From: Patescibacteria group bacterium
GTDB taxonomy: Bacteria; Patescibacteriota; Minisyncoccia; UBA6257; 02-FULL-45-10c
NCBI GenBank assembly: GCA_028865335.1
Contig: JAGWKK010000004.1
Coordinates: forward strand, 1-36,874
Direction: 5' to 3'
DNA: 36,874 bases
Each line of letters begins with the position of its first letter. The stretch's first letter is position 1. Below, piece by piece: positions 1 through 36,874 of this stretch. The position numbers and the translations under genes are program-made. Under the pieces are notes generated by a model. The model was not told the DNA's origin. It did no database searches and worked only from the letters and a program-made list of their open reading frames with translations.

Positions 1-11
1 CTGTATCTGAA

Positions 12-27
12 TTTCCTGCGCAGGAAA
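12..27. repeat. 16-bp perfect palindrome TTTCCTGCGCAGGAAA
   Basis: Read directly from sequence; self-reverse-complementary. Confidence 0.6.
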
Positions 28-34
28 CTGCTCT

Positions 35-65
35 AGCCGCCCGGCACTCCGAGGCGGCTTTTTGT
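35..65 (+). terminator. Rho-independent terminator of an upstream gene outside the window
   Basis: AGCCGCC...GGCGGCT followed by TTTTTG. Confidence 0.8.
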
Positions 66-109
66 TTGAAGACGGGGCCTGATCCGTGATAAAATTGTCA
101 TACATTTAT

Positions 110-3067
110 ATGACGCAATCCCAGGCACTTTCCATACTGAAGACCGGCGCGAATGTTTTTCTGACCGGCGAGCCGGGATCGGGAAAGACGCACACGATCA
201 GCGAATACATTTCGTATCTGCGGGCGCGGAATATCGACCCCGCGATCACGGCGTCCACCGGCATCGCCGCGACGCATATCGGCGGGATGACGATCCATTC
301 CTGGAGCGGCATCGGCATCAAGGAAAAACTGACGGCGCAGGATCTCCGCAAGATCGCGTTGAACAAACGCATCGTCCACCGCGTGCGGAAGGCGAAGGTG
401 CTGATCATCGACGAGGTATCCATGCTTGCGCCGGGGACATTCGCGATGGTGGAGGCGGTGTGCCGGGAGATCAAACAGAGCTCGCGGCCGTTCGGCGGAA
501 TCCAGATCGTGCTGGTCGGGGATTTCTTTCAGCTGCCGCCGATTCTGACGAACAAATCCGATGGCGATGAAGAGGTGCAGATGGCGCTGATCGAGGAAGA
601 ACCCGAGCGCTTCGCGTATGATTCGCGGGCGTGGGATGCGGCGAAGCCGGTTGTCTGCTATCTGACCGAACAGCACCGGCAGGATGACGAGGATTTTCTC
701 AAAGTGCTTTCGGCGATCCGCCACGATGAGTTCAATGAAGACCTGCTGGCCCATCTGGAGGCGCGGAGGATCTCCGCCGATGCCGTTCCGGAGGATGTCC
801 CGAAACTTTTTTCACACAATGCCGACGTGGACCGCGTGAATGAACGGATTCTGAAAAAACTTCCCGGCGAAGCGCGGACGTTCGCGATGACCGAGCAGGG
901 TCCGGAGTGGCTGACGCCGGTGCTGAAGAAAGGATGCCTTTCGCCGGAGCAGTTCTCACTCAAAGTCGGCGCCGTGGTGATGTTCACGAAGAACAGTCCG
1001 AAAGACGGCTACGTGAACGGGACGCTGGGAACCGTGGAATCATTCGACGAATATGATGGCCTGCCGTTCGTGAAGACGCGCGACGGAAAACATATCAAAG
1101 TGGAACCGGCGGACTGGGTGATCGAGGAGAACAACAAGATTCTCGCGCGCATCACGCAGCTGCCGCTCCGCCTCGCGTGGGCGATCACGGTGCACAAAAG
1201 CCAGGGGATGAGCATGGATGAGGCGGTGATGGATCTGCGGACCGTATTTGAGTACGGCCAGGGCTACGTGGCGCTGTCGCGCGTGCGGCGGCTGTCGGGC
1301 TTGCATCTGCTCGGCTGGAATGAGCGCGTGTTCCGCGTGCATCCGGAGGTGCTGGAGAAGGATTCCGAATTCAAGGCGGCATCGGCCCGCGCGGAAGCGG
1401 AATTCGCGAAGTTTTCCGAATCGGAACTGCGGAAACAGCAGGATGATTTCATCCTTGCGAGCGGCGGCGACCTGATCGCGGAAAAACCGGAGAAGGGGAA
1501 GAAGAAAGCCGGCCGCGGCAAGGCATCGAAAAAATCCGCCGCGCCGACGCCGAAGCCGACCGGACCGATGGACGGATCCGTGCTGTTGTCCAAGACCGAC
1601 TACATCCTGTTCCGCGAATGCCCGAAAAATGTCTGGTACAAGATCCACGAGCCGGAGATCTATTACCGGGACGAGCTGTCCGAATTTGAAAAACATATCA
1701 TCGAGACCGGAAACGAAGTGGAAGAAGTCGCGCGGAAATTCTTCGACGACGGCATTCTGATCGAAGGCCGCGGCGAAGAAGCGCAGAAATTCACGCAGGA
1801 GCTGATCGACCGCAAGAAACCGACGCTGTTCCAGCCGGTGTTCGTGAAGGACCGTTTCATGGCGGCGGTGGATGTGCTGAAATACGACGCGGACACGGAC
1901 AGCTACCGGATCTATGAAATCAAGGCATCCAACGAAGCGGACAAAGACCGTCATTATCACGACCTTGCGTTCCAGGTCGTGCTGCTCCACAAATGCGGCC
2001 TGAAGGTGGACGTGATCAATCTGATGCACCTCAATCCGGATTACGTGCGCGATGGAGAACTGGATCTCGGCGAACTGTTCATCAGCGACGACGTGACGAA
2101 CGAGATCAACGAAATGATCGGCGAGGTGACGCAGGAGATGGAAGACGCGCTGGCGTATCTGTCGCAGACCGCCGAGCCCGCGGGTTCCTGCAGCTGCATC
2201 TATAAGGGCCGGTCGCGGCATTGCACGACGTTCAGCCATGCGAATCCGCATGTGCCGGCGTACGGCGTGCATGATCTCACGCGCATCGGCTCCAGCAAGA
2301 AGAAACTGGCGAGTCTGGTGGACCGCGGGATTTTCCATATCAACGAGATTCCGGAGGACATTGAATTGTCCGCCGCCCAGCGCAATCAGGTCACCGTGCA
2401 CATGCTGGATCAGATCATCATGAGCAAGGGGGAGATCGCGGGCGAGCTGGAGGGACTTGTATATCCGCTGTATTTCATCGACTACGAAACGTATCCGTCC
2501 GCCATCCCGATGTTTGACGGGTTTTCGCCGTACCAGCAGGTGCCGTTCCAGTACGCGTTGTTCGTGGTATCGGAACGGGGCGCGAAGCCGGAGCATTTTG
2601 AATTTCTGCACGATAGGAACAGCGACCCGAGCCGTGCGTTCGCGGACGCATTGCGGAAACATATCGGCCCGACGGGGACGATCATCGTGTGGAACAAGAA
2701 TTTTGAGTGCGGGCGCAACAAGGAACTCGCGGAGCGGATCCCCGAGACCGGCGACTTCGTCGTTTCAGTGAATGCCCGGACCTACGATCTGATGGATATC
2801 TTCACGAAGCAGTATTATGTGCATAAGGATTTCCGGGGGAGCACCTCCATCAAGAAAGTCCTGCCGGTGCTGGTGCCCGAGCTGTCGTACAAGGAGCTGG
2901 CGATCCGCGAAGGCGGCACCGCATCATCCAGCTGGCTGAAACTGATCGGCACCAACCTGAAGCCGTCTGAAAAAGCGCAGCTTAAGAAAGACATGCTGGA
3001 GTACTGCAAGATGGACGCCTTCGCCATGGTCCGGATTATGGAAGAGCTGGAGAAGATGGTGCGCTAG
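110..3067 (+). CDS. PIF1-like helicase fused to DUF2779-type PD-(D/E)XK nuclease and DEDD-like exonuclease
   Basis: ORF 86..3067 (GTG at 86; ATG at 110 more likely). Walker A GEPGSGKTHT, Walker B VLIIDEVSML, helicase motif VHKSQGMSMDEAV. C-terminal half has YRIYEIKAS, a Cys cluster (FRECPK ... CSCIYKGRSRHC), FIDYETY and EYCKMDA. Confidence 0.85.
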   Translation: MTQSQALSILKTGANVFLTGEPGSGKTHTISEYISYLRARNIDPAITASTGIAATHIGGMTIHSWSGIGIKEKLTAQDLRKIALNKRIVHRVRKAKVLIIDEVSMLAPGTFAMVEAVCREIKQSSRPFGGIQIVLVGDFFQLPPILTNKSDGDEEVQMALIEEEPERFAYDSRAWDAAKPVVCYLTEQHRQDDEDFLKVLSAIRHDEFNEDLLAHLEARRISADAVPEDVPKLFSHNADVDRVNERILKKLPGEARTFAMTEQGPEWLTPVLKKGCLSPEQFSLKVGAVVMFTKNSPKDGYVNGTLGTVESFDEYDGLPFVKTRDGKHIKVEPADWVIEENNKILARITQLPLRLAWAITVHKSQGMSMDEAVMDLRTVFEYGQGYVALSRVRRLSGLHLLGWNERVFRVHPEVLEKDSEFKAASARAEAEFAKFSESELRKQQDDFILASGGDLIAEKPEKGKKKAGRGKASKKSAAPTPKPTGPMDGSVLLSKTDYILFRECPKNVWYKIHEPEIYYRDELSEFEKHIIETGNEVEEVARKFFDDGILIEGRGEEAQKFTQELIDRKKPTLFQPVFVKDRFMAAVDVLKYDADTDSYRIYEIKASNEADKDRHYHDLAFQVVLLHKCGLKVDVINLMHLNPDYVRDGELDLGELFISDDVTNEINEMIGEVTQEMEDALAYLSQTAEPAGSCSCIYKGRSRHCTTFSHANPHVPAYGVHDLTRIGSSKKKLASLVDRGIFHINEIPEDIELSAAQRNQVTVHMLDQIIMSKGEIAGELEGLVYPLYFIDYETYPSAIPMFDGFSPYQQVPFQYALFVVSERGAKPEHFEFLHDRNSDPSRAFADALRKHIGPTGTIIVWNKNFECGRNKELAERIPETGDFVVSVNARTYDLMDIFTKQYYVHKDFRGSTSIKKVLPVLVPELSYKELAIREGGTASSSWLKLIGTNLKPSEKAQLKKDMLEYCKMDAFAMVRIMEELEKMVR

Positions 3068-3140
3068 GAGCTTCACCGTCGGACCGCGCGATTGACTTTT
3101 CGGATTTTGGTATGGTACTATGGTGATAAGATCACCACGA

Positions 3141-3180
3141 AAAAGCCCCTTTAGGGTTCCGTCCCTAAAGGGCCTTTTTC
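3141..3180. terminator. Bidirectional intrinsic terminator between convergent genes
   Basis: AAAAGCCCCTTTAGGG-ttcc-GTCCCTAAAGGGCCTTTTT, with A tract left and T tract right. Confidence 0.9.
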
Positions 3181-3677
3181 TTTTTTAGCTCCAGTTTTGC
3201 GCGCAGATCGGTCATGAAATTGAGATACTTTTTATCGCTTTTATTTATTTTCTTCAGGAGGGCCGAAAATTTACGGCGGTTCGGAATCAGGACGCACTCC
3301 AGTTTGTTGTTTTTGACGAGATAATCGGCGAGACAATGGAAATCGCCGTCACCTGATACGATGACTGCCTTGTCATATTCGCGATAATCAATCATCGCCT
3401 GGAGCACGAGCTCGGCATCGCAATTCCCTTTGGTCGTGCCGTCTTTGTATCTCAGGGTCGGCTTGAAGATAAGCACATAGCCGTATTCCTGCAATGATTT
3501 GTAGAGATCCTTGTTTTCCTCCATATAGCCGATAAAAACATATGCTTTGGTGACGGCGTATTTCTCCCGCAGATAGGTGCGGAATTTTATCTGATCGAGT
3601 TTCCATCCCTGATCCTGGATGCTGAGGTTCAGGTTCTGACTGTCGATAAACGCGAAGTTGTTCCCTCCTTTTTTCAT
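3165..3677 (-). CDS. NYN-domain (LabA/DUF88-like) putative RNase
   Basis: FAFIDSQNLNLS start, GNCDAELVLQAM and AVIVSGDGDFHCLADYL motifs typical of the NYN/PIN-like fold. Confidence 0.88.
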   Translation of the reverse strand: MKKGGNNFAFIDSQNLNLSIQDQGWKLDQIKFRTYLREKYAVTKAYVFIGYMEENKDLYKSLQEYGYVLIFKPTLRYKDGTTKGNCDAELVLQAMIDYREYDKAVIVSGDGDFHCLADYLVKNNKLECVLIPNRRKFSALLKKINKSDKKYLNFMTDLRAKLELKKKKAL

Positions 3678-3819
3678 ATGTCTCTAGCGTATCATCCCCG
3701 CATGGGGAAAGCCAGTTTTGAGGGATGATGCAAAAATGGATATTTTGGTATATCATGGAAACAGAGACGCCCCATCCAGCCCGAAGGTCCGATGGGGTTT
3801 CCCGTTTCATTTTTTGCCT

Positions 3820-4536
3820 ATGCACGAACTTATTTTTCTGGATACGGAGACGACCGGCAACGATGTCGCGACAGACCGCCTCTCGCAGGTGTGTTACAAG
3901 ACGTCCGACGGGATCTACAAGGGCTATTTCAAGCCGCCGGTGCCGATGTCGGTGAAGGCGATGAGTATCACGAACATCACCAATAAGATGTTGGCGGACA
4001 AGGAACCGTTCAAGGGGAGCGCTATGATGAAAGATCTGGAAGCGCGGCTCGCCGAAGGAATTCTGGTGGCGCACAACGCGAAGTTTGATTGCGCGATATT
4101 GGAAGCTGAAGGCATGTCCATTCCGCGGCGCATCTGCACGTTCCGCGTCGCGCGCGAACTGGATCCGGAAAGCCAGATTCCCGAATACAGCCTGCAGTAT
4201 CTGCGGTATTTTCTGGATCTGGACGTGGAGGATGCTCCGGCGCACGACGCCGAAGGAGATGTGAAAGTACTCTATGCGCTCTATAAGCGCCTGCTGGCGA
4301 AGATGACGAGTGAGGGAATCGGAGAAGAACAGGCGATTGAAAAAATGATGGACATCTCCAGCCACCCGTCGCTGTTCAAGGTGTTCAACTTCGGGAAATA
4401 CAAGGATAAGAAAATCGGCGAAGTGGTGAAGACCGACCGGGGCTATCTGCAGTGGATGCTGGACCGGAAATACGAGGACGGCGGACAGGACGAGGACTGG
4501 ATCCACACGCTGGAATATTATCTGAGCAACCGTTAG
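3820..4536 (+). CDS. DnaQ/ExoX-like 3'-5' exonuclease with ExoX-like C-terminal (DUF3820-like) module
   Basis: LIFLDTETTGND, VAHNAKFDCAIL, HDAEGDVKVLYAL (DEDDh-type); C-term FGKYKDKKIGEVVKTDRGYLQWML. ATG at 3820 preferred over the upstream start of ORF 3718..4536. Confidence 0.88.
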   Translation: MHELIFLDTETTGNDVATDRLSQVCYKTSDGIYKGYFKPPVPMSVKAMSITNITNKMLADKEPFKGSAMMKDLEARLAEGILVAHNAKFDCAILEAEGMSIPRRICTFRVARELDPESQIPEYSLQYLRYFLDLDVEDAPAHDAEGDVKVLYALYKRLLAKMTSEGIGEEQAIEKMMDISSHPSLFKVFNFGKYKDKKIGEVVKTDRGYLQWMLDRKYEDGGQDEDWIHTLEYYLSNR

Positions 4537-4557
4537 TCGTTGCGCTCGGCTGGAAAC

Positions 4558-5082
4558 ATGAAGCGTCCCCGGATTTACACAATCGGCCATTCGACGCGGA
4601 CAGCCGCGCAGTTTATCGCGCTCCTCAAGGCGCATGGCGTTGCAGAGCTCGTGGATATCCGGACAATTCCGCGTTCACGGCACAACCCGCAGTTCAATGA
4701 ATTGAAAATCGCGGCATCGCTCCGCCGGGCGCATATCGGGTACTGTCATCTGAAAGAGCTCGGCGGCCTGCGTCATACGACGAAGGTCTCGGTGAATCTC
4801 GGCTGGCGGAACAAATCATTCCGCGGATTTGCCGATTATATGCAGACGGGGGAATTTGCGGACGGATTGGCGCAGCTGATGAAGATCGCGCGTAAAAAGC
4901 GGACGGCGATCATGTGCGCCGAAGCGGTGCCGTGGCGATGCCATCGGTCGCTGGTTGCCGATGCGCTGACAAAAAAGAAATGGATGGTGCTCCATATCCA
5001 GAGCGCGAAAACCGCGCGGCGCCATACGCTGACTCCGTTTCTGCGCGTGCGAAAAGGCATGCTGGTTTATCCGGAAGCATAG
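4558..5082 (+). CDS. DUF488 family protein
   Basis: IYTIGHSTRT start, LVDIRTIPRSRHNPQFN, and C-term CAEAVPWRCHRSLVADAL. Confidence 0.9.
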   Translation: MKRPRIYTIGHSTRTAAQFIALLKAHGVAELVDIRTIPRSRHNPQFNELKIAASLRRAHIGYCHLKELGGLRHTTKVSVNLGWRNKSFRGFADYMQTGEFADGLAQLMKIARKKRTAIMCAEAVPWRCHRSLVADALTKKKWMVLHIQSAKTARRHTLTPFLRVRKGMLVYPEA

Positions 5083-5145
5083 CGCTGCCGCCGATGGTAT
5101 AATGAAAGTATCAAAAGGCCGGCATATTAGTCAGTCAATCACTCT

Positions 5146-5538
5146 ATGGCTTTAACTGTTATTGTTATCTTCGCCTGTATCGGCATCCTGGATGTTTCGT
5201 ACCTGATCTTTCACATGCGGAAGGGGACGCCCGTGAAGTGTCTCTTCTTCCCGCAGGAGATGTGCGACAAAGTCCAGCATGCGCCGCAGAGCAGGACGTT
5301 CGGCATTCCGAATCCGATTGCGGGTTTCGGCATGTACGCGCTGATTCTGGTGCTTGCGTATCTCGGCGCCGCGGGAATGGTTCCGTTCATGTGGATGCAG
5401 GCGCTGATCTGGTTCGGATTCCTGTTCTCGATATACTTCATGTATGTCCAGGCGTTCGTGCTGGAGGCGTATTGCACCTGGTGCGTGGTCTCCGCGATCA
5501 ATTTCACGGTCATGGCGATCGCCGCGTTCTATCTCTGA
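5146..5538 (+). CDS. Vitamin K epoxide reductase (VKOR)-like membrane protein
   Basis: Several predicted TM segments and the CTWC redox motif; conserved Cys near the N-terminal loop. Confidence 0.7.
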   Translation: MALTVIVIFACIGILDVSYLIFHMRKGTPVKCLFFPQEMCDKVQHAPQSRTFGIPNPIAGFGMYALILVLAYLGAAGMVPFMWMQALIWFGFLFSIYFMYVQAFVLEAYCTWCVVSAINFTVMAIAAFYL

Positions 5539-5556
5539 TCGGATGCCGGGCCGCAT

Positions 5557-5588
5557 CGCAAAAATCCTCCGCCGGGAGGATTTTTGCG
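5557..5588. terminator. Intrinsic terminator
   Basis: CGCAAAAATCCTCC-gcc-GGGAGGATTTTTGCG. Confidence 0.9.
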
Positions 5589-5626
5589 TATTCTGGTAAA
5601 ATGATAAAAAGGACTTGAAATAGAGT

Positions 5627-6109
5627 ATGACGACCAAAAACATTTTCAGATTGATCGCCGCGGTGGCGGTATGCGAACTTGCCGGAGCGCTGGGCGTTTT
5701 GGCGACGACACCGGCGATACCGGGCTGGTATGCAGGACTGGTGAAGCCGGCGCTGAATCCGCCGAGCTGGGTGTTCGGTCCGGTATGGACGACGCTGTAT
5801 CTGCTGATGGGCATCGCGCTCTGGATGATATGGGAGAAGTGGGATGTCGATGCGCAGCTGCGCACGAACGCGTTGATGGTGTTCGCTGCACAGCTGGTGC
5901 TCAATGCATGCTGGTCTTTCATTTTCTTCGGCGCTCAGCTGACCGGCGCGGCATTTCTTGAGCTGTTCGCGCTCTGGTATCTGATCAGCGCCACGATCGT
6001 ATCGTTCGCAAAAATATCCCGCAAGGCCGCATGGCTGCTGCTGCCGTATTTCCTGTGGGTCAGTTTCGCATTGTATCTGAACGGTGCCATTTGGCTTTTG
6101 AACCGATGA
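5627..6109 (+). CDS. TspO/MBR family protein
   Basis: KPALNPPSWVFGPVWTTLYLLMGIALWMIW and FIFFGAQLTGAAFLELFALW. Confidence 0.93.
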   Translation: MTTKNIFRLIAAVAVCELAGALGVLATTPAIPGWYAGLVKPALNPPSWVFGPVWTTLYLLMGIALWMIWEKWDVDAQLRTNALMVFAAQLVLNACWSFIFFGAQLTGAAFLELFALWYLISATIVSFAKISRKAAWLLLPYFLWVSFALYLNGAIWLLNR

Positions 6110-6645
6110 AGAAGCGCGTCGTGGTGCGGGACAAGATGCAGAAGGGATATGTCTATGATCTGACCGAGCCGGTCGGGAAGCATTTCGATCCTGCATTCAG
6201 GCCGGAGCTGACGCCGCAGCAGATGCTGAAGCTGGGCGTGTTCGGCGGGCGGTACATGCGCGACTGCCGGAAGGAATTTCCGAAGGCGTGGTTTGCGAAG
6301 GCGAAACTGCATCCGGAGGGCGTGCCGGGACACAGTCCCGAACTGAATTTTTTCAAAGCGGACGCCAGTCAGCCGCTGTCGGTCTGGAAAAAGAAAGGAT
6401 GGATCCGCAAAGAGGATCCGCGGGGATGGTTCCAGTGGTACTGCCGGTATTTCATGGGACGGCGGATTCCGGAAGAGGACGCGCGGCAGATCAAGCGATG
6501 GCGCGCGATCGCCCGCCACATCGCGCAGCTCAAAAAGAATTGTCCTTCGACTTCGCTCAGGACGGGCAGGAAAGGGGATTGGTCATGCCGGCCGGTCCAG
6601 CGCCAGGCGATCCTGCATTGGGCATACGACAGCCGGAAGATGTAG
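6106..6645 (+). CDS. Conserved hypothetical protein (WxxWYCRYFMGRR type)
   Basis: ATG at 6106 overlaps the TspO stop (ATGA). MKKRVVVRDKMQKGYVYDL..., PRGWFQWYCRYFMGRR. Confidence 0.75.
   Translation: MKKRVVVRDKMQKGYVYDLTEPVGKHFDPAFRPELTPQQMLKLGVFGGRYMRDCRKEFPKAWFAKAKLHPEGVPGHSPELNFFKADASQPLSVWKKKGWIRKEDPRGWFQWYCRYFMGRRIPEEDARQIKRWRAIARHIAQLKKNCPSTSLRTGRKGDWSCRPVQRQAILHWAYDSRKM
6542..6563. repeat. GTCCTTCGACTTCGCTCAGGAC palindromic mini-repeat embedded in CDS
   Basis: Terminal GTCCT/AGGAC inverted repeat; encodes the peptide PSTSLRTG (FDFAQDG in another frame), which I recall as a recurrent translated repeat in metagenomic ORFs. Confidence 0.65.
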
Positions 6646-6654
6646 ACTAGGGAT

Positions 6655-7221
6655 ATGACATTCGCATTACGGATCATCATCGGGGCGTGGCTGGTTTTTA
6701 TGGCAACCTGGTTCGTCGGCTGGTTTTTCACGAAAAAAGGAGTGGTGGGACGGCGCTGGACGGTTACCTGGTTCCAGCTGGCACTTTATGCGGCATTTCT
6801 GATTGCGGCTCAGTTTCCGGGCGTGCGGAGCATTCTGGCCGGGAACTGGATATCGGCGGTGTTTCCTGCTGCGGCATGGATCGGCGCGTTGCTGGCCGTT
6901 GCCGGTATCGGATTGGCGATCTGGGCGCGCATGTTTATCGGCGCGAACTGGGGCCAGCCGATGACGCTCCGTGTCGGCCATGAACTGGTGACGTCCGGAC
7001 CGTACCGGTATGTCCGCCATCCGATCTACAGCGGCGTTCTGCTGGCGATGCTCGGCACCGCGATCGCTTCGCAACTGCTCTGGCTCGCGGTATTTCTCAT
7101 GTTTGCGGGATTTTTCACCTACAGCGCGCGGATGGAAGAGCGGACGATGACGGAACAGTTCGGCGATGCATACCGGACATATAAGGCGCAGACGAGGATG
7201 CTCGTGCCGTTCATTTTTTGA
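6655..7221 (+). CDS. Isoprenylcysteine carboxyl methyltransferase (ICMT/PEMT-like) family protein
   Basis: HELVTSGPYRYVRHPIYSGVLLAMLGTAI and multiple TM segments. Confidence 0.92.
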   Translation: MTFALRIIIGAWLVFMATWFVGWFFTKKGVVGRRWTVTWFQLALYAAFLIAAQFPGVRSILAGNWISAVFPAAAWIGALLAVAGIGLAIWARMFIGANWGQPMTLRVGHELVTSGPYRYVRHPIYSGVLLAMLGTAIASQLLWLAVFLMFAGFFTYSARMEERTMTEQFGDAYRTYKAQTRMLVPFIF

Positions 7222-7263
7222 TCGCGGCTCGGCGCGTGAATCGGTGTGATATAATGAATATAT

Positions 7264-7830
7264 ATGAAGGTCATCGAGATTCCCGAACCGAAGCTGTCCC
7301 GCGTATTGTTCGCCGATACCCGCCTGGCGTGGTTTTGGCTTATTGTCCGCGTCTATCTCGGCTGGGAGTGGCTGATGGCCGGTTGGGAGAAATTCACCAG
7401 CCCTGCATGGATCGGAACATCCGCCGGAACGGCGATCAAGGGTTTTCTGGACGGCGCTTTGCAGAAGGCTTCGGGAAGCCATCCTGACGTTTCCGGCTGG
7501 TATGCGTATTTCGTGCAGCATGTGGCGCTGGTCCATCCGGTCCTTTTTTCCTATCTGGTCACGTACGGAGAAATCGCCGTCGGCATCGGGCTTGTTCTCG
7601 GCGCATTCACCGGCATCGCGGCGTTTTTCGGAACATTCATGAATCTGAACTATCTGTTCGCCGGGACGGTCAGTACGAACCCGGTCATGCTGTTGCTGCA
7701 GCTGTTCCTGATTCTGGCATGGCGCACCGCCGGCTGGATCGGTTTGGACCGCTATCTTCTTCCCGCACTCGGCACGCCGTGGCAGGTAGGGGAACTTTTT
7801 GAGAATCCTGAGGGTTCTGCACAGCCGTAG
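7264..7830 (+). CDS. DoxX family membrane protein
   Basis: RVYLGWEWLMAGWEKF, YGEIAVGIGLVLGAFTGIAAFFGTFMNLNYL. Confidence 0.9.
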   Translation: MKVIEIPEPKLSRVLFADTRLAWFWLIVRVYLGWEWLMAGWEKFTSPAWIGTSAGTAIKGFLDGALQKASGSHPDVSGWYAYFVQHVALVHPVLFSYLVTYGEIAVGIGLVLGAFTGIAAFFGTFMNLNYLFAGTVSTNPVMLLLQLFLILAWRTAGWIGLDRYLLPALGTPWQVGELFENPEGSAQP

Positions 7831-7893
7831 CCGATACGCAGGGACACTCCGGGCATCGGAAGACGGCGGACGGTTCTGCGCCGCATTTTTCAT

Positions 7894-8322
7894 ATGACTC
7901 AGTCGCCATCAGACAATCGCGAAGCATATCACGAACTGCTGTATTATACGCTCGCGCATCCGGATCCGAAATTCATCCATCAGTATGCGGTGGACGCCTA
8001 TGCCGCCCAGCATGCGGATGAAAAATCCAAACGCATCGGCGTCGCGTTCGCGCTGATCGGCTTGTATCTCGCGTTGAAGAAGGGATATTCGGGGAGGGAA
8101 GTCCAGCTCGCGCATATGGAGCTCGGGAAGAAGCGGAAGATGTGGCCGGCATTCGATCTGCCGAAAAGCCGCGGAACGGTGACGGTGGCGGATGTCATGA
8201 GCGCGGCGCCGGGGGCCGAGCGCGATGCGGCGATCCGGAACTGGTGCGCGTCGGTATGGAAAGCGTATGGGGACAGTCATGATCAGGTTGCCGCGCTGGT
8301 CCGCGGCGAACTGGGAGTCTGA
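7894..8322 (+). CDS. DUF5946 family protein
   Basis: YHELLYYTLAHPDPKFIHQYAVDAYAAQHAD motif. Confidence 0.8.
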   Translation: MTQSPSDNREAYHELLYYTLAHPDPKFIHQYAVDAYAAQHADEKSKRIGVAFALIGLYLALKKGYSGREVQLAHMELGKKRKMWPAFDLPKSRGTVTVADVMSAAPGAERDAAIRNWCASVWKAYGDSHDQVAALVRGELGV

Positions 8323-8334
8323 TATGATAAGGAT

Positions 8335-9018
8335 ATGATCTCATTCTGGAAACCGTTATTTTCTGAATTCCGGGGGAACATCAAACGCATCTTTACGGGC
8401 AGGAATCTCTGGTGGCATCTGCTCGCCATCGTTTCGACGTACGCGATCGCGGTGTCCGGTTTTGACTGGCTGTGGTTCAACTATTTCCGCGGCACGGTGA
8501 CGGAGGCATTCCTGTTTCCGGCGGTGATTCTGGGAGCGTTGCTCCCGGTGGCGGTTCCGCTCGGGATGCTTGCCTATGCTTCTGTCCGCAGAAATGCCCG
8601 GATGCTGAATGCGGCATTCGGCACCGGCCAGGCGGCATTGCTCGGGTTTCTGATTTCATCAACCTACAAGGCATTCACCGGTCGGGCGCATCCGCTGTTC
8701 CGCACGGCGTCCATGATCGATATCAGCAAGGATTTTAACTTCGGCTTTCTGCGCGGGGGAGTCTTCTGGGGCTGGCCGTCATCGCATACGACCGTGGCGT
8801 TTGCCGCCGCGTTCGCCCTGCTGACGCTGTATCCGGAAAAACGCGCCGTGCGCTATGCCGCGCTCGCGTACGCGTGGTATGTCGGACTCGGCGTATCCAT
8901 GAGCATCCATTGGTTCTCGGACTTCGTCGCCGGTGCGATCATCGGCACCGTCATCGGCCTCGTGGTGGGGAGAAGTTTCCTCGCCCGCGCCGCCGGATAT
9001 GAAAAAGCCGCCGGATAG
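8335..9018 (+). CDS. PAP2-family phosphatase
   Basis: KAFTGRAHP, WPSSHTTVAFAAAFAL, SIHWFSDFVAGAIIG motifs. Confidence 0.93.
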   Translation: MISFWKPLFSEFRGNIKRIFTGRNLWWHLLAIVSTYAIAVSGFDWLWFNYFRGTVTEAFLFPAVILGALLPVAVPLGMLAYASVRRNARMLNAAFGTGQAALLGFLISSTYKAFTGRAHPLFRTASMIDISKDFNFGFLRGGVFWGWPSSHTTVAFAAAFALLTLYPEKRAVRYAALAYAWYVGLGVSMSIHWFSDFVAGAIIGTVIGLVVGRSFLARAAGYEKAAG

Positions 9019-9030
9019 ATCCGGCGGACT
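9001..9030. terminator. Hairpin between convergent genes
   Basis: AAAAAG-CCGCCGGAT-AG-ATCCGGCGG-ACTGTTT; contains the PAP2 stop codon. Confidence 0.75.
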
Positions 9031-9034
9031 GTTT

Positions 9035-9754
9035 CTATTGGAAGACTTTTAGGGACATGATCTGCTTCAGCGAGAGGACCCGATAGGCATGCGGATCATT
9101 ATGCGGGAAGCGGGCCAGATGGACCGATTTTCCTTCGCGGTCAAGCCAGATCGCGCTCATGCCTGCGCCGAGAGCTCCCATGACATCGCGATCGATCTTG
9201 TCTCCGACGAAGATCGCTTCGCTCGGGCAGACTTTGAGATCGTCGATCGCCTGCTTGAAGATATCCGGACACGGTTTGCGTTTCCCGAATTCGGAGCTCC
9301 AGACGAAGGTCCGGAAGAATCCGGCGAGCAGATACCGTTCCATCTCGCTCCTGAAAAGGGAGCCGGGGAACGGAGTGTTCGAGACGATGCCCATCCTGAT
9401 GCCGCGGGCGTGGAGAAAGCACAGCAGTTCGTGCGCGCCTTCCACCGGGCGGGTGAATTTCCCGAAGCCGTAGTAATAGATCTCTGAGATCATCCGCATG
9501 ATTTCCGCGTCGGTAAAGGTCAGGCGTTCGAGTCGCGCCGCATTGACGAGCGCGTTCTTGATCGTGGCTTCGTCGTGGGTCTCCATGCCGAACTTCCGTT
9601 CCGCGGAGAGGATTTCCTGCATCCGGTCCAGCAGCTTCGGATCCAGCGCCCCGGCCATGTGGCCGGCGGTAGCGAGATAGTTGTCCCGCAGCTGCGCCGG
9701 TGTCGGGTATTCGATGAGCGTGTTTCCGAGATCGAAAAGGCATGCTCTGATCAT
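9035..9754 (-). CDS. HAD superfamily hydrolase
   Basis: IRACLFDLGNTLIEYPTP, MGIVSNTPFP, AIFVGDKIDRDVMGALGAGM. ATG at 9754 preferred within ORF 9035..9943. Confidence 0.93.
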   Translation of the reverse strand: MIRACLFDLGNTLIEYPTPAQLRDNYLATAGHMAGALDPKLLDRMQEILSAERKFGMETHDEATIKNALVNAARLERLTFTDAEIMRMISEIYYYGFGKFTRPVEGAHELLCFLHARGIRMGIVSNTPFPGSLFRSEMERYLLAGFFRTFVWSSEFGKRKPCPDIFKQAIDDLKVCPSEAIFVGDKIDRDVMGALGAGMSAIWLDREGKSVHLARFPHNDPHAYRVLSLKQIMSLKVFQ

Positions 9755-9866
9755 TGTTTCTCCATGAGTAGGAACCGGATTCATTCTAATAAAAATCATC
9801 CGTTTGTGCAATCGCCGGCGGATCGGGGAACCGGTATGATCGGCGTGGAAATGGTATAATGAGTGC

Positions 9867-10262
9867 ATGAAAGGATTCGTCGGAAATATCGAGGAGCTGA
9901 GCCTGCAGAACGAAAACTTCCGCAAGGTTCTGTATACCTCCAAGAATAGCCAGCTCGTGCTGATGAGTTTGAAGTCGGGCGAGGAGATCGGCGCGGAAGT
10001 GCATCATCTGGACCAGTTCATCCGCGTGGATGCGGGCGAGGGGAAGGCCGTGCTGGACGGCGTCGAGCATGCGATCAAAGACGGTTTCGCGATCCTGGTG
10101 CCGGCCGGAACGGAACACAATATCATCAACACCTCGGACAAGCCGATGAAGCTGTACACGCTGTATGCGCCGCCGAATCACAAGGACGGCGTGATCCATC
10201 CGACCAAGGCCGTCGCCGAAGCGGATGAAAGCGACCACTTTGACGGAAAGACGACGGAGTAG
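9867..10262 (+). CDS. Cupin domain protein
   Basis: EIGAEVHHLDQFIRVDAGEGKAVLDG...ILVPAGTEHNIINTS. Confidence 0.93.
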   Translation: MKGFVGNIEELSLQNENFRKVLYTSKNSQLVLMSLKSGEEIGAEVHHLDQFIRVDAGEGKAVLDGVEHAIKDGFAILVPAGTEHNIINTSDKPMKLYTLYAPPNHKDGVIHPTKAVAEADESDHFDGKTTE

Positions 10263-10301
10263 AAAAACCGACGACGCATTCCTGCCGAGGCGGTTTTTTT
10301 G
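10263..10301 (+). terminator. Putative intrinsic terminator
   Basis: AAAAACCG...CGGTTTTTTT. Confidence 0.65.
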
Positions 10302-10364
10302 ATTGGACGCGGAGGTGCTATACTGATAAGTAGCGAATATTATTAACTCAAATCTTACATATAT

Positions 10365-11603
10365 ATGAAGACCATTAGAATTATTGCGGTATCGGCGTTG
10401 CTGGTGCCGATGCTGACGTTCGGGCAGACCGCTCCTGCCGCGACGAGCACCACGAGCACGGCGGGAACGACGACTCCGGCTGCGTTGCCGAGCGCGGGAT
10501 TGACGCCTGACAGCCCGTTCTATTTCCTGAACCGGGTGACTGAAGCGTTGCAGGAATTCTTCACGTTCGATCCGGCGGCGAAGGCGCGCTTGCAGCTGCA
10601 GTTCGCGGCTGAACGTATTTCGGAGATCCAGTCCATGTTGGCGACGAGCGGAGCGACTGATCCGGGAATCACCGTGGCGAAAACCGATCTCGCGAACAAC
10701 CTTGCGAAAGCGACCAGCGCCGTTGATCAGGTGAAGGCATCCGGCGGAGACGTCTCCGCGCTTGCCCAGCAGGTGAGTACGACGATCGATGCGCAGAAAC
10801 TGGCGCTGCAGAACGTGTTCAACAATGCGCAGCAGAAAATCACTTCGCAGGAAGATGAGGCGCAATCGCAGCTGCAGGAAGCGGACCGCGTGGGAAGCAC
10901 GACGGTCGCGCAGGAAGCGGCGAAGAAACTGAGCGAACTCGCGGCGGAAAAGGCGGCATTGCAGCAGCACAAAGATGACAGCGAAACCGATCTGACTGAT
11001 GCGGGCGATCAGGCGAGTCAGAATCTCGATCTCACCGGCCAGGCACAAAACGATATCGCGGATCTGCAGAACTCCCGCGCGGAATTGCTGAACGAGTATC
11101 CGACATTGACCGCAGCCGATCTCATCTTTGTGGATAAAGCGATCTCCGACGCGCAGAACATGCTGGCGAAAGGAAACGCACAGGCGGCGATTGAGCTGGT
11201 GAAGCAGGGCGAGAACTCACTGGAGCGCGCGAAGAATAATGCGGAAAAGGAGAAAGAAGCGAACCAGAAGTCGCTTGAGGGCCTGCTGAAGAAATACGGC
11301 GAAGACATGAATGCGTCCACGACGCAGTCCGGCGAGGGTGATCAGCAGCAGTCGGGTTCGGAAGGCGAGCAGAGCCGTTCGCTGCAGACGACCGTTCCGC
11401 GCCAATTCCAGGTCCAGGGCGGCGAAGGCGAAACTGAAATGCAGGGGACGACGACCCAGCATCAGTTCCAGATCCAGGGAGGCGAAGAGCAGACCGAGGG
11501 ATCTGATGTGCGCCAGGCGGAATCAGAAGGCCAGACGCAATCGACTACAAGCGATCAGCAGCAATCGGGCGGCGACCAGCAATCCGGCGGCGGCGATAAC
11601 TAA
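10365..11603 (+). CDS. DUF5667-type secreted protein with Gln/Ser/Gly-rich C-terminal tail
   Basis: Signal peptide, PSAGLTPDSPFYFLNRVTEALQEFFTFDPAAKARLQLQFAAERISEI; coiled coil, then a low-complexity Q/S/G tail. Confidence 0.85.
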   Translation: MKTIRIIAVSALLVPMLTFGQTAPAATSTTSTAGTTTPAALPSAGLTPDSPFYFLNRVTEALQEFFTFDPAAKARLQLQFAAERISEIQSMLATSGATDPGITVAKTDLANNLAKATSAVDQVKASGGDVSALAQQVSTTIDAQKLALQNVFNNAQQKITSQEDEAQSQLQEADRVGSTTVAQEAAKKLSELAAEKAALQQHKDDSETDLTDAGDQASQNLDLTGQAQNDIADLQNSRAELLNEYPTLTAADLIFVDKAISDAQNMLAKGNAQAAIELVKQGENSLERAKNNAEKEKEANQKSLEGLLKKYGEDMNASTTQSGEGDQQQSGSEGEQSRSLQTTVPRQFQVQGGEGETEMQGTTTQHQFQIQGGEEQTEGSDVRQAESEGQTQSTTSDQQQSGGDQQSGGGDN

Positions 11604-11607
11604 TTGA

Positions 11608-11730
11608 AAGTCCAAGGTCAAAAGTCCAAAGTCCGTAAGGTCGAAGCAGTGACTTCGCCGGGTTTTGGTTGCGATTATCATTCCTGTGACCTACGACCAT
11701 GTACCAAGTACCATTCACTACCCATTGACG
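11608..11730. repeat. Degenerate short-period repeat (GTCCAAGG/AAGTCC-like) left of the TA module
   Basis: AAAGTCCAAGGTCAAAAGTCCAAAGTCCGTAAGGTCGAAG ... GACCTACGACCATGTACCAAGTACCATTCACTACCCATTGACG. Confidence 0.6.
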
Positions 11731-11752
11731 TAAGTTTATCTTATGTTAAACT
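11725..11752 (+). promoter_or_regulatory. Predicted promoter of the TA module
   Basis: TTGACG-16 nt-TAAACT; ATG starts 6 nt after the -10. Confidence 0.6.
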
Positions 11753-11758
11753 TGTGAT

Positions 11759-11980
11759 ATGGAAAAGATAATCGGTTTGAAAGAGTTGCGTGAGCGGATG
11801 GGTCATTATACGACTGAAGTAGAGAAAGGCAAGTCGTTTCTCATCGTCCGGAAATCAAGGCCCGTGTTCAGGATCGCTCCCGTGGAGGAAGAATCCGCGT
11901 GGGAGCCGGTCGTTGATTTCACCAAAGTGAAGAATGGCGGCGTATCGGCCCGGGATATCCTGAAAGCGCTCCGGAAGTAA
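11759..11980 (+). CDS. Phd/YefM-type antitoxin
   Basis: GLKELRERMGHYTTEVEKGKSFLIVRKSRPVFRIAPV; immediately upstream of a RelE-like gene. Confidence 0.85.
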   Translation: MEKIIGLKELRERMGHYTTEVEKGKSFLIVRKSRPVFRIAPVEEESAWEPVVDFTKVKNGGVSARDILKALRK

Positions 11981-11983
11981 TTT

Positions 11984-12226
11984 ATGGTACGCCTGAAGAA
12001 ACTGCTTGCCCGCTTCACGCCGAAAGAGCGGGCGGAGATCGGGTCCTTGCTGACAAGGATTCTTTCTTTTGATTGGACCGGTCTGGATGTGAAGCGCTTG
12101 AAGGGATACCGGGAGTATTACCGAATCCGCAAAGGCGATCTGCGGATCGTATATCGGGTTGCGGATCGGGAAGTTTTTGTCCTGACCATCGAACGCCGCT
12201 CGGAAACCACGTATCGCAAACTCTAG
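11984..12226 (+). CDS. RelE/ParE-type toxin
   Basis: LKRLKGYREYYRIRKGDLRIVYRVADREVFVLTIERRSETTYRKL pattern. Confidence 0.85.
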   Translation: MVRLKKLLARFTPKERAEIGSLLTRILSFDWTGLDVKRLKGYREYYRIRKGDLRIVYRVADREVFVLTIERRSETTYRKL

Positions 12227-12227
12227 T

Positions 12228-12313
12228 ATTCGACTTGATTCTGACCTTATGGACTTTCGACTCATGACCAATGACTCATACCCAATGACTAATGTCTTAT
12301 GACTATTGACTCC
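12228..12313. repeat. Degenerate short-period repeat (AATGACTC-like) right of the TA module
   Basis: GACCTTATGGACTTTCGACTCATGACCAATGACTCATACCCAATGACTAATGTCTTATGACTATTGACTCC. Confidence 0.6.
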
Positions 12314-12868
12314 ATCCTCAAATCCGGAGGGATCGGCGTGCTGGCGACGGACACGATCTATGGCGTGGTGGGTACGGCGCTCAACCGGAAGACGGTGGAG
12401 CGGGTATACCGTGTGCGCCGGCGGAATCCGAAGAAGCCGCTGATCATCCTGATCGGATCGGTGGACGATCTCAAGCTGTTCCATATCCCGCTGACCGCCG
12501 CGCGGAAAAAGATCCTGCGCCGGCTCTGGCCGGGGAAGGTGAGTGTGATTCTGCCATGCGCGCGGAAGAAGTTCGCGTATCTGCATCGCGGGACGAAGAC
12601 GCTCGCGTTCCGTCTGCCGGCGAAAAAGGATCTGCGCGCATTGCTCGCCGCGACGGGGCCGCTGGTCGCGCCGAGCGCGAACTGGGAAGGCCATCCGCCG
12701 GCGCTGACTATCGCGAAGGCGCGGAAGTATTTCGGGGGGAAGGTGGATTTCTACGCCAATGCCGGCACGACCCGCTCCCTGCCTTCAACCCTCGTCGCCC
12801 TTCGCAACGGCCGCCTTGCCGTTCTCCGCCAAGGCGCGGTGAAGATTGATAAAAGCGGTATTTTCTGA
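12299..12868 (+). CDS. tsaC: L-threonylcarbamoyladenylate synthase, Sua5/YciO/YrdC family
   Basis: GIGVLATDTIYGVVG, RVRRRNPKKPLIILI, LVAPSANWEGHPPALTI, LPSTLVAL. Confidence 0.92.
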   Translation: MTIDSILKSGGIGVLATDTIYGVVGTALNRKTVERVYRVRRRNPKKPLIILIGSVDDLKLFHIPLTAARKKILRRLWPGKVSVILPCARKKFAYLHRGTKTLAFRLPAKKDLRALLAATGPLVAPSANWEGHPPALTIAKARKYFGGKVDFYANAGTTRSLPSTLVALRNGRLAVLRQGAVKIDKSGIF

Positions 12869-12886
12869 TATTTTAAACGCATATCT

Positions 12887-13873
12887 ATGGCAAAACGCAA
12901 AGCGGATAAGAAAATGGTTGTCTATCAGGCGAAATCCGGCGCTATCGAGCTCCGGGGTGATTTGGCGCGCGAAACATTGTGGGCGACTCAGGCTCAGATA
13001 GCCGAAGCGTTTGAAGTTGATGTCCGGACTATAAATGAACATATCCAAAACATTCTCAAAACTAAGGAACTGAGAGAAAAGGCAGCTATCCGGAATTTCC
13101 GGATAGTTCAAAAAGAAGGAACGAGGGAAGTCGATCGAAAAGTGAAGCATTATAACCTCGATATGATTTTATCGGTCGGCTATCGCGTTAACAGCAAGCG
13201 TGCTACGCTTTTCCGCCAATGGGCCACCAGAACCCTGAAGGGCTATATTGTCGACGGCTTCGTGGTGGATAAGCGCCGGATCGCGAAAAACTATGATCGG
13301 TTTCTGGAAGTGGTCAACGATATCCGAAAATTACTTCCCGCGGGGACGTCGGTCAGCCCGAAGGATGCCGTGGAGCTTATCTCGCTTTTTGCGGATACGT
13401 GGTTGTCGCTGGATGCGTATGATCGCGGCGCTTTGCCGAAAGGGAAATTGACCAAAAAGAAAGTTTCTTTGACCGCGGAGGGGATTGCCGGCGGTTTGGG
13501 AAGTCTCAAACAGGAATTGGTGCGCAAAAAAGAGGCGACCGATATGTTCGGCGCCGAGCGCAGCAAGGGATCGGTTGCCGGCATTGTCGGCAATGTGATG
13601 CAGGCATTCGGCGGCAACGATATGTATCCGACGGCGGAGGAGAAGGCGGCGCACCTGCTGTATTTCATGGTGAAGAATCATCCGTTTACCGACGGGAACA
13701 AACGATCGGGCGCTTTTGCGTTCGTCTGGTTCTTGCGCCAGGCGGGAATTTTGGATGTCGCAAAACTCACTCCTTCCGCCCTGACTGCGCTTACCGTCCT
13801 GGTGGCCGAGAGTGAACCGAATCATAAGGATAAAGTGATCAAGCTGATCATGAATCTTATTGCGGAGAAATAA
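12887..13873 (+). CDS. RhuM-like DNA-binding region fused to Fic/Doc domain
   Basis: N-term LWATQAQIAEAFEVDVRTINEHIQNIL...REVDRKVKHYNLDMILSVGYRVNSKRATLFRQWATRTLKGYIVDGF; C-term Fic motif HPFTDGNKRSGAF. Confidence 0.92.
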   Translation: MAKRKADKKMVVYQAKSGAIELRGDLARETLWATQAQIAEAFEVDVRTINEHIQNILKTKELREKAAIRNFRIVQKEGTREVDRKVKHYNLDMILSVGYRVNSKRATLFRQWATRTLKGYIVDGFVVDKRRIAKNYDRFLEVVNDIRKLLPAGTSVSPKDAVELISLFADTWLSLDAYDRGALPKGKLTKKKVSLTAEGIAGGLGSLKQELVRKKEATDMFGAERSKGSVAGIVGNVMQAFGGNDMYPTAEEKAAHLLYFMVKNHPFTDGNKRSGAFAFVWFLRQAGILDVAKLTPSALTALTVLVAESEPNHKDKVIKLIMNLIAEK

Positions 13874-13882
13874 AAATTTCGT

Positions 13883-14464
13883 ATGCCCGACGACAATCCG
13901 GAAATCCAACCGCAGGAAACCGTAACACCGGCCCCGGACGCGCCGGCTGACGTTCCGGCGACCGATGTCGCGCCTGATTCTTCTCCTGTTGTTCCCGCGC
14001 CGGCAGCGGATGCATCCGCTCAACCCGATGCAGCGGATTCGCCTGCGCAGCCCGAAGCGTCCGCTCCTGCGCCGCAAGTTTCTGAAAATAATTCAGCAGA
14101 CGCGCCGGCGCCTCAAGCATCCACAACGACAACGCCTCCGCCTGCCGAATCCGAAACGGCGGCGCCTCCGCCCGAACCCGCACCTCCGGCATCTTCAACA
14201 TCTAGAACAATTACAACACCTGCATCATTTATAACTGATCTTTTGAGAAAGGCGCAGGCAAAAATCCAATCCAACAAGCGGAAGAAGTTGGAAAAGATCG
14301 TGGAGTTCGCCAGAACGAAAGACGAAATAGAAAATAAAGACGTTCAAAAGCTGCTGAAGGTCTCGGACAAAACCGCCGAGCGATACCTCTCCCAACTCGT
14401 GAAAGAGGGAAGTTTAGTCCGCACCGGTCCGAAAACCGGCTCCCGATACCATGCGGCACCCTGA
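13883..14464 (+). CDS. Pro/Ala-rich disordered N-terminus with C-terminal winged-helix domain
   Basis: About 110 residues of P/A/S/T, then KKLEKIVEFARTKDEIENKDVQKLLKVSDKTAERYLSQLVKEGSLVRTG. Confidence 0.8.
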   Translation: MPDDNPEIQPQETVTPAPDAPADVPATDVAPDSSPVVPAPAADASAQPDAADSPAQPEASAPAPQVSENNSADAPAPQASTTTTPPPAESETAAPPPEPAPPASSTSRTITTPASFITDLLRKAQAKIQSNKRKKLEKIVEFARTKDEIENKDVQKLLKVSDKTAERYLSQLVKEGSLVRTGPKTGSRYHAAP

Positions 14465-14470
14465 AAACCG

Positions 14471-14523
14471 AACTGGGTCATTTCCACCATTTGACCCAGT
14501 TTGCGGCTCCCTCTGACCCAGTT
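14471..14523. repeat. Three copies of TGACCCAGTT (one inverted, two direct)
   Basis: AACTGGGTCA (14471-14480), TGACCCAGTT (14492-14501), TGACCCAGTT (14514-14523). Confidence 0.85.
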
Positions 14524-14653
14524 TTGAAATGAAATCTGTCCGCCGCCCGATCTTCCTCCGCACGGCATCGTACGGCCACTTCGGCAAACCCGACCTCCCG
14601 TGGGAGCGGGTTGGGTGAGTTATTTTACGATATGAATTTGTCCACATTTTTTC

Positions 14654-14682
14654 TTGACCGACGATCGAGGGCGCGGTATAAT
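14654..14682 (+). promoter_or_regulatory. Canonical sigma70-like promoter
   Basis: TTGACC-17 nt-TATAAT. Confidence 0.75.
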
Positions 14683-14688
14683 AAGTAT

Positions 14689-14816
14689 ATAAAAACTGAA
14701 TACGAACTACGTCGTCATCGGGAGTTCTCAAGCGTCTATCGCTCCTGATTCATGAAGGGTTGAAATAAGCCCTTACCCAATAATCTGGCGGCGTTTTGTG
14801 TCCAGATTTTTATTTA
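14689..14816 (+). ncRNA. Predicted structured small RNA or leader upstream of the defence-like island
   Basis: Starts at the predicted TSS of the promoter at 14654-14682. Stems ATCGGGAG(14717-14724)/CTCCTGAT(14742-14749), AAGGG/CCCTT, and terminator AATCTGG(14782-14788)/CCAGATT(14802-14808) followed by a T-rich run. No convincing ORF. Confidence 0.45.
14782..14816 (+). terminator. Predicted intrinsic terminator of the small RNA unit
   Basis: AATCTGGcggcgttttgtgtCCAGATTTTTATTT. Confidence 0.65.
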
Positions 14817-14849
14817 TTAAAGGTCGGATAATTAAAGCGAATTACTTTC

Positions 14850-15149
14850 ATGGATAACTATAATTTCGGCAGATCTAAAGAGGTGCTGGTCGCAAATGAC
14901 CTGGTTAGGTGCGGATTTAGAAATGTTCAACTTACCAAAGGCAGTAGGGGACCATTCGATGTTTTTGGAAATTATGAAGATGGGCATTTTATTCTGGTTC
15001 AAGTTAAATCTTCTAGGATTACCTTTGCGGCCGCTAGTGCTAGTGGCGATGACAAAGATAAGTTAATAGCCATCGCTAGACAACATTCTGCGGAGGCCTA
15101 TATAGCCTATGTTGTAGGTGATCAGATTCAGTACGAGAAGGTGGTCTAA
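14850..15149 (+). CDS. Small PD-(D/E)XK (Holliday-resolvase-like) nuclease
   Basis: GRSKEVLVANDLVRCGFRNVQLTKGSRGPFDVFG...FILVQVKSS; D...QVK catalytic pattern. Confidence 0.65.
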   Translation: MDNYNFGRSKEVLVANDLVRCGFRNVQLTKGSRGPFDVFGNYEDGHFILVQVKSSRITFAAASASGDDKDKLIAIARQHSAEAYIAYVVGDQIQYEKVV

Positions 15150-15307
15150 TAAATAGAGGCTTAAAAATTCGGGAGACCCCAGAGAGCCCAGCTTTAGCGA
15201 GATGGACCACCAGAATCCGAATGTCATATTGGGGCATTAAAGCAAAAGCGCTGTGCTAATCCCGAGGCCTTGATAATGGTTAGTTTTGAGGTAGAATTTA
15301 GATAATT

Positions 15308-16543
15308 ATGGCAAACAAGAATCTCACAAATGCAAAACGGGTGAAGAATGACGAGTTCTATACCCAATACAGCGATATCGAGAAAGAGATTGCGGCTTAT
15401 CTGGAATACAACCCAAAGGTATTTCGGGGCAAGGTAGTGTATTGCAACTGCGACGATCCGTACGAGAGCAATTTTTTCCGCTATTTTGTACTCAATTTCA
15501 ATAAGCTTGGGTTGAAACAGCTTATCACCACGAGCTACAAACCCTCGCCCGTAGCCAATACGCAACTGGGATTGTTCGGTAATGACAAGACTCTTACGAA
15601 ATCAAAGGGCCGGCCTAAAATAACCGCCAACAAATTTATCATCAACGAAGTGCATGACATAGACGGCGACGGCGAGTTTAATCTGAAAGATATTGCTGAG
15701 CAATTAAAGGCAAATAAGCACAATGAATGGGCGCCACTGGAAGGCGATGGCGATTTTCGGAGTGATGAATCCATAGATCTACTGAAACAGTCCGACATCG
15801 TCATAACTAATCCGCCATTCAGTCTCTTCCGCGAGTACATAAAACAACTTGTGAAGTATGGTAAAAAGTTTTTGATCATCGGTAACATGAATGCAATCAC
15901 TTACAAAGAAATATTTCCGCTAATAAAAGAAAATAGGATGTGGTTAGGCGCAACCGGGAACGGAGTGGACATGGTTTTTGCTGTCCCAAAGGGTGTAGTA
16001 GTTGATGAAAGATATAAGCAAAAAGCTGCGCGTCTCGGTTATGTCGGCAATTATACAAGGTTAGGAAACTCATGTTGGTTTACTAATATCGACCATGGGC
16101 GTCGTCATCAGCCGCTTGAACAAATGACAATGGCTGAAAATGTACGATTCAATAAGAAATTGAAGGGTAAAACTACATACGAGAAATATGATAATTATGA
16201 CGCGATAGAAGTGCCGTCTGTTGCTGCCATTCCGAGCGATTATAAAGGCGTGATGGGCGTGCCCATTAGTTTTTTGGATAAATACAACCCCGACCAGTTC
16301 AAAATTTTAGGAGCGACTCAAAGAGGTTGCCATGATGAGGTTCCTGACACAAAAAAATATGATGATTACTGGGAAGTAAGACAGAACGGTGAGAAAACAG
16401 GATCGTCTGGTGGAAAAACTAATGAAAATGCCAATTTAGTTGGGAATGATGGGAAAAAGAATTACTTTATAAACAAAGATGGCCGAATAGTTCAATCCGC
16501 CTATCAAAGAATTTTTATTAAGCACAAGAAGGTGACGAAATGA
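15308..16543 (+). CDS. EcoRI-family adenine-specific DNA methyltransferase
   Basis: NDEFYTQYSDIEKEI, YCNCDDPYESNFFRYF, DIVITNPPFSLFREYI (NPPF motif), KFLIIGNMNAITYKEIFPLI, C-term GVMGVPISFLDKYNPDQFKILG. Confidence 0.88.
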   Translation: MANKNLTNAKRVKNDEFYTQYSDIEKEIAAYLEYNPKVFRGKVVYCNCDDPYESNFFRYFVLNFNKLGLKQLITTSYKPSPVANTQLGLFGNDKTLTKSKGRPKITANKFIINEVHDIDGDGEFNLKDIAEQLKANKHNEWAPLEGDGDFRSDESIDLLKQSDIVITNPPFSLFREYIKQLVKYGKKFLIIGNMNAITYKEIFPLIKENRMWLGATGNGVDMVFAVPKGVVVDERYKQKAARLGYVGNYTRLGNSCWFTNIDHGRRHQPLEQMTMAENVRFNKKLKGKTTYEKYDNYDAIEVPSVAAIPSDYKGVMGVPISFLDKYNPDQFKILGATQRGCHDEVPDTKKYDDYWEVRQNGEKTGSSGGKTNENANLVGNDGKKNYFINKDGRIVQSAYQRIFIKHKKVTK

Positions 16544-16568
16544 TAGCAATGATTACTTGATCGCATGT

Positions 16569-18077
16569 ATGAATACGCAAATTAATAGTTTAAAAATAAA
16601 GCAATTTCGCCATTTAAAAGATTTGAACATTGAGTTTGGATCTAGAATTACTGCAATAGCAGGAACCAATGGTACTGGCAAATCCTCTTTACTTGGGTTA
16701 ATAGCTGGGGCATTTGCTTTTGACAAAACGAAAGGACTGACACTATTTAATAAAAAAAGTTTTTCTGCGGATTTTAGCGAAATCTTTACATTCTCTCAAA
16801 AGAAAGAAGGAGAAAAGGTGAATTTATATAAATACGAAATTTCTTTGAGCGATGGACAAAAAGCATTCGGCGGTTTTCGATATTCAGCGAGTGATAAGCG
16901 TAGGCTGTTTAGAATTGATATATCGTCAGGAGATAAAAAAGATAAGAAAAAAATTCAATTTCCAATTATCTATTTAGGGCTAAGGAGATTTTTCCCTTTA
17001 GCACAAGAAACAAATCCAAGAATTAACACAACCAGAAGACAAGATAGTGAATATAGAAACTGGTTTGAGAAATATTATAAAGCTATTTTTCCGACAGAGA
17101 AAATTATTAATTATGAAAATTATAAGTCTGAAAATAAAAACTTTCTCAGTGTTATTACAGATGATTATGACAGCTATGGAAGTTCGGCTGGACAAGATAA
17201 TTTAAGTCAGATATTAAGCGCTATTTATTCTTTTAAAAAATTAAAGGATCAGCTTGGCGATGAATATTTTGGAGGAGCTTTGATTATTGACGAAATTGAT
17301 GTTTCGTTTTATCCCGGTGCTCAAATAAATTTAATTAAATACCTACATCGATTGGCTGGAGAATTTAATTTGCAAATTATTTTTACAACGCATTCTTTAG
17401 AAATATTGGAGTCCCTATCTCACAAAGATTATAAACCGCACTCGAAATATGTTTTTTTAGAAAAAATAAGCGATGACATTATTCTTTATAAGAAAGAAGG
17501 GCAGGATATTGAGAAGATAGTGGCCGATCTAAGACATCGAATAAGAGCTAAGGCTGCAGCCGCTAAAAATAAAAAGATTATGGTTCTTTGTGAGGATGAC
17601 GAAGCGGTATTCGTGGCCAAGGGCATATCAAATTCAAAAATAAAAAAGCAACTTGAGTTTAAAAAAGTAACTTTAGGTTGCGCTAATTATAAACAACTCT
17701 TAGAAAGAGGCATTTTATTTGATAAGCTTGTCGTTCTAGATGGTGACGCTAAAAGTGAAATTGATAATTATAAAAACCTTGTTTTTTTACCCGGCGCTAA
17801 ACGGCCAGAGAATATGATTATGGATTTTTTAGATACCATTCCCGCTACTGATGATTTCTGGAAATCTGAAAATAGGTACACGAAACAGATGTTTTTAGCC
17901 AGAAAGGAGCCGGAAATAAGCGACCGGAAAAAAATGAAAAATTGGTTTAATAGGGAGCGTACGTGTTGGGGGTGGGGCGGCAAAAGGCTATTTGACAATT
18001 GGAAAATTGATAATAAACAAGAATCTGAAAGATTTAATCAGGCAATAGAACAAATCATCACAACAATCAGAAAATAA
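16569..18077 (+). CDS. ABC-type ATPase with C-terminal TOPRIM-like domain (OLD-like)
   Basis: Walker A AGTNGTGKSS, Walker B GGALIIDEIDVSFYP, FTTHSLEILESL H-loop; C-term KIMVLCEDDEAVF ... KLVVLDGDAK ... FLPGAKRPENM. ATG at 16569 preferred within ORF 16557..18077. Confidence 0.75.
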   Translation: MNTQINSLKIKQFRHLKDLNIEFGSRITAIAGTNGTGKSSLLGLIAGAFAFDKTKGLTLFNKKSFSADFSEIFTFSQKKEGEKVNLYKYEISLSDGQKAFGGFRYSASDKRRLFRIDISSGDKKDKKKIQFPIIYLGLRRFFPLAQETNPRINTTRRQDSEYRNWFEKYYKAIFPTEKIINYENYKSENKNFLSVITDDYDSYGSSAGQDNLSQILSAIYSFKKLKDQLGDEYFGGALIIDEIDVSFYPGAQINLIKYLHRLAGEFNLQIIFTTHSLEILESLSHKDYKPHSKYVFLEKISDDIILYKKEGQDIEKIVADLRHRIRAKAAAAKNKKIMVLCEDDEAVFVAKGISNSKIKKQLEFKKVTLGCANYKQLLERGILFDKLVVLDGDAKSEIDNYKNLVFLPGAKRPENMIMDFLDTIPATDDFWKSENRYTKQMFLARKEPEISDRKKMKNWFNRERTCWGWGGKRLFDNWKIDNKQESERFNQAIEQIITTIRK

Positions 18078-18103
18078 TTATATAGAGCCCAAAAAATAAT
18101 TCT

Positions 18104-19267
18104 ATGAAAACAACTCTAAAGACCGACATCACCGTTAATGATATTTGCGAAGGGTTCGTCTATAACGAACTCGAAGGCAAGGGCTTGTTCGGTTTGTCCG
18201 GCAAGCTCACTATCCAGCCGGAGTATCAGCGCAATTATATTTATGCCGAAGAAGGAAAGGAGGCCGCTGTAATTACCTCAATTCTTAAGGGCTACCCTCT
18301 TGGATTGATCTATTTCCATAAGCCAAGTAAAGATAAATTTGAAGTTTTAGATGGCCAACAGCGAATCACCAGTATAGGACGGTTTGTAACTGATAAATTT
18401 GCTATCGTAGACGAAAATGGTTTGCAGCAGAATTTTAGCGGTATGGCAAAAGATAAGAAGGCCAAGATTTGGGAGACAAAATTGCTCATTTACGAATGTG
18501 AAGGAGAAGAAAGCGAAATAAAAGATTGGTTCAAAACAATTAATATTGCCGGGATTCCGCTTAGGAATCAAGAGCTGCTTAATGCCGTGTACTCCGGACC
18601 ATTTGTGACGCTGGCAAGAGAGGAATTTAGCAATCGCCAAAACGCCAATATCCAGAAATGGGGTGCTTATATAGCGGGTAGTGTAAATCGACAAGATTTT
18701 TTGGAACGAGCGTTGGAATGGGTAAGCCGTGGAAATGTTGAGGGTTATATGACAAGTCGCCGCAAAGAAAAAAATATCACGGAGTTGAAAAAATATTTCA
18801 ACAGCGTCATTGACTGGGTGTCCGGCGTATTTACCGATGTGGAAAGCGAGATGCGCGGATTGGAATGGGGACGGCTGTACGAAGAATACCACAAGAAATC
18901 CTATAATCCCGCCAAAGTATCTGCCGAGGTGCATAAGCTCTATGGCGATCCGTATATCAAAAATCGCAGGGGCATTTTTGAATATATTCTTGGCGGTTCC
19001 GTTGACACAAAATTGCTTGAGGTCCGGGTTTTTGATGATGCGACGAAAAAATCCGTGTATGCGACACAGACTGCGAAAGCGGAGAAAAAAGGCGAATCAA
19101 ACTGCCCGCTTTGCGCGATCGGGCGTGACGTCAATAAGACTAAGATGTGGAAATTGACTGAAATGGATGCTGATCATGTAACGGCGTGGAGCAAGGGCGG
19201 CGCGACTTCTGCCAAAAATTGCCAAATGCTGTGCAAGACGCATAATCGCGCAAAGGGAAATCGATAA
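18104..19267 (+). CDS. DUF262 (ParB-like) protein with C-terminal HNH endonuclease
   Basis: [28 protein letters not shown]-term CPLC...[34 protein letters not shown]. Confidence 0.92.
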
Positions 19268-19307
19268 TCTCCAGAATTTTGCTTTCTAAGAAAGAAATTT
19301 TGAATTT

Positions 19308-19652
19308 ATGAGTAATTTTGAAAAGAATTTGGAGGAAGCATCTGAGCAGGAGCTATATCGTTGGGTCAATTTGCGGGACTTCCGAGTTGTTCCACTTGCA
19401 TCAGATGAATTAACTAGGCGCAGGCTATCTGAGTTGAAAAACTCTATAAAAAATTTAGATGAGGGAACGCGGAGGTATTCTCGAGCGCTTATTTTCCTGA
19501 CTATTGTTTTGGCCCTAATTGGCATAATGCAATTAGTAGCCACCTTATTCATGCCGGATACCTTACTTGGGAAAATTGTTTTTGGTCTAACGATATCAGG
19601 AGGATTTATTATGTTGTTTAACCGTATTGAAGGAAATTTCAAAGATTTTTAA
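19308..19652 (+). CDS. Small protein with two predicted TM helices
   Basis: ALIFLTIVLALIGIMQLVATLF and GKIVFGLTISGGFIMLF; charged coiled-coil N-terminus. Confidence 0.75.
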   Translation: MSNFEKNLEEASEQELYRWVNLRDFRVVPLASDELTRRRLSELKNSIKNLDEGTRRYSRALIFLTIVLALIGIMQLVATLFMPDTLLGKIVFGLTISGGFIMLFNRIEGNFKDF

Positions 19653-19669
19653 CTTCCAAAATCAATATG

Positions 19670-19699
19670 CCGAGTGCTATACCATGGTATAGCACTCGG
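19670..19699. repeat. 30-bp perfect palindrome CCGAGTGCTATACCATGGTATAGCACTCGG
   Basis: Exact reverse-complement symmetry, no spacer, no following T tract. Confidence 0.95.
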
Positions 19700-19703
19700 T
19701 CGC

Positions 19704-19802
19704 ATCTGTATCGAAGTCGGACCTCGCGAGAAAACCCTTGCGAGTTCATTCTAAAACCCCTATAATCCAACCAGTTGTTCGAGTGGCGAATAAGGAGGGG
19801 TC
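19704..19802 (+). promoter_or_regulatory. Leader module copy 1: operator-like dyad, promoter, SD
   Basis: ATCTGTATCGAAGTCGGACCTCG..., TTGCGA(19738)-17-TATAAT(19761), ATCCAACCAGTT, AGGAGG before ATG 19803. Confidence 0.8.
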
Positions 19803-20207
19803 ATGTACCGGATCGTCTATGTCGGAAGCATCCGCTTTGTGCTGGTGAAGGACGAGGAGAGGTCCGAGTGGTATCTGTTCGACGCTTTTGAGGTGGGATC
19901 GTTTGAGTCCTGGTATAAGGAATACGAATTCTACCGCCAGATTTCCGCGCGGAAAGAAGCGGGAGAAAAGCTTTTCAAGAAGGTGGAGCCCACGAATGAA
20001 CTTCTGCATCGGGTGCTCTCGCGGCTGTACCATGACGGACTCTATCTCTGTCCGCAGACATCCTTCGCATCACTCGAAGATGTCTGGAAGTGGTGCTGGA
20101 AGAGCCTGAATCCGTGGGGTAAGGAGCGGAGGCCGGCGCCGAACAAGAACGTCGGCGAAGTCACCGAATCGGATCTCGCGTGGATCCTCCAGCAGTTCGG
20201 GAGATAG
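19803..20207 (+). CDS. Hypothetical protein (cassette 1)
   Basis: 134-aa ORF with strong SD and promoter; no family recognised. Confidence 0.8.
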   Translation: MYRIVYVGSIRFVLVKDEERSEWYLFDAFEVGSFESWYKEYEFYRQISARKEAGEKLFKKVEPTNELLHRVLSRLYHDGLYLCPQTSFASLEDVWKWCWKSLNPWGKERRPAPNKNVGEVTESDLAWILQQFGR

Positions 20208-20215
20208 CGTATCCA

Positions 20216-20243
20216 CATCAGTCCTTCAGGACTGATTTTTTAT
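20216..20243 (+). terminator. Intrinsic terminator of cassette 1
   Basis: CAGTCCTTCAGGACTGATTTTTTAT. Confidence 0.85.
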
Positions 20244-20246
20244 TTC

Positions 20247-20283
20247 TTTACTTCTCTAATTCGCGCGAATGGTAGAATAGTTT
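20247..20283. repeat. Trailer repeat copy 1
   Basis: TTTACTTCTCTAATTCGCGCGAATGGTAGAATAGTTT; core palindrome ATTCGCGCGAAT. Confidence 0.9.
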
Positions 20284-20287
20284 CCGG

Positions 20288-20386
20288 ATCTGTATCGAGG
20301 TCGGACCTCGATATAAAACCCTTGCCTCCCTCGCTTAAAGCATTTATAATCCAACCAGTTATTCAAGAAGCGGATAGGAGGCGGAA
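20288..20386 (+). promoter_or_regulatory. Leader module copy 2: 21-nt dyad, promoter, SD
   Basis: ATCTGTATCGAGGTCGGACCTCGATA..., TTGCCT(20322)-17-TATAAT(20345), ATCCAACCAGTT, GGAGG before ATG 20387. Confidence 0.85.
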
Positions 20387-21166
20387 ATGAAGAAGTGGGG
20401 CACGGTCACGACAGCGCAGGAGCAGGGACCGCGAAGTCATCAGGAGGATCGGTTCGATGAGATTCTCGTCGGAATCGACGGCGATCCGTACGGATGCTTG
20501 CTGGTGGTGATGGACGGGCATAGCGGCTTCGAGGCGGTGGATCTGTGCGCGAAGGAGCTGCAGAACCTTTTCGTCCCGCGGCCCTTCGACGAAGGCGAGG
20601 AATCGCTCCGCGACCTGGTCGGGAAGCTGGATAGGCTTACCAGATCGTGTGAGAGCGGTACGACATTCTCCGCGGCTCTGATCATGCGTAGCGAAACGCG
20701 CAAGATGTGCCGTGCGACGATCGCGATTCTGGGTGATTCGCCGGTGATGGTGGTCCGCAAGCTGAATCGGGTGTGGCTGAGCCCTGAGCATAATGTCCGA
20801 TCCAACCTGGCCGAGCGCGAAGCGGCGATCCGGCGCGGCGGATTTTGCGAGAATGGCTACCTCTTTCAGGAGCGGAGCGATCTCGCGAATGGGCTGCAGA
20901 TGAGTCGGGCGCTCGGAGACAGGGAGCTTTCGCATGTTCTTTGCCGCGAACCCGAGATCTTCACGATTGACGATCCGCAATGGGTGCTTGTGGCTTCGGA
21001 CGGCATCTCCGACCCGAATCACGAGGAAGCCGGTTTTCCTTTCGTGAAAATGGGCAGCCGCTGGAATCGGGATTGCGCCACAGCCGAACGGGTGATGAAG
21101 TGGAGAGTGCGACGGGGCCTGCGCGATAACGCTACCGCGGTCGTGTGGAACGCACCGAATAAGTAA
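20387..21166 (+). CDS. PP2C/PPM-family Ser/Thr protein phosphatase (cassette 2)
   Basis: GPRSHQEDRFDE, LLVVMDGHSG, GTTFSAALI, WVLVASDGISD, RDNATAVVW. Confidence 0.92.
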   Translation: MKKWGTVTTAQEQGPRSHQEDRFDEILVGIDGDPYGCLLVVMDGHSGFEAVDLCAKELQNLFVPRPFDEGEESLRDLVGKLDRLTRSCESGTTFSAALIMRSETRKMCRATIAILGDSPVMVVRKLNRVWLSPEHNVRSNLAEREAAIRRGGFCENGYLFQERSDLANGLQMSRALGDRELSHVLCREPEIFTIDDPQWVLVASDGISDPNHEEAGFPFVKMGSRWNRDCATAERVMKWRVRRGLRDNATAVVWNAPNK

Positions 21167-21169
21167 GTA

Positions 21170-21196
21170 ATCAGTCCTCCGGGGCTGATTTTTTAT
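21170..21196 (+). terminator. Intrinsic terminator of cassette 2
   Basis: CAGTCCTCCGGGGCTGATTTTTTAT (one G-U pair). Confidence 0.8.
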
Positions 21197-21199
21197 CCG

Positions 21200-21236
21200 T
21201 TTACTTCTCTAATTCGCGCGAATAGTAGAATAGTTT
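21200..21236. repeat. Trailer repeat copy 2
   Basis: TTTACTTCTCTAATTCGCGCGAATAGTAGAATAGTTT. Confidence 0.9.
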
Positions 21237-21262
21237 GCGGATATGTGGTAGGATCGTGGTGT

Positions 21263-21523
21263 ATGAAAAATCTTGAGAAAACACTGAAGGCGCTTGCGAA
21301 TCGGCGGCGACTTGCCATTCTCGCATATCTGAAGACGCATAAGGAGGCGTCGGTCACCGACATCGCCCACGCGATTCATCTGTCATTCAAAGCGACATCC
21401 AAGCATCTCGGTATTCTCGCCTCGCTCGATATCATCGACCGCGAGCAGCGGAGCCTGCAGATGTTCTACCGCCTCGCCAACTCCCAACCCTCCCCGGTCA
21501 AATCCATCCTTTTACTTCTCTAA
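21263..21523 (+). CDS. ArsR-like winged-helix regulator, C-terminus formed by repeat
   Basis: LEKTLKALANRRRLAILAYLKTHKEASVTDIAHAIHLSFKATSKHLGILASLDIIDREQRS; ORF 21245..21523. Confidence 0.85.
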   Translation: MKNLEKTLKALANRRRLAILAYLKTHKEASVTDIAHAIHLSFKATSKHLGILASLDIIDREQRSLQMFYRLANSQPSPVKSILLLL

Positions 21524-21534
21524 TTCGCGCGAAT
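21511..21534. repeat. Trailer repeat copy 3 (partial)
   Basis: TTTACTTCTCTAATTCGCGCGAAT, followed by AGGCGAATAAGGA, which resembles the leader tail. Confidence 0.9.
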
Positions 21535-21601
21535 AGGCGAATAAGGAAAATTTCAAAAATCCGTAGACGCAACCGCGGATTTTTTCTATACTGGAGGTAT
21601 T

Positions 21602-22801
21602 ATGGCATCGGGAATCAATCAGCCGCTCGCGGAACGGGTGCGGCCGGAAAAACTTTCGGAGGTGATCGGGCAGGAGCAGGTGACGGGGCCGGGGAAGCTG
21701 CTCGCCGAAATGGTGCGCACGAATTCGCCGGTGAGTCTGATCCTGTGGGGACCGCCGGGGAGCGGGAAGACGACGCTCGCCCGCGTGTTCGCGCATGAAC
21801 TGAAGGCCGAATTCACGGAAATGTCCGCGGTCATGGCTGGTGTCGCCGATATCCGGAAAGTGATCGAACTAGCGCAGATGAACAAGCGGTTCGGAAAGCC
21901 GACGATCGTGTTCATCGATGAGATCCACCGGTTCAACAAAGCCCAGCAGGATTCGTTGCTTCCGCACGTGGAGAGCGGACTGATCACGCTGGTGGGCGCG
22001 ACGACGGAGAACCCGAGCTTCTCGGTGATCTCGCCGCTGCTCAGCCGCAGCCGCGTGGTGGTGCTGAATCAGCTTTCGGATGAAGCGGTGCGGGAGATCG
22101 TCCTGCGCGCGCTGACGAAAATCGGCCGCGGCGAGGATGCGCTGGCGCCTGGTGCGCTGGAATTTCTCGTCCATGCCGCCGGCGGTGATGCGCGTGTGGC
22201 GCTGGGGACGCTGGATGTGGCGATGCTGTTTTCGGATGGAGGACCACTGACGGAAACCGAACTGGAAACGGCACTGGGACGGAAAGTCGGCCGGCATGAC
22301 CGGAAAGGCGAGAGCCACTACAACCTCGCGAGCGCGTTCATCAAATCCCTCCGCGGAAGCGACGAGAGCGCCGCTCTCTATTATCTCGCGCGGTTCCTGA
22401 AGATGGGTGAGGATCCGCTTTTTATCGCGCGCCGGATGGTGATCTTCGCGTCGGAAGATATCGGACTCGCGGACAAGTACGCGACCCTGCTTGCCGAGAG
22501 CGTCTTGGAGGAAACCAAGAACGTCGGCATGCCGGAGTGCCAGTACGCGCTGTTCCACGCGGCGCTGTATCTCGTGCGCGCGAAAAAAGACCGCACGGTT
22601 GCTGATGCGATGTCCTCGGCGCTGAAGAAAGCCGAAGAAACGCCGGATCTGCAGGTGCCGCTCCATATCCGGAACGCGGTGACCGACCTCATGAAAGAGC
22701 TTGAATACGGCAAGGGATATAAATGGAAGGCGGGATTCAAGCACGAAAAAGGTTTTTTGCCGGAGGAGATCGAGGATTGGAAAGTTTTGGATGAAGAATA
22801 G
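21602..22801 (+). CDS. rarA: Replication-associated recombination protein A (RarA/MgsA), AAA+ ATPase
   Basis: PLAERVRPEKLSEVIGQEQV, LILWGPPGSGKTTLARVFA, IVFIDEIHRFNKAQQDSLLPHVE, GATTENPSFSV. Confidence 0.95.
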   Translation: MASGINQPLAERVRPEKLSEVIGQEQVTGPGKLLAEMVRTNSPVSLILWGPPGSGKTTLARVFAHELKAEFTEMSAVMAGVADIRKVIELAQMNKRFGKPTIVFIDEIHRFNKAQQDSLLPHVESGLITLVGATTENPSFSVISPLLSRSRVVVLNQLSDEAVREIVLRALTKIGRGEDALAPGALEFLVHAAGGDARVALGTLDVAMLFSDGGPLTETELETALGRKVGRHDRKGESHYNLASAFIKSLRGSDESAALYYLARFLKMGEDPLFIARRMVIFASEDIGLADKYATLLAESVLEETKNVGMPECQYALFHAALYLVRAKKDRTVADAMSSALKKAEETPDLQVPLHIRNAVTDLMKELEYGKGYKWKAGFKHEKGFLPEEIEDWKVLDEE

Positions 22802-22814
22802 TCCGTAAATAAAA

Positions 22815-22843
22815 TTGACATTTATTTTTGCGTCTGATACACT
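22815..22843 (+). promoter_or_regulatory. Canonical promoter
   Basis: TTGACA-17 nt-TACACT. Confidence 0.75.
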
Positions 22844-22882
22844 GCTCATTGGCACTTAAAACTGTAACCAAAGGAGAGGGAG

Positions 22883-23497
22883 ATGCATAAGCTGCTGGCA
22901 CTCGTCATGTTTTTCGGGTCTTGTCATTTTGCCCTGGCCACGGAGGGCGCCAACGCTTCAAGTCATACCGCAACTTCACTCAGATGCTCAGCGTATTATA
23001 TGGAACCTGGGCGTGCGGGCGAGTGGATATTGCTACAGCCATCGAATTATTACCCCAATGATAACGGGGTTCCGATACATGATCGAGGCTACTGGTCCAT
23101 CGCGATGGATTTTGGCAACATCATGAGAGCGCACCTACATAACCAGGAAGACTACGAAAGAGTGGGGAGGTTGGTGCCGAAGCTAATTGAATTGAAGAGC
23201 AACCCCCTCTACAGCAGAACTCATCCAATCTTCGACACGTCGGTGAATGTCTGGTACCAGAACGGAATTATATCACATATCCAAGTTGCAATCGGATTGG
23301 TGAAAGATAAAAAGAAGTACAGACGCATGAGTATCGAGAAAAGAGTTTCTTCATTCCGGGGATCTGGTCAATGCCATAAATGGCTTGTCACCACGACCGC
23401 GAAGGCGTTGAAGGATAATCAGTTCAGATTGGAAATCCCGAATGGCGATGAAAGCGACGGTGTGCTAGACGCAAAGCTGGAGTGCATACTGGAGTAA
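22883..23497 (+). CDS. Hypothetical exported protein
   Basis: Signal-peptide-like N-terminus MHKLLALVMFFGSCHFALA; strong SD AAAGGAGAGGGAG. Confidence 0.75.
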   Translation: MHKLLALVMFFGSCHFALATEGANASSHTATSLRCSAYYMEPGRAGEWILLQPSNYYPNDNGVPIHDRGYWSIAMDFGNIMRAHLHNQEDYERVGRLVPKLIELKSNPLYSRTHPIFDTSVNVWYQNGIISHIQVAIGLVKDKKKYRRMSIEKRVSSFRGSGQCHKWLVTTTAKALKDNQFRLEIPNGDESDGVLDAKLECILE

Positions 23498-23502
23498 GAA
23501 TT

Positions 23503-23526
23503 AAAGGTCGAAACCCGGCCTTTTTT
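23503..23526 (+). terminator. Intrinsic terminator
   Basis: AAAGGTCgaaaccCGGCCTTTTTT. Confidence 0.7.
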
Positions 23527-23552
23527 GTTGCGCGATGTTAGAATGGAGTCAT

Positions 23553-23834
23553 ATGGCGAGAGAACAGAAAAAGTGGTCGGGGAGGGCGACGCGGGAAAGC
23601 AATGCGCTCGATCTGGATCGCGGCGTGTTCACCTGGTCCGATCCGAAGAGGATTGCATGGTCATTGAAGCGTTCCGCGGAGAAAAGCACGCGCCGCAAAG
23701 GATCGCCGCTCCAGTCCGCGATGTCCATGCTGAATTTCTATATCAACCGCGCGGGAAAGAATCTGAGCAGGAAGCAGTTGGCGGTTCTGGAGCACGCGAA
23801 GGGCGAGCTGCACAAACTATTCCCGAAGTCGTAA
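23553..23834 (+). CDS. DUF3175 family protein
   Basis: WSGRATRESNALDLDRGVFTWSDPKRIAWSLKRSAE...SAMSMLNFYINRAGKNL. Confidence 0.85.
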   Translation: MAREQKKWSGRATRESNALDLDRGVFTWSDPKRIAWSLKRSAEKSTRRKGSPLQSAMSMLNFYINRAGKNLSRKQLAVLEHAKGELHKLFPKS

Positions 23835-23852
23835 GTGGTATACTGAATATAT

Positions 23853-24092
23853 ATGAAGCTTACTATATATATCATTATCGCAGTTGTTGTGTGCGCGCTC
23901 GTGGGCGGCGCATATTGGCTGTGGGCGCGGGGCACTGCGCCGACGCAGGATCAACAGACCGTGCAGGCGATCACCCAAGCGCCGTCGCTTCCGTCAGTTG
24001 TCACGCCGCAAAATCCGGTGACGCAGAGTTTGCCGAACACGAACCCGGTCTCGCAGACCAATCCATTCACGTATAATCCGTTCAATCAATGA
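23853..24092 (+). CDS. Small single-TM protein with Q/N/P-rich tail
   Basis: N-terminal TM helix; stop overlaps the next start. Confidence 0.75.
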   Translation: MKLTIYIIIAVVVCALVGGAYWLWARGTAPTQDQQTVQAITQAPSLPSVVTPQNPVTQSLPNTNPVSQTNPFTYNPFNQ

Positions 24093-26194
24093 GCACGGCA
24101 CTGCGTTTCAGCATAGCGGCATCGGCTGCGATCCTTATCGCCGCGTTTTCGTTGACGATTTTTGCGCGCGCGCATGCGGCATCCAACGCGGCGACCATTT
24201 CATATCCGATCGCCGAGCTCGGCAGCTGCGCCAGCGCCGCCGATTGCAAGACCTATTGCGACGATCCGAGCCACGCATCGGCGTGCTTGACGTTCGCGCA
24301 GGCGCACGGCCTGGTTTCTTCCGCCGATGCGCAGCGGGTTCAGGCGATGCAGGATGTCACGAACGGTCCCGGCGGATGCAATTCGCTCGCTTCATGCCAG
24401 ACCTATTGCAACGATATCACGCATATCAACGAATGCGTTTCATATGCTGAACAGCATAACCTGATGAGCGCTTCGCAGCTTGATCAGGCGAAAAAAGTCC
24501 AGCAGGCGGTTCAGAATAATGTGAAGTTCCCGGGCGGATGCACCACTAAGGATCAATGCCAGACCTATTGCAACGATCCGAGCCATGCAAGCGAATGTCT
24601 GGCGTTTGCCCAGTCGACGGGCATTGTCAGCAGCGATCAGGCGCAGCAGGCGGCGAAGATCATGCCGTACATCCGGAGCGGCCAGGCGCCGGGCGGTTGC
24701 GCATCGCCGGAAGCGTGCCAGGCCTATTGCAGTGATCAGAGCCACGTCGATGAGTGCGCGGCATTCGCGCAGAAGGCGGGCCTTGCGACACCGGATCAGA
24801 TTGCGGCATTCAAGAAAACCGGCGGCGTCGGTCCCGGCGGATGCGTGGGGAGCGCGTGCCAGGCGTATTGCCAGCAACCTGAAAATCAGCAGACCTGTTT
24901 TGAATTCGCGCAGCAGAACGGATTGATTTCACCGCAACAGATCCAGCAGATGCAGCAAGGCCAGCAGCGGATGAAGCAGGCGCTGGAGAATTCCACCGGG
25001 GATCTGAAGACGTGTCTGACCGCTGCCGTGGGCGGCGCCGATGCGGTGCAGCAGATCGAAACCGGATCCTCTCCTTTCTTCGGCGGTCCCGAGGTCGGGA
25101 ATAAAGTAGGCGCGTGCATGCAGCAGTATCCGCCGACACCGCCTCCGCCGCCACAGGGATTCGCTTCCGGAACGCCGAGTCAGATGCCTCCGCCTCCGCC
25201 GAACGGACAATTCAATCCGAATCAAAATCCGGGAAATGGTCCGCAGGGACAGTTTCCGCCGCAAGGTTTTGCTTCAGGAACACCGCCTCAGATGCCTCCG
25301 CCGAGCGGACAATTCAATATGAATCAGAATCTTAATCAGCCGCCGTCAGGCCAGAATCAGGGAAATGTTCAGCAAGGAATGTTTCCGTTGGGCGCGCCTC
25401 AGGGGAATCAGCAGGGATTCGGCACTTTCCAGCAACCGGGACAGCAGAACCAGTTCTTCGGCGGTTTTCAGAACGGAGGACCGATGGGCGGCAATATCAG
25501 CGCTCCGCCTCAGCCGAATGCGCAAAATAATCAGAATCCGCCGCCGCAGGGACAGCAAGGATTCAGCGCTCCGGGAAATCCGCCGCAGGGAATGAACGCC
25601 ACCGGCAAACCGTATCCGCAGAACGGCGCTCCGATGCCTCAGCAAAACGGAACGATGATGCCGCCGCCCCCAAATATGCAGAGCGGACAATTCAATCCGG
25701 CTCAGATTCCGAATCAGCCGCCACAAGGGCAGGGCCAATTCCCGCCGACCGGTCAGAATGGCGCTCCGCAGGGAATGTTGCCGGGTATCCAGCCGAAATT
25801 TCCCGATATGCAGAGTCAGTTCCAAAACCAGCTTCAGCAGAATCCGGTAGATGCGTTGCGCCAGATCGGCCAGCCGAATCAACCTGATAATGGAACCGGA
25901 ACTCCTCCGCCGCCACCGCCTCCGCCATACCAAAACCAGGCAAGCGGCGCGCAGGGCATGCCTCCGCCCGGTGGGCCGCAAGGGGGTCAGCAAGGATCCG
26001 GTGCTTTTCCTCCGCCGATGCCTCCGCAAAACGGAACGATGATGGTACCTCCGCAAAATATGCAGAACGGCGCGCCACCACCTCCGCAAACCGGAACTGT
26101 AATGCCTCCGCCGAGTGGAAGTGCGACGTCACCACCTCCGCCGCCATCAAGTCCCGCGCCTGCGCCGGCTCCTTCTCCTGCCCCTACAAATTAG
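24089..26194 (+). CDS. Exported/anchored protein with five Cys-rich repeats and long Pro/Gln/Gly/Asn-rich region
   Basis: Repeats PGGCxSxxxCQxYCxDxSHxxECxxFAQxxGL, then a low-complexity P/Q/G/N tail. Confidence 0.88.
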   Translation: MSTALRFSIAASAAILIAAFSLTIFARAHAASNAATISYPIAELGSCASAADCKTYCDDPSHASACLTFAQAHGLVSSADAQRVQAMQDVTNGPGGCNSLASCQTYCNDITHINECVSYAEQHNLMSASQLDQAKKVQQAVQNNVKFPGGCTTKDQCQTYCNDPSHASECLAFAQSTGIVSSDQAQQAAKIMPYIRSGQAPGGCASPEACQAYCSDQSHVDECAAFAQKAGLATPDQIAAFKKTGGVGPGGCVGSACQAYCQQPENQQTCFEFAQQNGLISPQQIQQMQQGQQRMKQALENSTGDLKTCLTAAVGGADAVQQIETGSSPFFGGPEVGNKVGACMQQYPPTPPPPPQGFASGTPSQMPPPPPNGQFNPNQNPGNGPQGQFPPQGFASGTPPQMPPPSGQFNMNQNLNQPPSGQNQGNVQQGMFPLGAPQGNQQGFGTFQQPGQQNQFFGGFQNGGPMGGNISAPPQPNAQNNQNPPPQGQQGFSAPGNPPQGMNATGKPYPQNGAPMPQQNGTMMPPPPNMQSGQFNPAQIPNQPPQGQGQFPPTGQNGAPQGMLPGIQPKFPDMQSQFQNQLQQNPVDALRQIGQPNQPDNGTGTPPPPPPPPYQNQASGAQGMPPPGGPQGGQQGSGAFPPPMPPQNGTMMVPPQNMQNGAPPPPQTGTVMPPPSGSATSPPPPPSSPAPAPAPSPAPTN

Positions 26195-26240
26195 CTATAC
26201 TGATATTCAAAGGTCGTTTTAGAGAACGAATGTAACTTAT

Positions 26241-26537
26241 ATGGAAGAAAATAAAAAAGAAGGCATGTGCGAATCGTGCCATGAGCATATGTGCATGCGC
26301 TGCTGGTGGGGGAAATCCCGCCTCGGCCGCTGGATCGTCGCGTTGCTGCTGCTCGCGTTCGTATTCTGGTGCGGCGTGAAGATCGGCGAACTGAAATCGC
26401 GGTTTGAAACCCAGTGGGGTTATGGCTACGGCTCGAATGCTCCGGTCATGATGCGCACCTGGTCGTCAAACGGTACCGCGCCGGGCTGGAACATGATGTG
26501 GGGCTGGGATCAGTCCGCCAGTTCCTCGTCTCAGTAG
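26241..26537 (+). CDS. Small Cys/His-rich single-TM protein
   Basis: MCESCHEHMCMRCWWGK followed by WIVALLLLAFVFWCGVKIG. Confidence 0.7.
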   Translation: MEENKKEGMCESCHEHMCMRCWWGKSRLGRWIVALLLLAFVFWCGVKIGELKSRFETQWGYGYGSNAPVMMRTWSSNGTAPGWNMMWGWDQSASSSSQ

Positions 26538-26546
26538 GTTTTCCTG

Positions 26547-26576
26547 AAAACACTCCGCGCATGCGGAGTGTTTTTA
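26547..26576. terminator. Intrinsic terminator
   Basis: AAAACACTCCGC-GCAT-GCGGAGTGTTTTT. Confidence 0.9.
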
Positions 26577-26613
26577 TTTCGGGAAAGAAAAGCACCGCAT
26601 ATGAAGCGGTGCG

Positions 26614-27288
26614 CTATCGGTCGTGCCTGGTGATGGAGACCCAGACATCTTCATCCCGGGCGGTCATGGAGACGAAATGGAGGTATTCCATGCCTTGCGC
26701 CATGAGCGAATTTTCTCCGAAAATGCGGATGGCATAGCCGCGCTCTTCGTAGTAGCTGATGACCAGCGAGACGACGTCGGAGAGCCGCAGCGGCGTCGGA
26801 GTGAGAATCCGGAAATCTTCATAATACTGGTTTGCGTACGCGGAGGTTGCGGCGAGGTATCCGCCGATGCAGCTCCCGGCGGATGCGCAGGAGCGCGGTT
26901 CGCTGGCGAGCTTGAGATGAGAGCTCAGGTACTTTTCCAGCGAATCAGGGATCTCATCGATCAGAGTTCTGAGGTATCGGGAAGCGGAAGCGGTTTCTTC
27001 GGGCGTAAGCTTTTCGAAAAGGATTGCGGCGGCAACAGCTTTTTCCAGCGTTGGAAAGGAAACGAGAATCTCCTTTTCCGTGCGCTCGATCTGTCCTTTC
27101 TTGCCGTCCAGCGCCTCTTCCAGCGAGGCGATCGCATAAAATGCCGTTGATTTGAGGTAGTGTTCGTCTTTCGGGCTGACGGAAATGAGCGAGAGAAGCG
27201 TGTTGGCGATCGCCCGCTGGTCTTTCGGCCGTTCGGCGATGTTCTGCTCGATCAGGGAGATCGCTTTTTGAAGCAGGCCGGAATTCAT
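26614..27288 (-). CDS. Hypothetical protein, 224 aa
   Basis: Long ORF following a terminator; the antisense ORF 26623..27150 looks less protein-like. Confidence 0.65.
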   Translation of the reverse strand: MNSGLLQKAISLIEQNIAERPKDQRAIANTLLSLISVSPKDEHYLKSTAFYAIASLEEALDGKKGQIERTEKEILVSFPTLEKAVAAAILFEKLTPEETASASRYLRTLIDEIPDSLEKYLSSHLKLASEPRSCASAGSCIGGYLAATSAYANQYYEDFRILTPTPLRLSDVVSLVISYYEERGYAIRIFGENSLMAQGMEYLHFVSMTARDEDVWVSITRHDR

Positions 27289-27356
27289 GGCGCCTCGGTT
27301 GCTTTCAATGAGCTTATCCGTATGATAGCACAGAAATCATGTGATATAATAAAAAA

Positions 27357-27890
27357 ATGACGGATTTACGCACAACGGAAGAGCTTGCAAAGCAAATGGA
27401 CCAGGTCGGCCGGAGCTTCGATCTGATCGGCGACCATGTAGTGGTTACCGATCCCGAGGGCGCGATCGTGTATGCGAACGAAAGCGTGGTGCGGGGAACG
27501 GGCTTTACGCTTGAAGAAATTCTCGGAAGTAATCCCGGCAAGGTTTGGGGCGGGCATATGCCGAAAGAATTCTATCAGCGGATGTGGCATACCATCAAAG
27601 ACGAGAAGGATTCCTTTGTCGGCGAGGTGCATAATATCAAAAAAGACGGCACGGAATACTGGCAGGAACTGCGGATATATCCGGTGCTGGATGCGCAGAG
27701 GAATGTCGTATTCTATATCGGGCTTGAGCCGGACATCACCGCTCGCAAACAGGAAGAGTTGCGGCTCAAAGAGCGGTGTGCGGCGTTTGAACGGTTGAAT
27801 GCGGTGATGGTGAATCGGGAGCTGGTGATCATCGCTTTGCGGAAAGAAGTTGCGGATCTTCGCGATGAAGTGGCGAAATGCAAAAAGTAA
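27357..27890 (+). CDS. PAS domain protein with C-terminal coiled coil
   Basis: DHVVVTDPEGAIVYANESVVRGTGFTLEEILGSNPGKVWGGHMPKEFYQRMW...EYWQELRIYPV. Confidence 0.92.
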   Translation: MTDLRTTEELAKQMDQVGRSFDLIGDHVVVTDPEGAIVYANESVVRGTGFTLEEILGSNPGKVWGGHMPKEFYQRMWHTIKDEKDSFVGEVHNIKKDGTEYWQELRIYPVLDAQRNVVFYIGLEPDITARKQEELRLKERCAAFERLNAVMVNRELVIIALRKEVADLRDEVAKCKK

Positions 27891-27902
27891 ACATGGTTAC
27901 GC

Positions 27903-28844
27903 ATGAATGAATCCTATTACGCACAAAAGGAATTTGCGGAAAAGCACCCGAGTTTTGTTTCGCAGATCATGGGGTCGCTGCCGATCTGTCTGAAGATTTT
28001 CGATAAGGATTTCAATCTCGTCTATATCAACGCCGGCGGCATGCGCGAGCATCTGCTGACACCCGAAATGGATCTTTCAAAATTCAATTATCTTTCCACG
28101 ATCGTGGAACGCGACCGGGAGAAGGTGCGTGCAACGGCAAAGCAGGCGTTCGGCGGCGAGACCGTCTTCACCGAATTCGAACACATCCCCGGCAAGTCGC
28201 GGCAGGAGTGGTGTTTCAGCGTTCTGGCGCCGGTGCTTCGGTCAGGGAGTGACGTGGAATATATTTCCATGACCTCGCTGGACTTCACGACGTATGCGCA
28301 GGCTGAACGGATTCTGGAGCGCGAACGGCGGATGTTCAAACTGCTGCTGGACGCGAACCCGCTCTGCATCAAATGGTTTGACGGGGGACGGAAACTGATT
28401 TCGGTGAACCGCGCCGGCCGCGAAGAACATCATTTGGAAGACATGACCGAAGACGAAGTCAGAAACTGGAATTATATGGAATGCATCGAGCCGGAATACC
28501 GCAAGACCATCGATGAGAAGATCGATGCGGCGCTCAAGGGGCAGGCGTCCGGGCCGTTTCTGATCAAGCATGTTCCGGGAACGTCGACGGGAACCTGGTG
28601 CCGCTCCAATATCATTCCGGTGAATGACGAAGAGGGGAATGTCGAGCTGGTTCTGTTCACTTCGCAGGATGTCACCGAAGAAAGAGAGGCGGCGCGGGTT
28701 AAGGCGGGGCAGATGAAGGAGTTGGAAGATCTCAACAAGGTCATGATCGGGAGAGAGGTCCGGATGGCCGAGCTCAAAAAAGAAAACGAACTGCTCCGGC
28801 AGAAACTCGCGGTTTTGGAGGCGAAAAAAGCAAGTAGGCTCTAA
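27903..28844 (+). CDS. PAS domain protein (two PAS) with C-terminal coiled coil
   Basis: LKIFDKDFNLVYINAGGM..., CIKWFDGGRKLISVNRAG...; ends MIGREVRMAELKKENELLRQKL. Confidence 0.88.
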   Translation: MNESYYAQKEFAEKHPSFVSQIMGSLPICLKIFDKDFNLVYINAGGMREHLLTPEMDLSKFNYLSTIVERDREKVRATAKQAFGGETVFTEFEHIPGKSRQEWCFSVLAPVLRSGSDVEYISMTSLDFTTYAQAERILERERRMFKLLLDANPLCIKWFDGGRKLISVNRAGREEHHLEDMTEDEVRNWNYMECIEPEYRKTIDEKIDAALKGQASGPFLIKHVPGTSTGTWCRSNIIPVNDEEGNVELVLFTSQDVTEEREAARVKAGQMKELEDLNKVMIGREVRMAELKKENELLRQKLAVLEAKKASRL

Positions 28845-28847
28845 AGT

Positions 28848-28965
28848 CGAAGGTCCATAAGGTCGAAGGTCCCTGGAGCAAAAATCCATGAGGCCAATTT
28901 CTAATGCCTAATTACTGATACCTGACGACTCGGGACTCGGGACTTGCGACGTTGAGGGCACTTGA
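28848..28965. repeat. Degenerate short-period repeat tract
   Basis: AGTCGAAGGTCCATAAGGTCGAAGGTCC ... TAATGCCTAATTACTGATACCTGACGACTCGGGACTCGGGACTTGCGACG. Confidence 0.6.
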
Positions 28966-29107
28966 CCCCGCACTGAGCCGAGCGCAGCGCTTTTCACGGC
29001 GTCAGCGCGCCAGATATATAAGGTTTTCGCAGATCAGGACTGTTTCTTTGCGGTTATGACTCCAAGAAAAGCGGGAAGGCGTCGCAGCGCTCGATCTAGT
29101 GACGGGG

Positions 29108-29136
29108 TTGACTTTTCCGCGAAAGGGGTGTATACT
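29108..29136 (+). promoter_or_regulatory. Promoter of RRM gene with long leader
   Basis: TTGACT-17 nt-TATACT; about 120 nt before ATG 29260. Confidence 0.75.
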
Positions 29137-29259
29137 ACCTCAGGTAGGTTTCAATGTAAGTCTGCTCGAGGAGTTTATAAGTTTTGGTTTCGAAATTTGT
29201 AACCCGTTGACGTTGCAGAAGCAGGTCGGCCCTACGTACAAGATAAACAAACAAATTCA

Positions 29260-29556
29260 ATGGCAAAGAAATTATACGTCGGTGGATTGCCGTACTCGAC
29301 AACCCAGGACGAATTGAAAGATGAATTTTCGAAGGCAGGTGCCGTGACATCAGCAATGGTGATCATGGATAAAATGACCGGCCGCTCAAAAGGATTCGGA
29401 TTCGTGGAATACGAGTCTGATGATGATGCCGCGAAAGCGATCGAAATGTTCAATGGCCAGATGTTCGGCGGCCGTACCTTAACGGTCAACGAAGCTCGCC
29501 CGTTGGAACCGCGCGCACCGCGTGGCAACGGAGGCTATGGACGCGACCGGTTTTAA
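29260..29556 (+). CDS. RRM-type RNA-binding protein
   Basis: KLYVGGLPYSTTQDELKDEFSKAG...RSKGFGFVEYESDDDAAKAIEMFNG (RNP2 and RNP1). Confidence 0.96.
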   Translation: MAKKLYVGGLPYSTTQDELKDEFSKAGAVTSAMVIMDKMTGRSKGFGFVEYESDDDAAKAIEMFNGQMFGGRTLTVNEARPLEPRAPRGNGGYGRDRF

Positions 29557-29573
29557 TCGGTAACGTTTCACTG

Positions 29574-29602
29574 AAAACCCGCGGAACCCCGCGGGTTTTT
29601 TG
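29574..29602. terminator. Intrinsic terminator
   Basis: AAAACCCGCGG-aacc-CCGCGGGTTTTTT. Confidence 0.92.
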
Positions 29603-29647
29603 TTTTGTCCAAAAGCGTCTTCGGGGCCGACATGGTAAAATGAATGC

Positions 29648-31324
29648 ATGGATTCTCCGATTCAGGAAACTCCCGAAGGCCACCAGCTCTATAAGGAGCT
29701 TTTTGAGAATATCAATATCGGCCTCTATACCAGCACCCCGGAGGGGAAGATTTTGGACGCGAATCCGGCGCTGATCCGCATGTCCGAGGCGAAATCCAAA
29801 GATGAATTGCTCGCGCACAATATCGGCGAGGTATATCAGGATCCCGCCACGCGGAAATATGTTGTTGAGCGGATCAAAAAACAGGGATTCATCAAGGATG
29901 AGATCCTGCCGCTGGTGACGCTGCGCGGCAAGAAAGTGTGGGCTCTCACGACTGTGGTCGCCAGAAAAGGAAATGACGGCAAGACCTACTTCGACGGCGT
30001 GACCGAAGACGTGACCGAACGCGAGAATCTCCGCCGCGAACTGGTGGAGTCGGAAAAGAAATACCGCCAGCTTTTTGAAAACAGCAGCATGGCGATCTTC
30101 GTGACGACGCCGGGGCCGCAGGGGAAATTCATTGATGCGAACCCTGCTGCGCTGGAGCTTTTCGGCGTTTCGTCCATAGATGAGCTGGGAAAACACAGTC
30201 CGAGCGACTTGTATCCCAATCCTGAAGACCGCAAGCGGATCAGCGACAAGATCGAGCGGCAGGGATTCATCAAGAATGAGGAAATGCAGCTCAGGAATTT
30301 CAAAGGAACGGATTTCTGGATCCTGTCGTCGGTCAAAGTGCAGAAGGATGACGACGGCAATCAATATTTCTACGGTACCTTTTTTGACATTACCGATCGG
30401 AGGCAGGCCGAGGATCGTCTTCGTGAAAGCGAAGTGGTGCTGAGAAAATCGCAGGAGATCGCGCGATTAGGGGATTGGACCTTTGATATTTTGCATAACA
30501 AAATCGAAGGGTCGGATGAACTCTACCATATTTTCGGCCTCAAGAAGGGGGAGTTTGACGGGAACCTCGAGAAGCTGATCGCGAAGACGATCCATCCCGA
30601 TGATCGTGTGCGGGTCACGAAATCGATCGCGAATTTCGTGCTGACCGGCCAAATGGAGAATATGGAGTACCGATCCCTATTGCCGGACGGATCGGTGCAT
30701 GTGATGTGGGCGAAGCCGTTCGACTTGATCCGCGGCGTCGGCGGAGTGCCGGTCCGTCTGAGCGGTATTCTACAGGACATCACCGAACAGCGGTCCATGG
30801 AAACCAGATTGCATGAAAGCGAGGTGGTGCTGAAGAGGTCGCAGGAGGCCGCAAAATTGGGGAGCTGGACGCTGGATGTTTCCCGGAGAGAACTGCGCGC
30901 ATCCGACGAGACGCGCGCCATCCTGGGCGTCGAGAAACAGGAGAAGCCGCTGACGCTTGAGATGTTTCTGAATACATTCGTGTATCCCGATGACCGGCCG
31001 ATGGTCCAGGACCGATTCGTGAAATACGCCAAAGCGGCAAGCGGAAATCCGCCGGCGATCGAATATCGGATCGTGCGGGCTGATGGGGATGTCCGCTATG
31101 TGTCGGTCAATCCCTATGACATCGCCCGGGATGCTTCGGGAAAACCGCTGAGCATCAATGGCACCATGCAGGATATCACGAACCGGAAACAGATCGAGTT
31201 GGACCTCCAGGAGAAGGTGGACGAATTGGAACGGATGAATCAGCTGATGATCGGCCGGGAGGTCCGCATGTCTGAATTGAAGCGGGAGCTTGCCGAATTG
31301 AAGGAGCAGATGAATCAAAAATAA
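29648..31324 (+). CDS. Four-PAS protein (A-A-B-B arrangement) with C-terminal coiled coil
   Basis: Two similar N-terminal PAS units (RIKKQGFIKDEILPL / KIERQGFIKNEEMQL) and two similar B units (ESEVVLRKSQEIARLGDWT / ESEVVLKRSQEAAKLGSWT). Confidence 0.92.
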   Translation: MDSPIQETPEGHQLYKELFENINIGLYTSTPEGKILDANPALIRMSEAKSKDELLAHNIGEVYQDPATRKYVVERIKKQGFIKDEILPLVTLRGKKVWALTTVVARKGNDGKTYFDGVTEDVTERENLRRELVESEKKYRQLFENSSMAIFVTTPGPQGKFIDANPAALELFGVSSIDELGKHSPSDLYPNPEDRKRISDKIERQGFIKNEEMQLRNFKGTDFWILSSVKVQKDDDGNQYFYGTFFDITDRRQAEDRLRESEVVLRKSQEIARLGDWTFDILHNKIEGSDELYHIFGLKKGEFDGNLEKLIAKTIHPDDRVRVTKSIANFVLTGQMENMEYRSLLPDGSVHVMWAKPFDLIRGVGGVPVRLSGILQDITEQRSMETRLHESEVVLKRSQEAAKLGSWTLDVSRRELRASDETRAILGVEKQEKPLTLEMFLNTFVYPDDRPMVQDRFVKYAKAASGNPPAIEYRIVRADGDVRYVSVNPYDIARDASGKPLSINGTMQDITNRKQIELDLQEKVDELERMNQLMIGREVRMSELKRELAELKEQMNQK

Positions 31325-31332
31325 CCGGAACT

Positions 31333-33216
31333 ATGCACGCAGTGAAGAAAACGATCGGCCCGTGGTTCGCATCGCCGAGGCGTGAATACGTCATCGGCGG
31401 CGCGTTGCTGGTTCTTCTGGTTGCCGACCTGCTCCTGCCGCAGGTGAAACCGGCGATGCTGTTGTTCGCGGCGGTCGGAGCTATCCCGACGATCGTACGG
31501 GCCGTGCAGTCCGTCCGCGACCGGCACGTGACCATCGACACATTCAATATTTTCGCCATCGGCGCATCGTTTATCGTGGTGGACGCGCGATCCGCCGCTT
31601 TCATCATCCTGATGCTGACGTTCGCGGACGGATTGGATTGGTATACGGAGTCGCGGACGCATAATGCCGTGCGCGAACTGCTGCGGCTGAAACCGACGAC
31701 CGCCGTGCGCGAGCGCGGTGGCGCGATGGAGGAAGTGCCGATCGGCGAGATCGCGCAGGGCGATGTGGTGGTGGTCAAGGCCGGCTCGTATGTTCCTGTC
31801 GACGGCGTGGTGGTATTCGGCAGCGCATCGGTGAATGAGGCGGCGGTGACGGGAGAATCCGTGCCGGTGGCGAAAGTGACGGGTGATCACGTGCTGAGTT
31901 CGACGCTGAATGAATCGGGAACGATGAAGGTCCGCGCCACGCGGGTCGGCAAGGAATCGACCATCGAGCGGATGGCGGCGTTGATCCGGGAGGCGTCCAG
32001 GAACAAATCGCGCACGGAAAAACTCGCCGACCGGTTCGCGGCGATCTTCCTGCCGATCGTGCTTGTGATCGCCGGGGGAGCGTATGCGCTGACCCGGAAC
32101 ATTTCCATGACTGCCGCTATCTTTCTGGTGGCGTGCGCCGATGATATGGCGGTCGCGATTCCGCTGGCGGTGACCGCGGCGGTGGGATATGCCGCGAAGC
32201 GCGGTTTCATCGTGAAGGGAAGCGCCTGGCTTGATGCGCTCGGAAAAATCCATACGCTGGTGTTGGATAAGACGGGCACGCTGACCTACGGAACATTCGA
32301 AGTGCGTGCCGCGGAAATCGCGTCACTGGTGACGCCGGAGGCGTTCTGGGGTGCGGTGGGCAGCGCGGAAAAATATTCGGAACATCCGATCGGCCGATCG
32401 CTGTTCCATGAGGCGCTGAAGCATGCTCCGGATGTTCCCGATCCGGCTGACGTGGCGACTTATAAAGGAAGCGGTGTTGCGGTGATGGCGGCAGGTCATC
32501 GGATCGTTGTCGGGAATGAGCGGGTTTTTGATGATGAGAAAATGCTGTTCCCCGAAGCCGCGCGCAGCCGGTATGTCGCGATGCAAAAGCAATATGGCGA
32601 AACGGTTTCTTTGGTGGTCCGCGACGGAGTGTTCTGGGGCATGATTGCGGTGGCTGATGTTCCGCGCCCTGACGCGAAGGCGACGCTTGCGCAGATGAAA
32701 ACACTGGGAATTCAGCGGATCGTGATGTTCACCGGCGACAATGCGGAGGTCGCTGCGCGGGTGAGTACGGCGCTGGGTATCGATGAATATCGCGCATCCA
32801 TGAAACCGGAAGACAAGCTGGCGGGATTGGATGAATTCGAGAAGCGGGGGACGGTGGCGATGGTGGGTGACGGCATCAACGACGCTCCGTCGCTCGCGCG
32901 GGCGAGTGTCGGCATTGCGATGGGGAAAGGCGGAACGGCGGTCGCGGTGGAGGCGGCGGATGTGGTGATTCTGACCGACCGGCTGGAGCGCCTGCCCGAA
33001 ATGGTGGAACTCGGACGCCGGACCAGCAGCGTCATCCGCGGCGATATGGCGATCTGGTTCATATCCAACCTCGTGGGCTTCGCGCTGGTACTGACCGGTA
33101 TCGCGGGTCCCGCATTCGCTGCGTTCTATAATTTCGCCACCGACTTCTTCCCGTTATTCAACTCGACCCGTCTTTTCCGTCATGTGCGCCGGGTGAAGAA
33201 CCGGAAGGCCGCATAA
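31333..33216 (+). CDS. Heavy-metal-type (P1B-like) P-type ATPase with non-canonical TM motif
   Basis: TGES, DKTGTLTYG, SEHPIGRSL (HP locus), GDGINDAPSL; CADDMAVAIP in place of a CPC-like motif. Confidence 0.92.
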   Translation: MHAVKKTIGPWFASPRREYVIGGALLVLLVADLLLPQVKPAMLLFAAVGAIPTIVRAVQSVRDRHVTIDTFNIFAIGASFIVVDARSAAFIILMLTFADGLDWYTESRTHNAVRELLRLKPTTAVRERGGAMEEVPIGEIAQGDVVVVKAGSYVPVDGVVVFGSASVNEAAVTGESVPVAKVTGDHVLSSTLNESGTMKVRATRVGKESTIERMAALIREASRNKSRTEKLADRFAAIFLPIVLVIAGGAYALTRNISMTAAIFLVACADDMAVAIPLAVTAAVGYAAKRGFIVKGSAWLDALGKIHTLVLDKTGTLTYGTFEVRAAEIASLVTPEAFWGAVGSAEKYSEHPIGRSLFHEALKHAPDVPDPADVATYKGSGVAVMAAGHRIVVGNERVFDDEKMLFPEAARSRYVAMQKQYGETVSLVVRDGVFWGMIAVADVPRPDAKATLAQMKTLGIQRIVMFTGDNAEVAARVSTALGIDEYRASMKPEDKLAGLDEFEKRGTVAMVGDGINDAPSLARASVGIAMGKGGTAVAVEAADVVILTDRLERLPEMVELGRRTSSVIRGDMAIWFISNLVGFALVLTGIAGPAFAAFYNFATDFFPLFNSTRLFRHVRRVKNRKAA

Positions 33217-33232
33217 GTGCTATACTATATAT

Positions 33233-33424
33233 ATGAAGTATCTGGTGCGTGACCCTCAGCATAAGATGATCGCCGGCGTTCTTGCCGGTCTGGGGCATTA
33301 CTTTGAGGTGGACCCGACACTGCTCCGCGTTTTCTATATCTTTCTCACGGTCATCACCGGGTTTGTGCCGGGTATTCTGATCTATTTCTTTGCGGCGCTG
33401 GTGATGCCGCTGAAAGCCGAATAG
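33233..33424 (+). CDS. PspC domain protein
   Basis: IAGVLAGLGHYFEVDPTLLRVFYIFLTVITGFVPGILIYFFAALVMP. Confidence 0.93.
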   Translation: MKYLVRDPQHKMIAGVLAGLGHYFEVDPTLLRVFYIFLTVITGFVPGILIYFFAALVMPLKAE

Positions 33425-33488
33425 CGTTTGACGCTCCGGCGCACGTACGATAAGATACTGATATATTAGTATCTAAACTATTCGCATC

Positions 33489-33938
33489 ATGGCTGATCGG
33501 AAGAAAGTCATTCGGGAGATTCTGGAGAATTTCCAGGCGCTCCGCAATAAGATGCACACCCGGCTGATCGCGCCAGCGCGCATGTGCAAGGTGACGCAGT
33601 CCCAATTTTTCATTCTGGCGATGATCGCCCGGCACAAGGAAATGACCGTCGGCAGCATCTCAAAGCAACTCAACATCTCGTCCAGCGCGGTGACCCAGCT
33701 CATGGACGGTCTGGCGGCGAAAGGATATGTCCGCCGCAAGGCGAGCGCGCGCGACCGTCGGACACTGTATCTGACGCTTTCACCCGCGGGCCGGAAATGC
33801 ATGCGCCAGGTCCGTACCAAGGGCATGCGGGTTATGGAGACGCTTTTTGACGCCCTGGACGACCGGGAGTTGGAAACCTACCGCGCATTGCATAAAAAAA
33901 TATTATTAAAAGCATCCCGTGTCAGAGCGGGGAAATAA
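33489..33938 (+). CDS. MarR family transcriptional regulator
   Basis: MTVGSISKQLNISSSAVTQLMDGLAAKGYVRRKASARDRRTLYLTLSPAG. Confidence 0.94.
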   Translation: MADRKKVIREILENFQALRNKMHTRLIAPARMCKVTQSQFFILAMIARHKEMTVGSISKQLNISSSAVTQLMDGLAAKGYVRRKASARDRRTLYLTLSPAGRKCMRQVRTKGMRVMETLFDALDDRELETYRALHKKILLKASRVRAGK

Positions 33939-33948
33939 CACCTATCCT

Positions 33949-35513
33949 ATGGCGGCTATTTTTCGGGGGGTCATGAGTTTTCTGAAGACAAAAACAGGCA
34001 TCGCGGTCGCGGTGCTTGTGGTCATCGCCGGCGGGTATTGGCTGACCCATCGCGGAGGGACGACCTATCAGTTCATCACCGTCCAGCGCGGCACGATCGC
34101 GGAAGAGGTTTCCGTCACGGGCAATACGACACCGACGCAGAGCGTGTCACTCGGCTTCCAGGATTCGGGAACCATCGCTTCGGTGTTCCGCGCGTTAGGC
34201 GACTCGGTACGCGCGGGTGATGTCGTCGCGGAACTGAACCTCGCCGACCTTTCGGCGGCGGTGCAGCAGGCGAAGGCGAATGTCGCGATCCAGCAGGCGA
34301 AGCTCGACGGCCTCAAGGCCGGCGCGCAGCCGGAGGATATCGCCGCATCGCAGGCGGCACTCCAGAAAGCCCAGCAGGATCTCGCGAATTATTATTCCAG
34401 CATCAGCGATTCATCCGTCAGCGGATATGCCAAGGCGAACGACGCGGTGCGGACCCAGCTCAATACGCTGTTCTCCAACGCGGAAACCACGCTCCCGCAA
34501 TTGAATTTCAAAACGAGCAACGCCCAGGCGGGAACGGACGCGGTGAATCTGCGGGTTTCGGCCAGTATCGAACTGAATGCGTGGAAACAGGAACTGGCGA
34601 CCCTGACGCCGTCCTCGCCGCAGGACGAACTCGCCGCGGCGCTGAAGAACGACCTGGTCTATCTCGATTCGATGCGGAATCTGCTGAATACGGTATCGAC
34701 CGCGCTGGACGGCAACATCGACCTCGGCGCTACCGCGCTGGCAGCCGATAAGGCGAACGTGACGACGGGACTGACCGAGGTGAACGCGGCGATGAGCGGT
34801 CTGAATACGATCAGCCAGAATATCGCTTCGCAGGAGGCGACCGTCGCGCAGGCGCAGGCGCAGCTCCAGCTGAAACAGGCGGGTTCCACGCCGCAGGATA
34901 TCGCCGCGCAGGAGGCCCAGGTGCAGCAAGTGCAGGCGGCGCTGGCCAGCGCGGAGGCGAAACTGCAGAACGCGAAAATCGTCGCGCCGATCGACGGCGT
35001 GATCACCCAGCAGGATGCGAAGATCGGACAGATCGCCACGGCGGGAACGCCGCTCGTTTCCATCATCGGAAACAAAGGATTCGAAGTGGACGCGGGGATT
35101 TCCGAGGTGGATGTGGGCAAGGTTGCGGTCGGCGACACGGTCGCGATGACGCTGGACGCGTTTCCGAACGAGACCTTCGCCGGGACTGTGTTCTATATCG
35201 CGCCGGCGCAGACGAACACGCAGGGCGTGATAACCTATCTGGCGAAAATCTCGTTTGATACGGCCGATCCGCGCATCAAGAGCGGACTCACGGCGAATGT
35301 CGTCATCCGGACCGCTACGAAAGACAACGTGCTTATTCTCCCGCAGTATGCGCTCCTGCAGAACGACCAGGGCAGCTTCGTGGAAGTGCTCAAGAACAAT
35401 GTCGTGACGCAGGTGCCGGTGACCATCGGCATTCAGGACGAAAAGGGGAACGTGGAAATGCTTTCGGGCGTCACCGAAGGGGAGCAGGTGCTTAATATCG
35501 GCTTGAAGTCATA

Positions 35514-35514
<1 letters not shown>
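33949..35514 (+). CDS. HlyD/MacA-like efflux periplasmic adaptor subunit
   Basis: N-term TM, VQRGTIAEEVSVTGNTTP, coiled coil, KIVAPIDGVITQQDAKIGQ. ATG 33949 preferred within ORF 33919..35514. Confidence 0.92.
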
Positions 35515-36221
<707 letters not shown>

Positions 36222-36226
36222 CACCT

Positions 36227-36874
36227 ATGCTTTTTCGCGACGCTTTCAAAACTTCAACCCGCAGCCTCCGCCACGGCAAGATGCGCTCGGTGCTGACCAT
36301 GCTCGGCATCGTCATCGGCATCGCGTCCGTGATCATTCTCATGTCCATCGGCCAGTCCGCGCAGGACCTGATTCTGAACCAGGTGCAGAGCGTCGGTTCC
36401 AATCTGGTGATCATCACGCCGGGCGCGCCGACGAACGGCCGCTTCCAGGCCCCGGCATCGGCGCAGGGGATCGTCATCACGAGTCTGCAGCAGCGGGACG
36501 TCGATTCGCTCCAGCGGGAGCCGTCCATCGACCTGGTGGTTCCGGAAGTCCGCGGTCAGGCCGAAGCGGTGTACGGCAACAACAATGCGACGGTGCAGTA
36601 CACCGGAAGCAACGCCGACTTTTTCGTCATCAGCAATCTCGCCAAGGTCTCCGAAGGCAGGACTTTTTCCGTGCTGGATGTGAATTCGGCGAACCACGTC
36701 GTGGTCATCGGACCCGATCTCGCCAAGACGCTGTTCGGTCCGTATGTCGATCCGCTCGGCAAAACGATCCGGCTGAAAGACATTTCTTTCCAGGTCATCG
36801 GCATTCTGGATAAGGCAGGCACCGGCGCGTTCGGCGTGGACATCGGCAACCTCGCCGTCGTCCCGATCACCGTC
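36227..36874 (+). CDS. MacB/FtsX-type ABC permease, truncated by window end
   Basis: Own translation: MLFRDAFKTSTRSLRHGKMRSVLTMLGIVIGIASVIILMSIGQSAQ...; open at window end, absent from the supplied ORF track. Confidence 0.9.
   Translation, partial: MLFRDAFKTSTRSLRHGKMRSVLTMLGIVIGIASVIILMSIGQSAQDLILNQVQSVGSNLVIITPGAPTNGRFQAPASAQGIVITSLQQRDVDSLQREPSIDLVVPEVRGQAEAVYGNNNATVQYTGSNADFFVISNLAKVSEGRTFSVLDVNSANHVVVIGPDLAKTLFGPYVDPLGKTIRLKDISFQVIGILDKAGTGAFGVDIGNLAVVPITV

Follow-up and report, generated by a model that had tools for sequence, protein, structure and literature searches.

Xer sites have an 11-6-11 format and are acted on by XerC/D, and such sites underlie one of several described arrangements in which short sequences with dyad symmetry stand between or within bacterial genes. 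In the dif (pdif) modules of Acinetobacter plasmids, short dyad sites are found between independently expressed genes, in an Xer-dependent system (PMC6449649); in integrons, gene cassettes likewise follow one another, every boundary being marked by a repeated element. The Rickettsia palindromic elements, ~150 bp long, are dispersed and occur in frame in protein-coding genes (reviewed in PMC10969869), and ArsR/SmtB proteins, among them the repressor AzuR, bind 12-2-12 inverted repeats located upstream of or within genes (PMC8790569).

The locus considered here belongs to a contig of a Patescibacteria group bacterium (JAGWKK010000004.1; the 36,874 nucleotides analyzed are hereafter the window) and resembles each of these systems in part. 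It consists of two adjacent units, each having its own promoter and terminator, with a palindrome (hereafter S) after each of them, followed by a gene for an ArsR/SmtB-like protein. Short sites with dyad symmetry separate genes that are expressed independently, as in the pdif modules, from which the locus differs in that S is also found inside coding genes and that whole leaders and terminators are duplicated; the consecutive units with a repeated boundary element recall integron cassettes, but each unit carries a promoter and a terminator of its own, no integrase is seen in the window and the attC core GTTRRRY is absent, by reading, from S and its flanks. S is palindromic, dispersed and in frame in protein-coding genes like the Rickettsia elements, yet it is much shorter (~30 bp), is linked to an ArsR-like gene and belongs to different bacteria. 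With the ArsR/SmtB repressors the locus has in common an 86-aa winged-helix protein and a 12-2-12-type dyad covering in many loci the −35 of the protein's own promoter; unlike those systems, the protein is cysteine-free, the sites lie at both gene ends and inside coding genes, and the binding is predicted. The explanation that we consider somewhat better than evenly probable, as judged from comparative sequence data, is that a single tandem duplication followed by ORF replacement produced the twin units, and that S is the probable operator of the neighboring ArsR-like repressor, having also been inserted elsewhere.

Organization of the twin units

An initial annotation had described two directly abutting cassettes, each with 99 bp from an ATCTG motif to the ATG, a promoter with 17-bp spacing and an SD, and each ending in a terminator and a trailer. 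All the sequence strings that it quoted are present in the window, and the 99-bp distance (19704 → 19803 and 20288 → 20387), the spacing and the SD are indeed found in both units (Table 1), the equal length of the leaders being the net result of small compensating indels. The leaders share 79 identities over 106 columns (75%, gapped) with a score of 48, the maximum in 500 shuffles being 2; the terminators, which fold at −11.1 (unit 1) and −14.5 kcal/mol (unit 2) with z values of −4.9 and −4.5, form together with S a 77-nt direct repeat having 88% identity between the units. The flank homology is genuine and beyond chance. Beyond S, the register of the repeat runs ~12 bp further into AGTTTnCGGATnTGT, common to the start of the region upstream of the ArsR-like gene, and a starting register CGnATnTGT is shared by unit 1, unit 2 and this same upstream region, so that the units not only abut directly but do so in a common register. 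The view that both units end in a terminator and a trailer holds for the homologous terminators, which are followed by S, but not for S as a component of the units, further copies being present elsewhere; since S stands after a complete terminator, it is an intergenic element between the units and not part of the transcript end. The twin units would constitute two independent single-gene transcription units, each comprising a dyad, a sigma-70 promoter, an SD, an ORF and an intrinsic terminator.

Table 1. Features of the twin-unit locus and of its surroundings (positions in the window)
Feature	Position	Strand	Remarks
Phd/YefM-like antitoxin, then ParE-like toxin ORF	11759..12226		
RhuM-family protein with Fic domain	12887..13873		
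Low-GC island	14800..19652		~34–44% GC (genome 56%); ends just before leader 1
Perfect 30-bp palindrome CCGAGTGCTATACCATGGTATAGCACTCGG	19670..19699	none	just 5′ of leader 1; single copy in window; fold −23.8 kcal/mol
Leader 1: imperfect dyad TATCGAAGTCGGACCTCG, promoter TTGCGA-17-TATAAT, SD, to ATG	19701..19802	+	promoter at 19738–19766, 10/12
ORF, 134 aa, family unassigned	19803..20207	+	native-like codon use
Intrinsic terminator 1	20217..20241	+	sequence and fold
S copy 1, palindrome between unit 1 and leader 2	20249..20279	none	
Leader 2: perfect dyad TATCGAGGTC-G-GACCTCGATA, promoter TTGCCT-17-TATAAT, SD	20285..20386	+	promoter at 20322–20350, 10/12
PP2C-type protein phosphatase, 259 aa	20387..21166	+	Pfam PF00481, PDB PPM1K, motifs
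Intrinsic terminator 2	21169..21194	+	sequence and fold
S copy 2, 5′ of ArsR-like gene	21202..21232	none	
ArsR/SmtB-like winged-helix regulator, 86 aa	21263..21523	+	NCBIfam NF033788
S copy 3, contains stop codon of ArsR-like gene	21513..21543	none	
rarA/mgsA AAA+ ATPase	21602..22801	+	syntenic anchor in comparison of relatives

The two ORFs enclosed by these flanks are unrelated, as had been claimed: they display no protein similarity, and their local score as DNA is 23, shuffles giving a mean of 20.9 and a maximum of 29. Homologous flanks might suggest diverged paralogues of a duplicated gene, an alternative that the initial annotation had itself named; this origin is extremely improbable and was rejected on account of the absent protein and DNA similarity, the 134-aa ORF moreover matching nothing and the 259-aa ORF being a clear PP2C. 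The PP2C ORF was identified by Pfam (PF00481, 1e-13), by PDB (PPM1K, 1e-8) and by the motifs VMDGH, SGTT, GDS, ASDG and DNAT in its sequence. No match was found for the 134-aa ORF in Pfam, NCBIfam, PHROGs or PADLOC, and no relative among the 245 genomes of the order or in a scan of the GTDB species genomes, while its structure model (pLDDT 55) is too weak for a structure search. It uses codons as a real native gene does; indeed, the composition (GC3 0.73) and the codon use of both ORFs are native and set them apart from the low-GC restriction-modification island lying just 5′.

Distribution of the leader and origin of the twin units

A search of the genome for leader and trailer copies, as had been proposed, yielded two leaders, both in the window, and four copies of S. 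In the order (244 related genomes searched) the window pair provided the only exact leader matches and no copy was closer than three mismatches, at which level there was a single match in each of ten other genomes, compared with two matches for the reversed control pattern; the GTDB species genomes contained no exact match. The relatives of the PP2C, found in six genomes (five at 41–49% identity, one at 29%), are accompanied by neither leader nor S. Because there are two copies only and the PP2C relatives are without it, the leader can be assigned, by sequence comparison, to the twin-unit locus and neither to PP2C nor to ordinary promoters, the alternative of a common promoter being ruled out by the two-copy count and by the lack of close copies in the relatives. 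The idea of ORFs being swapped between conserved expression flanks as a general system is not supported by the same data, in that further leader copies are absent and the PP2C relatives have neither leader nor S; of the cassette interpretation there survive the homologous non-coding flanks around unrelated ORFs, but not a wider swapping system.

The twin units are most likely the product of one local event and not members of a cassette family. In a first step, a unit extending from the leader through the terminator to S would have undergone one local tandem duplication; in a second step, the ORF between the copied flanks would have been replaced in one of the copies, via recombination within those flanks. 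We infer this succession from the observed flank homology, common register, unrelated ORFs and locus-unique leader; no genome was found with an ancestral single unit, a donor of either ORF or an intermediate. A former operon (leader-ORF1-ORF2-terminator-S), tandemly duplicated and then deprived of complementary ORFs, would, by two simple steps based on the repeats that are seen, yield exactly the present layout, but it is an improbable origin, given that no relative has the two ORFs adjacent, that the 134-aa ORF is without homologue and that the PP2C loci of the six other genomes do not contain it.

Anatomy and distribution of the S palindrome

The presumed trailer turns out to be a palindromic element found across the order; it is tied to the adjacent ArsR-like gene and is present also inside coding genes. 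Its core CTAATTCGCGCGAAT occurs without mismatch at exactly four places of the 860-kb genome: in the window there are three copies, 953 and 311 bp apart, and the remaining one is within mnmA on contig C8; a profile built as a sequence model of the element detects S in 80 of the 245 genomes of the order and in four places of the genome under study, and finds none in the sister genome. The anatomy of S was derived from 86 distinct copies with an ATTCG-NN-CGAAT core, this core being fixed by the selection of the copies. The half-site is TATTCnCYnATTCGy, whose outer box TATTC and CY step are conserved independently of that selection; the whole is a symmetric 14-2-14 palindrome with a variable central dinucleotide, and conservation stops at ~30 bp. 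Complementarity of the arms is about that of shuffled pairings at most positions, a clear excess being seen at two (position 4, 0.53 vs 0.36; position 5, 0.81 vs 0.61). Because of this near-shuffled complementarity, sequence-specific protein binding is favored over selection for a hairpin, and the conservation of S, from the aligned copies, looks mostly like that seen at symmetric sites bound by proteins, the palindrome having been perfected to some extent.

Two further observations concern the placement of S. In L042, L043, L052, L056 and L088 it lies ~5–25 bp from the start codon of large zinc-ribbon-like genes, often in tandem, and in L075, L077, L079, L083, L089 and L107 a second repeat, of GCCTGCC type, splits some copies at the center.

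The ArsR-like regulator and its link to S

The 86-aa regulator scores 65.3 bits with NCBIfam NF033788 (cut-off 55), above the curated family threshold; it contains no cysteine and therefore has no cysteine-based metal site. Strong homologues (protein-profile search, E up to 1e-20) exist in 35 genomes, and S is present in 35/35 of these as opposed to 45/210 of the others (Fisher p 2e-20, a value overstated by the relatedness of the genomes by descent). Where flanks of the ArsR-like genes were fetched (30 loci, including loci used in defining S), S is upstream in 25/30 and downstream in 25/30. In 10 of the 25 loci with an upstream copy the best −10 begins 28–32 bp after the center of S, which places S over the −35 region; in the window, a candidate −10 (TAGGAT, 21249–21254), selected by reading, the automated pick being a different hexamer, is located 31 bp past the center of S copy 2. 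S has the properties of a 12-2-12-type inverted repeat at the regulator's own promoter, being 14-2-14, upstream of 25/30 of the genes and often over the −35; such a symmetric site is what an ArsR operator would be expected to look like. S copy 1, on the other hand, need not control PP2C since it is ~57 bp upstream of the −35 of this gene. A search of the literature for ArsR in combination with palindromes and with the Candidate Phyla Radiation or Patescibacteria gave no relevant result.

The observed motif, co-occurrence and flanking position make S most likely a binding site of the ArsR/SmtB-like product of the adjacent gene, and S copy 2 the site at which this protein would repress its own promoter; the observed insertion pattern indicates that S also comes to be inserted at other places, in-frame positions within coding genes among them. 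An operator function alone leaves unexplained the 13 genomes that have strong S copies and in which no ArsR-like homologue was detected, and the coding loops that harbor S are unusual operator positions.

S within coding genes

MnmA sequences of 19 genomes were aligned. A SLIRAN-type peptide, encoded by S, occupies one and the same loop in the genome under study (G000) and in G006, G179, G233 and G040, representing five genera; in G018 S occupies the same loop in another frame and in G099 a different loop, while in the sister genome (G001) S is absent and the loop is shorter. The mnmA gene with this in-frame S is located at L001:1234-2517. S is also found in ORFs resembling uvrC, fmt, nifS, murD-like and ychF-like genes; the identities of MnmA and Fmt were confirmed against PDB and the others were named by reading the sequence. 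How large the insertion is was settled by comparing relatives, the PDB alignments of MnmA and Fmt having given no decision on this point. The in-frame presence in coding genes combined with absence in relatives, documented for mnmA in the 19 genomes, is the behavior of a Rickettsia-type element, the length of ~150 bp excepted, and S looks, judging from these alignments, to be an insertable element in addition to having a site-like symmetry. The shared position in the MnmA loop may reflect repeated insertion, gene conversion between S copies or transfer of mnmA.

These data also bear on the possibility of a mainly selfish S, a palindromic insertion element similar to those of Rickettsia, the ArsR-like gene being cargo or passenger and S having no regulatory role. 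The insertions in mnmA and in the other ORFs named above speak for it, as do the copies identical within one genome but different between genomes (L162, L165) and the 13 genomes with S and without ArsR-like homologue; the near-universal flanking of the ArsR-like gene, the position of S over its −35, the strong co-occurrence and the shortness of S weigh in the opposite direction, leaving this a possible but somewhat unlikely explanation.

History and neighborhood of the locus

The low-GC island that precedes unit 1 encodes an EcoRI-type adenine methylase (PF13651, 1e-125), an AAA ATPase like PtuA-type proteins, a GmrSD/HNH nuclease and a small membrane protein, and is likely a recently acquired defense island; neither leader nor S is found at its left end. 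Because of their native composition, units 1 and 2 are probably older residents than the island.

Comparison with relatives is anchored on rarA. In G006 the gene order is PIF1-like helicase, S, exonuclease, S, ArsR-like gene, S, rarA, whereas in the sister genome and in G002 the position before rarA has neither S nor an ArsR-like gene and is occupied, by reading, by a LexA-like gene (L105, L106). The slot defined by S-gene-S before the ArsR-like gene and rarA thus contains the exonuclease gene in G006 and PP2C in the window, in which ~16.6 kb, including the low-GC island, separate the exonuclease from the ArsR-like gene.

The different occupants of this slot could mean that S serves as a site of site-specific recombination and that the genes it encloses move as cassettes, in the manner of pdif modules or integrons. 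Runs of S with intervening genes are found in several genomes, with the two intervals given above for the window and five copies within 5 kb in G040:C24, and a palindrome with a variable central dinucleotide would suit such a function; S can be written as 11-6-11, but its most conserved bases reach into the center. Nevertheless, unit 1 is not preceded by an S copy, the duplication of leader and terminator is not accounted for by a recombinase that acts at S, the annotated genes of the window include no recombinase and S copies stand inside coding loops. Serine recombinases in particular, rejected as drivers of S, show no association with it, being found in 11/18 S-rich and 12/18 S-free genomes, so that 7 of the 18 S-rich genomes have none. 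Recombination at S is accordingly to be regarded as a doubtful account of the locus, and the duplication with ORF replacement remains the preferred one.

Conclusions

The new part of these results is the candidate S/ArsR-like module, which is more general than the twin units. A bolder proposal, which we advance tentatively and consider rather unlikely, is that S and its ArsR-like partner would form an undescribed two-part module of small-genome bacteria, consisting of a spreading palindrome and a dedicated DNA-binding protein, in which S copies would act as boundaries for gene gain or exchange, as in the twin units, with spreading in frame into tRNA-modification and repair genes.

The twin units, for their part, indicate that promoter and terminator can persist through a change of gene content, here in a genome that is small and reduced. 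Of wider interest is S, since through it a family of regulators is connected, throughout an order, with a dispersed element whose sequence is defined, and the S/ArsR-like pair bears on the question of whether the operator of a transcription factor can also spread into coding sequence.
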